A stretch of DNA of 64,000 nucleotides from Poritiphilus flavus. Lineage in GTDB: Bacteria > Bacteroidota > Bacteroidia > Flavobacteriales > Flavobacteriaceae. Shown one piece after another: positions 1 to 64,000 of the stretch (positions are counted from its first letter, which is position 1; each line of letters opens with the position of its first letter). A program made the translations under genes and the position numbers. Location: the NCBI RefSeq assembly GCF_009901585.1, contig NZ_WXYO01000004.1, positions 124,001 to 188,000 on the forward strand. The letters are read 5' to 3'. Under the pieces are notes generated by a model. It saw nothing but the letters and a program-made list of their open reading frames with translations, had not been told where the DNA came from and ran no database searches.

Positions 1-714
1 TTCCTTCGGAATACTAAACACCCTGGCATGTTCTAAAGCGGTAGCCGTTTCCAGGTATGTTCCGCAACTGTTCAGAAGTGAAAGTTGCGCAATAAAATCC
101 CCCTTCCCGTACATACCGGTCACCATTTCCTTTCCGGATTCGGTTACTCTAAAGGTCTTTACATTACCTTCCTGAATAAAATAAAGATGGTGTGCGGCAT
201 CGCCTTCCTGATAAATTACCTCCCTGTTACCGTATTCCCTGGATGCTCTGTTTTTGGAAAGCAATTCCATACCGAGATAGTTGGAAGCCTCTTTGAAGAA
301 ACTGTTCATCCCCATGGCTGTCTTTGAGAATTGCTGTTGAAGAAAGTCATTTTTTTTCAGCCGTATTTTCACCGCATCCAACAACTCCTGTGGGTCGTAG
401 GGTTTGTACAAATAGTCATCTGCTCCCAGGTTCATGCCTTTTCTCATATCACTTTTCCCGTCTTTTGCTGTCAAAAAAATGAACGGAATACCTGCGGTTT
501 TAATGTCCTGACTCAGGGCCTCCAGTACCATATACCCGTCCATTTCCGGCATCATGATATCGCTAACGATAAGATCTGGTAGTTGCTCCTTGGCCATTTC
601 AATCCCTGTTCTCCCGTTTTCCGCGGCAATTACGTCATAATCCGCCAATTCAAGAATTTCTACGGTGTTCTCACGAACATCTTTGTGGTCTTCAATGACT
701 AGTATTTTTTTCAT
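1..714 (-). CDS. Receiver-CNB (Crp/Fnr-type) response regulator, 3' end outside window
   Basis: Two-component response regulator; only the first 238 codons are in the window. The start ATG (712-714) overlaps the stop of the upstream histidine kinase as ATGA, so the two are translationally coupled. Residues 1-120 form a receiver domain: acidic residues near the N-terminus (IEDHKDVRE), phospho-acceptor Asp52 in IVSDIMMPEMDG, and the conserved Lys in YKPYDPQEL. From about residue 165 a cyclic-nucleotide-binding-like beta-roll follows (EVIYQEGDAAHHLYFIQEG, then GDFIAQLSLL), as in Crp/Fnr regulators. A C-terminal HTH is expected beyond the window edge but is not visible. The genes nearby (Hsp20, Ca2+ pump) suggest a stress or low-oxygen role, which is inference. 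Two CRP-like palindromes lie nearby at 3462-3483 and 6856-6871. Confidence 0.88.
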   Translation of the reverse strand, partial: MKKILVIEDHKDVRENTVEILELADYDVIAAENGRTGIEMAKEQLPDLIVSDIMMPEMDGYMVLEALSQDIKTAGIPFIFLTAKDGKSDMRKGMNLGADDYLYKPYDPQELLDAVKIRLKKNDFLQQQFSKTAMGMNSFFKEASNYLGMELLSKNRASREYGNREVIYQEGDAAHHLYFIQEGNVKTFRVTESGKEMVTGMYGKGDFIAQLSLLNSCGTYLETATALEHARVFSIPKE

Positions 715-3275
715 AGTTTCCAGTGTTTTTGGGGAAACACCATTTTAAAGGTGCTGCCTACATTTTCTTTACTTTCAAAACTTAGTTCTCCGTTCATGAG
801 CTCAACATATTGTTTAACAATATGTAACCCTAAGCCAGTTCCGCTGATGTTCAGGCTGTTTTTGGCCCTGAAAAAACGCTGAAAAAGGTGCTGTTGTTCG
901 CTCTCTGGGATACCTATCCCTTCGTCGATAACCCAAATGGAGATCTTTTGGGCTTCGCTTTCAATTTTAAGGGTGATTTGCTTGTTCTTTGGAGAATATT
1001 TTACAGCGTTGCTAAGCAGGTTTAAAAGAATATGATGCATTAATTTACTATCAAGCAGCACTTCTGTTTTGGGTAGGTTGTGCTCGAAAATAATGACCTG
1101 CCCGTGTTTTTTGTGTGTCTCAATTTCTTCTATTACAGACCTGGAAAACGCCACCAAATCAAACTTTTTAAACTCCGCGGTGGTCTTTCCCTCTTCCAGT
1201 TTGCTCAGGGATAAGAAGTCGTTCAACACCACCCCCAAATGCTGTACATTAGACCGTATTCGATGCAAGTGCACCAAACGTCTCTCTTCTTTACCCGGCA
1301 TATTTAGCTTTTCTATTAAGGTGGCGGAGGAGAGAATAACACTAAGAGGGGTTCTGAACTCGTGGGATGCAGTGGTTATAAAACGCGACTTGAGTTCACT
1401 CAATTCTCTTTCCTTTTTGAGGTTCTCAAAGATCTTTCGCTCATTTTCCTTTCGTTTGGATATATTCAGCAAGACTAATAATGCATGGGTGATGTTGCCG
1501 TTATCCACGGATAGGGGAGTAGTGTTAACACCATAGATGTTATTGCGGTATTTCGTTTCAAAACTCAGGTGCTCACCTGCAAGGGTACGCTGAACGTATT
1601 TTTTTAAAAGTGTTTTTCGCTTGTCAGAAAAGCTCTTGAGTTCATCGATCTTTTTATTTTCAGTTCTGGAGACCTGCTCTTGCAGACCTCTTAGTTCGGT
1701 TCCCTCCATGAAGTTGATGCACATATTGTCATCAACCAATAAGATTACCCCCTTAGGAAACTTTTTTGCGATTTCCATAAGCATAGCCTCGCTGGTTTCG
1801 GCTCGAATTTCAGCTGCTTTTGCCTCTTTAGTCTGACCAATGAGCTCAAAGTTCGATACCTCCAATTCTTTAAAGGCCTCTTTTAAGTCCTTAGTCCGTT
1901 CTGCTACCTCCTTCTCTAAACCCTTAGAATACAATGCCAGCTGTTCAATATTATCCTGCAATTGCTCACGGATATTAGTTTGTTCAATGGCCACACTTGC
2001 GAGGCTGGCCAGTTCTTCTATCAATGCTTCATTTGCCTTACCAGGTATACCGGGATGTTGATGGAAGACAGACAAAACTCCAAGAATTTTATCTTCGGCA
2101 TCCAGCATTGGGTAAGACCAGCACGAATTCATTCCACTTTTAACTAGCGGATCCCGGAATTTTAACCATGAAGGATCTTCCAGAATATTTTCCGCGATTT
2201 CTTTTCGTTTGAAGTAAGCGGATACGGCACAAGAACAAGAATTGGGTTCAACGGATACATTTTCCAGCATCTCACTAAATTCCTTAGGCAGATTAGGTGA
2301 GGTGACTTTTTCCAGGGAGTTCTTCTGCTTATTGAATATCATCAAGGCGATATTCGCATTGGGAATTTGTTGTTCCAGGATCTGCTGGATGCGCTTTGTG
2401 GTCTCCTGCAGCGGCCTTCGTTTGATTACCATTTCCAGCAAATCACTCTTGGCCTGGTGCAATAATTCAAGATTCTTTTTGGTAGTAATATCATTTTGGG
2501 TCCCGATGAAATGTGTCAATTCACCTACTTTGTTCCTTACAGGGGTGATAGAAAGTTCATTCCAGAACATGCTACCGTCTTTTTTGTAATTGCGAAGTAC
2601 AACATGACACGATTTACCAGACCTTAAAGCCTTGCTTATGGTCTCAATTTCTTTCTGATGCCTGTCATCGTTTTGCAGGAAATCACAATTCAGGCCCATT
2701 ACTTCCTGGCTCGTATAGCCTGTTATTTGTTCAAAGGCGTTGTTTACATAGATGATAGGGAATCTGTTTAATTTGGCGTCAGCAATAATTAATCCGCTTG
2801 CCGTAGCGTCCAAGGCCCTTTTTCTGATTTCAAGGGTATTGCCTGCCTCCATTTGGGCAGTGATATCTTGTATAAAGCCTTCTACGTACTGAATTTTTTT
2901 GTTACCCTTTTTGATCCCAATCCCTGTTTCACTTATCCATCGAATTTCTTTGTCAATGTTTAAGATCCGATAGTTTACATGAAACTGCTCTTTATTTTGG
3001 TTCGCTTTTTGGATCGTATCCCAAACGTTTTCCCTGTCCTCCGGGTGTATGATTTCACCCCATGTAATACCGCTTTTCGGATTGCAGAATTGTTCTGCCG
3101 TATAGCCTGTTATCTTCAGGCAACCGTCACTGATGAATTGCATGTCCCAGTTCCTGTTGTTCTTGCAACGATAGACTACCCCTGGAAGATTGCTTACCAG
3201 GGTCCGGAGTCTTCTGTCTCGTTCAAAAAGACTTTCATAGATAGCATTGCCATTAAAGTCGTCCTCAGCTTTCAT
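711..3275 (-). CDS. Multi-PAS/GAF sensor histidine kinase
   Basis: Soluble-looking sensor histidine kinase of 854 residues with no clear membrane segment. The N-terminus holds two PAS/PAC units (about 20-140 and 150-270; the second has the LOV-like stretch GLNCDFLQNDDRHQKE). A GAF-like domain follows (about 285-435), then a coiled coil and a third degenerate PAS. The HisKA domain carries the phospho-accepting His638 (TTASHEFRTPLS), and the HATPase domain shows N-box NLLSNAVKYSP, G1 DEGIGIP and G2 GTGLGL. The GLNC-FLQ motif resembles flavin-binding LOV domains, where the Cys forms the photoadduct. The protein could therefore sense light or redox state; this is inference. It is cotranscribed with the response regulator that overlaps its stop codon. 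Confidence 0.93.
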   Translation of the reverse strand: MKAEDDFNGNAIYESLFERDRRLRTLVSNLPGVVYRCKNNRNWDMQFISDGCLKITGYTAEQFCNPKSGITWGEIIHPEDRENVWDTIQKANQNKEQFHVNYRILNIDKEIRWISETGIGIKKGNKKIQYVEGFIQDITAQMEAGNTLEIRKRALDATASGLIIADAKLNRFPIIYVNNAFEQITGYTSQEVMGLNCDFLQNDDRHQKEIETISKALRSGKSCHVVLRNYKKDGSMFWNELSITPVRNKVGELTHFIGTQNDITTKKNLELLHQAKSDLLEMVIKRRPLQETTKRIQQILEQQIPNANIALMIFNKQKNSLEKVTSPNLPKEFSEMLENVSVEPNSCSCAVSAYFKRKEIAENILEDPSWLKFRDPLVKSGMNSCWSYPMLDAEDKILGVLSVFHQHPGIPGKANEALIEELASLASVAIEQTNIREQLQDNIEQLALYSKGLEKEVAERTKDLKEAFKELEVSNFELIGQTKEAKAAEIRAETSEAMLMEIAKKFPKGVILLVDDNMCINFMEGTELRGLQEQVSRTENKKIDELKSFSDKRKTLLKKYVQRTLAGEHLSFETKYRNNIYGVNTTPLSVDNGNITHALLVLLNISKRKENERKIFENLKKERELSELKSRFITTASHEFRTPLSVILSSATLIEKLNMPGKEERRLVHLHRIRSNVQHLGVVLNDFLSLSKLEEGKTTAEFKKFDLVAFSRSVIEEIETHKKHGQVIIFEHNLPKTEVLLDSKLMHHILLNLLSNAVKYSPKNKQITLKIESEAQKISIWVIDEGIGIPESEQQHLFQRFFRAKNSLNISGTGLGLHIVKQYVELMNGELSFESKENVGSTFKMVFPQKHWKL

Positions 3276-3552
3276 AACATTGCTGTTAGATTGATGTTGT
3301 TTTCAAGGCGCCGCCTTAGCGGTTCCTTTTAGGTACTCCTACAATTCAAGGGCGTTATGAAACTAATAATGAAGCGTGGCAGGGTTTCATGCCCCTTGCG
3401 TGGTTTAGCTGGTTAGCAGGGTCTTATGAGTCTTTCAAAGTTATAATGTAAACTACTACTTGAATATGATAAAGGTCATATTCCTTTTTAATTGGATACC
3501 ATCACGGCACCCTCAAGATATTGTAGATCTTCATTTTGAAAGCCGCCCTGAA
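3276..3552. other. Intergenic region upstream of the histidine kinase
   Basis: This 277-bp gap between the histidine kinase start and the ATPase stop has no coding potential that I can support. Its only notable element is the perfect inverted repeat at 3462-3483. Confidence 0.6.
3462..3483. promoter_or_regulatory. CRP/FNR-like palindromic operator candidate
   Basis: A perfect 8-bp inverted repeat (GAATATGA, 6-bp spacer, TCATATTC) lies about 190 bp upstream of the histidine kinase start. The TGA-N6-TCA geometry is that of CRP-family operators. The downstream operon encodes a regulator with a Crp-like CNB domain, so autoregulation is plausible. Confidence 0.5.
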
Positions 3553-6240
3553 TCATGTTGTTAATCCTATTCTTTTCATTAATTGCGCTAGCAGTAAAGT
3601 GCTAAAACCGAACAAAATGGTCCATTTGAGTTCTTCCCAACCTATAGAAACTAACGAAAGTGCTCTGGCTGACACCGGAATAGCATAGGCACAAAAGGTA
3701 ATACCCAGACTTAGCACAATGGCACCCCATACCCAGGGGTTTTTGGTAACTTCATTTTTGAAAAAGGACAAATGCCTCTTGGGCATATTGAATATATTGA
3801 GCAACTGGGCTACGATAAGGGTATAAAAGGCCATATTGTTTATTTTTTCCGGGGGCAGTTCCAGCTCAAAATGCGAAAACATAGTGATCCCCAATATGGC
3901 GGCGGTAATTGAAATACCATAGATTACCGTAGAAGCCCAAAGCTTTGCGGTCATGATGGGTTCCTTATATTTTCTTGGAGGTCGTGCCATAACGTCTTGT
4001 TCCCCTTCTCCAAAGCCTAATGCCAGGGCCGGGAAAACGTCGGTTACCAAATTCAGAAACAGGATCTGCAAGGGTAGTAGTGGTGAGGGTAGATTAAAGG
4101 AGGCAGCAATACCTACCGAAATAATTTCAGCCAAATTACAAGAAAGTAGGTATACCACGAATTGCCTGATATGTTCATAGATGATTCGCCCCTGTCGTAT
4201 GGCCAGCTCAACGGCGCCAAAGCGGTCGTCTTTGAGAATGACATCAGCAGCTTCCCTTGCGGCTTCTGTTCCCCTTAGCCCCATGGCAATACCAATATCC
4301 GCCTTTACCAGTGCTGGGACATCATTAATACCATCACCAAACATTCCAATGATGTTCTTTTGCCTTTGGTAGAAGTTTACCAGGTCCAGTTTCTGTTTTG
4401 GTGTCGCCCTGCTAAAAACGGTAGTATTCAACAGAACTTCTTTCGCTTTCTTTGAGGTAAAATCAAGCCGATCCAAATCAGTCCCTGTTAAGGAAGATCT
4501 TCTTTCGGCCGTATCAGGCCAGAGACCCATATCCTCTGCAATTTTTTCTGCAGTTTTGGGATGGTCACCGGTTATCATCACTACTTTTATTCCCGCCTTG
4601 TTATAAGTCGCTATCAGGTCTTTTACATCTTTGCGTGCAGGGTCTATAAAGCCAATGGCCCCGATAAACACCAATTCACTCAGTATTTCGTTTTTAGCGG
4701 GAAGATTAGTTTGTTTTTTGTAGGCCATTGCCAGGGTGCGCAGCCCTTTTGATGACAATTCGTCTATCAAACCATTCCATTCCTCAAAATTGTCAAAAGT
4801 TCTGTGCTGTCCTTTTTCCAGTATTTTGCTACAATGTTGGGCAATGTTTTCAAAAGCACCCTTTGCAAATACGGTGAATTCATCTTCGGCTGTCTGGTTA
4901 ACCGTAGCCATGAGTTTCAATTCATTGTCAAATGGCAGTTCCATTACCCTGGGAAACTGTGACCGAATGTAGCTGGGATTTTTACCCAATTTTTTTGCAA
5001 ATCGGAGTAATCCCAGGTCTATGGTATCACCTCGCCACCTTTTTGGGTCCAGAACAACATCATTACAGAGAATACTATTCAAGATCAATAACTCCATGGA
5101 TTTTTGGTCCGCTTTGATGCCAAATAACTCTGCTTCCTGTAAATGCAAACCTTGGTGCAGTTCACCCTCAAATGCAATGCTGTGCACCGTCATATTGTCT
5201 TCGGTAAGCGTACCTGTTTTATCCGTGGCTATTATGGTGGTAGAACCAAGTGCTTCAACGGCTTCCATCTGTTTGATGATCACCTTTCTTTTGGAAAGTC
5301 TTATCATTCCTCTGGCAAGCGCAATGGTAGTGACTACGGGCAGGCCTTCAGGGATTGCCGCAACCGCCAAAGCAATTCCAGTCTCTATCATCAGCAACAG
5401 CTCTTTACCACTGAGATAGCCCGAAACGATAATAGGTAAGACAAAGGCCAGCATCAACCATATGAGCCATCTGCCCAGTTTACCCAGTTCTTTTTGTAAA
5501 GGGGTCTTTTGCCGTTCGGTCTGTTCCCCCAATAGCTGTATTTTGCCCAATTCGGTTTCAGATCCGGTTGCGACCACTAATCCTTTGCCGCGTCCCCTGG
5601 TTACCACTGTACCCTTAAAGACCATATTCTTCTGTTCAGTGATGGGAGTTTCAGGATGCAGTATCTGTTGGTTTTTTTCAACCGCGACACTTTCACCCGT
5701 CAGCTGTGCTTCTCTAATGGCCAGGCTTTCCGTCTCTATCAGGCGTGCATCCGCAGCGACTACGTCTCCGGCTTCAAGGAGCAGCAGATCACCAGGTACG
5801 AGTTGTGAGGCTTTTATTCTTGTGATCACACCTCGCCTGAGCACACTGCATTCCACCCGGCCGATTTTGCGAAGGGACTCCAGGGAACGAAATGCACTGA
5901 GTTCCATAAAGTAGCCAATAAGTACAGTAATTAAGATAACAATGCAGACTGCCACGCCTTCTGCCCAGTCGCCGAAAATCAAGGCGAGCGTGGCTGCAAA
6001 AAATAGTATAAAGATGATGGGGTCTAGAAATTGGTCTTTAAGGATTTCGAGTTTTCCCTTTTGCATACTGTCGGGAACCGTGTTCTCCCCATATTGCGTC
6101 AAACGTTGTTTTACTTCTGAAGGGCTTAACCCGATCTCCGCATTGGAGCTCATCTTCTCCAGCAGAATTTTAACGGAAAGGGAAAAGGGCTTTTGTATCA
6201 TGGTGCCATCACATTGGTTTAGCCCTGGGAGGTTATACAT
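3553..6240 (-). CDS. P-type cation (Ca2+-type, P2A-like) ATPase
   Basis: Inner-membrane P-type ATPase of 895 residues, complete. The N-terminal cation-transporter domain comes first, then actuator motif TGES (181-184), the M4 motif PEGLP (about 298-302) typical of SERCA/SPCA-like pumps, and phosphorylation motif DKTGTLT with Asp340. Later come MITGDHP and the hinge GDGINDVPAL, followed by a six-helix C-terminal domain. It likely exports Ca2+ (or Mn2+); the substrate is inferred from family features. The start is uncertain: an internal Met14 (about 6201) gives a more usual N-terminus. It lies 83 bp downstream of the hsp20 gene on the same strand, with a CaCA exchanger diverging beyond, so the block holds two calcium-type transporters. 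Confidence 0.93.
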   Translation of the reverse strand: MYNLPGLNQCDGTMIQKPFSLSVKILLEKMSSNAEIGLSPSEVKQRLTQYGENTVPDSMQKGKLEILKDQFLDPIIFILFFAATLALIFGDWAEGVAVCIVILITVLIGYFMELSAFRSLESLRKIGRVECSVLRRGVITRIKASQLVPGDLLLLEAGDVVAADARLIETESLAIREAQLTGESVAVEKNQQILHPETPITEQKNMVFKGTVVTRGRGKGLVVATGSETELGKIQLLGEQTERQKTPLQKELGKLGRWLIWLMLAFVLPIIVSGYLSGKELLLMIETGIALAVAAIPEGLPVVTTIALARGMIRLSKRKVIIKQMEAVEALGSTTIIATDKTGTLTEDNMTVHSIAFEGELHQGLHLQEAELFGIKADQKSMELLILNSILCNDVVLDPKRWRGDTIDLGLLRFAKKLGKNPSYIRSQFPRVMELPFDNELKLMATVNQTAEDEFTVFAKGAFENIAQHCSKILEKGQHRTFDNFEEWNGLIDELSSKGLRTLAMAYKKQTNLPAKNEILSELVFIGAIGFIDPARKDVKDLIATYNKAGIKVVMITGDHPKTAEKIAEDMGLWPDTAERRSSLTGTDLDRLDFTSKKAKEVLLNTTVFSRATPKQKLDLVNFYQRQKNIIGMFGDGINDVPALVKADIGIAMGLRGTEAAREAADVILKDDRFGAVELAIRQGRIIYEHIRQFVVYLLSCNLAEIISVGIAASFNLPSPLLPLQILFLNLVTDVFPALALGFGEGEQDVMARPPRKYKEPIMTAKLWASTVIYGISITAAILGITMFSHFELELPPEKINNMAFYTLIVAQLLNIFNMPKRHLSFFKNEVTKNPWVWGAIVLSLGITFCAYAIPVSARALSLVSIGWEELKWTILFGFSTLLLAQLMKRIGLTT

Positions 6241-6323
6241 AACCGATCCCCGTTACCAAATCTGTCAACGGTCTACAATTGAAATTTGATAACAGGGATC
6301 TACCTAATTAAAAAGAGGGGTGC

Positions 6324-6791
6324 CTAGGCGACCTCTATCACCTTGGGCTTTTGTTTTTTAGATTCTTCTTTTTTTGCCAGTTTAAAGCTTAATATACCAT
6401 CGTTGTATTTCGCTTTTACAGCTTCTTCTTTTACACTTTCGGGCAATTGTAACGAACGCTCAAAAGCGTCATAGCTAAACTCTCTTCGGGTATAGTTTTC
6501 CTCTTTCTCCTCTTCGGAAACGGTTTTCTCGGCTGAGATGTTAAGACATCCGTTTTCAAGGGTCACATTGAAGTCTTTTTTGGCAAAGCCTGGGGCAGCC
6601 AGTTCTATCTCAAAATCGTCTTCGGTCTCTTTGATATTCATAGCAGGGGCAATGGTCTTGCCGTTCCAGAAACGTCCCCTTATGAAATCGTCACCCCAAA
6701 AACGATTGTCGAAGAAATCGTCCATGTCAAAGAAGTCTGACTTCATTAGACTTCCAAAAGGTCTTCTTCTTTTAAATTTTACTAATGACAT
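6324..6791 (-). CDS. Small heat-shock protein, Hsp20/alpha-crystallin family
   Basis: ATP-independent holdase chaperone of 155 residues, the usual length. The N-terminus is rich in Phe, Asp and Arg (FFDMDDFFDNRFWGDDF). The alpha-crystallin domain spans about 45-145: APAMNIKETEDDFEIELAAPG, then the conserved LENGCLNISAE. The strand motif YNDGILSFKLAKKEE is close to the usual A-x-x-x-G-v-L. The C-terminal tail holds KPKVIEVA, close to the IxI/V oligomerisation motif. It is the first gene of a minus-strand run leading to the ATPase, and shares its upstream gap with the divergent exchanger gene, where a CRP-like palindrome sits. Confidence 0.95.
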   Translation of the reverse strand: MSLVKFKRRRPFGSLMKSDFFDMDDFFDNRFWGDDFIRGRFWNGKTIAPAMNIKETEDDFEIELAAPGFAKKDFNVTLENGCLNISAEKTVSEEEKEENYTRREFSYDAFERSLQLPESVKEEAVKAKYNDGILSFKLAKKEESKKQKPKVIEVA

Positions 6792-6855
6792 AACTATAGT
6801 TTTTTAGGTTAAACTTTTTTGCATCGCTAAAGTAGAAACCAGGACATTTTTTGGA

Positions 6856-6871
6856 AATGATGCAGATCATT
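6856..6871. promoter_or_regulatory. CRP/FNR-like palindrome between hsp20 and the exchanger gene
   Basis: AATGA, a 6-bp spacer, then TCATT, about 65 bp upstream of the hsp20 start. It has the same ATGA-N6-TCAT core as the site upstream of the histidine kinase operon. The shared core in two gaps of the same block suggests one regulator, perhaps the receiver-CNB protein at the window start. Confidence 0.45.
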
Positions 6872-6963
6872 ATGACCATAATTTTGGAACAGCCCCTGGG
6901 TGTGAACAACAGAATTAAAATACACTCCTGACTCAAATCATTTCTGAGGTTTTCGCTCTGGGC

Positions 6964-6971
6964 TAGTTTTG
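6964..6971 (+). promoter_or_regulatory. -7 box of the exchanger promoter
   Basis: TAGTTTTG is an exact match to the Bacteroidota -7 consensus TAnnTTTG, about 64 bp upstream of the CaCA exchanger start. No convincing -33 TTTG is visible at the right distance. Confidence 0.45.
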
Positions 6972-7034
6972 TGGGGATGTCAGCTCACCCTCATTTACTG
7001 ATACCCGCACCGCCTTTGATTAAAAACAGAGCCT

Positions 7035-8003
7035 ATGGATTCCATTTTCCTTCTTCTTATCGGCATTTTGGGATTATGGATAGGTACTGAGTTCACGGTA
7101 AGATCTGCCATTAAAATTGCCAAGGGATACCACGTATCCGAATTGTTCATCGGACTGACGATTTTGGCATTTGGAACGGACCTGCCGGAACTGGTATTGG
7201 CCATAGACGGATCCATACACAGTGCTAAAGGAGTAGACGTTTCAAATGTGATCATGGGGAATGCCCTGGGCAGTTCTATTTGCCAGATCACCCTGATTAT
7301 CGGCACGGTATCACTTTTTCACTTTATGACTGTTGGTAAGGTGCAGGTACGCTACTTTGCCATTGAGCTTATGGGGTCCATCATCCTATTATCTCTGGTA
7401 GCCTTCGACAATTTGATCAGTTGGAACGATGGGGCGATCCTCGTTATTGCTTTTTTAATTTACATTTTCACATTATTACAGCGCGAAAAAAAGTCCGCTG
7501 GAAATCAAGAAGCAAAAGAAAAAAAGAAATCAAAACCATTACTGTTACAAGGGTTCACTTTATTGGCCGGACTATTTATTGTTATTCTGAGTTCTGAATA
7601 CACCATTGAAAATGCACTGCATTTGGCCAAAACCTGGAACCTTCACCAATCGGTAATTGGCGCGGTGTTAATTGGTTTGGGAACAAGCCTGCCGGAATTG
7701 GCCATCTCCATAAATGCCATTACGAAACACAAACCAGGGCTGTCTATTGGAAATGTGGTAGGCAGCAATATATTTGATTTGCTCATTCCGTTAGGCATAG
7801 GCTCACTTATTTCCCCAATTGAGGTGAACAACATTTTTTTGTGGTTTGACCTCCCCTTTTTGTTGATCGCAAGTCTCGTATTTATAGGATTCCTTAGAAG
7901 GAAAAAGGGGCTTCAGAAAAGCGAAGGCCTTGTTTTGGTCCTGGTTTACTTCGGGTATGCCATGTTGAAACTTTTCTCTAATGAGCTTCTTCAGATCTTA
8001 TAA
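7035..8003 (+). CDS. CaCA-family Na+/Ca2+ antiporter-like membrane protein
   Basis: Inner-membrane cation/Ca2+ exchanger of 322 residues, matching the short bacterial YrbG/CaxA-like class. Two alpha-repeats are clear. The first has [14 protein letters not shown] followed by [11 protein letters not shown]; the second has [15 protein letters not shown] followed by [14 protein letters not shown]. The Glu in each PE motif is the usual ion ligand. A Lys-rich cytoplasmic loop (about 150-170) separates the two halves, each of about five hydrophobic helices. It is transcribed divergently from hsp20 and the Ca2+-type pump, which supports a shared calcium role. The start lies 64 bp downstream of an exact -7 box. 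Confidence 0.93.
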
Positions 8004-8086
8004 TAAACAGTTTAAACCTACTCCGCGTGCTACCCATACTAGTATTTAGCACATGCATAATCCTTATAACTGTCCTTTCATTTTCC

Positions 8087-8224
8087 CCCGCTACCGCCAG
8101 TCTTAGACTGGTGGTTCAAAAAACCTGGTGTTGTAATGAAGAATATTCAATAACCACGGCAGCAAAGTTGTGGTTTTGTTTTATGTAAGTTTGGAATAAC
8201 CACGAGATACAATCTCGCGGTAGC
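8087..8224. repeat. Repeat A copy 1, REP/MITE-like palindromic element
   Basis: A 138-bp element with terminal inverted repeats GCTACCGC and GCGGTAGC. Internal perfect hairpins are CCAGTC-TTA-GACTGG near the left end and CGAGAT-ACA-ATCTCG near the right end. It is nearly identical to copy 2 and carries no ORF. The structure suggests a non-autonomous element mobilised in trans, perhaps by a REP-associated Y1 transposase that is not in this window. Confidence 0.8.
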
Positions 8225-8238
8225 TTAAGAAAATGAAT

Positions 8239-8311
8239 GTTAGATGTTAAGTTTAAGTGCTAAGTTTTCCAATAAATATCAACCTAACGCTTAACACCTA
8301 AAATTTATAAC
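8239..8311. repeat. Repeat B copy 1, heptanucleotide inverted-arm element
   Basis: An AT-rich element whose left arm is built from TTAAGT-type units and whose right arm is built from the complementary CTTAACA-type units, so the transcript could fold into an imperfect hairpin. It abuts repeat A copy 2. Confidence 0.7.
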
Positions 8312-8312
8312 A

Positions 8313-8450
8313 CCCGCTACCGCCAGTCTTAGACTGGTGGTTCAAAAAACCTGGTGTTGTAATGAAGAATATTCAATAACCACGGCAGCAACGTTGTGGT
8401 TTTGTTTTATGTAAGTTTGGAATAACCACGCGATACAATCTCGCGGTAGC
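8313..8450. repeat. Repeat A copy 2
   Basis: Near-identical to copy 1 over 138 bp, same orientation. Differences include a change in the right-hand hairpin (cgcgatac instead of cgagatac) and one in the middle (aacgttg instead of aaagttg). Confidence 0.8.
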
Positions 8451-8464
8451 ATAAGAAAATGAAT

Positions 8465-8538
8465 GTTGGATGTTAAGTTTTAAGGGCTAAGTTTTCCAAT
8501 AAATGTCAACCTAACGCTTAACACCTAAAATCTATAAC
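8465..8538. repeat. Repeat B copy 2
   Basis: It has the same architecture as copy 1 (left arm gttggatgttaag, right arm cctaacgcttaacacc) and directly follows repeat A copy 2, as copy 1 follows repeat A copy 1. Confidence 0.7.
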
Positions 8539-8574
8539 CACCTTGGGCTTTAGGTTCATCTAGGCGAGATGATT

Positions 8575-8632
8575 GTTGGATGCTAAGTTTTATAACTAGT
8601 CAACCTAACATTTAACATTTAAAATCCATAAC
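8575..8632. repeat. Repeat B copy 3, short form
   Basis: The shortest copy: one left-arm unit, then the central ataactagtcaacc and a right arm of two atttaac units. No repeat A element is next to it. Confidence 0.65.
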
Positions 8633-8942
8633 CCTAGGGAATCGGATTGGAACTCCACTATGCATAGTGAATAACCATAAGGACTACTTCTGAAAACAAA
8701 AAGGTGAAATCATTATATCAGACGGAATATGATTACTCCCACCGAGCTGTATAGCTCAAATTTTCTCCACTTATAGCTTCAAATGTCCACTTATTACTGC
8801 TCAATTTTTTAGGTCCCGGGATTTACCCAAGTTTATAAGCAGAAACCATCTGAATTGACCGGCTGCAGGGGATTGAAAGCCTCTCAGGCTGGTATTCATT
8901 TCTGCAAAATTTAGGTAAAACGGTAATTGGGTAAACAAGAAA

Positions 8943-10280
8943 ATGAAAATACATTATATTAAATCCGCTTGTGTTGTAATAGAATCTAAGGGTGTTAAGA
9001 TCTTATGTGATCCGTGGCTGGTAGATGGAGAATACTATGGATCCTGGTGTCATTACCCACCTCTTGAACTTAATGAGGAGTACTTTGCGGATATTGATTT
9101 CATATATGTCAGCCATATACATCCAGATCATTTCAGCACCAAAACCTTAAAATTACTTCCGAAGGAGATTCCGGTACTCATTCATACGTACACCACCACT
9201 TTTTTAAAAGCGAATATTGAGCGGCTGGGTTTTAAGGCGATAGAGTTACCTCATAATGAAAGGGTATCCCTTAAGAACGGGGTAGGTATTAAAATCCTCG
9301 CTGCAGACAACTGCAATCCGGAACTCTGTGCTAAATTCATGGGATGTGGCTTTATTGAGACAAAATTCAAGTTTACCCAAATTGATTCCCTGGCCTTAAT
9401 TGACGATGAAAATTATACCGTTTTAAACCTAAATGATTGTCCGTATGATCTAGCGCACGTCGCGGTAAATGAAGTATTAAAAAAGCACAAGCAAATAGAT
9501 TTCTTACTGGTTGGATATGGCGGTGCAGGCCCATATCCTCAATGTTTTGACCTTGAAGAAAATGAAAGGATCATTGCGGAAAATAAGAAAAAGAAGCAAT
9601 TCCTTCAACAGGGTATAAATTATATTAAACAGGTAAAACCAAAATACTATATGCCTTTTGCCGGCACCTATACCCTGGCGGGTAAACTGGCATCTCTTCA
9701 GCATAAAAGAGGGGTACCGGAAACGGAAGAGGCTATTGAATATTTCAATAAATCAGAGCAGATAAATCAGGACCAGTCCCAGGGAATACTTTTAAATACC
9801 TATGACTATTTCGATTTGGAATGCGGTAAGTCATCAAACCCTTATATCCCAGTCGATTTGAAAGCAAAAGAGGAGTATATCAATGATGTGCTGGCACATA
9901 AAAAGCTCGACTATGAGCTGGAAGAAATCCCTAAAATGGATGAACTGGTGGATCTGTTGCCAGCTGCTTTTGAGCGAATGAACAAAAAGCGGGAGGAAAT
10001 AAATTTCAGTAGTGCCACTAACGTATACATTACTTTAGAAGGGGATTCTTTTGCAAAGATCCCAATGAATGGCCAGCCCATGCAATTGGTAGATCGTATT
10101 CCAGAAAATGAATGCTATGTTTCCTATTCCCTGGACCCAAGATTGCTTTACAAGATATTAAAAGGCCCAAAATTCGCACATTGGAATAACGCGGTAATTG
10201 GTTCTCATGTAAATTTAAAGCGGGTACCAAATAACTATGAAAGGGCCTTGTACTATTCCATGAATTTTTTTCATGGCTGA
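8943..10280 (+). CDS. Metallo-beta-lactamase-fold hydrolase, UlaG/CMAH-like
   Basis: Predicted cytoplasmic metal-dependent hydrolase of 445 residues. The N-terminal MBL domain shows motif SHIHPDHFS (the HxHxDH-type metal site) near residue 58, preceded by KILCDPWLVDG as in the UlaG and CMP-sialate hydroxylase-like branches. Later metal-ligand regions are plausible (LNLNDCPYDLAH, and MPFAGTY with nearby His). The C-terminal 150 residues are helical and of unknown function. There is no Rieske [2Fe-2S] motif, so a true CMP-Neu5Ac hydroxylase is unlikely. It stands alone between two repeat clusters, with no operon partner to suggest a substrate. Confidence 0.75.
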   Translation: MKIHYIKSACVVIESKGVKILCDPWLVDGEYYGSWCHYPPLELNEEYFADIDFIYVSHIHPDHFSTKTLKLLPKEIPVLIHTYTTTFLKANIERLGFKAIELPHNERVSLKNGVGIKILAADNCNPELCAKFMGCGFIETKFKFTQIDSLALIDDENYTVLNLNDCPYDLAHVAVNEVLKKHKQIDFLLVGYGGAGPYPQCFDLEENERIIAENKKKKQFLQQGINYIKQVKPKYYMPFAGTYTLAGKLASLQHKRGVPETEEAIEYFNKSEQINQDQSQGILLNTYDYFDLECGKSSNPYIPVDLKAKEEYINDVLAHKKLDYELEEIPKMDELVDLLPAAFERMNKKREEINFSSATNVYITLEGDSFAKIPMNGQPMQLVDRIPENECYVSYSLDPRLLYKILKGPKFAHWNNAVIGSHVNLKRVPNNYERALYYSMNFFHG

Positions 10281-10334
10281 AAATTCACTTTGAACCTGAT
10301 TTTTAACTTAAACTTTTCAGTCTACCGGTTGAGT

Positions 10335-10413
10335 GTTGGATGTTAAGTTTTAAGTGCTAAGTGTTAAGTTTTATAACTAGTCCACCTAACATTTAACATT
10401 TAACATTTATAAC
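10335..10413. repeat. Repeat B copy 4, expanded arms
   Basis: The left arm has extra TTAAGTG-type units and the right arm has an extra atttaac unit compared with copy 3. Both arms have therefore lengthened, as expected if pairing is maintained. Confidence 0.7.
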
Positions 10414-10437
10414 CACATCAGCTGTTAAGCCCCCGCT

Positions 10438-10460
10438 GGCGCGAGCGTCACGCTCGTGCC
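10438..10460. repeat. GC-rich REP-like hairpin
   Basis: GGCGCGAGCG-TCA-CGCTCGTGCC forms a 10-bp stem with one mismatch and a 3-nt loop. It stands out in GC content from the AT-rich surroundings and resembles the hairpins recognised by REP-associated Y1 transposases. Confidence 0.6.
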
Positions 10461-10557
10461 ACTAGTTAGCGCTGATTTCCATTAGAGACAGACAAGTGCA
10501 ATCCGTGCCATCCTGACTTTAAGGTTTTACCATCCCACACTCATAACTCAATTAGGC

Positions 10558-10649
10558 CCCGCTACCGCCAGTCTTAGACTGGTGGTTCAAAAAACCTGGT
10601 GTTGAAATGAAGAAAATTCAATAACCACGAGATACAATCTCGCGGTAGC
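10558..10649. repeat. Repeat A copy 3, internally deleted
   Basis: It has the same termini and hairpins as the 138-bp copies but is 92 bp long. The missing 46 bp lie between two internal aataaccacg direct repeats, so the deletion is explained by slippage or recombination between them. Confidence 0.8.
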
Positions 10650-10663
10650 ATAAGAAAATGGGG

Positions 10664-10742
10664 GTTGGATGTTAAGTGTTAAGTGTTAAGTGTTAAGTTT
10701 TATAACTAGTCAACCTAACATTTAACATTTAAAATTTATAAC
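10664..10742. repeat. Repeat B copy 5, with tandem 7-bp units
   Basis: The left arm carries three consecutive gttaagt units, the clearest case of heptanucleotide expansion in the family. The right arm has the complementary atttaac units. It again sits directly 3' of a repeat A element. Confidence 0.72.
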
Positions 10743-10763
10743 CACATCAGGTGTTAATCACAG

Positions 10764-11726
10764 CTAAATTTCATAATAAAAAGCATCCCTCAAAACTTCC
10801 AAACTCTTGGGAACAGCCGTATCTGGCGATTCAACACCTTCAAACTCCAGCGAAATCCATCCCTTGTATCCTACATCCCGCATCATTTGACCTATTGCGG
10901 GATAATCTATGTCCAGTGAATACCATTTACCACCACCATAATAGGTTTTGGCTTGAACGAGGAATGTTTGGGGAGCCATAAGCTTCATCTGTGCCTCACG
11001 GTTGTCTAAAAAGTTGCCCGTATCCAAAGTCATTTGCAACCATGGACTGTCAATAGCGTCAACAATCCTCTTTACGCCTTCAGCCGTACGTCCGAGCCCC
11101 CAATGATTTTCTAAGCCCAGGACCACTCCACACTTTTCCGCAGTTGGCATGCATGCTGCAATGGAATCGATCACCCATTCAAAGCCATCTTCATCCGTAT
11201 AACCCTCTAAGGTTGGTTCAATACCCTTATTGGCCATAAGATCGTCAAAATTCTTTGAGGTTCCCCAGCGCCCGGTATTCAATCGCATTGTGGGTATACC
11301 CAGGGCGTAGGCTAGTTCTATCTGCCTGATCGTTTTAGCAATGTTCTCGTCGCGTTTTTCTTTTTCAGGATAAACATAGCCCTGGTGTGTGCTGAAACCC
11401 ATCAGGTCTAATCCTGCGTGGTAGGCTCGCTTTTTGAGGTTTTGCAAATAGCTGTTCTCTTCAGAAGTCATCTGTACCAACAAAAGTTCTATGCCATCAA
11501 AACCCATAGCTGCTGCCTTATCTATACACATTTCGATGGGTACGTCTTCCTTTGGGCCGTTAAACTGCCAAAAGGAATAGGTAGATACCCCGATTGGGTT
11601 TCTTCTGATATTGCTTTGTTTTTTGGGTTTTGGCTCTTCTTTAGGTTTGGGAGAGTCGCAGGCTCCAAGGACTGTGGCCATACCCAAAGCTGAGGCATTT
11701 TGGATGAATTTTCTACGGTCTGTCAT
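10764..11726 (-). CDS. Sugar phosphate isomerase/epimerase-like TIM-barrel protein, exported
   Basis: A 320-residue protein of the xylose-isomerase-like TIM-barrel superfamily (AP endonuclease family 2 fold). The N-terminus MTDRRKFIQNASALGMAT is a twin-arginine-type signal followed by a lipobox-like LGACDS, so export and lipid anchoring are likely. Barrel motifs include GFDGIELLLVQ, the metal-site region LGLENHWGLGRT, TLDTGNFLD and ISLEFEG. Members of this family act on keto-sugars or inositols; the substrate here is unknown. It stands alone, flanked by repeats on its 3' side and the accessory island on its 5' side. Confidence 0.85.
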   Translation of the reverse strand: MTDRRKFIQNASALGMATVLGACDSPKPKEEPKPKKQSNIRRNPIGVSTYSFWQFNGPKEDVPIEMCIDKAAAMGFDGIELLLVQMTSEENSYLQNLKKRAYHAGLDLMGFSTHQGYVYPEKEKRDENIAKTIRQIELAYALGIPTMRLNTGRWGTSKNFDDLMANKGIEPTLEGYTDEDGFEWVIDSIAACMPTAEKCGVVLGLENHWGLGRTAEGVKRIVDAIDSPWLQMTLDTGNFLDNREAQMKLMAPQTFLVQAKTYYGGGKWYSLDIDYPAIGQMMRDVGYKGWISLEFEGVESPDTAVPKSLEVLRDAFYYEI

Positions 11727-11830
11727 TTTGATTGGATTAAGTATCTCTTAAAGATAGTGATTAACCCATTCCTGTTATAATAGGCATTCCAATCAGAATG
11801 ATGCACAATTCCTACCTATCCTAAACCGCC

Positions 11831-11905
11831 TTGCACTTTGAACTTGTACTTATACTTAAACTTTCGCAGGATTACGTTCGCTTTGTTCGCGTGGTTCTGA
11901 AAGGG
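11831..11905. repeat. Repeat C copy 1
   Basis: An intergenic element: a run of (c/t)ttgaacttgtactt-like units, then a hairpin of the form GGATTACG...CGTGGTTC. The same arrangement recurs at about 33823-33932 and 45852-45970. Here it runs straight into a tRNA-like fragment. Confidence 0.65.
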
Positions 11906-11955
11906 GTCGAACCTACGACCTCCTGCTCCTAAAGCGGGCGAATAACACCGTTTTG
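11901..11955 (-). pseudogene. tRNA-Pro-like 3' fragment
   Basis: Read on the minus strand, this matches the tRNA-Pro(UGG) gene at 46099-46173 through part of the D-arm, the anticodon arm (gctttaggagcagg against gctttgggagcagg) and the T-loop (ggttcgac). The 5' acceptor half is missing, the anticodon position reads TAG, and stem pairs are broken, so it cannot be a working tRNA. It lies at the edge of the accessory island and could be an attachment-site remnant or a decayed duplication. Confidence 0.6.
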
Positions 11956-12082
11956 TATTAATAAAATTCATTTAAATTGTAAATTATGACTATTATTAGG
12001 TATAAAAGCCTTAAATCCGTTAGGCACAAAGACTCAATGCTTAGTCTGTTCAGATTTAGTTTTTTGATTTCATCGTAGAAGT

Positions 12083-12256
12083 CTATTGTTCTTTTTTATC
12101 AACTAACAACTTAATAGATTTACTCTGGTTTTCTCTCAAGTTATATTTATTAAGTAAAATGTCTCTAGACTTCTACCTCTATCCAATCACCTCCGGTTTT
12201 GAATCTTTTGACATCAACTCAATTATTGCCTTTTCTTATTCTTTAGTAGGGAAAAT
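12083..12256 (-). pseudogene. Possible decayed ORF remnant, unknown
   Basis: The minus-strand frame ending at 12083 reads protein-like: KAIIELMSKDSKPEVIG, two stops close together, then KSRDILLNKYNLRENQSK and a short tail to a final stop. Composition is coding-like and in one frame, but it is interrupted by TAG codons and has no recognisable domain. It may be the remains of a gene from the accessory island. Evidence is weak. Confidence 0.25.
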
Positions 12257-12329
12257 TGATTGAGAATTTGTCAATCCTATAAACAAGAAACGCTTTTTAA
12301 ATGCCCTTTTATTTGGTTTAAGAAGCTTG

Positions 12330-14015
12330 TTAAGGTGAGTCTTTTTTTGTCTTGTTCAAAAGATATTCATGAATCCAAAACGGTTCAAATCGGTATTTCG
12401 AAAGCTTACTATCAATTGGGTCAATTGTTATTAAACCGCTTCTGTTTAGTAATGATTTAACAGTTGTGGTATAAGTAGCTCCATCCAGGTCAATACTTAC
12501 CTTTTCATTATTGTTTACTATAAACCAACCCTCATTTTCGGAAATTTCTTTTATGTTTATTTCGTTTAAGACAACCTCTTTCAGAAATTCCATATAAATC
12601 ACGCCTTCGTTAGAATCTAACATTGGCCTTAAATGCGTATCAGAATTTCTGCCAACCATTGTGTTAAACAGAATTGTTTTGATTTCATTTTCTTCGGTAT
12701 TTTGATTGATTCTGTTCTTTATGGTTCCACGGAACAGAAAATCGCTGTTTGATTGAATTTGTAACTGAAGTTTGATGAAATCATACTTATTGTATAAGTT
12801 AAAGACTTGTGTAAGAATATGATTCCGTTCGGTATCATCAATTAAACGTCCCAACTTTTCTTTTTGGTACCAATTTGCCCAATCATTAATTCTGTCTAGA
12901 ATTTGTTCACGTGTTGAGAAAATCGGTTTTTGGAGTGTTTTCTGTTCTAAACCATAAATTTTGTCAACCTTTGGATTTTTTCTGTACGTATTAGATAGAT
13001 AATTAACTAATGCTTCAGGGCGTGACAAGAATACAATTAAGTTTAAATCTGGATAAGTTCCCTTTTCGATAATATTTTCAAAGTCTTTTAAATATTTATT
13101 CATGGTTGAATCTGACACTTCATCTAAATCATCAACCATTATAACATCGGTATTGTTTTCAAATTTATATTGATGTAATATAGAGTCTAAGCTAAAAGTG
13201 TACTTATACAGATGGCCCAAAGATTTTGATTCCCCGTTTTTGGATTCTGATATTAAATCAGGTTGTTTAGTTACAATATATCCAAGAGAATCTGCAAAAC
13301 ATCTTGATTCTTGTTCCCCGCATACAAAATCTTCACGAACTTTAATTTTTCCAACCTTTTTGTCCTTAAGTTCCTGTTCTATCCATTTTTTGGTAAAATA
13401 TGATTTTCCAAATCCTGCTGGTGCAGTTACATATGCCACACCTGTGTAGTTGGGGTTTTTGGTCAAGGAGTCATTAAATTCCTTAAGAAAGGAAGTGAAA
13501 TCTGAATTTGATTTTTTTATATGATCTAAATATGAGTTGGTCTTTATGACAGTTGGTGTTTCATTAGCAATATTTCTTTGCACCTCCTTTAGAACTCGTT
13601 GATATTTAATTATATCAACTTTTACACTATTAAAGTCTAAGTTTATAATTGTCAACAGTACTACGGCTGATAACCCTAAAAAACCCAATGCCTTCAGAAC
13701 AGGGCTTAGATTCGAGTCGTCAAAAAACCGCACGTAAAGGATCAATATAATTGTTGCTAACGTTATTATCAGTACTGGTTGACTACCAGACGAAAAAAAT
13801 ACAATTACTAAATCGGCAAAAACTTCTATTAAAGCGGAATCAGGATAATTCCCTTTGAAGTTTTCCGCAAAATTTTTGATATCACTTCCAGCGCTTATTG
13901 CAGCCAATTCCTTAATTAGAAATGCTGATAGGACATAAAGTATGTGGTTTAAGTTTTTTCTTCTTAAAAACCAATCCACAATTTTATCCCAGGTGTTGTT
14001 TAAAACTCTTTTCAT
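12330..14015 (-). CDS. Membrane-anchored STAND/KAP-like P-loop NTPase
   Basis: A 561-residue NTPase with two or three hydrophobic N-terminal helices (about 23-40, 66-95, 105-126). A cytoplasmic P-loop domain follows. Walker A is APAGFGKSYF (198-207) and Walker B is VIMVDDLDEV (291-300). A sensor-like strand LNLIVFLSRPEAL follows, as in NACHT/KAP-class STAND ATPases, where DDLDE and an R-P after the fourth strand are typical. The C-terminal region (about 380-561) is helical and ends in a winged-helix-like segment. No WD, TPR or LRR repeats are seen. It is the last gene of a four-gene minus-strand unit, 24 bp after the beta-barrel gene. STAND and KAP NTPases often act as switches in bacterial conflict systems; a defence role here is inference. 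Confidence 0.72.
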   Translation of the reverse strand: MKRVLNNTWDKIVDWFLRRKNLNHILYVLSAFLIKELAAISAGSDIKNFAENFKGNYPDSALIEVFADLVIVFFSSGSQPVLIITLATIILILYVRFFDDSNLSPVLKALGFLGLSAVVLLTIINLDFNSVKVDIIKYQRVLKEVQRNIANETPTVIKTNSYLDHIKKSNSDFTSFLKEFNDSLTKNPNYTGVAYVTAPAGFGKSYFTKKWIEQELKDKKVGKIKVREDFVCGEQESRCFADSLGYIVTKQPDLISESKNGESKSLGHLYKYTFSLDSILHQYKFENNTDVIMVDDLDEVSDSTMNKYLKDFENIIEKGTYPDLNLIVFLSRPEALVNYLSNTYRKNPKVDKIYGLEQKTLQKPIFSTREQILDRINDWANWYQKEKLGRLIDDTERNHILTQVFNLYNKYDFIKLQLQIQSNSDFLFRGTIKNRINQNTEENEIKTILFNTMVGRNSDTHLRPMLDSNEGVIYMEFLKEVVLNEINIKEISENEGWFIVNNNEKVSIDLDGATYTTTVKSLLNRSGLITIDPIDSKLSKYRFEPFWIHEYLLNKTKKDSP

Positions 14016-14039
14016 CTTAACTATGGGCCAGTCCCTGAT

Positions 14040-14963
14040 TTATAAATTTATTTTTAAACTCACCGCAAAAAAGGACTGTTCTTCAAAGTTCCTTGATGGG
14101 TCATCACCATTTACATAATCGACACCGACTTTGGCTGATCTTTTTCCTTCTTGAGCTGTGAATAGGATATAATTAAAACTTGCACTGAAATAATTGTGAT
14201 CAGATTTATCAAGGCCCTCCACATTCTCTTCAATATTATATCGGTACTGCCAATCTATACTGAACTCAAATTTTTTTTCAAGCTTTTTTAGTCCGGGGAA
14301 AAGTGAAAAGTTTGCAGTTATTCGAAAATATGTACGATAGATATCTCCTTCATCGGTAATCATTTCAGTCGAAAACCTATTTTCATTTTCTAGTCCTAAA
14401 TAAGGGGAATAAACAAATTGAAATAATTTACCAAAATCAGAAATATTATTTGGTATGTAAAAGAATTCGGGATTTTTGGCTTTACCTTTAAAAAGGGGAG
14501 TGAAATAATAATTTCCTTGAAAAGAAGAAATATCCTTAGTGTTGTCCTCATTATATTTCAAGGATGCAATCAAAATAGGAGTCCATTTTTTCCTTGACAT
14601 ATCTCTAAGCTGCCACTCAGTTGCTAATCCAGTCTGAAAATTGTCCTGCTCTTTATCGACAAGGGTGTTTCGATGGTATTCCAGATAAGGAGAAAGAGTT
14701 AAACCTTCTTCTATATTATTCAAAATACTCACCCCAACAGCTGCATTCAATATCCATGATTCTTCTTTGTTCTCAGCATTTGAATATGTTACAACTGCCG
14801 GTTCAGCTTTGTCATTTTTGCTTTGGAAAGACTTTCTTAGAGTAATTCGATTAAAAAAACTATCATCTTGATCCGAATCTTGCCCTACCTTCTTAATTGA
14901 ATCCTGCCCATTCATTGTACCAAGAACAAACAAAACAGTAAATACTAAGATTGGATATTTCAT
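14040..14963 (-). CDS. Predicted outer-membrane beta-barrel protein, unknown function
   Basis: A 307-residue protein with a cleavable signal peptide (MKYPILVFTVLFVLGTMNGQ). The rest is an acidic N-terminal segment (20-70) and alternating amphipathic strands such as WILNAAVGVSIL, LTLSPYLEYHRN and FEFSIDWQYRYNI, ending in FFAVSLKINL. This ends in a hydrophobic/aromatic C-terminal strand as in outer-membrane barrels. No family is recognised. Its start overlaps the stop of the upstream 124-residue gene (ATGA, 14960-14963), so it is translationally coupled to a cytoplasmic protein, an odd pairing that argues for one envelope-spanning system. Confidence 0.7.
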   Translation of the reverse strand: MKYPILVFTVLFVLGTMNGQDSIKKVGQDSDQDDSFFNRITLRKSFQSKNDKAEPAVVTYSNAENKEESWILNAAVGVSILNNIEEGLTLSPYLEYHRNTLVDKEQDNFQTGLATEWQLRDMSRKKWTPILIASLKYNEDNTKDISSFQGNYYFTPLFKGKAKNPEFFYIPNNISDFGKLFQFVYSPYLGLENENRFSTEMITDEGDIYRTYFRITANFSLFPGLKKLEKKFEFSIDWQYRYNIEENVEGLDKSDHNYFSASFNYILFTAQEGKRSAKVGVDYVNGDDPSRNFEEQSFFAVSLKINL

Positions 14964-15334
14964 AGTTTAGACTTTACCAATTTTATACAATCTGAAACTT
15001 TATCTAATTTTTCACATTCCGCTACCGTAATAATCTTATCAGAATCTAAATCATTTACAATTCTTTGAAAATACCTTTTCAATGATTTTTTGTGATAGTT
15101 GGTAAGGCCTAAATCACTTTTTAGTTCTTGATCATCATTAATATCATCAATGTCGAATCCGCTAAGGTCTGAAAGAGCTTCATATACTTTTCGTTTAATA
15201 AAAGTGTCAGGGTCATCTTTAGAAACCACAAGTTTTACTAGTTCTTTCAAATCTTTGATTTCACTGCTTTCTACAAGTGTGCTGAATTCTTGTAGTTCAT
15301 TTTGGGTCATAGAGAGGACTATTTTTTGATTCAT
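14960..15334 (-). CDS. Small acyl-carrier-like helical protein, no pantetheine serine
   Basis: A 124-residue soluble protein. Residues 1-45 are helical. Residues 46-124 follow the acyl carrier protein pattern: a first helix (VYEALSDLSGFDIDDI), then NDDQELKSDLGL where carriers have a D-x-x-F-x-x-D-L-G-x-D-S-L motif, a second helix (KKSLKRYFQRIVNDL), and ITVAECEKLDKVSDCIKLV like the itTv-e-aidyi end. The serine that carries phosphopantetheine is replaced (GLTNYHKKSL), so it cannot be a normal carrier. A protein-interaction role is more likely. The fold assignment is my own pattern reading and should be treated as tentative. It is coupled to the beta-barrel gene by a 4-bp overlap. Confidence 0.5.
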   Translation of the reverse strand: MNQKIVLSMTQNELQEFSTLVESSEIKDLKELVKLVVSKDDPDTFIKRKVYEALSDLSGFDIDDINDDQELKSDLGLTNYHKKSLKRYFQRIVNDLDSDKIITVAECEKLDKVSDCIKLVKSKL

Positions 15335-15468
15335 AAGACTGTTTTAATGATTATCGATGTTTCAAATGATATGTCTTACAGTTAATTAATAGAACACCCA
15401 ATTAAGGGTATTTTTGGATATCCAAGTAAAACCTGGCATGTAACAATACTTGTTTATAGTTTATTCTA

Positions 15469-16407
15469 TTAAGGGGCTTTAAGAGAAATCTTTTCTTCAG
15501 TTGTTTTGTTCGGATTAACCGTAAGGATTTTTTCAGAAATCGCAACTGTTTTACTCTCTTTAATAAGATTAAAATGGAATTGATAAACTCCTTGCCTAAG
15601 CTTTAAAAAACTGGTTGAAAGTTGATGCTCTTCTACCTTCTTAACAATCGGCTTCTCTAGATCTTCCCCGCTTACGGTGATTTCGACTATTGATTTTTCG
15701 GGTCTACTAATTTGTAAAATGAGATTCCCTTTTTCCAATGAAGCTTTTTCGTCTTCTAAATCCTTTTTAAGTTTTTCTTTTAGCTCAGATTGGTATTTTT
15801 CTAAGTTGGTCTTAGCTTTTCTTAAATTGGCATCTACGTTACTTCGGAATTTCTCTAATTGCACTGTGAAGTTTGTTTTCCATTCTAAAGTCTCTTTTAT
15901 TACAATTGATTTTATTGTGTTATCAAAGTTGCTGAGTAGTGTAATTAGACTAACCTTATCCTCACTGGTTAGCTGTCCAAGATTCGCTTTGGATATAGAA
16001 TTAAGCCACTGGGCATGATATTCACTAATGGAATTCTCAATTTCTAACTGAGCCATCATATATCTTATCCAACCAGATGAATGACCAAACAGCCGATCTA
16101 TCAGGAGAACTGTACTCGCAATCATTAAACAAACATATCCAGAGGAATAAACATTGAAACATTTTCCAAAAATGCTTATATCATCATTAGGACTTTTCAG
16201 CACAATTAGAATTAAACTCATAGAAAAGGAAACCACCGCAACTGAAACCAAAACATTAGATAAGACTCCTTTTATTTTGCGATGCCTCTTGTACCAAGTA
16301 ATTTTTTCATCGACGTATTCAATAAAAAGTGTTAGGTAATTTTTGACCATCTTATCTTCAATTTGGTCAATAAACCAATCCCTTTCAGTCGTTTTGTCTT
16401 TACCCAT
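15469..16407 (-). CDS. SLATT-like 2TM protein with coiled coil and C-terminal beta domain
   Basis: A 312-residue membrane protein and probable first gene of the accessory operon. A helical segment (1-46) ending in WYKRHRKIKG is followed by TM1 (about 47-70), TM2 (about 85-104) and the conserved-looking LIDRLFGHSSGWIRYMMAQL with an amphipathic continuation ending EYHAQW. This layout matches SLATT domains, two-helix effectors thought to form membrane pores in nucleotide-signal and reverse-transcriptase defence systems. A long coiled coil (about 175-227) and a beta-rich C-terminal domain (228-312) are additions. No SMODS cyclase or SLOG sensor is nearby; a STAND-type NTPase takes that place. The gene is visibly AT-rich compared with its outer neighbours. 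Confidence 0.6.
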   Translation of the reverse strand: MGKDKTTERDWFIDQIEDKMVKNYLTLFIEYVDEKITWYKRHRKIKGVLSNVLVSVAVVSFSMSLILIVLKSPNDDISIFGKCFNVYSSGYVCLMIASTVLLIDRLFGHSSGWIRYMMAQLEIENSISEYHAQWLNSISKANLGQLTSEDKVSLITLLSNFDNTIKSIVIKETLEWKTNFTVQLEKFRSNVDANLRKAKTNLEKYQSELKEKLKKDLEDEKASLEKGNLILQISRPEKSIVEITVSGEDLEKPIVKKVEEHQLSTSFLKLRQGVYQFHFNLIKESKTVAISEKILTVNPNKTTEEKISLKAP

Positions 16408-16915
16408 AATTGGTTTACTTGCTTATTAAGAATTAAAACAGCGATAAGTATAGCTTGTATTCCAAAGCATTGAGACACAAAAACAAAAACAGGTAAATAT
16501 TTTTGGGGAGATATTTGTTTAGAAATTTAAGATAAACGACAGACAATTGATTGCATAAAAACCTTAAAAAAACTAGGGGTTTTAAGCAATTTTAATGACC
16601 CGGAATTGTAGATAATGGAAATTTTTTTGTGGAAAATGCCCTTTAGTTATTACTCGAGACTATTTTAGAAATTGTTTCATCTACTGTTGTAAAAGGTCGG
16701 AAGCTCAATTAGCCATTGTTTTGGCATACCTCTTACTTTATTCAGTTAGACTTTAACTTCCTCAAGATTACTCTCAAATTACTCACTTGATCCTGAATAA
16801 TCAAATAACAGGACCAAAGGTGCCCGGAAGACATCTTTAGCCCTGTTAAACCCCTAAACCAATTAGGTCGATTTATCGTCGGAAGACGACCTGGTACAGC
16901 ATAAGAGCCTGTCGA
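16408..16915. other. AT-rich intergenic region
   Basis: A 508-bp gap upstream of the accessory operon and downstream of the peroxiredoxin gene. I see no gene and no exact TAnnTTTG box. A small hairpin (cgtc-ggaa-gacg within an aggtcg/cgacct pair) lies around 16865-16892, but no U-run follows it. Confidence 0.5.
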
Positions 16916-17548
16916 TTAAACCTGTGGTGTTAATCGGAGATAAGGCTTAACTTCAGTGAACCCCTTCGGAAACATTCTTTCTGCTTCCTGATTGCTGACC
17001 GATGGCAATATGACGCATTCTTCCCCCTTTCTCCAGTTGGCGGGAGTGGCTAACATCTCATATTGAGTTAATTGCAAAGAATCGATTACCCGCAAAAGCT
17101 CATCGAAATTCCTCCCGGTTGACGCCGGATAGGTCAAAATCAGTTTCACTTTCTTATCAGGTGCGATAATAAATACCGATCTTACCGTCATAGTAGCAGA
17201 ATCATTGGGATGAATCATCCCATAAAGTTCAGAGACCTTACGGTCAGCATCAGCTATTAAAGGGAAATTCACCACGGCATTTTGAGTTTCTTCAATGTCT
17301 TTGATCCATTCAGTATGCGAGGAGAGTGGATCAACGCTAATAGCGGCTGTCTTGACATTTCGATTCGTAAATGCTTCTGAATAATTGGCCATGGTTCCTA
17401 GTTCTGTGGTACAAACCGGAGTAAAGTCTGCGGGATGTGAAACCAACATTCCCCAACTATCTCCAAGCCAATCGTGAAAATTAATTGGTCCCTGAGTTGT
17501 CTCAGCCGTAAAATTTGGTGCTATGTCACCTAATCTTATTGTATTCAT
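16916..17548 (-). CDS. 1-Cys (Prx6-type) peroxiredoxin
   Basis: Thiol peroxidase of 210 residues, the usual length for the Prx6 subfamily. The active site HPADFTPVCTTELG holds the peroxidatic Cys46 within PxxxT/SxxC. The conserved Arg region (MTVRSVFIIAPDKKVKLILTYP) and the long C-terminal extension (TPANWRKGEECVILPSV) are typical. No signal peptide, so it is cytoplasmic, reducing H2O2 and organic or lipid peroxides. It lies 66 bp downstream of a small lipoprotein gene on the same strand and probably shares its promoter, placing it in the candidate regulon of the two-component system at 19945-22483. Confidence 0.95.
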   Translation of the reverse strand: MNTIRLGDIAPNFTAETTQGPINFHDWLGDSWGMLVSHPADFTPVCTTELGTMANYSEAFTNRNVKTAAISVDPLSSHTEWIKDIEETQNAVVNFPLIADADRKVSELYGMIHPNDSATMTVRSVFIIAPDKKVKLILTYPASTGRNFDELLRVIDSLQLTQYEMLATPANWRKGEECVILPSVSNQEAERMFPKGFTEVKPYLRLTPQV

Positions 17549-17614
17549 TTTGATGTAATTATAGATTAAAAAAAAGTTTTAAATAATTTGAATTTCATTT
17601 CAAATCCCATGGCA

Positions 17615-17776
17615 TTACTTTGCCAATGTTTTCTGAACTTGATCTTCAGTAATATCGAGGTCAATTGCTAATTCACTATGATCACCGATTTCGTAACAAT
17701 TGTCGCCGTCTTTGTCACAAGAATACAGCAATGCACTCAATAACACTGAAACTGAAAGGACTAATACATTTTTCAT
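17615..17776 (-). CDS. Small lipoprotein, unknown
   Basis: A 53-residue protein if started at the Met at 17776; an upstream Met (17800) would place the signal too deep. The start gives MKNVLVLSVSVLLSALLYSC, a textbook lipoprotein signal with lipobox LLYSC. The mature part is acidic (DKDGDNCYEIGDHSEL, then DLDITEDQVQKTLAK) with a second Cys. No family is recognised. It heads the transcription unit that continues into the peroxiredoxin gene. Its promoter (exact -7 box at 17798-17805) and upstream 46-bp element match those of the amidohydrolase and SnoaL-like genes. Confidence 0.7.
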   Translation of the reverse strand: MKNVLVLSVSVLLSALLYSCDKDGDNCYEIGDHSELAIDLDITEDQVQKTLAK

Positions 17777-17797
17777 GATTTCTAAAATTTTATAGTG

Positions 17798-17870
17798 CAA
17801 AACTAGGACCGTGATAAGCAGAATTTTTAACCGGAAATCGGCAAAAGCCTAAATACCGGAAAACAGGTAG
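17798..17870 (-). promoter_or_regulatory. Promoter and shared 46-bp upstream element, unit 1
   Basis: On the minus strand the -7 box TAGTTTTG (17798-17805) exactly fits TAnnTTTG. Starting 19 bp further upstream is a 46-bp element (17825-17870), identical at 35 of 46 positions to the one upstream of the amidohydrolase gene. Its distal end (caggtag on the plus strand) lies exactly 65 bp from the -7 box in all three units. The position covers and extends beyond the -33 region, as expected for an activator site. Confidence 0.6.
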
Positions 17871-17918
17871 GGAAATTTTTATGCTCTGGGCTGGTTCGGC
17901 AACCCCATTTAGTTAAAC

Positions 17919-19274
17919 CTATGGTTTGAGTAGTTTTTTCCTATCCACAATTTTGCCATTCTTGATTACAGCATCGATTGTCCTTGTATTTTCCATAGCT
18001 GTTAAAGGATTCTTTCTAAGGATCAACAAGTCAGCAACCTTACCTTTTTCAACAGTGCCATAATCATTTTGAATATGAAGTTGATAGGCTCCATTCTTGG
18101 TCGCTATCATTAAGACATCTTTATTCGGGATACCAGCTTTTGAAAGGAGAAACATTTCATTGTGAATAGTATTGCCGTAATCTGCCCATGAGGTCCAGGT
18201 ATCGGAGCTTGTGGATAGTACAACTCCCGCATCATGAGCTTTTTGGACGTAACTGAAGTGATATTCGGCCATAGCCGGATTTTTACTAAATGTAATACTC
18301 TTATAGGATGAGAGCATCTGCCACATTGCCTTTAATTTTTGAGGTGCTGAATCATAAACTTCCTTTAGTTGGGTACGTTGTTCAAAAAAAGGGTCTTCAA
18401 AGTATCCGTACCTCATAGCCAAAGTAGGATCATTCGGTATGCCTTTTTTGGCCATTTCATTTAAAACCTTGCTCACATGTTTTGAGGACAAGTCCATCAT
18501 GGGATCGTTTCCATAAGGTGTGTGTACAAGGGCGTCAATCTTCATATCAATGGCTTCACGCCAGGTTGTAGCCTTAATATGGCCTGCGACCTTTAAGTTC
18601 AGTTTGTGCGCTTCGTCTATGGCGGCCTTACTGAATTCAGGTCTTAAATTGAAGAGTAGTTTTATATAATCAACTCCAAGCTTCTTCATTTCTTTTACAT
18701 AGTTTCTGGCATCCTCAACATCATGGATTTGCTCCACGATTTCCGGAAATATTAAAGGAGACTCCGACATTAGCTTGCTACAGGCCAGGATTCTTGGAGA
18801 CTTAATTTCTCCAATTCTTTCCTGTTTTTTTAAGTTAACCGCAATCTTCGGAAATCCGCCAAGCTCTCTTATATTGGTTATACCCTGATAGAGCATTGCC
18901 CTAAGATGCCATTTTGAGAGTTGTTCATCAGCAAACACTTTTATCGTTGGCACCCGGTATTTTGTTCCTATTGTATCGACAAATGCGGTAACATGACTGT
19001 GAGTGTCAAAAAGCGCGGGCATTACAAATTTGTCAGTTGCATCAATTTTGCTTAGAGCTTTATAGCCACTGAGATCTTTATTTAGATCTTCTATGGCTAT
19101 AATTCTTCCTTGATCCACAATAATGGCTTTATTATGAACAACTTCACCACTTTGAGCATCAAACAAAGTCCCTGCCTTTATTAGTAGATCTACTTCCACT
19201 ATTGGGGTTGAGGTGCAGAAAAAAAAGGACATCCCCAAAATCATGAGCATCCATATGGACAGAGTTTTTTTCAT
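17919..19274 (-). CDS. Amidohydrolase-family lipoprotein
   Basis: Metal-dependent hydrolase of 451 residues. The signal MKKTLSIWMLMILGMSFFFC ends in a Cys, so lipid anchoring is likely. The amidohydrolase barrel shows VMPALFDTHSHV (HxH metal motif, here H-S-H), a Lys in VDYIKLLFN, His in VAGHIKATTW and VHTPYGNDP, and Asp in LSTSSDTW. The flanking beta-sandwich includes AGTLFDAQSGEV and DLLILRKNPLTAMENTRTID, as in imidazolonepropionase-like and prolidase-like enzymes. The substrate is unknown. It has its own promoter with the 46-bp element shared with two neighbours. Confidence 0.88.
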   Translation of the reverse strand: MKKTLSIWMLMILGMSFFFCTSTPIVEVDLLIKAGTLFDAQSGEVVHNKAIIVDQGRIIAIEDLNKDLSGYKALSKIDATDKFVMPALFDTHSHVTAFVDTIGTKYRVPTIKVFADEQLSKWHLRAMLYQGITNIRELGGFPKIAVNLKKQERIGEIKSPRILACSKLMSESPLIFPEIVEQIHDVEDARNYVKEMKKLGVDYIKLLFNLRPEFSKAAIDEAHKLNLKVAGHIKATTWREAIDMKIDALVHTPYGNDPMMDLSSKHVSKVLNEMAKKGIPNDPTLAMRYGYFEDPFFEQRTQLKEVYDSAPQKLKAMWQMLSSYKSITFSKNPAMAEYHFSYVQKAHDAGVVLSTSSDTWTSWADYGNTIHNEMFLLSKAGIPNKDVLMIATKNGAYQLHIQNDYGTVEKGKVADLLILRKNPLTAMENTRTIDAVIKNGKIVDRKKLLKP

Positions 19275-19293
19275 GTTCTTAATAATTATAGTG

Positions 19294-19366
19294 CAAAATT
19301 AGGCTTGCGGACACCTTAAATTTTAACCTGGAATCTGCAAAAATCAGCATACCTGAAAGCAGTTAG
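19294..19366 (-). promoter_or_regulatory. Promoter and shared 46-bp upstream element, unit 2
   Basis: The -7 box TAATTTTG (19294-19301) exactly fits the consensus, and its immediate downstream sequence (gcactataat on the coding strand) resembles that of unit 1. The 46-bp element is at 19321-19366, with the same 19-bp and 65-bp spacings as unit 1. The 5' leader would be only about 10-15 nt. Confidence 0.6.
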
Positions 19367-19404
19367 GAAAACAATTGATCTGATCAAAATTAAATCTCAG
19401 GGCA

Positions 19405-19845
19405 TTATAAAGAGGACCATCCCCTGTAGAAAAGCCTGTAGTTCTCCTTATTCCTGACCCAAATATTGATGTACTTTCGCTTACTGGTGGTTTCTTTGTT
19501 TTCAACCATTTCGAAACGACCAAATTCCACCAAACTATTCCCTAGATCGGTATAGCTATCAATAGTCACGGCCCAGGAGGTGACGTCATTCTTTTCCAAA
19601 AATGATTTGATTAACTGACCGACAATATCCTTTCCAGAATAGGGTTCTCCTGATGGGGGATGGAACACCACCTCCGGATGTAACATCCTGATAAGCTCTT
19701 TGGTGTTCTCTTCCATGACGGCTCTGTGATAAGCGTCTGAAAGTGTTTTAACCAGATTGGTATGCTCCTGGCTTTCGGTTTGTGCATGAATTAAGGGGGT
19801 AATTCCCATCATGAAAATGCAGAGTGTTCTCTTGAAAGATCCCAT
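19405..19845 (-). CDS. SnoaL/DUF4440-like NTF2-fold protein, exported
   Basis: A 146-residue protein with a signal peptide (MGSFKRTLCIFMMGITPLIHAQ). The rest fits the small NTF2-like (SnoaL, DUF4440) alpha+beta barrel: a helix LVKTLSDAYHRAVMEENTKEL, then MLHPEVVFHPPSGEPYSGKDIV, and a beta-sheet ending KYINIWVRNKENYRLFYRGWSS. Such proteins are often secreted and of unknown activity. It lies directly downstream of the NarL-type regulator gene on the same strand but has its own promoter with the shared upstream element. Confidence 0.85.
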   Translation of the reverse strand: MGSFKRTLCIFMMGITPLIHAQTESQEHTNLVKTLSDAYHRAVMEENTKELIRMLHPEVVFHPPSGEPYSGKDIVGQLIKSFLEKNDVTSWAVTIDSYTDLGNSLVEFGRFEMVENKETTSKRKYINIWVRNKENYRLFYRGWSSL

Positions 19846-19857
19846 AATTTGTTTTTA

Positions 19858-19930
19858 CAAAACTAATTGCACCGAAATTAGGAGGGATCACCCAAAAAGG
19901 CCATTAGGCGAATTGGCAGAAAACAGGTAG
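19858..19930 (-). promoter_or_regulatory. Promoter and shared upstream element, unit 3
   Basis: The -7 box TAGTTTTG (19858-19865) exactly fits the consensus. The region 19885-19930 matches the unit 1 element at 29 of 46 positions, including an unbroken 11-bp distal end (aaaacaggtag on the plus strand), which again lies 65 bp from the -7 box. The predicted leader is very short (about 6 nt). Confidence 0.55.
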
Positions 19931-19944
19931 TCGGACTAATTATT

Positions 19945-20571
19945 TTAACAGTAGACTATTCCTTTACGGATAGCGTACTTTACCAGGCCAGCGGAATTTT
20001 TTAGGCCCAATTTAAGTAAGATGTTCTTGCGATGAGATTCTATGGTATGCCTGCTTAAATACAATTTTTCAGCAATTTCCTGAGTGGTGTAACCATCCGC
20101 AATAAGTTGAATGACCTCTTTTTCTCTTGGGGATATCGCCGTTGTATGTGTGTCTTCCCTTAAGTCATCCATAATCATTTTCGCAGTTTCGGGAGAATGG
20201 AATTGTCCTGTTCTATGAATGGTATCAAGAGCATTGAGTAAAGTAGTTTTTCCTACGTCCTTTGGAAGATAGCCATGAGCTCCAGCCTTTAAAATGTTCT
20301 TGATGAACTGCAGTGAAGAATGCATGGTAAGGACTAAAACTCTAACTTCTATATCTAATTGTCTTATTTCACGAATCGTATCAAAACCATCCATTTCCGG
20401 CATTTCAATATCAAGAATGAGGACATCTATAGACTCATTTTCTAGAATTTCCAAAACCTCTTTGCCATTTTTGGCTTGGGCTACGATTGAAACATTGTTG
20501 TCCTCCGATAACAAGGATACCAGCCCTTCTCTGAACACGGTATGGTCATCTGCTATTGCAATTCTGATCAT
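19945..20571 (-). CDS. NarL/LuxR-family response regulator
   Basis: DNA-binding response regulator of 208 residues. The receiver domain has IADDHTVFREG and phospho-acceptor Asp54 (LILDIEMPEMDGF), with Lys in YLPKDVGKT. The C-terminal LuxR-type HTH spans about 140-205 (SPREKEVIQLIADGYTTQEI, then LYLSRHTIESHRKNILLKL). Only 1 bp separates its start from the stop of the TPR histidine kinase, so the two form one operon and a cognate pair. The three transcription units just downstream share a 46-bp promoter element that is a good candidate for its operator. Confidence 0.95.
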   Translation of the reverse strand: MIRIAIADDHTVFREGLVSLLSEDNNVSIVAQAKNGKEVLEILENESIDVLILDIEMPEMDGFDTIREIRQLDIEVRVLVLTMHSSLQFIKNILKAGAHGYLPKDVGKTTLLNALDTIHRTGQFHSPETAKMIMDDLREDTHTTAISPREKEVIQLIADGYTTQEIAEKLYLSRHTIESHRKNILLKLGLKNSAGLVKYAIRKGIVYC

Positions 20572-20572
20572 A

Positions 20573-22483
20573 TTAAATTGGTATTTGAATGCTTATTGCG
20601 GTACCTCTGCCCTTGTTGGTATCTATATTGAAGGTTCCTTTAAGCTGTGAGACCCTGGATTTTATATTTTCGAGGCCAATGCCGGCCTGTAAGCTGTCTA
20701 TATCTATACCTACACCATTGTCCTCGACCATTAGACTAAGATATTTGCGATGTTTGTTAAGTGAAATGTCTAATTTACTGGCCTGAGCATGTTTGATTAC
20801 ATTTTGAATGGCCTCCTGAACAATTCTGAACAAATGAATTTCCTTAGTAGGATGAATGCGTTCTTCCATATTAAAGGTATAGAGCTGAGTAGCAAGTGAG
20901 GTTTTTGGCAGATGTTCTAACGTAGCGTTTATCGCCGTTACCAACCCAAATTTGACCAATTCACCAGGCATTAAGTTATGCGAAATTTGCCTTACTTGAT
21001 CTGAGGTTTCAGAAATAGTTCGAATAGATTTCTGAATGCTTGGATGCTCTTCCCTTAGTTTTTCACCGATCTCCTGTAGTACATTCTTGGTCATGGCCAA
21101 GGAACCCCCTACACTGTCATGAAGGTCTCTTGCGATTCGAGCTCTTTCAGACATTTGAGCCTCTACCATAGTTTCTATTAATTCCTTTTGCTTTCGATTT
21201 TTTAGATATTGAATGATGAGCAGAATCCCGGCACTAAGGGCTAGTGTAATACCTAATATGCTATATGACAGTCGCTTAATTCTTGTTCTTTGCTTGGAAA
21301 GTTTGTCATCGGCTATCAATTTCTGCTTAGAGAGAAATAAGATTTCCTTTTCCTTTTTCTCCGATTCGTATTTAATTTCAAGTTCACTTATATTCTTTAA
21401 ATGTTCTTGGTTGATAATACTGTCTTTCCAATGGGTATATGATTTTTGATGTAGCAGTGCGAGTGAAGGTTTGCCTATTTGTTCGTATAATTGGGACAAC
21501 CCCAAGTGATTGTCCCTTATAACATCCTTGTTGTCTAACTTTACCGCAATTGCGAGACTTTTTTTAAAATTGGCTAAAGCGGACGCAAACTCACCCTTTG
21601 CCATGTAAAGGCCAGCAAGATTATGCAACGCGCTGGTGGCGGTTGATTCATCATTGATTTCATTAGCTTTAGAAAGGCTTTTGTCGTAATAATAAAAAGC
21701 CTTGTTATAATTACCCAGTTCTTGGTACAGCACACCCAAGTTGTCGTAATTTCTTGCCAGGCCCCTTTCATCCCGCAACTCAGTCAGTAGAACATTGGAT
21801 TTTTCGTAGGCTTCAATAGAAGCATAATAGTCATGCTGATTTTTATTAATAATTCCCAGATTGCCCAGTGTAAAGGCCATCCCTCTTTTAATACCGTATT
21901 TTTCACACAAGTCAAAGGATTTGGTCATATACTTTTTGGCCTCAGGCCAATTTTCCATTTTAATATAAGTAATCCCAATGTTGTTAAACACCTTGGCTTT
22001 TCCTGCTTCTAGATTGTTAGCATCGCTGATCTTTTCGGCTCTTCTATGTGCTAAAATTGCTTCGGCATAACCACTCTTGTAATAGTGTGCGGTACCTACC
22101 ATGGAATAGAGGTCCACCAATAACTTGGGATCTAGGTGTTTCCGTAAATCTTCAACCTTATTTGCATAGTGGAATACACTGTCGTAGTTATTGGCAATCA
22201 AATGCTGTTCAACCTGAGCTAAAAGTATTCTTCCATATAGGGAATCAGACAATGTACCATTGCTAAGGGAAAGGGCTTTATCAAGGTGTAACTGAGCTAA
22301 ATCTGAATCCTGTTTTCTTAACTTCTTGTAGAGAGTTAAGTTTAAGCTGGCAACTTTTTCCGGACTTTTAGCTTTCGAGAGCGCTATTCTCAAGCTGTCC
22401 ACCTGTTCTTGACGCTGGGGTTGCACTAACTGCAGTGGTAAGCTTAACAGGGCAGCGAAGAGATAGGGAAAAAGCTGGTGCAT
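20573..22483 (-). CDS. TPR-containing membrane sensor histidine kinase (HisKA_3)
   Basis: A 636-residue kinase. An N-terminal signal sequence (MHQLFPYLFAALLSLPLQL) exports a periplasmic region of about 370 residues made of tetratricopeptide repeats (for example AKVFNNIGITYIKMENWPEA and YDNLGVLYQELGNYNKAFYY). A coiled segment, one membrane helix (about 403-424) and the cytoplasmic kinase follow. The HisKA_3 box ARIARDLHDSVGGSLA holds His455, and the HATPase_c end shows VEDNGVGIDI and GIGLENIKSR. This architecture is common in Bacteroidota and pairs with NarL-type regulators, here the next gene. An exact -7 box (TATTTTTG, 22511-22518) lies just upstream. Confidence 0.95.
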   Translation of the reverse strand: MHQLFPYLFAALLSLPLQLVQPQRQEQVDSLRIALSKAKSPEKVASLNLTLYKKLRKQDSDLAQLHLDKALSLSNGTLSDSLYGRILLAQVEQHLIANNYDSVFHYANKVEDLRKHLDPKLLVDLYSMVGTAHYYKSGYAEAILAHRRAEKISDANNLEAGKAKVFNNIGITYIKMENWPEAKKYMTKSFDLCEKYGIKRGMAFTLGNLGIINKNQHDYYASIEAYEKSNVLLTELRDERGLARNYDNLGVLYQELGNYNKAFYYYDKSLSKANEINDESTATSALHNLAGLYMAKGEFASALANFKKSLAIAVKLDNKDVIRDNHLGLSQLYEQIGKPSLALLHQKSYTHWKDSIINQEHLKNISELEIKYESEKKEKEILFLSKQKLIADDKLSKQRTRIKRLSYSILGITLALSAGILLIIQYLKNRKQKELIETMVEAQMSERARIARDLHDSVGGSLAMTKNVLQEIGEKLREEHPSIQKSIRTISETSDQVRQISHNLMPGELVKFGLVTAINATLEHLPKTSLATQLYTFNMEERIHPTKEIHLFRIVQEAIQNVIKHAQASKLDISLNKHRKYLSLMVEDNGVGIDIDSLQAGIGLENIKSRVSQLKGTFNIDTNKGRGTAISIQIPI

Positions 22484-22510
22484 AACTTCTTAAAATACAA
22501 TATAATTTTG

Positions 22511-22518
22511 CAAAAATA
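22511..22518 (-). promoter_or_regulatory. -7 box of the two-component operon
   Basis: TATTTTTG on the minus strand fits TAnnTTTG exactly and lies 28 bp upstream of the histidine kinase start. The 46-bp element of the neighbouring units is absent at the matching position (22538-22583), so the operon itself seems not to be under the same control. Confidence 0.45.
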
Positions 22519-22714
22519 GCTACTAGGAAAGTGAGGCTTTTACAAAACTGTAGCGACCAATGGAGATGCCGTATAAATGGTTTAAAATAATGTATGGATG
22601 ACATTTAGACCCGTATAATTTTTCCAATCCACTTTAGACTTAAGCTTAATCATGGACTTAAACCTCCCCAGGATTGCCATTGCTCTGCCGAGTCGTCCTG
22701 ATGGTGTTTATACA

Positions 22715-23818
22715 TTACAGCCTATTTAAGGCCAAATTATATGCTCCAATAGCGATCATCTGGGCCGTATCGTATTTTGATACGCCAATACCTATTTTAA
22801 AATAGGGTTCGTAGGTCAATTTTTTATCAGCCCCGGGCACCTCTATTTCCTTTTTAACTCCTTTTAAAAAAGAGTTTCTTTCATTCGGATCTTGAAGGTT
22901 GAAAATTTGTTGAGGTAATCGATCTATAGCATTCCCGTTCGGTAGGATATAAGAAGACCTCAACTGTTTGAACATAGAAGGTGAAAAAAGATCAAAGGCT
23001 TTAGAAATGCCTCCTCCAAACACTACTATACCATCCACAATCGCGATTAAATTGGCAATCGCCTCTCCTAAAACGGTTCCAAAATCCTCAAATGTTTCAA
23101 GCGCAGCTTGTTTGTTACCTTCCTGTGCTCCTTTTGCAATGAGATAAATATCTACCGGAGAACCTACCTCTTTTAAATCCAGTCCCGATTTATTGGCATA
23201 GCTTCTTCTTATACCTTCTCTGCTTATATGTTCTTCTACATAACTATTTGTGTTAAGAATATCGCGCATTGGCCATCCTTCCCCGCCATTTGAATTATCT
23301 CCTATAATAAGTTGGCCATTATTTATTATGCCAACACCAAAACCGGTTCCTAAAGTAATACCAATTAGATTTTTAAATTTTTTGAGACTTTTCGCCCTTT
23401 CCAGATCCTGGTTAAGCTCTCGAAGAAATCCTTTTTTAGATTCCCCATAGGCAAAGAGATTGCCGTCATTATTGATAAATACCGGGATCTTGAAATGATG
23501 TTCAAGCATTGGACCAAGTGCAACACCTCCTGAAAATGCAGGGAAATTAGGTAGATTACCTATAATGCCATTGGGATAATCAGCCGGCCCCGGAAAAGCG
23601 AAACTTATGGCCGCAGGTGCTTCAATCAGCTTTTCTTTGACAACTTCAAAGCCCTTTATGATGGTTTTGAGACATTTCTCGAGCTTATTGGCATGTGGCT
23701 CAAACCGAATGGGGTCAATTATTGGTTCATTCTCCTTAATTGCAGAAAAAATGAAATTGGTCCCTCCGGCATCCAAGGTCATTACAATACGGTTATCTAT
23801 GCTATTCGGGTTTTGCAT
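22715..23818 (-). CDS. ROK-family sugar kinase-like protein
   Basis: Predicted cytoplasmic sugar kinase of 367 residues. The phosphate-1 motif is LDAGGTNFIFSA, the sugar-binding/catalytic region is VFINNDGNLFAYGE (catalytic Asp in NND), and the phosphate-2 motif is GITLGTGFGVGII. ROK kinases normally have a CxCGxxGC zinc motif; here the matching stretch (GDNSNGGEGWPMRDIL) has no Cys, so this is a divergent branch. It lies 26 bp after the GH92 gene on the same strand and would phosphorylate the released hexose, probably mannose. The substrate is inference from context. Confidence 0.82.
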   Translation of the reverse strand: MQNPNSIDNRIVMTLDAGGTNFIFSAIKENEPIIDPIRFEPHANKLEKCLKTIIKGFEVVKEKLIEAPAAISFAFPGPADYPNGIIGNLPNFPAFSGGVALGPMLEHHFKIPVFINNDGNLFAYGESKKGFLRELNQDLERAKSLKKFKNLIGITLGTGFGVGIINNGQLIIGDNSNGGEGWPMRDILNTNSYVEEHISREGIRRSYANKSGLDLKEVGSPVDIYLIAKGAQEGNKQAALETFEDFGTVLGEAIANLIAIVDGIVVFGGGISKAFDLFSPSMFKQLRSSYILPNGNAIDRLPQQIFNLQDPNERNSFLKGVKKEIEVPGADKKLTYEPYFKIGIGVSKYDTAQMIAIGAYNLALNRL

Positions 23819-23844
23819 TATTCCTTAAGATCCCATAATTTACC

Positions 23845-26214
23845 TTATTTTTTAGTCATTGAAAAAGGTACTGAAGCGTTAGTCGTTCCCCATCCGGAGT
23901 CCGCTTGATTGACCATATCAAATTCCAACCTTCCTCCGGCCTGCAGTTGCACGTGGCTTATCCAGGTTTGGTCATGGCTTTGACCGTTTAGCCTTATTCC
24001 GTTTATGTAATAGTTCGTGGGGCTGTTGTTGGGCGCATCTATGGTGAGTTGATTGCCGTTTTCAAAGTTGAGCGTCACTTTTTTGAACAAAGGACTACCG
24101 AATACGTACTGATCTGTGCCGGGAGTTACCGGATAAAAGCCCATCGAACTGAAAACGTACCATGCAGAAGTCTGTCCGTTGTCTTCGTCTCCACAATATC
24201 CATCAGGGGTTGCGGAATATAGTTTAGTCAAAACCTCTCGTGCACGCTGCTGAGTTTTCCAGGGTTGGTTCGCATAGTTATAGAGATAGATCATATGCTG
24301 TATCGGCTGGTTGCCATGGGCGTAATTACCCATATTCACAATTTGCATTTCCCTGATCTCGTGTATGGTATGTCCATAGTAGGAATCGTCATAATCAGGA
24401 GGCATGCTGAATACATTATCCAGTTTTGACACAAAGGCCTCATCTCCGCCCATCAAATTGATGAGCCCCTGAACATCATGAAAGACAGACCAGGTGTAAT
24501 GCATACTGTTTCCTTCCGTAAAGGCATCTCCCCATTTCAGCAAATTGAAGGGTGATTGGAAAGTGCCGTCTTTGTTTCTTCCGCGCATCCAGCCGGATTC
24601 CTTGTCAAAGACCATTTTGTAGTTCTGAGCCCTCTTGAAATACAATTTGGCATCTTCTTGTTTACCTAATTTTTTGGCCATTTGGGCTATGTTGAAATCT
24701 GCGAAGGCGTATTCCAAGGTACGGGCAGCATTCTCCCTAATATCCACATCATAAGGAACATATCCCAAGGAATTGTAATAGCCTACTCCTTCACGTCCAA
24801 CGGATTCGATTACCCCTCCGCTGTCAGTAGGCCTTCCCTCTTCAGTAGTGGCGTTCTTGATCATTGCTTCATAGAGCAGTTCTGCGTCATAGTCGGTAAT
24901 CCCCTTTAAGTAGGAGTCAGCTATGTTTACGGCTGAATTGGATCCGATCATCGAACGACGGTGGCCGGGACTTGCCCACTCCGGTAACCAGCCAGACTCT
25001 TTATAAGTATTGGCCAGACCTTCCATGATCCGGGCATTGAGTTCCGGATACATGAGGGTGAAAAAGGGGAATACTGCCCTAAAGGTATCCCAAAAGCCAT
25101 TATCTGTGAACATGCGCCCGGGAAGCACTTTCCCATTATAAGGGCTATAGTGAACCAGCTGACCATCGGCATCAATTTCATGGAACTTTCTCGGGAACAA
25201 CAATACCCTGTAAAGACAGGAATAGAAGGTTCTGATGTGATCGATGTTATCATCTTCTATGGTGATCCTGCCCAACTCTTTTTCCCACTCCTCAAGGGCT
25301 TTTTGTTTCGTTTTTTCAAATGAATCATTCCCTATTTCCCTGTTGAGGTTGATCTGAGCCTGCTCAGCACTGATGAATGATGAAGCTACTTTCACATGTA
25401 CCTGTTCACCTTTTTGGGTCTTGAAACCAATGATTGCCCCTACATGGTTTCCTTCTGATTCTAGATTGTCTTTTTGCAGTTGCCAATTGTTATTCCAACT
25501 GTGGGTTATTTCAAAATCACGATCAAATTCGGCCACCCAATAATTGTGAAAGTTCTCCGGAACACCTCCGTGGTTGTTGCGTGAATAACCCACAATTCTT
25601 CTTTGCTCAGGTATAATCTCAACTTTAGAGCCCATTTCAAAAGCATCCAATAGGATATAGGAAGAATTTTCCTCAGGAAAGGTAAACCTGAAATGAGCCG
25701 CTCTTTCGGTCGGGGAGACTTCCATGGTCACATCATAGTCTGCCAGATAAACACTGTAATAATGAGGCTTAGATACTTCTGCCTTGTGAGAAAACCAGGA
25801 TTCCCGTTCATCTTCCTGGTACTTTAATTCACCTGTTACCGCCATTAGGGAGAAGGCTGCATAGTCATTTATCCAGGGGCTGGGCTGATGTGTTTGCTTT
25901 ATACCTCTAATTTTGTTCTCGTTGTACTTATAGGTCCAGCCATCTCCCATCTTACTGGTCATGGGCGTCCAGAAATTCATACCCCAGGGAGTCGCAATGG
26001 CTGGATACGTATTGCCGTTAGACAAACTGTATTTTGAATCTGTTCCCATCAATGGGTTTACATACTGAATCAGGCTTTGTTTGGGTACTTGATTACCAAC
26101 TTTTTGTGCAGAGGTGATGGAACTATATGATAAGAAAAATGCGACCAGAAGGCTAAATAATTTTCCTCTTTTTTGTATTTCCAGTCTTTTAATGTGTGAA
26201 TTTAATCTATTCAT
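23845..26214 (-). CDS. GH92 alpha-mannosidase
   Basis: Exo-acting, Ca2+-dependent alpha-mannosidase family of 789 residues. A long-n-region signal peptide (cleavage near SSITSAQ) directs export. Recognisable GH92 stretches include YVNPLMGTDS at the N-terminus, TDNGFWDTFRAVFPFF, HGNQPIQHMIYLYN, YCGDEDNGQTSAWYVFSSMG and the C-terminal YYINGIRLNGQSHDQTW with ISHVQLQAGGRLEFDM. It forms a two-gene unit with the ROK kinase and follows the terminator of the SusCD operon, so it likely has its own promoter. A decayed piece of a second GH92-like C-terminus abuts its start. Confidence 0.95.
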   Translation of the reverse strand: MNRLNSHIKRLEIQKRGKLFSLLVAFFLSYSSITSAQKVGNQVPKQSLIQYVNPLMGTDSKYSLSNGNTYPAIATPWGMNFWTPMTSKMGDGWTYKYNENKIRGIKQTHQPSPWINDYAAFSLMAVTGELKYQEDERESWFSHKAEVSKPHYYSVYLADYDVTMEVSPTERAAHFRFTFPEENSSYILLDAFEMGSKVEIIPEQRRIVGYSRNNHGGVPENFHNYWVAEFDRDFEITHSWNNNWQLQKDNLESEGNHVGAIIGFKTQKGEQVHVKVASSFISAEQAQINLNREIGNDSFEKTKQKALEEWEKELGRITIEDDNIDHIRTFYSCLYRVLLFPRKFHEIDADGQLVHYSPYNGKVLPGRMFTDNGFWDTFRAVFPFFTLMYPELNARIMEGLANTYKESGWLPEWASPGHRRSMIGSNSAVNIADSYLKGITDYDAELLYEAMIKNATTEEGRPTDSGGVIESVGREGVGYYNSLGYVPYDVDIRENAARTLEYAFADFNIAQMAKKLGKQEDAKLYFKRAQNYKMVFDKESGWMRGRNKDGTFQSPFNLLKWGDAFTEGNSMHYTWSVFHDVQGLINLMGGDEAFVSKLDNVFSMPPDYDDSYYGHTIHEIREMQIVNMGNYAHGNQPIQHMIYLYNYANQPWKTQQRAREVLTKLYSATPDGYCGDEDNGQTSAWYVFSSMGFYPVTPGTDQYVFGSPLFKKVTLNFENGNQLTIDAPNNSPTNYYINGIRLNGQSHDQTWISHVQLQAGGRLEFDMVNQADSGWGTTNASVPFSMTKK

Positions 26215-26521
26215 TTTTTTTGTTTATAAGGGTGTTTTTTGGAGTATTGGAAGCTTTTCTGTTATACATTTTCAGTTCCAGTTCGCCACCGTCAATTATC
26301 TGGGTATGAGTTAAATTCAAGTTGAATAAATCCTCACCGTTCAGGCTTGCTTCCTTAATATACTTGTTTTCTTCAAATTGCCTGTTCCATTTCGCAACAA
26401 CTGCTTCATTTCTTCCCATTGAGCTCGCCAGGTCTTGTAGGTTATGTGATACAAAGCAGGAAGCCTTTCTGCCATAAGCTTCTAAAAACCAGCAATTGGT
26501 TTCTTTACTTTTTTTGTGATT
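26207..26521 (-). pseudogene. C-terminal remnant of a GH92-like gene
   Basis: An open frame runs from a stop at 26522 to 26207 on the minus strand and overlaps the GH92 start by 8 bp. Its part from about 26350 reads NKYIKEASLNGEDLF then THTQIIDGGELELKMYN, which matches the last beta-sandwich of GH92 enzymes (compare YYINGIRLNG and HVQLQAGGRLEFDM in the next gene). The catalytic body is missing, and an ATG at 26419 would give only 70 residues. It is best read as the remains of a tandem GH92 paralogue lost by deletion. Confidence 0.55.
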
Positions 26522-26656
26522 CTATTGATATGTAAGCGGGTAGCTACACTTATTTCATGGCTTCCATCTTGAAGTACCGTATACATTCATCTATTTATTG
26601 GGTGTCGTTTTTTGCTAGAGTAGAGGCCTCTTGGGCTTAACAATCCATCAAGGCTT

Positions 26657-26690
26657 AAAAAAAACCGGCAACGAAATGTATACCGGTTTT
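26657..26690 (-). terminator. Intrinsic terminator after susD
   Basis: On the minus strand AAAACCGG pairs with CCGGTTTT across a 14-nt loop, followed by a run of U. It lies about 95 bp after the susD stop and ends the SusCD transcription unit. Confidence 0.75.
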
Positions 26691-26784
26691 AAAACTAACT
26701 CTAACTTAAAACAAACTATTATTACTTGTATGTATTTTCCATTCACGTATAATTGGACATAAATCTTCTGTAGGTTGTGTGAAC

Positions 26785-28371
26785 CTAATATCCAGGGTTC
26801 TGAACCAACTCTGGATTCCTTTGCATTTCGGAAATCGAAATAGGCAATAAAAGGTGCTTTTCCTGAAAGGTCTGTCCAAATGTATTCTGCGCCCCAACCA
26901 GATTGATGAAGGTAACATCCCCATTGGCTCCGGCTGGATACAATCGGGTACGTACCATATCAAACCAAAGTTTTTGGTCAAATATCAGTTCCCGATTTCG
27001 CTCTTTCCACACCTCCTCAACAAAATCGCCAACGGAAAGAACTGCCAAACCTGCACGAATTGTTTCGGGATCAGTGGTCCAGTAGGCCCTGGCCCGAACT
27101 TGGGTTAGATAGTCAACCGCCTCCGCGGTTACTCCTTCAGATCTGGCTATGGCCTCTGCTGCAATTAACAAGGCCTCCGGATAGCTATATACCCTTAAAT
27201 TCTGGGAAGATTGTGCCGAATTAAAGAAGGGTTCCTCATCCAACCAGATATAAGGGGTTACTGGAAAAGTAATTTCCTCATTGTCGGCTGTGGTAAAAGT
27301 AGTGTGGAAGTATTGCTTTTCCTGCACCCTCAGATCCAGATTTTGATCGTATTGGTCGTAGAGCGCTGGTCTGGGGCCATAGGCGTTCTGAATATTGGCG
27401 TAAGCAGAACCCACCGAACCGCTTACTGACGCTGGAAAAGACCACTGCGGATATGGGGATGAACGGATACCTGCCTCATATTCGATTTGGTAGATATAAT
27501 CGTTGGCCAAAGTCTTCGCCTGGCGCATTTTGTTATAGGCACTGCTCTCCGGAATAACATTTCCACCACCGTCTAAATCATGAGGAACCAGTGAAAAATC
27601 CCCGCTATTGATTACGGCCCGGATGGCTGTAGCCGAATTGGCGTAGTTGTCATCCGACAGCGGAAAGCCGCTCATTGTCAAATACACCTCAGACAGGAGC
27701 ATCTGAGCGGTTTCCGTAGTGATTCGGAAACCATTTTCCACCATGTTGCCACTAGGAAGGCTTCCAGCAGTAGTAGCCACATTCAAATCGGCAACAATTT
27801 GGGCGTACACCTCGGAAACCGGGGCGCGGGGAACAAAAACCTCATCCAGGCCATCCACGGGCTGAATAATCAGAGGTACATCACCAAACATGCGCACCAA
27901 ATAAAAATAAGCAAAGGCCCTAAAGAAGCTGGCTTGGGCAGTCAAATCATTACGTTCGTCATCTGATAGTCCCGGGGTATCCGGAATATTTGCAATAGCA
28001 AGATTGGCTCCTGAAATACCCTGATAAAGATTTTGCCATATACGATTCAACTCACGGTCTATCTCTGTGGGTGAAATAGCCAATTGCTGGGCCAGGTCTA
28101 CCTGGCGTTCCTGACCATTGAACTCATTATCAAAAAAACCGGAAAGGTATTGGAGGTACATGGCATCGGAACCCCTGAATACGCCCTGGGAAAGGAACAT
28201 CTCAGGAACGCCGTTTTGATACAGGAAATTTACCGCACTCTCGGCCTGTCCAGGCTCGGCAAAAAACTGGTCAACACTCTGCTGATCCCGTGGCTCCTCC
28301 TCCAAAAAATCGTCACAGGAAACTGTAAAGAGCAGTAACCCTAAAAAGCCTATTATCTTTATATTTTTCAT
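26785..28371 (-). CDS. SusD/RagB-family glycan-binding lipoprotein
   Basis: Cell-surface lipoprotein of 528 residues that caps the SusC pore and binds oligosaccharide. Signal MKNIKIIGFLGLLLFTVSC has lipobox FTVSC, followed by DDFLEEEPRDQQS, the usual SusD start. Helical TPR-like segments (FFRAFAYFYLVRMFGDVPLI) and the C-terminal ERNRELIFDQKLWFDMVRT and NPELVQNPGY are family hallmarks. Its start is 5 bp after the susC stop. With GH92 and the ROK kinase downstream, the likely ligand is a mannose-containing glycan; this is inference. Confidence 0.95.
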   Translation of the reverse strand: MKNIKIIGFLGLLLFTVSCDDFLEEEPRDQQSVDQFFAEPGQAESAVNFLYQNGVPEMFLSQGVFRGSDAMYLQYLSGFFDNEFNGQERQVDLAQQLAISPTEIDRELNRIWQNLYQGISGANLAIANIPDTPGLSDDERNDLTAQASFFRAFAYFYLVRMFGDVPLIIQPVDGLDEVFVPRAPVSEVYAQIVADLNVATTAGSLPSGNMVENGFRITTETAQMLLSEVYLTMSGFPLSDDNYANSATAIRAVINSGDFSLVPHDLDGGGNVIPESSAYNKMRQAKTLANDYIYQIEYEAGIRSSPYPQWSFPASVSGSVGSAYANIQNAYGPRPALYDQYDQNLDLRVQEKQYFHTTFTTADNEEITFPVTPYIWLDEEPFFNSAQSSQNLRVYSYPEALLIAAEAIARSEGVTAEAVDYLTQVRARAYWTTDPETIRAGLAVLSVGDFVEEVWKERNRELIFDQKLWFDMVRTRLYPAGANGDVTFINLVGAQNTFGQTFQEKHLLLPISISEMQRNPELVQNPGY

Positions 28372-28376
28372 AGTTG

Positions 28377-31300
28377 TTAAAATTTAAGGTTAAAACCAAG
28401 GGTAAAGGTTCTGGGCCTTGGATACTGGAAAAAGAAAATGTTTTGTCCAAATTGACTATTATTCGATGAACCTTCGGGGTCAAATCCCTGAAAATCATCG
28501 GACTGAATCACAAAGGCGTTATCCACACTTCCATAGACCCTGAGCATTTTAAGGCCAATGGAATCCACAAATGTATCGGGGAAGGTGTAGCCCAATGTGA
28601 ATAAATTTCCCCTCAGATAGGACCCGTCTGCGACCCAGCGGCTGTCCACCTGGCTGTTCTGGCCAGAAGTACCCTGGTTTCGAATCTCCTGTACCTGGGT
28701 GTTTTGGTTCTCCGGGGTCCAGCCCTCAGTCAGGATGGTCTGCAGGCCATTGGCAATACCTGAACGATCTTCCGTAGAATGCAGGGCCTGCTGTAGAATA
28801 TCCACATCAAAGACGAACTGGAGATCTGCAGTAAAATCAAACTGGCCCAAACGGAAGGTGTTAATAAAACTTCCAGTCCACACGGGTAAGCCATTACCGA
28901 TAATGGTCCGTTCAGCAGAACGCCTGGCCTCGCCAGGCAGGGCACCGACTGCGGCCGCTTCTGCGGCCTGGTCCGTACCCCAGATCCCCAAGCGTTCCAG
29001 TCCCCAGAAAGAGGCCACCGGTTCCCCTACACGGAGAATGGTATTGCTCCCGGAAACAAAATTAGGACCGGGAAAGATATCCTCATCATTGGCCCCCAAT
29101 TCCTCTATACGGTTTTTATTGTAGTTCAGGTTAAATATCGCCTCCCAAAAGAAATCCTCCTTAGAGTAAAGCGAACTAATGGAGATGTCTGTACCTCTAT
29201 TGGAAATGGAGCCGATGTTATCACGAATCGAACTAAATCCAGTGGAGCGCGGGATGGGCCTGTTGAGCAATAGATCTTCCGTAAGCTTGTAATAATAATC
29301 CAGTTCCATGCTAATCCTGGGATTGGTGTTTGTGCTCAACTCCACACCTACATCGAATTGAGTGGTGGTCTCCCAGCCCACATCAGGATTGGGAATACGG
29401 CTTACGAAACTATCGTTGACGCGTTGCCCGTTAATCAAGGCCGTACCCGTGTTAACTGTGGACAAGGTGGAATAGGGTGCTATTTCCGTATTCCCTGTAA
29501 CCCCGTAACTTGCCCTTAACTTTAATCGATCTACAAAGGAAGATTCCGAAAGGAAATCTTCTTCTGACAGTACCCAGCCCAGTCCCAGAGACGGAAAGAA
29601 GCCGTATTTATTGTTGGCCCCAAAACGGGATGAGCCATCCAAACGGCCCGTCAGGGTCACCAAATATTTGTCCTTATAGGTATAGCCTACACGTGTAAAG
29701 TAGGAATTGATAGTCCAATCATTAAATCCGGATTCGGGCTCATCCGGGATACTACCCGATTGGAGACGATAAAAAGAGAGGGAATTATCCGGGAACCCTT
29801 CGGATCTCGCCTGGAAACTAAAAAAATCACGTGCCTGCCAACTGGCCCCTAAGACTGCATTGATACGGGAATTCTCAAATGACTTGTTATAGGTAAGAAA
29901 ATTCTCCTGTTGCCAAAAGGTCACTTTTTGCTCTAAGACACTGGCATCACCCAAGGGTGCGGAGATGTTGATCAGATCATTGGGTTCAAAATTTTGAAAG
30001 GTACGGTCCTGCCTGTCAACACCAAACTGGGTCCTGAATGTCAGGCCTTCCGCAATTTTGAAATCGAAAAAAACATTTCCAAAAACCTGGTTCCGCAACC
30101 TGCGCCGTACCTCGGTTTCTAAAACATGTACGGGATTGGCCATGGCCTCCAAATTAAAGTTATCAGTAATTGTACGGCTGTTAGACCAGCTACCGTCTGG
30201 AAAACGTACCGGAAATATGGGAGGCATTTCTATCATGGTTCGTCGGGGATTTTGGTTGCCCCCATCTTCCTGAAAAGAGTTCTCCTTGGTATAGTTCACT
30301 AACAGGTTGGCCCCAAAGGACAGCCAATCCTTTATTTGTGTGTCATAGGTCAATTTTGCATTCCAGCGTTCCAAATCGTTGTTGAGCATAATCCCTTCAA
30401 TGTCAGAAAAATTGAAAAAAGCTCCCACTGAAGAATTTCCTTTGCTTTGCTGTATTGCCAATTGGTGATTATGTGTAATGGCCGTGCGGGTTGCTTCCTC
30501 CTGCCAATCTGTATCGTAGAGGGGATTACCCTGGGCATCAAAGAGTAGAGGATCACTTCTTGTCAATATAGGCGCCACAGTTACATCGTCCCGATACTTA
30601 GGGGTATTGGCAAAACCGGTTTCCACTACCTCCAGGAACTCTTCCGCGTTTAAGAGGTCTAATTTTTTTCGCAAGCGTCCTATACTTAAAAAACTGTCAT
30701 AGGACACGGAGATACCCTCCGTTTTGCCGCCCCGTTTAGTGGTAACCAAAATAACGCCATTTGCCCCACGGGCACCATAAATGGCAGTTGAGGAGGCATC
30801 CTTGAGTACTTCTATACTCTCAATATTGTTAGGATTAAGAAACTGAAAGTCCTCCATAACCACTCCGTCCACCACAAACAAGGGATTGGAACTGGAGTTG
30901 ATAGTGCCCAGTCCTCTGATAATGATTCTGGGCTGGGCCGTTGGGCTTCCGGAATTCAAATATACATTGGCTCCGGCCACACGACCCTGAAGGCCCTGAA
31001 TGGCATTGGCAACCGGTCTTTGCAAAATAGCATTCCCGTCCACACTGGCCACAGCACCTGTTACATCAGACTTTCGTTGTACCCCATAACCTACCAATAC
31101 AACCTCATCCAATCCGGCGGTACTCTCCTCCAAAGTGATATTAATCGTTGTTGCTCCATTGAGAGGTACTTCCTTGGTGGCAAAGCCAATATAGGATACC
31201 TGCAAGGTTGCATTTTCATCTGAAAGGGTAAGGACAAATTTTCCTTCAAAATCAGTTTGAGTTCCGTTTGTTGTTCCTTTTTCTATTACATTGGCTCCCA

Positions 31301-31766
31301 AAAGTGGCTCTCCTGCTTCGTCCGTCACGGTTCCGGTCACCTGGATTTGGACTGTTTTATCTGATGAATCATCACTTTTGTCCCCATTCAAGGAGTTCAG
31401 ATTGCCCTTTTTACTTCTTAAAATAATCTGTTTTTGCAATACTTCATACTCAACATCTGTCCCTTTAAATATTCTATTTAAAATGAATGCAATGGACTTT
31501 TTCTTAACCTTTATGGATACCTTTCTATCTACATCAACATCCCTTCTGTTCAACAAGAACTTAAAGTCGGAAAGGGATTCAATTTCATAGATTACGGCTG
31601 CCACTGTAGCATCTGACATATCAAGTGACACCTTTTTGGTCTGTGAATAGGTATGAGCCTGAATCTGAAAAAGGGAAACCATAGTTAATAATACAGTAAG
31701 CTTCATTTTCAGAGATAGTTTAAAGAGGTATCGCTCAGTACCTCTTGAATTACTGAGTTTTTTCAT
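28377..31766 (-). CDS. SusC-family TonB-dependent receptor with STN domain
   Basis: Outer-membrane oligosaccharide importer of 1129 residues. After the signal (about 1-42) comes an STN domain (about 48-115, KKVSLDMSDATVAAVIYEIE), the part that signals to FecR. A carboxypeptidase-regulatory-like domain follows (about 140-215, VTDEAGEPLLGANVIEKGTT), then a TonB box (DEVVLVGYG), plug (SSTAIYGARGANGVILVTTK) and a 22-strand barrel ending RTFTLGFNLKF. The STN domain fits control by the FecR/ECF-sigma pair just upstream. A strong hairpin in its leader (31813-31844) could separate its expression from fecR. Confidence 0.96.
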   Translation of the reverse strand: MKKLSNSRGTERYLFKLSLKMKLTVLLTMVSLFQIQAHTYSQTKKVSLDMSDATVAAVIYEIESLSDFKFLLNRRDVDVDRKVSIKVKKKSIAFILNRIFKGTDVEYEVLQKQIILRSKKGNLNSLNGDKSDDSSDKTVQIQVTGTVTDEAGEPLLGANVIEKGTTNGTQTDFEGKFVLTLSDENATLQVSYIGFATKEVPLNGATTINITLEESTAGLDEVVLVGYGVQRKSDVTGAVASVDGNAILQRPVANAIQGLQGRVAGANVYLNSGSPTAQPRIIIRGLGTINSSSNPLFVVDGVVMEDFQFLNPNNIESIEVLKDASSTAIYGARGANGVILVTTKRGGKTEGISVSYDSFLSIGRLRKKLDLLNAEEFLEVVETGFANTPKYRDDVTVAPILTRSDPLLFDAQGNPLYDTDWQEEATRTAITHNHQLAIQQSKGNSSVGAFFNFSDIEGIMLNNDLERWNAKLTYDTQIKDWLSFGANLLVNYTKENSFQEDGGNQNPRRTMIEMPPIFPVRFPDGSWSNSRTITDNFNLEAMANPVHVLETEVRRRLRNQVFGNVFFDFKIAEGLTFRTQFGVDRQDRTFQNFEPNDLINISAPLGDASVLEQKVTFWQQENFLTYNKSFENSRINAVLGASWQARDFFSFQARSEGFPDNSLSFYRLQSGSIPDEPESGFNDWTINSYFTRVGYTYKDKYLVTLTGRLDGSSRFGANNKYGFFPSLGLGWVLSEEDFLSESSFVDRLKLRASYGVTGNTEIAPYSTLSTVNTGTALINGQRVNDSFVSRIPNPDVGWETTTQFDVGVELSTNTNPRISMELDYYYKLTEDLLLNRPIPRSTGFSSIRDNIGSISNRGTDISISSLYSKEDFFWEAIFNLNYNKNRIEELGANDEDIFPGPNFVSGSNTILRVGEPVASFWGLERLGIWGTDQAAEAAAVGALPGEARRSAERTIIGNGLPVWTGSFINTFRLGQFDFTADLQFVFDVDILQQALHSTEDRSGIANGLQTILTEGWTPENQNTQVQEIRNQGTSGQNSQVDSRWVADGSYLRGNLFTLGYTFPDTFVDSIGLKMLRVYGSVDNAFVIQSDDFQGFDPEGSSNNSQFGQNIFFFQYPRPRTFTLGFNLKF

Positions 31767-31812
31767 ATTTTAGTTGTGTTATTTGGTTTAAATTCATTTA
31801 AATCATTGCACC

Positions 31813-31844
31813 GAATCGGAGAATGTGTCCGCATTTTCCGATTC
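31813..31844. promoter_or_regulatory. 13-bp-stem hairpin between fecR and susC
   Basis: GAATCGGAGAATG and CATTTTCCGATTC form a 13-bp stem (with G-U pairs on one strand) closing a 6-nt loop. It lies in the 172-bp gap between fecR and susC, about 47 bp before the susC start. A T-run follows on the plus strand only (31845-31850), so on the transcribed minus strand it is more likely an RNA-processing or stability element than a plain terminator. Confidence 0.6.
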
Positions 31845-31938
31845 TTTTTTATGCATGATTTGCTACAATCAATTCAAAGGTTTCATCATATTTTTTATGT
31901 TTTTGGATTATTCAAATAGCAAATTCTAAGAAGAATGT

Positions 31939-33084
31939 TCATTCTATAATTACTTCATTGTCAATGATGGAATAATCAATGGCAAAGCTCTTGCTGAAGG
32001 ACTCCAATACTTCATCAATGGTCTCTATATCAAATGTGGCATCAAAAAGTTGTTCATCCAGCTCTTTGTTGCGGTTCTTAATGGTTACACTGTATTTTCG
32101 TTCCAGGGTATGTCTAATCTTTAGAAAGGAAGTATTTCTGAAAACCAGCTTACCTTCAATCCATGCGGTGTATAACCTGGTATCCACATTTTCGACCCCT
32201 ATTTCATTACTGGCCCTATCCCAATGTGCCATAAACCCTGGTGTGAGCAGCAATGGTTTTTTTTCTTTTGCATGTAGTTCGTCCTTCCTTTGCAGTTCCA
32301 CAGAGCCTTCAACCAGAACCGTATTGATACCCATTTCCTCGGCATAATTAGACACATTGAATTTTGTGCCCAATACCTGGACGTCTATCCCATTTGCGTT
32401 AACCACAAAAGGGTGTTCTGTGTTCTTGGCTACATCAAAATAGGCCTCACCATTCAAAAAAACGGTTCGGGGTTGCTTGTCAACAAATGCAATCGGATAA
32501 CGCAGAGTGGTTCCTGAATTCAAGAAGATATGCGTACCGTCTGACAGCACAACATCGAATCTTTTTCCATGAGGCACATGTAGCGTATTATAGACCAGTT
32601 CTTCTGTTTTTGTACCCTTGGAATACGTTAATTTAGAATGTTCCTGTGAGCCTACTACAGTCCCATCTGCTTTTCTTATTTTTTTATTTTCTGTAGGGGT
32701 CAATTCCTTGACTGTCCCGTCATCCAATGTTATAGTGACCTGTTCCACTTTGGGAACAAGTCTATTGGATATTATGTCTTCCGTTTGGTTCTGTTTGTTG
32801 AAAAAGTATCCTATGGTTAGTAGAAGTGTGAGTGCAGCGGCATATTTAATTACCGTATTGACAAGCCGTCTACTTTTGTCCCTTTTAATCCGCTTAAACA
32901 GTTCTTTTTTAATTTCATCCTTATTTGGTTGGTTCATGGCCATTGTAGTTTCAAGATGGATTTTTACTTCATTCTCAAAAATGGTTTCATTACCTTCTTT
33001 AAGAATCCAATCGGACAAAAAATCAAGATCTTCTGATGAAGCTTCGTTTAATAAATACTTGTGTATTATTTGTATTATTTCCAA
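31939..33084 (-). CDS. FecR-family anti-sigma factor
   Basis: Inner-membrane regulator of 381 residues. A cytoplasmic N-terminal sigma-binding part (1-74) precedes one membrane helix (about 76-97, VIKYAAALTLLLTIGYFF). The periplasmic FecR domain follows (NTLHVPHGKRFDVVLSDGTH, FLNGEAYFDVAKNTEHPF, VLGTKFNVSNY), then a C-terminal DUF4974-like STN-fold domain (FRNTSFLKIRHTLERKYSV). It would receive the signal from the STN domain of the SusC receptor encoded next, and release the ECF sigma factor encoded divergently. Confidence 0.96.
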   Translation of the reverse strand: MEIIQIIHKYLLNEASSEDLDFLSDWILKEGNETIFENEVKIHLETTMAMNQPNKDEIKKELFKRIKRDKSRRLVNTVIKYAAALTLLLTIGYFFNKQNQTEDIISNRLVPKVEQVTITLDDGTVKELTPTENKKIRKADGTVVGSQEHSKLTYSKGTKTEELVYNTLHVPHGKRFDVVLSDGTHIFLNSGTTLRYPIAFVDKQPRTVFLNGEAYFDVAKNTEHPFVVNANGIDVQVLGTKFNVSNYAEEMGINTVLVEGSVELQRKDELHAKEKKPLLLTPGFMAHWDRASNEIGVENVDTRLYTAWIEGKLVFRNTSFLKIRHTLERKYSVTIKNRNKELDEQLFDATFDIETIDEVLESFSKSFAIDYSIIDNEVIIE

Positions 33085-33161
33085 TATGCGCTTAAGAATT
33101 GTTCTTCGATAGAAAGACAGGGCAGATTTTCAATACCCTAACTTTTTTATAATTTTTTTTT

Positions 33162-33169
33162 CATATTTG
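33162..33169 (+). promoter_or_regulatory. Possible -7 box of the ECF sigma gene
   Basis: CATATTTG differs from TAnnTTTG at its first position and lies about 34 bp upstream of the sigma factor start, in the 119-bp gap shared with divergent fecR. A poly-T tract precedes it. Weak evidence. Confidence 0.3.
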
Positions 33170-33203
33170 CATTGCTAAGCCCTTTTTTTTTGTTTATCGT
33201 AAA

Positions 33204-33794
33204 ATGGACATGGATGAAATAACGTTAATATCCAGTTTAAAAAGGGGTGACGAAAACTCCTTTATATATCTGGTAGATTCTTACAGTCAGCGGTTGTTTG
33301 GTTATGCCCTTACTTTGACTAACCATCATGAAATGGCGCAAGACATTGTTCAAAATGTTTTTCTTAAGACATGGGAAAAACGTAAAAAACTTCGGATAGA
33401 ATCCTCTCTTCAGAATTATTTATTCAAATCTGTGTATAACGAGTTCATCAATCAGTACAAAAAGAAAAGGTCCACGATGATACTGGAGCAAAAATATTTC
33501 AAAGCCCTGGAAAAAACAGTAGCATTGCACGATGAAACTTCCTGGGAAAAGATCATGACCAAGATCATGGAGGAAATTCAAAAGCTACCTCCAAGGTGCC
33601 AGGAGGTTTTTCTTTTGAGCAGAAAGGAGGGCCTGACGAACCTGGAAATATCCGAATACCTAGACATTTCAATCAAGACAGTGGAAGCCCAGATAACAAA
33701 AGCTTTCAGCATCCTCAGAGAAAATTTAGGGAACAATTACAAAGCGATGCTGTTCCTACTTTTTGGAACAAGATATAAGCGGCAGATTCAATAA
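33204..33794 (+). CDS. ECF RNA polymerase sigma factor
   Basis: Sigma-70 family, ECF subgroup, 196 residues, of the type paired with FecR in Bacteroidota. Region 2 spans about 20-85 (FIYLVDSYSQRLFGYALTLT, then DIVQNVFLKTWEKRKKL). Region 4 spans about 125-180 (MEEIQKLPPRCQEVFLLSRK, then GLTNLEISEYLDISIKTVEA). Divergent from the fecR gene, with which it forms the regulatory switch for the SusC/SusD mannoside-type locus. There is nothing co-directional immediately downstream; repeat C begins about 30 bp after its stop. Confidence 0.95.
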   Translation: MDMDEITLISSLKRGDENSFIYLVDSYSQRLFGYALTLTNHHEMAQDIVQNVFLKTWEKRKKLRIESSLQNYLFKSVYNEFINQYKKKRSTMILEQKYFKALEKTVALHDETSWEKIMTKIMEEIQKLPPRCQEVFLLSRKEGLTNLEISEYLDISIKTVEAQITKAFSILRENLGNNYKAMLFLLFGTRYKRQIQ

Positions 33795-34278
33795 AAATTG
33801 ACCCTTCACCAAAGCTGAAATTGGCTAGCCTTGTTTCTTTTTTACTTCGAAGTGCCTTGAACTTGTACTTAAATTTAATCTTGAACTTTTCCCAGGATTA
33901 ACCTCGCTTTGCTCGCATGATCCTAAAGGGGGTAGGACGCTCATGCGAGCCGAAGTTTTTGCTATCGATTAGATCGAACAGATGAATTATTGAAGTCCAA
34001 ACCATTTTTCAAATTCATGTATTTAGCGGAAAAATTCATAGGTGTTTTATCGATAAAAATGAAAGCACACACCACACATCATTGGAACAAGGCTATTGCT
34101 AAGTAATAGGCCAAGAACAGTGCATGATTTTATTCGAGGGAGGGTATTCTTATTTCAAAAATCAAAAAGCAAATTCAGGTCATTTTATAAAATGAAGCGA
34201 AATTTTATGGCTTCGATAATATTTTTAACAAAATTTTTACAATTTCTAAATCAAAGCTAACATCAAACTACACTTGAT
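33795..34278. other. Intergenic region with repeat C copy 2
   Basis: A 484-bp gap separating the two utilisation loci. It contains repeat C copy 2 (about 33823-33932) and the upstream region of the starch SusC gene. I found no exact TAnnTTTG box in front of that gene. Confidence 0.6.
33823..33932. repeat. Repeat C copy 2
   Basis: Begins ggctagc, then tttttacttc and a ttgaacttgtactt-type segment, then the hairpin GGATTAACCTCGC...GCATGATCC. It shares this order with the copy at 45852-45970, so the element is at least about 110 bp long. Confidence 0.65.
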
Positions 34279-37257
34279 ATGAATGAGAAAACTTCAAGGT
34301 TATTGTTGATGCTCTTTCTAATTCCGCTCTGGGTATTGAGCCAAGATGGGGTAACAGGTACGGTAACAGAAGAAGGCACTAACGAGCCCCTTCCGGGCGT
34401 CAATGTAATTATTAAAGGAACTACCACCGGAACCACCACCGATTTTGATGGCGTTTATCAAATTTCGGCAAATATTGGCGACATACTCATCTTTTCCTAT
34501 ATCGGATTTAGAACCGTTGAAGTCACTGTAACTTCAGGAAATTTGGATATTTCATTGACGGAAGATGCCGCGGCGTTGGAAGAAGTAGTGGTAATAGGTT
34601 ATGGTACCACTACGAAGAAAGATGCCACAGGTTCCGTAATCGGTGTTACGGAGGAAGAATTGAACCAGGGTTTCATAGCTTCGCCTCAAGACCTTTTGGT
34701 AGGTAAGGCAGCTGGTGTTAACATCACCACCAATGGAGGTGCGCCAGGTAGCGGTAGCCAAATTAGGATTCGGGGTGGATCTTCACTGGACGCAAGCAAT
34801 GACCCCTTGATCATTATTGACGGGGTTCCACTGGACAGTCCGGGGCTGGATGAACAACGGAATTCTGGATCACGAAACGTTTTTGATTTTGTGAACCCAA
34901 ATGACATTTCTTCCTTTTCTATTCTTAAGGATGCTTCGGCAACGGCAATCTATGGATCAAGAGCTTCAAATGGTGTTATAATCATCACTACAAAAAAGGG
35001 AACCACCGGAGATCTTAAGTTCTCTCTGAATTCTTCTGTCTCGGTAAATACGTTAAAGGAGGTTGTAGGAGTATTCAGTGCTGAAGATTATCGTGAACTT
35101 ATTGGGCAACGCCTGCCTGGCCGTGTTGAAGATTTGGGCCAGGCAAATACAAATTGGCAAGAGCAGATTTTTTCATCGGCCACAGGAACCGACACCAATT
35201 TTAGCGTAAGTGGCGGAATCAAGGGAATTCCCTTCAGGGCATCTATAGGTTATACCCAGCTGGATGGCATTCTTAAAACTGAAGCTTTGGAGCGTACCAC
35301 TTTGGCACTTAACGTCACACCAAGACTCTTCGATGATAAACTGAAGATAGAAATCAATGGTAGGGGCTCTTATGTGGAGAACAATTTCGCGGATACAGGA
35401 GCTATTGGCAGTGCATTGGAGTTTGACCCCACTCAACCGGTTTTTGCCTCGGATCTTCCAGGTGGTTTCTTTGACTACTATGAAGCAGATGGCTCAGCGA
35501 CTACCAACACCATAAATAACCCACTCGCCTTATTGGAACTTCGGGATAACAATGCCATTGCAAGAAGGTTTGTGGGAAATGCAAAATTCGATTACAATTT
35601 ACACTTCTTTCCGGATATCACAGCGACATTGAATCTGGGTATTGATAAATCTATAGGAGACGGTACGGACAATCAGCCGGCTACCTTAGCGGCCCAGGCC
35701 ATCGTAGATGGAAGGATAAGGACCTTTGAGCAGGACGAAGAGAATAAATTGATGGATGTTTATTTAAAGTATGCCAAAGAATTTGAAAAAATTAACTCTC
35801 GTCTTGACTTTACCGCGGGTTATTCCTATCAAAATTTTTATGAAGACCGAATGAGCGTAGATCTAAGAGGGGACGGTGTTGGAGATCCTTTGGTCATCAA
35901 CACTATTTTAGAAAGCAACTTACAATCGTTCTTTGGGCGCTTCAACTACACCTTCAAAGATAGGTATCTGTTGACCTTGACCTACAGAAGGGATGGTTCC
36001 TCACGTTTCGGAGGTGATAACCGTTGGGGTAATTTTCCGGCCGCGGCATTGGCCTGGAACATAAGCGATGAAAGTTTCCTGGCTAATTCCAATACGCTTT
36101 CCAATCTAAAGCTCAGGTTGGGTTGGGGTATTACCGGGCAGCAAGACGTATTGCAAGGTACCGATACGCAACCCTTTTTACCACAGTTTGCACCAAGCGA
36201 AAATGGAGCATCCACTCAATTAGGGCAAGATGCCAACGGTAACCCCATCTTCGTTACAACTATAAGGGCCCAGCCTTTCGATGCCAACATCAAATGGGAA
36301 GAAACGACAACCTATAATATTGGTATGGATTTTGGTCTTTTTGATAACCGGATAAGTGGCGCCATTGAATTGTACTATCGTGAAACTGAAGATCTTTTGA
36401 GTACCGTCAATGTAGCTGCCGGAAGTAACCTTACCAACCGTCTTCCTACCAATATCGGAAGCCTTACCAATAAAGGGGTGGAGTTTTTTCTGGATGCCGC
36501 GGTTTTCGATACTCAAGATTTCAATTGGAATCTTGGTTTCAACTTTGCATATAACGAAAACGAAATTGATCGTCTCTTCCAAACAGGAAATGATCCAGGG
36601 AGTGGTATTCCTGTGAGTGGGACATCATTGATTGGAATTGGAGGCGATGATGGAGCGCAATGGCATTTAGTGGGCCAACCCACCAGAAGTTACTTTGTAT
36701 TTGAACAAATATACGATGAACAAGGCCGACCCATTGAAGGCGTAGTGAGGGATTTAAATAATGATGGGGTCATCAATGATTTGGATAGAAGACCATATAA
36801 ACAGGCTGCTCCCTTGGCTGTCTTTGGACTGAATAGTAGATTTACTTATAAACAATTTGACTTCAGTTTTTCCGCGCGCGCCAATTACGGCAATTACAAT
36901 TATAATGGTATAGACCTTAACAGAGGTAACTATAGGAATCTGAACGTTGGTCAGGATTTAAGAAATGTGGCCACTTCGGTTTTGCAATCCAACTTTGAAG
37001 GTACCAGTAATCAGATAACATTTTCAGACTACTATGTTCGGGATGCCTCTTTCATTCGAATGGATAATATGACCCTGGGCTATACTTTTAACAATCTATG
37101 GAAAGAAGACGCAAGAATGCGAATTTTTAGTACGCTTCAGAACGTATTCGTAATTACCGATTATGATGGTCTTGACCCGGAGATAACGAACGGAATTGAT
37201 AATAATATTTACCCAAGACCTTTTACAATACAAGCAGGATTGTCATTAGACTTTTAA
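34279..37257 (+). CDS. susC: SusC-family TonB-dependent receptor (starch-type locus)
   Basis: Outer-membrane oligosaccharide transporter of 992 residues. Signal peptide ends near WVLSQ. A carboxypeptidase-regulatory-like domain follows (GTVTEEGTNEPLPGVNVIIK), then TonB box EEVVVIGYG, plug (ASATAIYGSRASNGVIIITT) and barrel ending FTIQAGLSLDF. Unlike the other SusC in the window it lacks an STN domain, which fits control by the AraC-type membrane regulator at 41899 rather than by an ECF sigma. It heads the susC-susD-susE-amylase unit. The starch assignment comes from the GH13 genes downstream. Confidence 0.95.
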   Translation: MNEKTSRLLLMLFLIPLWVLSQDGVTGTVTEEGTNEPLPGVNVIIKGTTTGTTTDFDGVYQISANIGDILIFSYIGFRTVEVTVTSGNLDISLTEDAAALEEVVVIGYGTTTKKDATGSVIGVTEEELNQGFIASPQDLLVGKAAGVNITTNGGAPGSGSQIRIRGGSSLDASNDPLIIIDGVPLDSPGLDEQRNSGSRNVFDFVNPNDISSFSILKDASATAIYGSRASNGVIIITTKKGTTGDLKFSLNSSVSVNTLKEVVGVFSAEDYRELIGQRLPGRVEDLGQANTNWQEQIFSSATGTDTNFSVSGGIKGIPFRASIGYTQLDGILKTEALERTTLALNVTPRLFDDKLKIEINGRGSYVENNFADTGAIGSALEFDPTQPVFASDLPGGFFDYYEADGSATTNTINNPLALLELRDNNAIARRFVGNAKFDYNLHFFPDITATLNLGIDKSIGDGTDNQPATLAAQAIVDGRIRTFEQDEENKLMDVYLKYAKEFEKINSRLDFTAGYSYQNFYEDRMSVDLRGDGVGDPLVINTILESNLQSFFGRFNYTFKDRYLLTLTYRRDGSSRFGGDNRWGNFPAAALAWNISDESFLANSNTLSNLKLRLGWGITGQQDVLQGTDTQPFLPQFAPSENGASTQLGQDANGNPIFVTTIRAQPFDANIKWEETTTYNIGMDFGLFDNRISGAIELYYRETEDLLSTVNVAAGSNLTNRLPTNIGSLTNKGVEFFLDAAVFDTQDFNWNLGFNFAYNENEIDRLFQTGNDPGSGIPVSGTSLIGIGGDDGAQWHLVGQPTRSYFVFEQIYDEQGRPIEGVVRDLNNDGVINDLDRRPYKQAAPLAVFGLNSRFTYKQFDFSFSARANYGNYNYNGIDLNRGNYRNLNVGQDLRNVATSVLQSNFEGTSNQITFSDYYVRDASFIRMDNMTLGYTFNNLWKEDARMRIFSTLQNVFVITDYDGLDPEITNGIDNNIYPRPFTIQAGLSLDF

Positions 37258-37269
37258 AAACAAAGAGAG

Positions 37270-38883
37270 ATGAAGATCAATAAAATATATAAATTCCTTT
37301 TTATCCTGGTATTCAGCCTGGCTCTTTTAGGTTGCACGGATGATTTGGATGACATTGATACAAATAACGTCAACTCCGTAAATGCTTTTGACGACCCTGA
37401 AAGTTATCTACAGTTTTTGGCCAAAATATATGCGGGGTATTCAGTCACCGGACAACAGGGACCATCCGGACAGGGAGACCTTATCGGTTTTGATGAAGGT
37501 AATTCACAATATATCAGAACCTATTTCTATTTGAACGAACTCACTGCAGATGCGGTGAAGTGGCGATACGATGATGCCGGGGTCGGAGAACTTTTGATCA
37601 ATACCTGGACACCTGACAATGACGTGATTTCTGTTGTATATAACCGGATCATTTTTCAGGTAACACAGGCTAATGAGTTTTTAAGACAGACCACGCAATC
37701 GGTTTTGGATAGCAGAAATGTTCCGGCCGATGTTCAAACTGATGTAGCTTTCTATCGAGCCGAAGCAAGATTCCTCAGAGCTCTAAGTTATTACCATGCG
37801 CTCGAGATTTTTGGAGGAAACGTTCCCTTTGTGACTGAAGACAACTTGCCTGGTGCGGTTTTACCAGAACAAACAAATGCCAGTGCCTTATTTAGTTACA
37901 TAGAATCCGAACTGCTTGAAATTGCGGATTTGTTGGTGCCAGCCAGACAAAACGGATATGGACGTGCCGATCAGGCCGCTGCATGGACACTCCTGGCACG
38001 ACTTTACCTCAATGCACAGGTGTATATAGGAGAAGATCGTTATAGTGACTGCTTAAGTTTTTGCGACCGGGTAATTGGTGCAGGCTATTCGCTTCACCCG
38101 AATTACAACGAATTGTTCCTGGCAGATAACAATACCGCCCAGGGAATCATATTCCCCATCACCCACGACGGAATAGAAACACAGTCCTTTGGCTACATGT
38201 TCATTATGGTGAATGGCACATTGGATGCCAACATCAACTCCTCTGGCGATTTCGGGGCGAACACGGGTGGATTCGCAGCACTTACATGCAAAGAAAACTT
38301 TGTGCGCTTATTCGAATTTCCGGGTGATGATCCCTTTCAGGATAGCCCGGATGTAAGAGCTTCTTTCTTCTTTAAAGATGGACATTCGCTGGAACTTACT
38401 TCTCCTCCCACGGGAAGCGATTTTCAAGAAGGATTTGGCTATACAAAATTCAGGAACTTGACTTCCGGCGGTTCGCCTGGACAAGACAATACCTATCCGG
38501 ATATCGATTTGCCCCTATTCCGCCTGGCAGATGTGTTTTTGATGTACGCAGAAGCATTCCTTAGAGGAGGAGGTGGTGATGAGGCCACCGCATTAGGCTA
38601 CGTAAACGATATTAGACAGCGAGCTTATGGAGATGCCTCCGGAAACGTTACCGCCATCGACCTTCAGTTCATATTGGATGAGAGAGGACGGGAACTCGGC
38701 TGGGAAGGCTATCGTAGAACAGACTTGATACGTTTCCAGCAATATACCGGAAACACCTATTTATGGGACTGGAAAGGAGGAGTGGAAAACGGAACCTCCT
38801 TACCGGATCATTTAAGCATTTTCCCCTTACCGTCAGGAGATCTCAATGCCAATCCCAACTTAGACCAAAACCCAGGATATTAA
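37270..38883 (+). CDS. susD: SusD-family starch-binding lipoprotein
   Basis: Surface lipoprotein of 537 residues, 12 bp after susC. Signal MKINKIYKFLFILVFSLALLGC with lipobox LALLGC, then an acidic start (TDDLDDIDTNN). Family stretches include YRAEARFLRALSYYHALEIF, GGNVPFVTED, LPLFRLADVFLMYAEA, ILDERGRELGWEGYRRTDLI and the terminal NPNLDQNPGY. It forms the lid of the SusCD transporter and binds maltooligosaccharide by context. Confidence 0.95.
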   Translation: MKINKIYKFLFILVFSLALLGCTDDLDDIDTNNVNSVNAFDDPESYLQFLAKIYAGYSVTGQQGPSGQGDLIGFDEGNSQYIRTYFYLNELTADAVKWRYDDAGVGELLINTWTPDNDVISVVYNRIIFQVTQANEFLRQTTQSVLDSRNVPADVQTDVAFYRAEARFLRALSYYHALEIFGGNVPFVTEDNLPGAVLPEQTNASALFSYIESELLEIADLLVPARQNGYGRADQAAAWTLLARLYLNAQVYIGEDRYSDCLSFCDRVIGAGYSLHPNYNELFLADNNTAQGIIFPITHDGIETQSFGYMFIMVNGTLDANINSSGDFGANTGGFAALTCKENFVRLFEFPGDDPFQDSPDVRASFFFKDGHSLELTSPPTGSDFQEGFGYTKFRNLTSGGSPGQDNTYPDIDLPLFRLADVFLMYAEAFLRGGGGDEATALGYVNDIRQRAYGDASGNVTAIDLQFILDERGRELGWEGYRRTDLIRFQQYTGNTYLWDWKGGVENGTSLPDHLSIFPLPSGDLNANPNLDQNPGY

Positions 38884-38890
38884 TTTAAAA

Positions 38891-40042
38891 TTGTTAATGA
38901 AGATGAAATATTTAGGAAAACTATTAGCATTCGTACTGGTGTTCTCATTACTTGCCTGTGATGAGGATGATACTGTGGAAGTAGCATCAGTAGTAGCGGC
39001 ACCGATCTTGTCCTCTCAATTGAATGGAACTACTATCGTGCTTACCGAAGCGACTGCGTCCAATATAGCTGTTACCTTTACGTGGTCCCCGGCAGATTTT
39101 GATGTCACCACCGTGGAAAGCTATGAACTTTTAATGGGAATAGCGGGGAATGACTTTGCAACACCACATAGTTTTGGAAACACCGCCAATACTTTTGTTT
39201 CCATGACTGTAGATGAACTCAACGACCTGTTAGAAGAAGTTTTTCTTCAAACAGTAACAAGGGATGCGGATGATAACATCATTCCGGTACAAATGGAAGC
39301 TAAAGTTATAGCCTCATTAGGCAGCTCGCTGTCCATTGAATCCGATGTTATTTCCTTTAGTGTGGTACCGTTTGAACCTTCCGCACCGATCGAACCCGAA
39401 GAATTCTTTGTAGTCGGAAGCTTTCTCGCTGCAAGCGGTTACGGCAATGATTGGACTCCTTCAGATGCAGTCCGTATTGCAGCTACTCTGGACGACCCGG
39501 AAGATTTTGAAGGTTTTGTAAATATGGCCGTGGATGGTGCACAATACAAGTTCTTGCCCACCAACGAAAGTTTTGATGGTGATTATGGAGACACTGGAGA
39601 TTCTGACGGAACATTTTCGGGTACCATAGAACAGGATGGAGAGGTAAACTGCGGAACCCCTGATGGTACTGCAGGCTATTATCTGGTTCGTATGAACACT
39701 GAAGACCTTACCTATTCCCTTCAAAAAGCAGATTGGGCTTTAACTGGAGCAGCTACACCCAATGGATGGCCCGATGATGCGGATCCAGTAGGTACAGCGG
39801 ATCAGGATATGACCTACGACCCTGATAACCGGATATGGTATATAGACGTTAACTTAACTGCCGGAGAATTTAAGTTCAGGGCAAACGATGCATGGGACAT
39901 TAATTTAGGTGCCGACGACAACGGAGACGGTTCCATGAACTTTGGCGGCGCAAATTTAAGCGTGGATAACGGTGGAAACTACAGAGTAGTACTTGACCTT
40001 AGCAATGCCAGGCAATACAGTTATTCCGTTACACCGAATTAA
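38891..40042 (+). CDS. SusE/SusF-like outer-membrane starch-binding lipoprotein
   Basis: A 383-residue lipoprotein (LVFSLLACDEDD) 7 bp after susD. An N-terminal SusE-type Ig domain (about 25-160, with FTWSPADFDVTTVESYELLM) is followed by two carbohydrate-binding-like modules. The second contains ALTGAATPNGWPDDADP and FKFRANDAWDINLGADDNGD, the pattern seen in SusE/SusF starch-binding modules. Acidic Asp/Gly-rich turns may bind Ca2+. It would tether glucan at the cell surface beside SusCD. Start could also be the third or fifth codon (Met). Confidence 0.88.
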   Translation: MLMKMKYLGKLLAFVLVFSLLACDEDDTVEVASVVAAPILSSQLNGTTIVLTEATASNIAVTFTWSPADFDVTTVESYELLMGIAGNDFATPHSFGNTANTFVSMTVDELNDLLEEVFLQTVTRDADDNIIPVQMEAKVIASLGSSLSIESDVISFSVVPFEPSAPIEPEEFFVVGSFLAASGYGNDWTPSDAVRIAATLDDPEDFEGFVNMAVDGAQYKFLPTNESFDGDYGDTGDSDGTFSGTIEQDGEVNCGTPDGTAGYYLVRMNTEDLTYSLQKADWALTGAATPNGWPDDADPVGTADQDMTYDPDNRIWYIDVNLTAGEFKFRANDAWDINLGADDNGDGSMNFGGANLSVDNGGNYRVVLDLSNARQYSYSVTPN

Positions 40043-40105
40043 ATCTTTAAGGTTAGAAGACGGTCTATATGGCCTTTTCTAACTAAAGGGTAATCTTTAA
40101 ATGAC

Positions 40106-41578
40106 ATGATGAAAAAATTATATAATTCACTTTTCGCTTTGCCAATGAATTTTTCTATCGTAAAACGATTCCTGATTATCGGGCTTTTACTGGCAGGACC
40201 TATAGTTCTAATATCCTGTTCCGATGTTTTTGATCAGCCTTCAGGTCTTGTAGAGGCTTCCAATATCGAAGTACCTCCTTTAGAGGGTCAGGATCTTACT
40301 TCTTTTTTAAATGGTAACGGGGTAATGATGCAGGCTTTTTATTGGGATGTGGAACCTCGCTTTGATTGGTGGGACCTTATCGCTGACAAGACTGATGAAT
40401 GGGCTGCCGCCGGTATTGACAGAATTTGGTTGCCACCTGCTTCAAAAGGACAGTCCGGTGGTTTCTCAATGGGTTACGACCCTTCAGATTATTATGACCT
40501 GGGAGAATATTTTCAACATGGTACCACCGAAACAAGGTTTGGTTCTCGTGAAGAATTGGACAATTTAATCGCCAGGGCCCATGAGAACAATATCGAAGTA
40601 GTCGCGGATATCGTCATGGGACATAACAGTGGCGGAGGTCCAGAGTTCAATCCGTATCGCGGCAAGGAAACGTTTACCCTCTTCAACGAAACGAACGGGA
40701 ATGCCTCAGGATTGTTCAACAGAAGTTTTGAGGATTATCATCCAAATAGCATACACAACAACGATGAGGAAGCCCTCTTTTTTGAAGAGCAGGACCTGTG
40801 TCATCTTCAGGATAATGTTCAAAACTGGTTATGGAAATTCGATAACTCAGTTGCCAAATACTATAAAAATACTGTTGGTTTTGATGGTTGGCGATTTGAT
40901 TATGTAAAAAGTTTTAGCCCAGAGTTTGTATCCGCTTGGGTGGATGAAGTTGGTGGGTGGTCCGTTGGTGAATTCTTCGATGGCAACGCCAATTTGGTTA
41001 GGGAGTGGGTGGCCGCTGCCGGAGTCAATGCCTTTGATTTCCCCTGCCTGTTTCAAATGAGGGACGCATTTGAACGAAACGACCTGAGCATCCTGCAAAA
41101 TGGAGACATGCTCTGGAAGACGAATCCCGGCGATGCCGTGACCTTTGTTGCAAATCACGACACGGACAGAGAACCCGTAATCGAGGAAGAATATAAACTT
41201 TTTGCTTATGCATTTATCCTGACGCACCCTGGATATCCGACCCTTTTTTATCTGGATTATGAGAATGAAGAGTTCAAAGAAAAGCTAAATCAACTTATTT
41301 TAATTAATAGGACTATCGCTACCGGAGATTTAGAGGTTTTGTACTCGGATGGAGATGAATACATCGCCTCAAGAAGTGGCGATGGAGATAATCCTGGCCT
41401 CGTAATTTATATTAACAGGAACGGACTTGAATTAAGCAGAGAGGTTACAACGCATTGGGCTGGTCAAGAACTGCATGATTATATAGGTGGTATAACCACC
41501 GGACTTTCCACAGATGACAGTGGAACAGTATTGCTAAAAGCCCCGGCCAACGGATATGCAGTTTGGTCAATAAAATAA
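40106..41578 (+). CDS. GH13 alpha-amylase lipoprotein (SusG-like role)
   Basis: Surface alpha-amylase of 490 residues. Membrane segment and lipobox (FLIIGLLLAGPIVLISC) lie unusually far from Met1; Met14 could be an alternative start. The GH13 regions are clear: I VVADIVMGHNS, II GWRFDYVKSF with nucleophile Asp265, III WSVGEFF with acid/base Glu289, IV FVANHDTD. The length and the order of motifs fit plant-type/archaeal-like small amylases with a short C-terminal domain. As the last gene before two terminators it completes the susCDE-amylase unit and would cut starch at the surface before import. Confidence 0.94.
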   Translation: MMKKLYNSLFALPMNFSIVKRFLIIGLLLAGPIVLISCSDVFDQPSGLVEASNIEVPPLEGQDLTSFLNGNGVMMQAFYWDVEPRFDWWDLIADKTDEWAAAGIDRIWLPPASKGQSGGFSMGYDPSDYYDLGEYFQHGTTETRFGSREELDNLIARAHENNIEVVADIVMGHNSGGGPEFNPYRGKETFTLFNETNGNASGLFNRSFEDYHPNSIHNNDEEALFFEEQDLCHLQDNVQNWLWKFDNSVAKYYKNTVGFDGWRFDYVKSFSPEFVSAWVDEVGGWSVGEFFDGNANLVREWVAAAGVNAFDFPCLFQMRDAFERNDLSILQNGDMLWKTNPGDAVTFVANHDTDREPVIEEEYKLFAYAFILTHPGYPTLFYLDYENEEFKEKLNQLILINRTIATGDLEVLYSDGDEYIASRSGDGDNPGLVIYINRNGLELSREVTTHWAGQELHDYIGGITTGLSTDDSGTVLLKAPANGYAVWSIK

Positions 41579-41646
41579 ATAACTCCTATAAGGGATAAAA
41601 TTGATGGAATCACCCTTCCATCGATATCAAAGTTATTCTTATTTCG

Positions 41647-41682
41647 TATAACCCGTGATCATAGGGTTATAAGTAATTTTTT
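41647..41682 (+). terminator. Intrinsic terminator 1 after the amylase gene
   Basis: TATAACCC and GGGTTATA form an 8-bp stem with a 9-nt loop, followed after 5 nt by six T residues. Confidence 0.65.
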
Positions 41683-41707
41683 GAGTTTAGTTAATTTTAG
41701 TTTTAAA

Positions 41708-41742
41708 CCCTAGTCAGATTCTGGCTAGGGTCTTGACATTTT
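41708..41742 (+). terminator. Intrinsic terminator 2 after the amylase gene
   Basis: CCCTAGTCAG and CTGGCTAGGG form a 10-bp stem (one G-U pair) with a 3-nt loop, followed by tcttgacattttt. With the preceding hairpin it should isolate the regulator gene from the starch operon. Confidence 0.72.
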
Positions 41743-41898
41743 TATACGGTCATACAAAAGAATTGTCTTTCAGTTTCCTACAATGGAAATATGTGATTTC
41801 TACTTAGACAAATAATATAAAATCAGCTGTACACGGTGAAATTTCCTAAAAAATCAATAAATTATTGTCAGATTGTAGACTTTACCTGCGTTTGAATT

Positions 41899-43764
41899 AT
41901 GCTGTCCAATAGAATTTGTGGTGAACAATCAGTGCTTTTAAAGGCGTTACAGTTTATTGTATTCCTTGCGCTGATTCCCGTAGCTGCTCAAACCACCATT
42001 ATTATCCAGGATATTCCGCCAAGCACCCCCAAATCAGACATTTTGTATGTAGCCGGTTCTTTTAATAATTGGAATGCCTCCGACCCTGACTATAGCTTTA
42101 AATTGAACGCTGATGGAAAGTATGGCCTTACAATACCTGAATACATCGATCAGTCTATCCTGGCCTATAAAATTACCAGGGGGAGTTGGGAAAAAGTTGA
42201 AGTCGGTCACGAAGGACACCCGACTTTGGTTCGGAAATTCTCCCCGAAGAAAACTTCCAGAGATACCATATTCCTTACAGTTTCAGGTTGGGCAGATATA
42301 ATCGGAAAGGTAAAAAATGCGAGGATGGTAACCGTAAATGTGGTGAAGATCCCTGAAGGAACACCTCCGGAAGCTCCTATTTATGTTACTGGAAATTTTA
42401 ATGGATGGGTTCCGGGAGATAAGCGTTATGAATTACTCAAGACTTCAAATGGTCATTGGCAAACGCAGGTTCCCGTAATTTTTGATCTTTTGGAATATAA
42501 ATTCACCAGGGGAAACTGGCCCACTGTCGAAGGAAAGGCTTACGGAAGACCACGATTGAATAGAAAGACCAAAATAGAACCGAAAACTTCCACTATAGAG
42601 GCTTCCATTTCTCATTGGGAGGACCAATCTTTTGGCCTTTTCAACCCTTACACCCTGGTGTTGCTGCTGTCAGCAGTGCAGGGGCTGCTTCTCGTATTGA
42701 TCATCAATTCTTTCGAAAACAATAACAAAAGGGCCAATAGATTTCTTAGCGTGCTTATTTTCCTTATTTCCTTTGCCCTGGCTTCTCGTGTTTCCATCTA
42801 TGATCGCAGTGTTTATGAAGCTTTTCCAAGACTTGCATTATTTCCGGACATAGTCTATTTTCTCTATGCCCCCATATTTTTGTTTTACATCAATCAACTA
42901 TTAAATTCCTCCGAAAAGCTATCTCGTAAGACCTGGTTTCATTTCATTCCCTTTTTTGTTCAGCTTATTATCTACATTCAGTTTTTTTTAGAGCCCACAC
43001 ACATTTTTGTGGAAAGAGGAATAATTCGACTATCGCACCCGCCTATTTATGTTGCGGTTAGTGCGGCAGCACTTTTATTCAATGCAATTTATTGGTTTAA
43101 GATCAGGTCCATAGTCAAAACCTATTTTAGCAATATGGGTAACACTATTTCGAATTATCAAAACATTACATACTTGAAAAATATTATGGTGGTAAAATGG
43201 GTCTGTTTAGTCTTTTGGTTACTCATCTACCTTGTAGGGGCAATTGGAATACTTTTCAATTTTGACACCATCAACATAACTAACGCAATGGTAGACTTCA
43301 ATTGGATTCTATTCTCTTTAACCGTATATATTCTTGGGTATTTTGCGATTAAACAGCCGGAGATCTTTAAAATTCAGCCCATAGAGATCCTCGAAAATGC
43401 AAAATCAGTTCCAAACGACCGGGAAATTATCCATCTACAGAGTCAACTAAAAACCGTTATGGATACTGAAAAGCTCTATTTGAATCCAACCTTGAATTTA
43501 CCTGAATTAGCAGATCGATTGAATTCTAGTGTTCATATCATGTCGAGGACTATTAATGAAGGGTTTGGTAAAAATTTCCGTGACTTTGTAAATCAGTACC
43601 GCGTACAGGATTTTATTGAAAGGGTTGAGCAGGAGGGATACAAAAATCATACTTTTCTCGGCATAGCCCTTGACGTTGGTTTTAACTCCAAATCCTCTTT
43701 CAATAGATCGTTTAAAAAAGTTGTTGGGAAAACTCCAAGTGAATATTTCAATAGCCCCAAATAA
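41899..43764 (+). CDS. Membrane AraC-type regulator with two starch-binding-like domains
   Basis: A 621-residue one-component transducer. After a signal/anchor segment (about 13-30) come two tandem E-set domains of the CBM48/AMPK glycogen-binding type: one near 45-130 (ILYVAGSFNNWNASDPD, then YKITRGSWEKVE) and one near 150-240 (IYVTGNFNGWVPGDK, then YKFTRGNWPTVE). About seven membrane helices follow (250-475; first LVLLLSAVQGLLLVLII). The cytoplasmic end is a linker plus an AraC-type double HTH (about 515-620: LNLPELADRLNSSVHIMSRT, then IALDVGFNSKSSFNRSFKKV). The layout suggests periplasmic sensing of alpha-glucan and direct DNA binding. It sits between the two halves of the starch locus and probably replaces SusR or an ECF/FecR pair. 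Confidence 0.85.
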   Translation: MLSNRICGEQSVLLKALQFIVFLALIPVAAQTTIIIQDIPPSTPKSDILYVAGSFNNWNASDPDYSFKLNADGKYGLTIPEYIDQSILAYKITRGSWEKVEVGHEGHPTLVRKFSPKKTSRDTIFLTVSGWADIIGKVKNARMVTVNVVKIPEGTPPEAPIYVTGNFNGWVPGDKRYELLKTSNGHWQTQVPVIFDLLEYKFTRGNWPTVEGKAYGRPRLNRKTKIEPKTSTIEASISHWEDQSFGLFNPYTLVLLLSAVQGLLLVLIINSFENNNKRANRFLSVLIFLISFALASRVSIYDRSVYEAFPRLALFPDIVYFLYAPIFLFYINQLLNSSEKLSRKTWFHFIPFFVQLIIYIQFFLEPTHIFVERGIIRLSHPPIYVAVSAAALLFNAIYWFKIRSIVKTYFSNMGNTISNYQNITYLKNIMVVKWVCLVFWLLIYLVGAIGILFNFDTINITNAMVDFNWILFSLTVYILGYFAIKQPEIFKIQPIEILENAKSVPNDREIIHLQSQLKTVMDTEKLYLNPTLNLPELADRLNSSVHIMSRTINEGFGKNFRDFVNQYRVQDFIERVEQEGYKNHTFLGIALDVGFNSKSSFNRSFKKVVGKTPSEYFNSPK

Positions 43765-43924
43765 GAAGAAATACTTGTCTTATTATCTTTCCTGCAAATA
43801 AATAACATGTCAGTTTATAAGTTGGGGCGAAATGATTTCTATAAATCAATAGATTAACGCTGACTTAGACTTTTAGATCAAATAACTGCAGGAACTAGAT
43901 AATCTTCCACATAAGACCTTCACT

Positions 43925-45790
43925 ATGATACGAATTCCCTTTTTAATATCCGTTTTTTCTTTTTTGATGGTATACTCAGGATATACCCAGAAACAGCATA
44001 TTAGTAGGATAGAACCGCCCAATTGGTGGGTCGGGATGTCTTTTAACGAAATAGAATTATTGGTGTACGGCGAAGAGATAGGTATGTATTCCGCTCGTTT
44101 AGAGACCTATTCCGGCGTAAAACTAAAAGGAACTAAAACGGTTCTTAACAAGAACTATTTGTTTCTGACTTTAGAAATTGCGGATGAGGCGCAGTCTGGC
44201 ACACTAAATTTTACTTTTTCAAGAGACAACCAGCAACCTTTTTCATATTCCTATCCTCTCCTTCAAAGGGACGAGGCAAGGAAAAAACTCAAAGGATTTG
44301 ATTCTTCAGATGCCATTTATTTGATAACCCCGGATAGGTTCGTCAATGGCAATACAAGAAATGATAATGTTAGCGGATTAATGGATAAAGCCAATCGATC
44401 TGACAAAGGAGGTAGACATGGGGGAGATATAGAAGGCATTATGAAAAATCTTGATTATATCAAAGATCTGGGCTTTACCGCGATTTGGCTCAATCCCGTT
44501 TTGGAAAATGATATGCCAAAAAACAGCTATCATGGATACGCCACTACCGATTTTTACAAGGTAGACCCCCGGTATGGATCTAATGAATTGTTCAAGGAAA
44601 TGTGTATGGATGCGGCCGAAAAGGGGATAAAGGTTATTATGGATATGATTGCTAATCACTGTGGTCTGGAACATTGGTGGATGAAGGACTTGCCCTCTGA
44701 AGATTGGATAAATCAATGGCCGGAGTATACAGGAACAAATCATAGGAAAACCGTAATTCTGGACCCCTATGCCTCAAAGATAGATTACCGGCAATTTTTT
44801 GACGGTTGGTTTGTGCCGAGTATGCCAGATTTGAACCAACGAAACAGCTCAATGGCCAAATACCTGATTCAAAATAGTATTTGGTGGATAGAATATTCTG
44901 GTATTTCAGGTATCCGAATGGATACTTACCCTTATCCTGATATGTACTTCATGAGTGATTGGACAAAAGCCATTATGACTGAATATCCCGATTTCAATAT
45001 TGTCGGAGAAGAATGGGTAACGCGTCCTGCGATCGTCTCATATTGGCAGGAAGGAAAAGAAAATCCCAATGGCTACAATTCCTATCTAAAGAGTTTAATG
45101 GATTTTCCACTTCAGAATGCCTTGGTTAATTCTTTGAACAATGAAAAAACATGGACTTCTTCCTGGACCTACCTATACGAAGAGTTAGGACAAGATTATC
45201 TGTATCCTGATCCATTGAATCTGGTAATTTTTCCTGACAACCACGACATGAGTAGAATATACACCCAACTGAATGAAGATGTGGATCTCTTAAAACTTGC
45301 TCTGGTACATACGGCTACAGTGCGAGGTATCCCACAAATCTATTATGGAACCGAAATACTTATGAAAAACCCGGGAACAGAGGACCATGGTATAATAAGA
45401 TCTGATTTTCCCGGAGGTTGGGAAGGTGATAAAGTAGATGCATTCACTGGAAATGGCCTTACAGACAAGCAAAAGGATGTCCAACTATTCACAAAAAAAC
45501 TATTCAATTGGAGAAAAAACGCGAAAACCATACATAAGGGTAATTTGATGCACTTTTCCCCAAAGAACGACAATGAAATTTATGTCTTTTTCAGATACGA
45601 TGATTCTAATAAAATTATGATCGTCTTAAACAAGGATGAAAAGGATATAACAATTGGTTTGAATCAATACGAAGAGATATTGGGCCAAAGTTTTTCTGGC
45701 AGAGATGTACTGTCGGAAACTGAATTTGAGAATTCCAGTGAGCTTTTTGTAAAAGCTAAGAATGCTTTGATTATTGAGCTGGAAGAATAA
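43925..45790 (+). CDS. GH13 neopullulanase/cyclomaltodextrinase-like enzyme (SusA-like)
   Basis: Exported GH13 enzyme of 621 residues with a cleavable signal (FLMVYSGYTQ). An N-terminal Ig-like domain (about 25-115, PPNWWVGMSFNEIELLVYG) is typical of the Bacteroidota periplasmic neopullulanases. Catalytic motifs: I IMDMIANHCG, II GIRMDTYPYP with Asp333, III VGEEW with Glu362, IV FPDNHDMSR. It would degrade imported maltooligosaccharides, cyclodextrins or pullulan in the periplasm. It follows the regulator gene by 160 bp. A truncated lipoprotein gene begins at its stop codon. Confidence 0.93.
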   Translation: MIRIPFLISVFSFLMVYSGYTQKQHISRIEPPNWWVGMSFNEIELLVYGEEIGMYSARLETYSGVKLKGTKTVLNKNYLFLTLEIADEAQSGTLNFTFSRDNQQPFSYSYPLLQRDEARKKLKGFDSSDAIYLITPDRFVNGNTRNDNVSGLMDKANRSDKGGRHGGDIEGIMKNLDYIKDLGFTAIWLNPVLENDMPKNSYHGYATTDFYKVDPRYGSNELFKEMCMDAAEKGIKVIMDMIANHCGLEHWWMKDLPSEDWINQWPEYTGTNHRKTVILDPYASKIDYRQFFDGWFVPSMPDLNQRNSSMAKYLIQNSIWWIEYSGISGIRMDTYPYPDMYFMSDWTKAIMTEYPDFNIVGEEWVTRPAIVSYWQEGKENPNGYNSYLKSLMDFPLQNALVNSLNNEKTWTSSWTYLYEELGQDYLYPDPLNLVIFPDNHDMSRIYTQLNEDVDLLKLALVHTATVRGIPQIYYGTEILMKNPGTEDHGIIRSDFPGGWEGDKVDAFTGNGLTDKQKDVQLFTKKLFNWRKNAKTIHKGNLMHFSPKNDNEIYVFFRYDDSNKIMIVLNKDEKDITIGLNQYEEILGQSFSGRDVLSETEFENSSELFVKAKNALIIELEE

Positions 45791-45857
45791 AATCTTAACT
45801 CTTACACTGCTGGTGGTCCTTGCAATAGCTTGTGGAGTTGATTCTAATAATGGCTAG
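45789..45857 (+). pseudogene. Truncated lipoprotein gene, signal sequence only
   Basis: Directly after the GH13 stop, the +1-shifted frame reads KILTLTLLVVLAIACG then VDSNNG and a stop. This is a lipoprotein signal with lipobox LAIAC but no start codon and no mature domain. The stop codon lies inside the ggctagc that begins repeat C copy 3. It looks like the 5' end of a further gene of the starch operon cut off when the repeat arrived or by a linked deletion. Confidence 0.5.
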
Positions 45858-45970
45858 CACTTGCTTGTCTTGAGTTTTTTACTTCAGTGCTCTTTGAACT
45901 TGTACTTAAACTTAGACTTGAACTTCCCAGGATTACGCTCACTTAGTTCGCGTGATCCTGAAATGGTGTC
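45852..45970. repeat. Repeat C copy 3
   Basis: It has the same order as copy 2: ggctagc, ttttttacttc, (c/t)ttgaacttgtacttaaactt, then the hairpin GGATTACGC...GCGTGATCC (9-bp stem). It lies about 130 bp from the 3' end of tRNA-Pro, whereas copy 1 touches a tRNA-Pro-like fragment. Confidence 0.65.
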
Positions 45971-46046
45971 GTTGCTCATAAAAGCTGAAAGGTCGGGTGT
46001 CACCCGACGTAGCCCGGCGAGATAAGAATTGTTTGTAAATATCAGA

Positions 46047-46094
46047 AAATAAAAAGCCCTCCGGCACTCTCGAAAATCTCGAGTTTTGGAGGGC
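46047..46094 (-). terminator. Intrinsic terminator of tRNA-Pro
   Basis: On the minus strand, just after the tRNA 3' end, GCCCTCC pairs with GGAGGGC around an inner CTCGA/TCGAG hairpin, followed by TTTTTATTTT. Confidence 0.8.
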
Positions 46095-46098
46095 GAAG

Positions 46099-46173
46099 TC
46101 GGGGTGGCAGGATTCGAACCTGCGACCTCCTGCTCCCAAAGCAGGCGCGATAACCGGGCTACGCTACACCCCG
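46099..46173 (-). tRNA. tRNA-Pro (anticodon UGG)
   Basis: A complete cloverleaf of 75 nt on the minus strand. The acceptor CGGGGTG pairs with CACCCCG, discriminator A. The anticodon stem-loop is CCTGC-TTTGGGA-GCAGG with TGG. The T-arm is GCAGG-TTCGAAT-CCTGC. CCA is not encoded. Confidence 0.96.
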
Positions 46174-46410
46174 ATGGTGTAAATTTCATATTTCAAATGC
46201 CAAACCCTAAATAGCAGAATTCAGCAGCGCCTTGGCGCGATACCGGGCGGAGTTTATCCGCCATAGCTTTAGCATAGGCGGGCTACACCCCGATGGTGTA
46301 AATTTCATATTTCAAATGCCAAACCCTAAATAGCAGAATTCAGCAGCGCCTTGGCGCGATACCGGGCGGAGTCCATCCGCCGTAGCTTTAGCATAGGCGG
46401 GCTACACCCC
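46173..46410. repeat. Two 119-bp tandem repeats carrying tRNA-Pro 5'-half fragments
   Basis: Two direct copies (46173-46291 and 46292-46410), differing at a few bases. Each contains the 5' leader of tRNA-Pro and, on the minus strand, GGGGTGTAGC, an inserted stretch of about 34 bp with the palindrome CCGCCTATGCTAAAGC and its partner arm, then CCCGGTATCGCGCC. The outer parts equal the tRNA-Pro acceptor and D-arm. So the 5' half of the tRNA has been duplicated twice, with a palindrome in its D-region, directly upstream of the intact gene. Confidence 0.85.
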
Positions 46411-46421
46411 AAACGGTGTTA

Positions 46422-46480
46422 AGAACGTCTGGCGGACATGTCCGCCGAAGCCTTTTTTCCGCTAAGGAAAAAGGCGAAGG
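46422..46480. repeat. Palindromic sequences 3' of tRNA-Ser
   Basis: Two adjacent palindromes: TGGCGGACATGTCCGCCA, and a longer imperfect one with cctttttt...aaggaaaaagg. They lie at the 3' end of tRNA-Ser and could serve as its terminator, but the T-run lies inside the stem. Confidence 0.55.
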
Positions 46481-46564
46481 CGGAGAGACCGGGATTCGAA
46501 CCCGGGCAACACTTACGCGTTGACAGATTAGCAATCTGCTCCATTACCACTCTGGCACCTCTCC
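46481..46564 (-). tRNA. tRNA-Ser (anticodon GCU)
   Basis: A cloverleaf on the minus strand. Acceptor GGAGAGG pairs with TCTCTCC (one G-U), discriminator G. The anticodon stem-loop is CAGATTGCTAATCTG with GCT. An extra variable arm (around CAACGCGTAAGTGTTG) is present, as in class II tRNAs, and the T-loop is GGTTCGAATCC. CCA is not encoded. Confidence 0.95.
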
Positions 46565-46890
46565 AAGTAATTCAATGAACAAAGGCCGTAAAACCCGTGA
46601 TCATTTGAGATCGCCTAACGAGCGGGCCAACCTGCCCGTGCAAGCTTGATTTATCAAGTTCTGCAAAGGCGGGTGCAAATGTAATTCTATATCCGAAGGA
46701 ACGCAACTTTTTTGTTGTTTTTTTGAACTTATTGAAGTCAACTTAGCTAATTTTTTTATCTTCAATAGCCTCTTACTACCGAGCTTAATACCATTCCGAA
46801 TATTGCCGTGATTTTAAGCTGCCAAATATTGAGGTCTGCTTAAAAATGCGTCCGGTTTATAGCCTCAATAAGCGTTTTAATCCTATAAGA

Positions 46891-48225
46891 ATGAAAGAAC
46901 AACTAACAACAACTGAAAACCCATCTCAAAATCCAAAGAACCCCCTAAGCCGAAGAGGCTTTATGCTCAAAACTACGCTAGCGCTAGGAGCGGTAACCAT
47001 TGTACCCAGGCACGTATTGGGAATGGGATTTGTAGCACCGAGCGACAAGATCAACCTGGGCTTCATAGGCCTCGGAAGACAAAGCGAAGGACTTGCAAGA
47101 AGATTTATCAATGAGACTTCAGCCCAGATCATTGCGGGAAGTGATGTCTGGAGTACCAAGAACAAATGGTTCCGCAAACAGGTTCAGAAACAATATGCTG
47201 AAAAATATGGAAAAGGAAGCTATGAAGGAGTGACCACCTATGCCCAATATAAAGAGCTGCTGGAAAGAAAGGATATTGATGCAGTTGTTGTTGCTACGCC
47301 GGATCATTGGCACGCTATACAGTCAATAGATGCCATGAAAGCGGGAAAGCACCTTTTTTGTGAAAAACCCCTGTCCCATAGAGTATCCGAAGGTATAGCC
47401 ATGGTAAAGACCGCTGCGGAAACCGGGGCCGTTGTGCAAACCGGTAGTATGCAGCGATCCTGGGAGAATTTCCGGAAGGCCTCAGAACTGGTCAGAAACG
47501 GCTACCTGGGAGAGATCCAAAAAGTACTTGTAAATGTAGGAGACCCCGCTCGTGACTACGACCTGCTACCTGAAAAACTACCCAAAAAGGTAGACTGGAA
47601 CCTTTGGTGCGGCCCGGCACCTATGTTGGCCTATAACCATAGGTTAGCTCCATCCAAAAACAAGGTGAAATTCTGGCCGGATTGGAGAAAATTCAAGGAA
47701 ACAGGAGGTGGTATCCTATGCGATTGGGGCGCACATATGTTCGATATAGCCCAATGGGCCCTGGGAATGGACCGGACAGGACCTGTAAAATACCTGCCAC
47801 CGGAAAATCCAGCCGCGGTTCGTGGCCTGAGAATGTACTATGAAAACGGTATAGAAATGGTACACCAGGACTTTGATAGGGGATGGGGAGTTCGGTTTAT
47901 CGGGTCTGAGGGAAGTCTTGATATCAGCAGAAATTATCTGGAGACTAACCCAGCCAGTATATTAAGCGTACAACTGAAAGACTCGGATACCCATTTGTAC
48001 GATGCTAAAGGCAATCACTATCAGGATTGGTTGGATGCCATCAAAAACAAAACCAAGCCCATTTGTGACGTTCAAACCGGACATCGATCTGCGACAATTT
48101 GCAATCTTGCCAATATTGCCTATCAACTCGGCAGAGAATTGAATTGGGACCCTGTAGCAGAGAAATTTAAGGAAGACGCTGAGGCCAACGCCCTGCTAAG
48201 CAGAAAAAACAGGGACTACAGCTAA
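46891..48225 (+). CDS. Gfo/Idh/MocA-family oxidoreductase, Tat-exported
   Basis: NAD(P)-dependent sugar-type oxidoreductase, about 444 residues from the Met at 46891 (an upstream Met at 46846 is possible but gives an odd N-terminus). A twin-arginine signal is clear: NPLSRRGFMLKTTLALGAV. The Rossmann motif is LGFIGLGRQSEG, with family motifs VVVATPDHWHA and LFCEKPLSH, and a C-terminal domain with GGGILCDWGAHMFDIAQWAL. Exported Gfo/Idh proteins are common in Bacteroidota polysaccharide loci, and some act as glycosidases using bound NAD. It converges with the lactonase operon. Confidence 0.92.
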   Translation: MKEQLTTTENPSQNPKNPLSRRGFMLKTTLALGAVTIVPRHVLGMGFVAPSDKINLGFIGLGRQSEGLARRFINETSAQIIAGSDVWSTKNKWFRKQVQKQYAEKYGKGSYEGVTTYAQYKELLERKDIDAVVVATPDHWHAIQSIDAMKAGKHLFCEKPLSHRVSEGIAMVKTAAETGAVVQTGSMQRSWENFRKASELVRNGYLGEIQKVLVNVGDPARDYDLLPEKLPKKVDWNLWCGPAPMLAYNHRLAPSKNKVKFWPDWRKFKETGGGILCDWGAHMFDIAQWALGMDRTGPVKYLPPENPAAVRGLRMYYENGIEMVHQDFDRGWGVRFIGSEGSLDISRNYLETNPASILSVQLKDSDTHLYDAKGNHYQDWLDAIKNKTKPICDVQTGHRSATICNLANIAYQLGRELNWDPVAEKFKEDAEANALLSRKNRDYS

Positions 48226-48254
48226 GTCTCTTGTCAAATTACAAGCAGACTATA

Positions 48255-49082
48255 TTATAAATTGTAGAATTCCTGGGCATTGTTTCCCATGATGTCGGAT
48301 TGTTCGTCCTGGCTTAAATCGCCTATGAAGTCAGTAACCAGGCTTTTTACCCGGGCATAATCTCCGGCGACGAGGCATACCGGCCAATCAGAACCATAGA
48401 GCAATCGGTCTGTCCCAAACGCTTCCAACACCAAATTCATATAAGGTTCAATCTGCTGTGCGGTCCAGGAGTGGTAGTCCGCCTCGGTGATCATGCCTGA
48501 AAGTTTGCAATACACATTCTCGTGTTTCGCCAATTCCTTCATCAGCACGGCCCATCCGTCAAAATAACCATCTTTGATGTAAGGTTTGGCCAGGTGGTCT
48601 ATCACAAACTTTTGTTTTGGAAAGCGTCTTACAAATTCCAATGAAGCCCCCAGTTGATGTGGAAAGATCAGGATATCATAAGTGCTGTTAAACTTTTCCA
48701 GCATACCAATTCCCCTCAGAAAATCGGATCTCAATAAAAAATTGTGGTCCGGTTCTCCCTGTACAATGTGCCGGTATCCCTTGATTTTTTCCTCTGAATT
48801 GTATTTTTCCAGTTGTTCTTCTACATCGCCGGACCGGAAGTCTACCCAACCCACAACTCCTCTTATAAATTCGTTTTCCTTGGCAAGACCCAGGAGAAAA
48901 TCGGTTTCATCCAGACTTTGATCCGCCTGAACCGCAACACATCCGTCAACCCCGTTCTCCGCATACACCAATTTCAGGTCCTCAGGCATAAAACTCTTTC
49001 TGATGACGGCCATTTCATCATTGATCCACGAGTGCTTTACGGGGTCGTACTTCCAAAAATGTTGATGCGAGTCTATAATCAT
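48255..49082 (-). CDS. Amidohydrolase-2 family sugar lactonase (fuconolactonase-like)
   Basis: A cytoplasmic TIM-barrel hydrolase of 275 residues. The N-terminal metal motif is DSHQHFWKYDP, with the expected His in IFPHQLGAS, VIDHLAKP and the Asp in LLYGSDWPVC. This group (COG3618) includes L-fuconolactonase and L-rhamnono- and galactarolactonases that open sugar-acid lactones. It is the last gene of the dehydrogenase-uxaA-uxaB-lactonase operon, starting 1 bp after the uxaB stop. The dehydrogenase and the lactonase together could oxidise a free sugar to its acid before dehydration. Confidence 0.88.
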   Translation of the reverse strand: MIIDSHQHFWKYDPVKHSWINDEMAVIRKSFMPEDLKLVYAENGVDGCVAVQADQSLDETDFLLGLAKENEFIRGVVGWVDFRSGDVEEQLEKYNSEEKIKGYRHIVQGEPDHNFLLRSDFLRGIGMLEKFNSTYDILIFPHQLGASLEFVRRFPKQKFVIDHLAKPYIKDGYFDGWAVLMKELAKHENVYCKLSGMITEADYHSWTAQQIEPYMNLVLEAFGTDRLLYGSDWPVCLVAGDYARVKSLVTDFIGDLSQDEQSDIMGNNAQEFYNL

Positions 49083-49083
49083 A

Positions 49084-50547
49084 TCAATCTAAATTTTCTA
49101 AGGTATCTTTTATTCCTTTTGCCTGTATCAACTCCAGATATTTGAGGATCAATTCAGCCAGTCCTTCAAAACTATTCAGATCTTCACCCCAGATGTCCTC
49201 ATTAGCCAAAACGGAATGGATAAATTCCCTTCCGCTGAGTTCTTTACTTTCATAACGGGCCCATGAAGTGCTGAAGAAGGTCAATACCTGCTCGTTATCT
49301 TTCAGTTCAATAGGCTTGTTGTCAAACTCCCCACGGTAAAACACGATCAATGCAGCCAGCCCATACACAAGGTGTTTAGGCAAGGAATTCTTTCTTAAAT
49401 AATAGGTCCTTAAAGTGGGCAGTAATCGGGATACGAATTTTGAAGTACTGTTTAAGGCAATGCTCATTAACTGATGTTCCAGTACTGGATTTCGAAATCG
49501 ATCCAGTACATCGGCCATAAACTTTTTGGTTGTGCTATCAGGATAGTCCAGGGTGGGGATCACTTCGGTAGACAAAAGCGTTTCAATGAAGCCACAGACC
49601 AATTCATGGTCCATTACCTCGTGTACATACCTTAGGCCGGCCAGATATCCTACAGGAACCACGGCGGTATGTGCCCCATTTAGAATCCTGACTTTCATTT
49701 CCCTAAAAGGGGTGAGATCATCTGCGAATTGTACGTTCAGATCGGTCTGATGGAACCCAAGTTCCTGCCGAATTTCTTCAGTTCCCTGAATAACCCAACT
49801 GTGATAGTATTCTCCGGCAACCAATAACTGATCCTCAAAGCCCAGCTCCGATTGAATTTCGGATGCCCTGGCCTCTGGATATCCGGAAACAATTCGATCT
49901 ACAAGCGTATTGCAAAAGGCATTTGCGGTATTTATCCAATGCTTAAAATCTTCACCCAAATTCCATAGGTCGGCATAGCGTAAGATTAACACTCTCAATG
50001 CTTCCGCATTGTCTACGATCAACTCACACGGCAGCAAGAAACAGCCCTTGGTCGGGTCTCCCCTAAAGTGTTCAAAGCGTTGGTATAAGAGTTGGGTGAG
50101 CTTAGCCGGAAATTCCTTAGGAGGATGATCTTCGAACAGGTCGGAGGAGTTAAACCGGATCCCGGATTCCGTGGTATTGGAAACAATGAATCTGAGTTCA
50201 GCTTCTTTTGCAAGGTCCAGATACGCGTCCCATTCGGTATAAGGGTTGATGATCTTTTGCACACAGCTGATAAGTTTGATATCTGAAATGTGTTTGCCGG
50301 CGGAAACTCCATCTAAAACCAGGTGGTAAAGCCCTTCCTGAGCCCGCAATGCTGCGTAGTCCCCTCCAGCCGTGGGTTTAACAAGCGCGATTCCTCCATT
50401 AAAGCCAGTCTGTTCGTTAAGTATTTGAATCATCCAGTCTACAAAAGCCCTCAGGAAGTTTCCGCCTCCGAATTGGACTATTTTAAGAGGTAGCTGCTCC
50501 GTGATTCCGACGGTAGATCTGTTGAGTGCTTTCATAAGGATTATCAA
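49084..50547 (-). CDS. uxaB: Tagaturonate reductase (altronate oxidoreductase)
   Basis: NAD-dependent mannitol-dehydrogenase superfamily enzyme of 487 residues. The Rossmann start is IVQFGGGNFLRAFVDWM, followed by VSNTTESGI, and the family catalytic motif is VRILNGAHTAVVPVGYL, with the active-site Lys in the preceding REMKVRILNG. It interconverts D-tagaturonate and D-altronate in galacturonate catabolism. Its ATG overlaps the uxaA stop (ATGA), so the two are coupled. Some family members use other uronates or hexitols, so the true substrate is open. Confidence 0.9.
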   Translation of the reverse strand: MIILMKALNRSTVGITEQLPLKIVQFGGGNFLRAFVDWMIQILNEQTGFNGGIALVKPTAGGDYAALRAQEGLYHLVLDGVSAGKHISDIKLISCVQKIINPYTEWDAYLDLAKEAELRFIVSNTTESGIRFNSSDLFEDHPPKEFPAKLTQLLYQRFEHFRGDPTKGCFLLPCELIVDNAEALRVLILRYADLWNLGEDFKHWINTANAFCNTLVDRIVSGYPEARASEIQSELGFEDQLLVAGEYYHSWVIQGTEEIRQELGFHQTDLNVQFADDLTPFREMKVRILNGAHTAVVPVGYLAGLRYVHEVMDHELVCGFIETLLSTEVIPTLDYPDSTTKKFMADVLDRFRNPVLEHQLMSIALNSTSKFVSRLLPTLRTYYLRKNSLPKHLVYGLAALIVFYRGEFDNKPIELKDNEQVLTFFSTSWARYESKELSGREFIHSVLANEDIWGEDLNSFEGLAELILKYLELIQAKGIKDTLENLD

Positions 50548-52199
50548 AGTGAAATTCCTCTTTTCCAGGGGATGAAATCATCCTGACCAAGCCTTACCGC
50601 GGCGGGCATTTCAATACCGCTTGCTACCCGTATCAGATATTCCAACAGTTCTTCACCTTTTTCTTCAATGCTGTGTTCACCGGTAATTACAGTCCCCGCG
50701 TTAATATCGATAAGGTCCTTCATTCTCCTTTGAAGCTCGTTATTACTGGATATTTTGATCACCGGGGCGATCGGGTTCCCTGTTGGGGTACCCAAACCGG
50801 TGGTAAAGGCGATAAGGGTGCAGCCCGAGCCTGCCAGTCCGGTAGTACTTTCAACATCGTTTCCGGGGGTACACAGTAAGTTAAGCCCCTTTGTCCTCGC
50901 CTTTTCCGCGTAATTCAAAACATCGGTAACCGGGGAGGTGCCTCCCTTTTTTGCAGCTCCGGCAGATTTCATGGCATCTGTTATCAAACCGTCTTTGATG
51001 TTCCCGGGAGAAGGATTATTCTCCAGACCAGAACCCAAAGCAACCGCTTTTGCTGAATAGGCATCCATTAATCCGGCGAATTTCTCCGCGGTTTCCCTGG
51101 ACGTGCATCGGTTGATCAATTCCTGTTCCACTCCATTCAGTTCCGGGAATTCAGACAAGATGGTCGTTCCTCCCAGTGCAACAAGAAGGTCCGAAGTGTA
51201 GCCCAGGGCAGGGTTAGCCGAAATTCCGGAAAAACCGTCAGAACCGCCACATTCCAGTCCCAACGTCAAATGATGTAATGGTGCCGGCTTTCTCTCCGTC
51301 TTATTGGCTTCTATCAGGCCTATAAAAGTCTTTTTTACGGCTTCTTCAATGAAATGACGCTCACTTTTACTCTTGTGTTGCTCCAGTATGTACAAAGGTT
51401 TGGAGAAGTTGGGATCTCTTTCCTTTATCCCGTTTGCGAGCAGGCGAACCTCGGCGTTCTGACAGCCCAGGCTCAACACGGTAGCCCCGGCCACGTTGGC
51501 ATTCGTAATATAGCCAGCCAGCAGTTCACATAGCGCATCCGAATCTTCCCGCATACCTCCACATCCTCCGGCATGGCTGAGGAATTTGATTCCATCTACG
51601 TTGGGAAATGCCCTGTTTTGTTTGATCTCCTCCGGTGTTCGGATAATGCTTGTAGCCCATAATTCTTCCTCGGATGCTCCGCTGAGGTATTTGGAAACCA
51701 GACTTTCAGTATCCACGGAAAAATCTTCGGCAATATGGTAACCTAAGGATTTTAGCAGTGCGGATCTAAGCACTTCTACATTTCGGTTTTCACAAAAGAC
51801 CATCGGAATAACCAGCCAAAAATTGGCCGTTCCAACACTTCCGTCAGCCCTGTGATATCCATCAAAAGTGCGCTCTTTCCATTTGCTTACATCAGGTTTC
51901 TCCCATTTTTCAATGTGTTGGCCTACCTGATAGGCGGCCGCATCGTGAACCGTATTATCCAGGCTGATCACTTCCCCTCGTGAGATCCGCCTGGTAGCCT
52001 TTCCTACCAGGGTACCGTACATGGTGATTTTATCGCCTACACTCAGGTCTTCGGCTGCGAATTTATGTTTGGCAGAAACTTTGCTAACCAGGGAAAGCGG
52101 GGAGCCTCCTTCTTCAACCACTGTTCCAGGCTCCATATCTTGTAGCGCAACCAGAACGTTGTCTTTAGGATGTAGTTTTAAGACCCGGGTGCTACTCAT
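50544..52199 (-). CDS. uxaA: Altronate dehydratase, full-length
   Basis: UxaA-family dehydratase of 551 residues with both parts fused. The N-terminal SAF domain (about 1-95, LHPKDNVLVALQDMEPGTVV) is followed by the catalytic UxaA/GarD domain (about 110-551), with GYHRADGSVGTANFWLVIPM, FLSHAGGCGGMREDSDALCE and LGLECGGSDGFSGI. It turns D-altronate into 2-keto-3-deoxy-D-gluconate and needs Fe2+ or Mn2+. It lies between the zinc dehydrogenase (39 bp upstream) and uxaB (4-bp overlap). GarD-like relatives act on galactarate, but the pairing with uxaB supports altronate. Confidence 0.92.
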   Translation of the reverse strand: MSSTRVLKLHPKDNVLVALQDMEPGTVVEEGGSPLSLVSKVSAKHKFAAEDLSVGDKITMYGTLVGKATRRISRGEVISLDNTVHDAAAYQVGQHIEKWEKPDVSKWKERTFDGYHRADGSVGTANFWLVIPMVFCENRNVEVLRSALLKSLGYHIAEDFSVDTESLVSKYLSGASEEELWATSIIRTPEEIKQNRAFPNVDGIKFLSHAGGCGGMREDSDALCELLAGYITNANVAGATVLSLGCQNAEVRLLANGIKERDPNFSKPLYILEQHKSKSERHFIEEAVKKTFIGLIEANKTERKPAPLHHLTLGLECGGSDGFSGISANPALGYTSDLLVALGGTTILSEFPELNGVEQELINRCTSRETAEKFAGLMDAYSAKAVALGSGLENNPSPGNIKDGLITDAMKSAGAAKKGGTSPVTDVLNYAEKARTKGLNLLCTPGNDVESTTGLAGSGCTLIAFTTGLGTPTGNPIAPVIKISSNNELQRRMKDLIDINAGTVITGEHSIEEKGEELLEYLIRVASGIEMPAAVRLGQDDFIPWKRGISL

Positions 52200-52238
52200 A
52201 AGCTTTACGTTATTTATTCCTCCGTTGAGGTATTAGTT

Positions 52239-53252
52239 CTAAAAATTGACCATGGCTTTTATTACGCCCGCTTTTGGATCCAACCAACTTTCAAATACGT
52301 TTATCATGGAAGTGAAATCAATATTATGGGTAACAAAGGCCGCTGTCGGGAACTGACCAGATCTCAATACCTGAATCACCTGTCTGAAATCTTCCATAGT
52401 GGCATTTCTGCTGCAAAGGAGCGTAGTTTCCTTGGCGTGTATTGCCGGATGATGAAAACTCAGGCTTTCTTTCGATAGCCCCACAAGAATGTACCTTCCT
52501 CCGTGAGCCATATAATCAATCCCGGATTCCAAGGCCTTCTTATTACCCGTGGCGTCAAAAACGGCGGTGGCCATATTGTTTGTTGTAAGTTCCGCAATTT
52601 TTTCTCTGGCGCCGGAATCGGCCAAAACCGTATGTTTTATTCCGAAAACCTCTTTGGCATATCTCAGCCGATCTTTACTGATATCAAGTGCAATAACATT
52701 CGCTCCGGATAGCTGGGCTAATTTCAATATTCCAAGGCCTATGGGGCCGCAACCCATAACCACAAGGTTCTCTCCTGGTTGGATCTGCGCCCGCCCCAGC
52801 GCGTGCATCCCTATGGCTAAAGGCTCCACTATAGCAATTTCATCATGGCTGAGGTCAGTAGCCTTAATTAACAGGTCAACCGAAACACAAAACTGCTCCT
52901 GCATTCCTCCATCGGTATGAATACCCAAGACTTTCAACTCCTGGCAGCAATTGGGTTTGCCGCTTCTGCAGGCAATACATTTTCCACAACTGACATAGGG
53001 CATGATCACCACCTTATCGCCCGCAATAATACCTTTATCATTTTCATCGATCTCCAGAATTTCTGCCGACAGTTCATGACCTAATATCCTGGGATAGGTA
53101 AAAAAGGCCTGGTTCCCGGAGAATGCGTGCAGGTCGGTTCCACAAATACCAACCTTAACGATTTTCAACAGGGCCTCACCTTTCTTTCTCGAAGGAGGGC
53201 TTTTTTCTTTAAGGAGAAAACTTCCAGGAGTCTGGCAGACGATATATTTCAT
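52239..53252 (-). CDS. Zinc-dependent medium-chain alcohol/sugar dehydrogenase
   Basis: MDR-family dehydrogenase, 337 residues from the Met at 53252; the longer ORF start adds residues unlike the family N-terminus (MKYIVCQTPGSF is typical). The catalytic zinc ligands are seen in GICGTDLHAFSG and LGHELSAE, the structural zinc Cys cluster in CGKCIACRSGKPNC, and the cofactor motif in VMGCGPIGLGILKLA. It is related to L-threonine, galactitol, sorbitol and L-fucose-type dehydrogenases. As first gene of the operon it probably oxidises a sugar or sugar acid whose product enters the uxaA/uxaB steps. Confidence 0.9.
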   Translation of the reverse strand: MKYIVCQTPGSFLLKEKSPPSRKKGEALLKIVKVGICGTDLHAFSGNQAFFTYPRILGHELSAEILEIDENDKGIIAGDKVVIMPYVSCGKCIACRSGKPNCCQELKVLGIHTDGGMQEQFCVSVDLLIKATDLSHDEIAIVEPLAIGMHALGRAQIQPGENLVVMGCGPIGLGILKLAQLSGANVIALDISKDRLRYAKEVFGIKHTVLADSGAREKIAELTTNNMATAVFDATGNKKALESGIDYMAHGGRYILVGLSKESLSFHHPAIHAKETTLLCSRNATMEDFRQVIQVLRSGQFPTAAFVTHNIDFTSMINVFESWLDPKAGVIKAMVNF

Positions 53253-53385
53253 AAGAGCATTAAAAATACAACTTTGTCCATGCTGGCCAAAATCAGATAG
53301 TATAACACGTGGTTTTAAAAACAACATAAATTGACTATTTTCATAGCAGAGTGATGTAATTCATAGAATGTTTTAAATTTTAGAT

Positions 53386-54450
53386 ATGCATGATAGAAAA
53401 AACAGCTTTCAGAGGCTTTGGAACACAGCCTTATCGCTATTGGCTATTCTAATGATATCTTCATGGCATTCCTGTAAAGAAGCCAAACCCAGGCAAACCG
53501 TACTTAAGGTTGAAGAGCAATCTCCTCCCTATATTGAGATCCTGGAGGATGAGGCCTTGAGTTTGCTGGATCCAAAGACCCAAATTGAAACTCTGGCTTC
53601 GGGTTTTAGCTGGACAGAAGGTACCCTATGGGTCCCGGATGGGGATTTTTTACTTTTTTCAGATATCCCCAACAACAAGGTTTACAAATGGGATCCGCAA
53701 AATGATACCATCACCTATCTCTTTCCTTCCGGCTTTTCCGGCGAGAATTTTAACGGATCGGAACCAGGATCCAACGGACTGCTTCTCAATGCCGAAGGGG
53801 AATTGGTCCTCATGCAGCATGGCGATCGCCGCGTGGCCAAAATGAAAAGACCCGTCTCGGACCCCGCAGCTGAGTTCGAGGTCCTTGTGGATAATTATCA
53901 TGGCAAGAGATTAAATAGTCCCAATGACGGGGTGTTTGACAGCCAGGGTAATCTGTACTTCACGGACCCGCCCTATGGTCTTCCTAATCGCATGGAGGAC
54001 GAAAACAAAGAACTGGAATTTCAAGGGGTTTACTGCTTGTTGAATTCAGGTGAATTACTTTTGGTAGATATGCTTAGCCGTCCCAATGGAATTGCCTTGT
54101 CTACAGACGAAAGCCAATTGTTTGTCGCGGTATCCGACCCGGAACAGGCGGTCTGGAACCGTTATGATATAACCGCCCCGGGCATAGTAGGGGATAGAAA
54201 TCTGTTGTACGACGTTACCGGGCTGATAGGAAAGGAAGGGCAGCAGGGACTTCCGGATGGTATGAAAATGCACAGCAAAGGCTATTTGTTTGCTACAGGA
54301 CCAGGAGGGATCTGGATATTTAACCCAGCCGGAACTCCTATAGCGAGGATACATACCGGACAAAAAACGGCCAACTGCGCACTGGATGAGAATGAACAGA
54401 TCTTATACATGGCCGCGGATGATTACCTGATGTCCGTTTCCCTGAAATAA
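53386..54450 (+). CDS. SMP-30/gluconolactonase-family lipoprotein
   Basis: A six-bladed propeller lactonase of 354 residues. The signal (ALSLLAILMISSWHSCKE) ends in a lipobox-like SWHSC, so it is likely exported and lipid-anchored. Family features: FSWTEGTLWVPDGDFLLFSD with metal-ligand Glu, EPGSNGLLLNAEGELVLMQ, RLNSPNDGVFDSQGNLYFTD (Asn/Asp ligands) and LPDGMKMHSKGYLFATGPGG. It hydrolyses sugar lactones, fitting a cluster with sugar dehydrogenase and uronate genes. Divergent from the dehydrogenase operon across a gap of about 130 bp, so the two may share control. Confidence 0.9.
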   Translation: MHDRKNSFQRLWNTALSLLAILMISSWHSCKEAKPRQTVLKVEEQSPPYIEILEDEALSLLDPKTQIETLASGFSWTEGTLWVPDGDFLLFSDIPNNKVYKWDPQNDTITYLFPSGFSGENFNGSEPGSNGLLLNAEGELVLMQHGDRRVAKMKRPVSDPAAEFEVLVDNYHGKRLNSPNDGVFDSQGNLYFTDPPYGLPNRMEDENKELEFQGVYCLLNSGELLLVDMLSRPNGIALSTDESQLFVAVSDPEQAVWNRYDITAPGIVGDRNLLYDVTGLIGKEGQQGLPDGMKMHSKGYLFATGPGGIWIFNPAGTPIARIHTGQKTANCALDENEQILYMAADDYLMSVSLK

Positions 54451-54460
54451 TTATGTTGCT

Positions 54461-55342
54461 TTAGGTAGCTTCGTAAAGTAGTGGGAAGAATTTCCCCTGC
54501 ATTTTTTGGCCTTTCGGAATTACTGGTACCCCCTTTAGTAAGACTTCATCCGTATTACTCTTGGTACCATCTGCGAATACATTGAGGACAAAGGCCCTCC
54601 TTTTGCGATCAGAACGGTTTTCAAATGAGCCGTGCATGAGTAAGGGATGATGAAATGTAGCATAACCTTTTTTCAGTTCTATGGGGACTGGCTTAAAAGC
54701 TGCCTTTTGTTCTTCAGAAAGATAATCCATGATGCCTTCCATATCCCCGGCCAGTTCTGGTTTTTCAAGTAAACCCCAGTTATGGCTTCCAGGTATATAA
54801 TGCAGGCAACCGTTGTCTACCGTGGCATCGTCCAGGGCTACCCAACAAGTCAGGTGTTGCATGGCAGTAGTCCTTGTCCAATAGGAAAAATCCTGGTGCC
54901 AGGCCACCACTCCGCCATGATGCGCCGGTTTACAAAAAAGTTGATCATGCCAGAAACGCACCGAGCGGTTTCCGAGCAATTGACTTGCAGCCTTAAGAAA
55001 TGCGGGGTTCCAAAGTACATCGTGAAAGCCTTCGCTTATACGCCAATGCCCAAGGGAGTGGAAAAGTACGGCTTCCGGGTCGCTGGATTCATTGGAATGG
55101 AACTCATAGAAAAGCTCATGTGAAGGATTTTCCGGGTTCCTGATCTCTTTAAGTTCTTCCAGAAGGGCATCAGCCTGCCATTCTTCCAGTAATTTGATTC
55201 CAGAAACATAACCCTTAGTCAGATACGAAGACAATTGTTCCTCACTTAAAGCGAACTGATCCCATTCCGCATCAGTCTTTGGTTGCTTAAAAAGTCCGGA
55301 TACCGGACGATGTTGTTCTGCAAGATCATTAATGGCGCTCAT
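54461..55342 (-). CDS. Phytanoyl-CoA dioxygenase (PhyH)-family protein
   Basis: A non-heme Fe(II)/2-oxoglutarate dioxygenase fold of 293 residues, no signal peptide. The iron triad is likely the His and Asp of VAWHQDFSYWT and the His in HHPLLMHGSFENRS, with a following Arg for 2-oxoglutarate (DRKRRAFVLN). PhyH proteins hydroxylate small molecules, and bacterial versions are often of unknown substrate. It sits convergent with the SMP-30-like gene and divergent from the FG-GAP gene, so co-regulation is not evident. Confidence 0.9.
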   Translation of the reverse strand: MSAINDLAEQHRPVSGLFKQPKTDAEWDQFALSEEQLSSYLTKGYVSGIKLLEEWQADALLEELKEIRNPENPSHELFYEFHSNESSDPEAVLFHSLGHWRISEGFHDVLWNPAFLKAASQLLGNRSVRFWHDQLFCKPAHHGGVVAWHQDFSYWTRTTAMQHLTCWVALDDATVDNGCLHYIPGSHNWGLLEKPELAGDMEGIMDYLSEEQKAAFKPVPIELKKGYATFHHPLLMHGSFENRSDRKRRAFVLNVFADGTKSNTDEVLLKGVPVIPKGQKMQGKFFPLLYEAT

Positions 55343-55488
55343 ATCACATACATTTAAAGACTGTCTTAAAGTTAGAAATTAGCAAATAAGGAAACAAATT
55401 GAGCCTTAGTTATCTGTGCCAGAATTGACAAAATACGGTTTAAATGTATGACCTGCTTTGGTTATTTTTATATAACAGCTTTAACCAT

Positions 55489-58400
55489 ATGATAAAAAAG
55501 ATTCTATTAACTTCTTGTCTCGTTTACTTTGTTTCCGCTCCTTTACTTCAGGCACAGACCTCTTCTGATTCCTGGACCTATATAGAAATTGACAGTACCA
55601 AACAGATGTGGGGAGATTGGGCCAAACCGGAATGGCTTAGATATTTCGGTTTGGATGCCGGAGATATTGACCGGGATGGGGACCTCGATATCCTCTCCGG
55701 CAGGTACTTGTACCACAATCCCGGTGATAATATGGAGTCTGATTGGGAACGTACGGTATTGGACGATAATGTAGACGGTATTTTATGCTTTGATGTTGAT
55801 GGTGATCCCTATGCTGATCTGATAGCCATGGCCCTGCCAGATCTGTTCTGGTATGAAGCGCTAAACACAGAGGCTACGGCTTTTTCGCGAAAGCGGATCG
55901 GAACAGTTCCGGCCACCAGCCATGTGAACAGCCAGGGCTTTGAAAAAGCACAATTTATTGAAGGTGGGCCTATGGAGTTCGTCATTGCCGGGAACGGGAA
56001 TATCTATATAGTGGTTGTTCCTGAGAATGACAACAAAGATCAGGAATGGGAAGTAAGACTAATTTGTGAGAATACCTCTGATGAAGGCATAGGAGTGGGT
56101 GATATTGACGCTGACGGAGATCTTGATATTGCTGCAGGAAGGCGACCAGATGGGGAGGAAGAACCCAAATACCTGATATGGTATGAAAACCCGGGACGAA
56201 TAGACCGGCCGTGGAAGGAAACACATATAGGCGAGAGCGAACACCCTATAGACAGGGTAGAGATTGCGGATGTCAATGGTGATGGAAAAGCTGATGTAAT
56301 CGTCACCGAGGAACGCTACCCTGGCCTGGAACCCGATGCCAATCTGTGGTGGTACGGCCAGCAAACCTTGCAAAGCTGGGAAAGGAACCGTATTGCCACT
56401 CAGTACTCCAGTAATAATTTGGACATCGCGGATATCGATCAGGACGGAGATATAGACCTGCTAAGCGCTGAACACAAAGGGGAGAAACTAGAGTTACAAC
56501 TTTGGTATAACGATGGGAAAGGAAGTTTTTCAAAGAAAGTTATAGATACAGGAAAAGAGAATCACCTGGGAACCCAATGGGTAGATATTGATCTTGATGG
56601 GGATTTAGACATTATTGGCGCCGGATGGGATAGACACCAGTATATACACCTTTGGCGTAATGACAAGACCAAACCTCTGAAAACAGGAATGCGCTTCAAA
56701 GACTATCCCTGGGCTCCGGAAAGGGTAAACGACGAGGGACGATTTCTCAGGGTGGGTGGAAAATTGGATTACAAATCAAACGAAGATCACTTTCCAAAAG
56801 ATGCTCACGAAAACGGTTTTATAAAACTGCCTGCTGAGGTAAACCTTCAAGACGCCCTTAGGGCCGAAGTTTTTGTTGAGCGGGTACAATCGCATGAAGA
56901 CACCAAAGAACTGCGTATACAATTCAATAAAGGAGTGCCATTGTTGCTTCCGGAACCCGGGACTATTCCTGCTCGTGCAACAGACTATATGTTCCATTTC
57001 AACAGTAGGATAGCCCTTTCATTGTCTCAGTTGAAGCAGGGACAGAACGCCTTCCGCCTCACCGTGTCTGAGGAACAGTCCTGGGATTGGCCACAGAATA
57101 TCATTTACGGCTTAGTGCTGCGTGTCTACTATCCGGAAGATCGGATAGTCCCTGTCCTTAAGTCATCTGGTATAAGCTCAGAGGGGCAAATAAAAGATGT
57201 AATTGACCTGGAGATCGAACCACTGCAGGGAATTGAAACCGCCCGGGTAGATTATATTGGATTTTATGAGGATGTCAATTGGAAAGGCGATGGAAAATAT
57301 TTGGACTGGCAGTACCGCTATCATAGGGGACAATTGGCGAACCATATCGGATCAGCTACGAAACCCCCGTTCAAATTTAAATGGAATACCAGCTGGTTGC
57401 CAGATCAGCTGGATCCCATAAAAATTATGGCTCTGGTAAAGGATATTAATGGCATTACCAGGGTCAGTACGGTACTTGAGGGTTCGATGATAGACCGGAC
57501 AAAATCCGTATCCCTGATAAAACCCTATGGACAGGACGCCTTTTGGACCACCCGGAATGGGGTACACACGGAATATTTAGATCTGCCATTTGAATTACAA
57601 ACAGAAAATGAGGTTAAACTCTTTTGGAACAGCTGGAGTCCCTGTTATTCCGCAGGGCTAAATATTAATGGAAATTCTTTGCCAACGGCCGCCAATACCC
57701 CATGTTATGACGCTTTTCTTAGCGAACAGGAAATAGAAGATATCAGCAGTCTGAAAGAGGGCAAAAACGAGATCAGTTCGGCAAAAACACCGCTTCACGA
57801 GGGTAAGATGGTACATGGCATGGATGTGCAATGGCCGGGAATTATGATGAAGATCAGGCGAAATGCAACACCAGTGACCAATGTGATGATCCACGAGTTA
57901 TTGTATGAAGGGACCCCTCATTTTAGGGTAGAAACCGCCAAAGCTACCTACTATTTTGACAGGGCAGGAGGAGGCTTTTCACGCATTATTGATATCTATG
58001 GGAACGATTGGGTAAGCTTTAAGAGAGAACCCTGGGGGAGCTATCCGGCTTCGGCTGCTTCTGCATTCAGGGGTCTGCCAAACCTGGTGTTTAAATCGGA
58101 GACCGATGACGGCGCAGGTCACCCGGGACACGATCGCTGCAATTCCCAGCTTGTAGGTACAAACAAAATAAGAACGGTTTCCAAAAGCGGTTTGTGGGAA
58201 TGGGAGTGGACATTTTACGATGATCATGCCATTTTTGAAATCCTCAAAGCGGATCCGAACGTAGCCTATTGGTTTCTTTATGAAGGTACACCAGGCGGGG
58301 TTTACGATCCGGAGACATCGATCTATGGTACGAATAGGGACGGACCTGCTGAGGACATACCGGATTACTACAAAGGCAGCATCGATTTTGGTCAGTTTGA

Positions 58401-58707
58401 TTGGGCCTACTTTGGTAGGAAAGGAACTGAAAACAGCTTTTATATTGCCCAGCTGAGCGATGATGATAAAATGGATATGATGTCGTATCTTGGGAATACG
58501 GAAAATGGAGCTTTGAGCGAAGATGGTATGACAGTTTTTGGCTTCGGAAGAGAAGACAATGCTCAAGCCCTGCTCAAAGGTCTAAACACTTTCCTCATTG
58601 GGTTTTACGGGGCACATGTAAATAGCAAAGACGGACACCAACAAATAACCCTTCATATCGAAAATAGCATACGTACAGCCAAAGATGAAATTACAGATAA
58701 GCTTTAA
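55489..58707 (+). CDS. Large FG-GAP/VCBS repeat protein with unknown C-terminal modules
   Basis: A secreted protein of about 1072 residues from the Met at 55489, which gives a clean signal peptide (LLTSCLVYFVSAPLLQAQ); an upstream Met at 55444 is less likely. Residues about 40-415 form an FG-GAP-type propeller with Ca2+-binding repeats such as AGDIDRDGDLDILSG, IGVGDIDADGDLDIAAG, DVNGDGKADVIVTEE and DIDLDGDLDIIGAG. The remaining 650 residues look like beta-sandwich modules and match no family I recognise; an Asp/Tyr/Trp-rich stretch (YFDRAGGGFSRIIDIYGNDW) could bind sugar. It overlaps the next FG-GAP gene by 23 bp. A carbohydrate-binding or enzymatic role is inference. Confidence 0.8.
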   Translation: MIKKILLTSCLVYFVSAPLLQAQTSSDSWTYIEIDSTKQMWGDWAKPEWLRYFGLDAGDIDRDGDLDILSGRYLYHNPGDNMESDWERTVLDDNVDGILCFDVDGDPYADLIAMALPDLFWYEALNTEATAFSRKRIGTVPATSHVNSQGFEKAQFIEGGPMEFVIAGNGNIYIVVVPENDNKDQEWEVRLICENTSDEGIGVGDIDADGDLDIAAGRRPDGEEEPKYLIWYENPGRIDRPWKETHIGESEHPIDRVEIADVNGDGKADVIVTEERYPGLEPDANLWWYGQQTLQSWERNRIATQYSSNNLDIADIDQDGDIDLLSAEHKGEKLELQLWYNDGKGSFSKKVIDTGKENHLGTQWVDIDLDGDLDIIGAGWDRHQYIHLWRNDKTKPLKTGMRFKDYPWAPERVNDEGRFLRVGGKLDYKSNEDHFPKDAHENGFIKLPAEVNLQDALRAEVFVERVQSHEDTKELRIQFNKGVPLLLPEPGTIPARATDYMFHFNSRIALSLSQLKQGQNAFRLTVSEEQSWDWPQNIIYGLVLRVYYPEDRIVPVLKSSGISSEGQIKDVIDLEIEPLQGIETARVDYIGFYEDVNWKGDGKYLDWQYRYHRGQLANHIGSATKPPFKFKWNTSWLPDQLDPIKIMALVKDINGITRVSTVLEGSMIDRTKSVSLIKPYGQDAFWTTRNGVHTEYLDLPFELQTENEVKLFWNSWSPCYSAGLNINGNSLPTAANTPCYDAFLSEQEIEDISSLKEGKNEISSAKTPLHEGKMVHGMDVQWPGIMMKIRRNATPVTNVMIHELLYEGTPHFRVETAKATYYFDRAGGGFSRIIDIYGNDWVSFKREPWGSYPASAASAFRGLPNLVFKSETDDGAGHPGHDRCNSQLVGTNKIRTVSKSGLWEWEWTFYDDHAIFEILKADPNVAYWFLYEGTPGGVYDPETSIYGTNRDGPAEDIPDYYKGSIDFGQFDWAYFGRKGTENSFYIAQLSDDDKMDMMSYLGNTENGALSEDGMTVFGFGREDNAQALLKGLNTFLIGFYGAHVNSKDGHQQITLHIENSIRTAKDEITDKL

Positions 58708-59923
58708 CCATGTCCTGTTGAGCTTTCTTTTACTGGCAATCTCCTGTGGAGGTCCCAGGGAAAAGAAAAACTCCGATGCGGAAGGACAATCCGACAAAGA
58801 ACTCACATTTGAATCGCGCAAGATCGTCAATAGCGCTAAACTCTGGTGGGCGCATACACCTAAAGACGTCACTGGAGATGGCATTGCCGATCTCCTCTTT
58901 ATTCATAACAATGGATCCGGAGGTTACCTGGGATATTTTACAGGTAAAAAGGAGCCTGGTCTTTGGGAGAAAACAGTGATCGCTGAACAGCCGATTTCAG
59001 GGGGCTATTTTGCCAGCGGGGATTTAGAAAGCAATGATATAGACGGGGACGGAGATTATGATGTTATCGCCGTAAAGCATCCCGGGGAATGGACGGATGC
59101 CGGGGCCACCGCTGAACTCTTTTGGTATGAAAATACCGGGGAAGAATGGAAGGCTCACACCATTGGTACGGTGCCGGATGCGGTAAAAGATGTCAGTTTT
59201 GCTGATTTTGATAACGATGGTAATCTGGATCTTGCCGTACTTACTTTTGATGAACATACGCTGAGTATTTTTAGACAGGAAAACGAAAATACCTGGTATA
59301 AGGTGCAATTTATTCAGAACGAAGTATTACACGAAGGTATGGACGTGGGTGATCTGAATAGCGATGGATTTCCAGACATTGTGGCAAACGGCCTCATTTA
59401 CTACAACCCGGGAGAGGATATCACGGAAACCTGGCTGGAAGAGAACCTGGACGAGCAATGGAATAACCAGGAAGGAGACTGGTCCAGAAACGGAACCAAA
59501 ACATTCGTCAGGGATACCGACCGGGATGGAGTGGCAGAGATCTATATGGCCCATTCCGAAAGGGCGGGATATCCCTTGGTAAGCTATAAAAAATCCGGAC
59601 AAAACTGGCAACGCACAGTAATAAAGGACAGTATAGTGGCCTGCCACACCTTACAGGTCTACGATTTTGACCTCGACGGGGATTTCGATGTACTTGCTGG
59701 GGTCAATGGGGGAAGAGCGGTTAACCTGGATAAAAACAGCTTTCCGGTAAGTGTGTTTTTAAATACGGGATCTCCTGATCAATATGAGGAGATGATCATT
59801 ACCTCAGAAGGTATTTATAACGGTCAGGCCATAGATTATGATGGCGATGGGGATATGGACCTGTTCAGATATCCGGATCACGAATCTGCAGACCTCTTTC
59901 TTCTTGAGAATAAAATAAAATAG
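58685..59923 (+). CDS. FG-GAP/VCBS repeat lipoprotein
   Basis: A 412-residue lipoprotein (signal LLSFLLLAISCGGP) whose start overlaps the previous gene by 23 bp, so the two are coupled. It has a propeller of FG-GAP repeats with Ca2+ motifs: DVTGDGIADLLFIHN, NDIDGDGDYDVIAVKH, DFDNDGNLDLAVLTF, DLNSDGFPDIVANG and DYDGDGDMDLFRYPD. No catalytic domain is seen. It is probably a surface binding partner of the longer protein. Confidence 0.88.
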   Translation: MKLQISFNHVLLSFLLLAISCGGPREKKNSDAEGQSDKELTFESRKIVNSAKLWWAHTPKDVTGDGIADLLFIHNNGSGGYLGYFTGKKEPGLWEKTVIAEQPISGGYFASGDLESNDIDGDGDYDVIAVKHPGEWTDAGATAELFWYENTGEEWKAHTIGTVPDAVKDVSFADFDNDGNLDLAVLTFDEHTLSIFRQENENTWYKVQFIQNEVLHEGMDVGDLNSDGFPDIVANGLIYYNPGEDITETWLEENLDEQWNNQEGDWSRNGTKTFVRDTDRDGVAEIYMAHSERAGYPLVSYKKSGQNWQRTVIKDSIVACHTLQVYDFDLDGDFDVLAGVNGGRAVNLDKNSFPVSVFLNTGSPDQYEEMIITSEGIYNGQAIDYDGDGDMDLFRYPDHESADLFLLENKIK

Positions 59924-59934
59924 CCTTTTAACAC

Positions 59935-60654
59935 ATGATTCGCGGCCTGAGCATAATTCTGGTTCTTCTCTTTATTGAAAGCTGTGCCTCCCAACCTAAG
60001 AGCCAGCTGTTAGCTGATGAAGAAGAAACCGTTGTGATAGAAAAACTGCAGTACTATCTGTACTTTCCACCGGATTACGAGACTAAAAAGGAAGAGCAAT
60101 TCCCTATTCTACTCTTTTTACACGGAGGAGGAGAATCCGGAGACAGTCTTGGGGCGCTAAAGTCAAACGGCCCTCCCAAACTGATAGCGGAAGGAAAACA
60201 ATTTCCGTTCCTGATCCTTGCACCGCAAAACCCTCATCCGAAAAAATGGTGGAACACCAGAGCCGTTATGCAGTTACTTGATACCATAGTTCAAAGCAAT
60301 CGCGTTGACAAAAAAAGAATATATTTAACAGGATTAAGTCGTGGTGGAGGGGCAGCCTGGGAATTGGCCGTACAGTACCCTGAAAGATTCGCTGCTATGG
60401 CGGTGGTATGTGGGATGACCCCGGTACCCTATGCTTCCTGGATTGATAAAGATATGCCTATCTGGGTTTTTCATGGAACCGAAGATAAATCCATTCCCTT
60501 TTCTGAGTCTCAAAATATGGTAGACAAGCTTCAGCAGATGGGCTATGATGTAAAGTTTACAAAGTACGAGGGAGTCGGGCATAATTCCTGGGTACAGGCG
60601 TATAATACGGAAGGCTTATACGATTGGTTCATCGCTCAGAAGCGAAAGGATTAG
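59935..60654 (+). CDS. Alpha/beta-hydrolase lipoprotein, esterase-like
   Basis: A 239-residue lipoprotein hydrolase (signal with LLFIESCASQ). The fold is of the feruloyl/acetyl-esterase or prolyl-oligopeptidase-like type: oxyanion region LLFLHGGGESG, nucleophile elbow GLSRGGGAAW, the catalytic Asp in GTEDKSIPFS and the His in GVGHNSW. Such CE1-like enzymes remove acyl groups from polysaccharides. It follows the FG-GAP lipoprotein by 11 bp and precedes the GH9 gene, so it fits a polysaccharide operon. Confidence 0.87.
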   Translation: MIRGLSIILVLLFIESCASQPKSQLLADEEETVVIEKLQYYLYFPPDYETKKEEQFPILLFLHGGGESGDSLGALKSNGPPKLIAEGKQFPFLILAPQNPHPKKWWNTRAVMQLLDTIVQSNRVDKKRIYLTGLSRGGGAAWELAVQYPERFAAMAVVCGMTPVPYASWIDKDMPIWVFHGTEDKSIPFSESQNMVDKLQQMGYDVKFTKYEGVGHNSWVQAYNTEGLYDWFIAQKRKD

Positions 60655-60723
60655 TGTCAAAGGGAGGATTTAAGTAAAAGGGACGGCAGGTATTTACATG
60701 TGTGGATATGATCTAGCAACAAT

Positions 60724-62448
60724 ATGATGAGAAATACTATTACTGCATTGATCTTGGTGATCACAGTCTTGTTCTTTCTTGGCTGTAAAGAGCAAACCAG
60801 GGGCTCGGAAGGCGTTGTAAGCGAACAAATCAGACTTAATCAAATCGGATACTACCCTATATTCATAAAGAAAGCTGTGGTGGTCGGTGTGGTAGAAGCC
60901 ACTGAATTTGAGCTTATTGAGGCAAAGTCAGGTAAGAATGTATTTTCAGCAGACCTGTCCGAAGCTCGTAAATGGGAGTTGTCCGGAGAAGAGGTCCGCA
61001 TCGCAGATTTTACTGACTTCAATGAGGAAGGTACATACCAACTGGCTATAGCTGGTATCGGACAGTCTTATCCCTTTGAGATCGGAAAACACATCCTGCA
61101 GGCTCCTTTTTTGGGTAGTGTCAAGGGCTTGTACTACCAACGGGCAAGTATGGCCCTGGATGAAAAATTTGCCGGGAAATGGCATAGAGCGGCAGGCCAT
61201 CCGGATGATAGCGTAAGTTTTCATCCATCTAGTGGGAGAACTGATGGATTCCTGGTTTCCCCTAAAGGTTGGTACGATGCCGGAGATTACGGAAAGTATG
61301 TTTTAAATGCCAGTTTTCCCCTTGGACAGTTCTATACTTTGTACGAGGAATATCCTGAGGCTATCATTGATGGCGATCTCAATATTCCGGAAAGTGGCAA
61401 TGGCCGAAGTGATTATCTGGATGAACTAAAATACGAGATGGACTGGGTGCTGACCATGCAGGATGAAGACGGGGGTATGTTTCACAAACTGACCACCAAA
61501 GGTTTTGAGGGAATGGTGATGCCAGACAAAGCGGTTAGTACGCGCTATGTCATCGGTAAAGGAACTGGTTCAACCCTGGATTTTGCGGCGATGGCGGCCC
61601 AGGCATACCGGGTTTTTCAAACTTCGGACCAGGATTATGCCAATACTTGCCTTGTAGCATCCAGGAAAGCTTATCAGTGGGCTAAAGACAACCCTGATGT
61701 CGCTTTCAAGAATCCCGAAGACATAAGTACCGGGGAATATGGAGACGACGACTTTTCAGATGAATTCTTTTGGGCGGCTTCGGAACTGTTTGTATCCACC
61801 GGAGACCAGCAGTACCTGGACCATTTGAAGGAAGAACAGTTGGATTTTGAGATGAAACCCGGTGATGGCTGGCGCAGGTATATGCGGTTTCTCGGAATGT
61901 TCTCGCTTTTAAGAAATCCTGAAAATGTTCCGGATGAACTTTTACAAAAGATCCGTTCAGGGATATTGGCCTCAGCTGATGACCTGGTATCGAAAGCGCT
62001 GGAACAGGAATACTTTCAACCCATTGACGATTTTCAGTGGGGCTCAAATAGCGATGTACTTAATGCAGCTATGATCATGGCTCATGCATATCGCATCAAC
62101 CCGGATAAAAAGTACTTATTTGGGGCTCAGCAAGCCGTGGATTACATCCTGGGTAATAATGCGGTAGGATACAGTTTTCTTAGCGGGTTCGGGGATAAGA
62201 CCCCTATGTTCCTACACCATAGACCGAGCGCAGCAGATGGCATAGAAGAATCCGTACCCGGATTATTAAGTGGCGGGCCAAACAGCAGACTTCAGGATGC
62301 CAGTAATGGGGTTGTTTATCCTGAGAACGTGGCCCCCATGAAGGCGTGGGTAGATCAGGAACCGAGCTATGCCAGCAACGAAATATGCCTGAACTGGAAT
62401 GCCCCGCTGACTTATGTATTGGGTTTTTTAGAACAAGAATCAAACTAA
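60724..62448 (+). CDS. GH9-family glycoside hydrolase lipoprotein
   Basis: A 574-residue lipoprotein (signal ITVLFFLGCKE). An N-terminal Ig-like cellulase domain (about 35-115, RLNQIGYYPIFIKKAVVVG) precedes an (alpha/alpha)6 GH9 barrel. The catalytic Asp pair is in GWYDAGDYGKY (Asp185 and Asp188), with family stretches ESGNGRSDYLDELKYEMDWV, SNSDVLNAAMIMAHAYRI and HHRPSAADGIEESVPG. The catalytic acid Glu553 is in SNEICLNWNAPL. GH9 covers endoglucanases and exo-acting glucosaminidases; here the substrate could be a sulfated or acylated glucan-like polymer. Context: esterase before, sulfatase after. Confidence 0.93.
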   Translation: MMRNTITALILVITVLFFLGCKEQTRGSEGVVSEQIRLNQIGYYPIFIKKAVVVGVVEATEFELIEAKSGKNVFSADLSEARKWELSGEEVRIADFTDFNEEGTYQLAIAGIGQSYPFEIGKHILQAPFLGSVKGLYYQRASMALDEKFAGKWHRAAGHPDDSVSFHPSSGRTDGFLVSPKGWYDAGDYGKYVLNASFPLGQFYTLYEEYPEAIIDGDLNIPESGNGRSDYLDELKYEMDWVLTMQDEDGGMFHKLTTKGFEGMVMPDKAVSTRYVIGKGTGSTLDFAAMAAQAYRVFQTSDQDYANTCLVASRKAYQWAKDNPDVAFKNPEDISTGEYGDDDFSDEFFWAASELFVSTGDQQYLDHLKEEQLDFEMKPGDGWRRYMRFLGMFSLLRNPENVPDELLQKIRSGILASADDLVSKALEQEYFQPIDDFQWGSNSDVLNAAMIMAHAYRINPDKKYLFGAQQAVDYILGNNAVGYSFLSGFGDKTPMFLHHRPSAADGIEESVPGLLSGGPNSRLQDASNGVVYPENVAPMKAWVDQEPSYASNEICLNWNAPLTYVLGFLEQESN

Positions 62449-62454
62449 CGAATT

Positions 62455-63963
62455 ATGAAAAAATTGGGTACCCTGTTTGCCGCCCTGGCCGGCGTTCTAA
62501 TCCTTGGAAACCACTCGGTCCGAGCTTATGGAAATTCGCCGGATCCGGGTTTGGAAAAACCACTTAAAAAGAAACAGCGAAATGTCGTCTTCATCCTTAC
62601 CGATGATCACAGATATGACTATATGGGGTTTACGGGGAAAGTCCCTTGGTTAAAAACTCCGAATATGGACAAACTGGCCAGAGAAGGAGCTTACCTGCCT
62701 AATGCCTTTGTGACCACCTCCCTCTGTTCCCCAAGTAGGGCTTCTATACTCACAGGGCAATTCTCTCATATGCATACCATAGTAGATAATCAGGCGCCGG
62801 ATCCTGGAAACCTGACCTATTTTCCACAATACCTGCAAAAAGCGGGTTATCAGACCGGCTTTTTCGGAAAATGGCACATGGGAGACCACGGAGATGAACC
62901 CCAACCCGGGTTTACCCACTGGGAGAGTTTTCCAGGTCAGGGGGTTTATTACAATCCCACATTGAATATCAATGGCGAAAGGGTAGCCTACAAGGATTCT
63001 ACTTATATCACGGATTTGCTGACAGAACATGCGGTAGACTGGTTGGATAAACGGGACAAGTCCAAACCCTTCTTCCTATATCTCTCGCACAAGGCGGTAC
63101 ACGCCGGATTTAAGCCGGCCAGACGGCATAAAGGAATGTATAAAGGAAAAAAGATAAGCCTTCCTGCCACTTACGATCAGACTAAAACAGGAGCCTATAA
63201 AGATCTAAAATGGCCGCAATGGGTTGCAGACCAGCGTATTAGTTGGCATGGGGTAGACTATATGTATCACAGCAACCGGGATCTGCATGAATTAGTCGTA
63301 GACTATTGCGAAACCCTTTTAGGAGTGGACGATAGTATTGGAACCGTAATGGAATACCTTAAAAAAGAGGGTCTGGACGAATCAACCCTGGTGATCTATA
63401 TGGGAGATAATGGCTTTAGCTGGGGGGAGCACGGACTTATAGATAAGCGGCATTTCTATGAAGAATCCGTCAAGGTACCCCTATTGGTCAGATGCCCGGA
63501 GCTCTTTGAAGGCGGAAAAACGCCTCAACAAATGGTTCAAAATATTGATATCGGGCCTACCGTACTTGCAGAAGCCGGGGTAAAACAACCGGAAAACATG
63601 CCCGGGGTTAGTTTCATTCCCATACTTACGGGAGACGGCCAGGCTCCGGCGAGAAAAGAAGTTTTCTACGAGTATTATTGGGAGTACGATTTTCCTATGA
63701 CCCCTACAGTATTCGGGATGCGAACGGATCAGTATAAGTATATTAAATATCAGGGTATCTGGGACCGGAATGAACTGTACGACCTCCGTAACGATCCTGA
63801 TGAGATGTACAATCTGATTGCGGATCCGGACAAACAGGAAATCGCCAAGTCCATGTCTTCGGCTATTTACGATTGGCTGGAAAGAACGAATGGGATGAAT
63901 ATTCCCTTAAAACGCACGGTAAAATACCGCTTCGGAGATTACAAACATAAGAACGAGCATTAG
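62455..63963 (+). CDS. S1-family sulfatase, FGly-type
   Basis: A 502-residue exported sulfatase (signal ending near NHSVRAYG). The maturation motif CSPSR-A-x-x-x-TG (Cys91 in TTSLCSPSRASILTGQ) is complete, so the Cys can be changed to formylglycine by a sulfatase-modifying enzyme that is not in this window. Other features: VVFILTDDHRYDYMGF (metal site), GKWHMGDHG, and MGDNGFSWGEHGLIDKRHFY (metal and sulfate site). It would remove sulfate esters from the polysaccharide cut by the upstream GH9. Starts 6 bp after the GH9 stop, so it is in the same operon. Confidence 0.95.
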   Translation: MKKLGTLFAALAGVLILGNHSVRAYGNSPDPGLEKPLKKKQRNVVFILTDDHRYDYMGFTGKVPWLKTPNMDKLAREGAYLPNAFVTTSLCSPSRASILTGQFSHMHTIVDNQAPDPGNLTYFPQYLQKAGYQTGFFGKWHMGDHGDEPQPGFTHWESFPGQGVYYNPTLNINGERVAYKDSTYITDLLTEHAVDWLDKRDKSKPFFLYLSHKAVHAGFKPARRHKGMYKGKKISLPATYDQTKTGAYKDLKWPQWVADQRISWHGVDYMYHSNRDLHELVVDYCETLLGVDDSIGTVMEYLKKEGLDESTLVIYMGDNGFSWGEHGLIDKRHFYEESVKVPLLVRCPELFEGGKTPQQMVQNIDIGPTVLAEAGVKQPENMPGVSFIPILTGDGQAPARKEVFYEYYWEYDFPMTPTVFGMRTDQYKYIKYQGIWDRNELYDLRNDPDEMYNLIADPDKQEIAKSMSSAIYDWLERTNGMNIPLKRTVKYRFGDYKHKNEH

Positions 63964-64000
63964 CTTATCCGGCAGATAATAATATCGTACTTTAGCCAGA

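Follow-up and report, generated by a model that had tools for sequence, protein, structure and literature searches.

Genes and repeated element at the locus

Along the direction of transcription, the Poritiphilus flavus locus described here encodes a TPR-histidine kinase, a NarL-type regulator, a SnoaL/DUF4440 protein, an amidohydrolase, a 53-aa lipoprotein and a peroxiredoxin. A 46-bp element occurs three times among these genes, each copy preceding one of three neighbouring transcription units, and all of these features lie on the minus strand. They are listed below in coordinates of the window, by which we mean the whole 64,000-nucleotide stretch of DNA that was analysed.

22511..22582 (-), possible degenerate copy of the element in the kinase-regulator promoter; three skeleton mismatches, in phase with TATTTTTG
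20573..22483 (-), histidine kinase with a TPR sensor region, HisKA_3 and HATPase_c (domain search)
19945..20571 (-), NarL/FixJ-type response regulator (Response_reg + GerE), proposed binder of the element (domain search)
19885..19930 (-), unit 3 candidate operator element, before the SnoaL/DUF4440 gene (alignment; the orthologous promoter in Flagellimonas hymeniacidonis has the element)
19858..19865 (-), unit 3 -7 box TAGTTTTG (sequence)
19405..19845 (-), SnoaL-like/DUF4440 protein with a signal-peptide-like start (domain search)
19321..19366 (-), unit 2 candidate operator element, before the amidohydrolase gene (alignment)
19294..19301 (-), unit 2 -7 box TAATTTTG (sequence)
17919..19274 (-), amidohydrolase gene (domain search)
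17825..17870 (-), unit 1 candidate operator element, 46 bp, before the lipoprotein-peroxiredoxin operon (alignment, also with the orthologous promoter of an uncultured relative)
17798..17805 (-), unit 1 -7 box TAGTTTTG, with the predicted +1 an A at 17793 (sequence; phase kept in eight close sites)
17615..17776 (-), small lipoprotein, 53 aa; its orthologues in both close relatives likewise start directly behind the element (comparison)
16916..17548 (-), peroxiredoxin (AhpC-TSA, 1-Cys C-terminal domain), second gene of the unit 1 operon (domains)

The regulator belongs to the NarL/FixJ (LuxR-type) class by its domains, a receiver (PF00072, E 3e-30) followed by a GerE/LuxR helix-turn-helix (PF00196, E 4e-17), both above cut-off, and its nearest solved structures include NarL (1a04), VraR and DesR. 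Immediately upstream of it is encoded the HisKA_3 kinase (PF07730, E 1e-10; PF02518, E 5e-14). A genome-contig search for relatives of the amidohydrolase returned nothing, and because 299 genomes of the family hold no close relative of it, the target of unit 2 is lineage-specific. Elsewhere in the window, positions 12330-16407 hold a cluster encoding a 561-aa protein with a Walker-A-like motif, a SLATT_2 2TM effector-domain protein and a 124-aa DUF7599-like protein. A defence or conflict cassette is a possible interpretation of this cluster, for which, however, PADLOC gave only one marginal match (SduA, E 0.004).

A sequence-only reading of the window had placed three promoter units at the locus, and all were found again, at 17870-17798, 19366-19294 and 19930-19858 on the minus strand. 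Read 5' to 3', the units open with CTAMCTG and close with an exact TAnnTTTG box (TAGTTTTG in units 1 and 3, TAATTTTG in unit 2), and the distance from the start of the element to the start of the box is 65 bp in all three, as had been claimed. Recomputed over the first 46 bp, the identities came to the same values as before for units 1 and 2 (35/46) and units 1 and 3 (29/46); units 2 and 3 agree at 22/46, and the expectation from composition only is about 13.5/46. When the 43 TAnnTTTG sites of the window were compared in the same register, one other pair exceeded 22/46, and this was an unrelated tandem repeat at ~8.2-8.4 kb. This repeat (window ~8185-8490, plus strand) has two copies ending in a TAAGTTTG box, which are identical at 45/46 bases and lie 226 bp apart.

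The sole return of a blastn search against the whole genome was the unit 1/unit 2 pair. A genome-wide motif scan, which the earlier reading had proposed and which was run with a profile of all eight known sites, found only the same three sites (E 5e-20, 4e-17 and 2e-16), with the next match at 1e-3. By blastn and this profile, the 5-Mb genome holds no other clear copy of the element. The fourth profile match, C10:606623 (E 0.001), was rejected: it has five mismatches to the skeleton defined below, and its 3-kb locus is without a relative of the regulator.

Conservation of the element beside kinase-regulator pairs

A kinase search of 299 family genomes returned one close orthologue, in G120 (52%), and a distant one in G049 (33%). 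Scanning genomes of 84,980 species with the kinase alignment added Flagellimonas hymeniacidonis (68%; locus L016) and recovered the G120 record again (L017). The G120 locus, L014, is that of an uncultured member of the Flavobacteriaceae, and the genera of P. flavus (G000) and G120 are represented by one genome apiece. Both close-orthologue genomes carry the element beside the kinase-regulator pair. In L014, which has one copy, the kinase is followed by the regulator, the element, the small lipoprotein and the peroxiredoxin, the last being 76% identical to its orthologue in the same place in P. flavus; unit 1 and the orthologous L014 promoter are 86.5% identical across 52 bp (blastn E 3e-8). 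The four copies in L016 match a profile of the window sites and G120 with E-values of 1.5e-14 to 2.6e-5, and they precede genes for a lipoprotein, a SnoaL protein, a 197-aa lipoprotein and a 166-aa Cache-domain lipoprotein. The orthologous lipoprotein-peroxiredoxin and SnoaL promoters are among the element-bearing sites in these relatives.

The eight close sites (three in the window, one in L014 and four in L016) align without gaps and keep the 65-bp phase in every case, with a mean pairwise identity of 0.65 in the element, 0.32 in the 19-bp linker and 0.86 in the box. The earlier reading had made its proposal depend on conservation in related genomes, and there the element is kept, in exact phase, in two other genera at the orthologous kinase/regulator pair. 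Across 397 family genomes the eight-site profile scored strongly only in G000 and G120, the weak matches (~16-25 bits) in the others of the 73 genomes with a match being counted as noise, and a regulator search in a comparable sample of equal size returned G000, G120 and, more distantly, G049. The strong element, present in three genomes altogether, is thus restricted within the family sample to the two of 397 genomes with close regulator orthologues, a co-occurrence that rests on few independent events and involves linked genes, which can transfer jointly.

The alignment reduces to a skeleton, TACC-N8-GSYA-N21-GGKKA-N22-TAnnTTTG, to which all eight close sites have no or one mismatch. In G049, the 163 bp behind a 48% identical regulator hold a two-mismatch match that leads into a lipoprotein-like gene and was equalled in 0 of 2000 dinucleotide shuffles. 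The G049 site itself (L015 9411-9483) comprises TACCCTTTATAAGGTA and CCCTTTTTAAGGG, both of them clear inverted repeats, and its TAACTTTA box is in phase. A family-wide scan permitting up to one mismatch found exact matches only in G000 and G120 and ten one-mismatch matches outside them, versus four for a backward control. Most of the ten fall within long reading frames, and several are apparently one conserved coding family. Among the three outside long frames is a match in G143 (within L110 6558-9171), which is intergenic, with a TPR-HisKA_3 kinase/NarL pair (its regulator 45% identical) on one side and, on the other, the gene for a Por-secretion-tail protein, towards which it reads. We put the chance of such a neighbour for this match at <1%, a rough estimate that was reasoned rather than computed, and the arrangement suggests the same operator logic with another target. 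The product of the neighbouring gene is a type IX-secreted repeat protein. The reduced skeleton is thus found beside two more distant TPR-kinase/NarL pairs, those of G049 and G143.

The promoter of the kinase-regulator pair itself had been described as lacking the element. It has no strong copy, but the description is doubtful in that a skeleton with three mismatches is present in exact phase (AACC, GGCA, TTGTA and TATTTTTG). This copy is one of seven further matches with two or three mismatches in 5 Mb, for which the backward control gave 21, and the orthologous kinases have no such copy upstream. It could act as a weak site conferring weak autoregulation, or it may be due to chance.

Promoter layout and a candidate operator

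In Flavobacterium psychrophilum the box has been mapped to -12 to -5 relative to the start (PMC9723704), so the expected start is the fifth base after the box. This base, predicted from the sequence to be +1, is an A in 8/8 close sites, and the -7 box is an exact TAnnTTTG in all eight. A -33 TTTG, searched for at element positions 39-49, is absent from every one of them. With the box at -12 to -5, the element halves TACC...GSYA and TGSC...GGKTA have their midpoints near -68 and -42; placed there without a -33 TTTG, they have what is, judged by sequence, the layout of an activator-dependent promoter. Given the A at the predicted start and the lack of a -33 TTTG in the eight close sites, activation from ~-68 and -42 is likely. 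A scan for E. coli-type sigma-70 promoters found nothing above shuffles, as is expected for Bacteroidota.

TACC and GGTA half-sites recur among the sites. They form TACC-N8-GGTA (16 bp) in unit 1, in the F. hymeniacidonis site Fh_lipo and in G049 and G143, and GCCA stands in place of GGTA at five of ten sites. The 7-2-7 consensus of NarL is made of TACYYMT heptamers, with the outer bases of which TACC-N8-GGTA is compatible. A NarL-like 7-2-7 palindrome found no statistical support and is not asserted, the symmetry of the eight sites being no higher than in column-permuted controls (P 0.80 with 8-bp arms and 0.095 across the entire element), and the dimer geometry proposed below is consequently a guess.

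We consider it probable that the adjacent NarL-type regulator (19945-20571) uses the 46-bp element as its operator and would through it activate the lipoprotein-peroxiredoxin, amidohydrolase and SnoaL-like genes. The TPR-domain histidine kinase (20573-22483) would presumably phosphorylate this regulator, and two regulator dimers, side by side on the element halves at ~-68 and ~-42, would then recruit RNA polymerase to a promoter having a -7 box only and so turn on all three transcription units. Binding by this particular regulator, activation rather than repression and the arrangement of the dimers are all elements that we infer. The operator candidacy, which the earlier reading had put forward, gains support from the cross-genus conservation, the phase and the absence of strong copies from sampled genomes of the family without the pair.

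There is a modest chance that the regulator binds the element but represses, or both activates and represses, by occluding RNA polymerase, since NarL-type regulators can generally act in either mode and the proximal block, which stops 22 bp short of the -7 box, reaches the -33 region. All of the element nevertheless sits upstream of the -7 box, and the -33 region is without TTTG, as expected of activator-dependent promoters. In E. coli, the ogt promoter is under NarL activation through tandem 7-2-7 sites, positioned at -44.5 and -77.5 (PMC7419079). It seems to us improbable that a different transcription factor binds the element, with the two-component system uninvolved or merely another target, even though the kinase promoter has only the three-mismatch copy and orthologues have not kept it. 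The element tracks the kinase-regulator pair in three genera and its skeleton recurs at two more distant pairs; the P. flavus genome has no further strong copy, and such copies are missing from the sampled family genomes without the pair. Nor do the ORF lists of the L014 and L016 loci reveal any further evident regulator gene common to both.

The resemblance between units 1 and 2 extends across 96 bp, leader included (71%), and in the element itself unit 2 resembles unit 1 most (35/46), so that recruitment of a promoter copy by the amidohydrolase is plausible. Nevertheless, we regard it as highly improbable that the similarity is a mere remnant of promoter-region duplication, devoid of regulatory function, with unit 2 having been copied from unit 1. 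What the genera have kept is mainly the element (0.65) and the box (0.86), whereas the 19-bp linker is near background (0.32) and yet constant in length, and the unit 3, Fh_197 and Fh_166 sites have diverged but remain in phase.

Known systems and significance

By architecture, the closest characterised relative is FimS/FimR of Porphyromonas gingivalis, another member of the Bacteroidota, in which a periplasmic TPR sensor kinase is paired with a response regulator, as it is here, and the signal of the kinase is unknown (PMC11053733). FimR binds the mfa1 promoter and activates mfa1; the paper on this binding uses neither "motif" nor "palindrom" and so offers no operator for comparison (PMC1974823). 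Its targets are fimbriae, unlike the lipoprotein, peroxiredoxin, amidohydrolase and SnoaL genes of this locus. The kinase here is not FimS, the NCBIfam FimS model matching residues 83-596 (E 1e-18) at 66.8 bits, below its cut-off of 600. A resemblance to E. coli NarX/NarL at ogt lies in the two regulator sites, here predicted, upstream of a single promoter, and NarL can also activate from -67.5 (PMC7419079). Unlike at ogt, however, the sites here are not uniformly palindromic and are spaced by ~26 bp rather than 33, and the promoter is of the Bacteroidota sigma-A type with a -7 box and has no nitrate link.

The best NCBIfam matches are to MctS/MctR of rhizobia (regulator E 2e-48, kinase E 2e-39), both far below cut-off. 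In contrast to MctS, the kinase matches only in its catalytic half (residues 425-635), its sensor being the TPR region, and the target genes are other than those of MctS/MctR. The Cache-domain lipoprotein, encoded at the locus in both relatives (L016 5588-6088, minus strand; L014 12467-13024, plus strand), is weakly matched by the model of the MctS kinase (E 4e-5), and in L016 its gene has a copy of the element to itself. A possible role for this lipoprotein is to assist the TPR-kinase as an accessory ligand-binding protein.

The literature searched held no defined operator for a TPR-domain kinase/NarL-type pair in Bacteroidota. The proposed operator and regulon are new, though of a kind already known. 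The candidate targets, namely the lipoprotein with the peroxiredoxin, the SnoaL-like protein, the amidohydrolase and, in a relative, also the Cache-domain lipoprotein and another lipoprotein, would make up a small regulon with envelope and redox functions, and the conserved, phased element provides a testable operator and a reporter for finding the signal of such a TPR-kinase/NarL-type pair. A broader idea, which we advance tentatively and hold to be possible but doubtful, is that the skeleton represents a general operator grammar of TPR-kinase/NarL-type systems across the Flavobacteriaceae, each pair acting on adjacent envelope-protein genes via paired sites held at a fixed phase to a promoter with a -7 box only. 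If this were true, the targets of many uncharacterised TPR-kinase/NarL-type systems would become readable from sequence.
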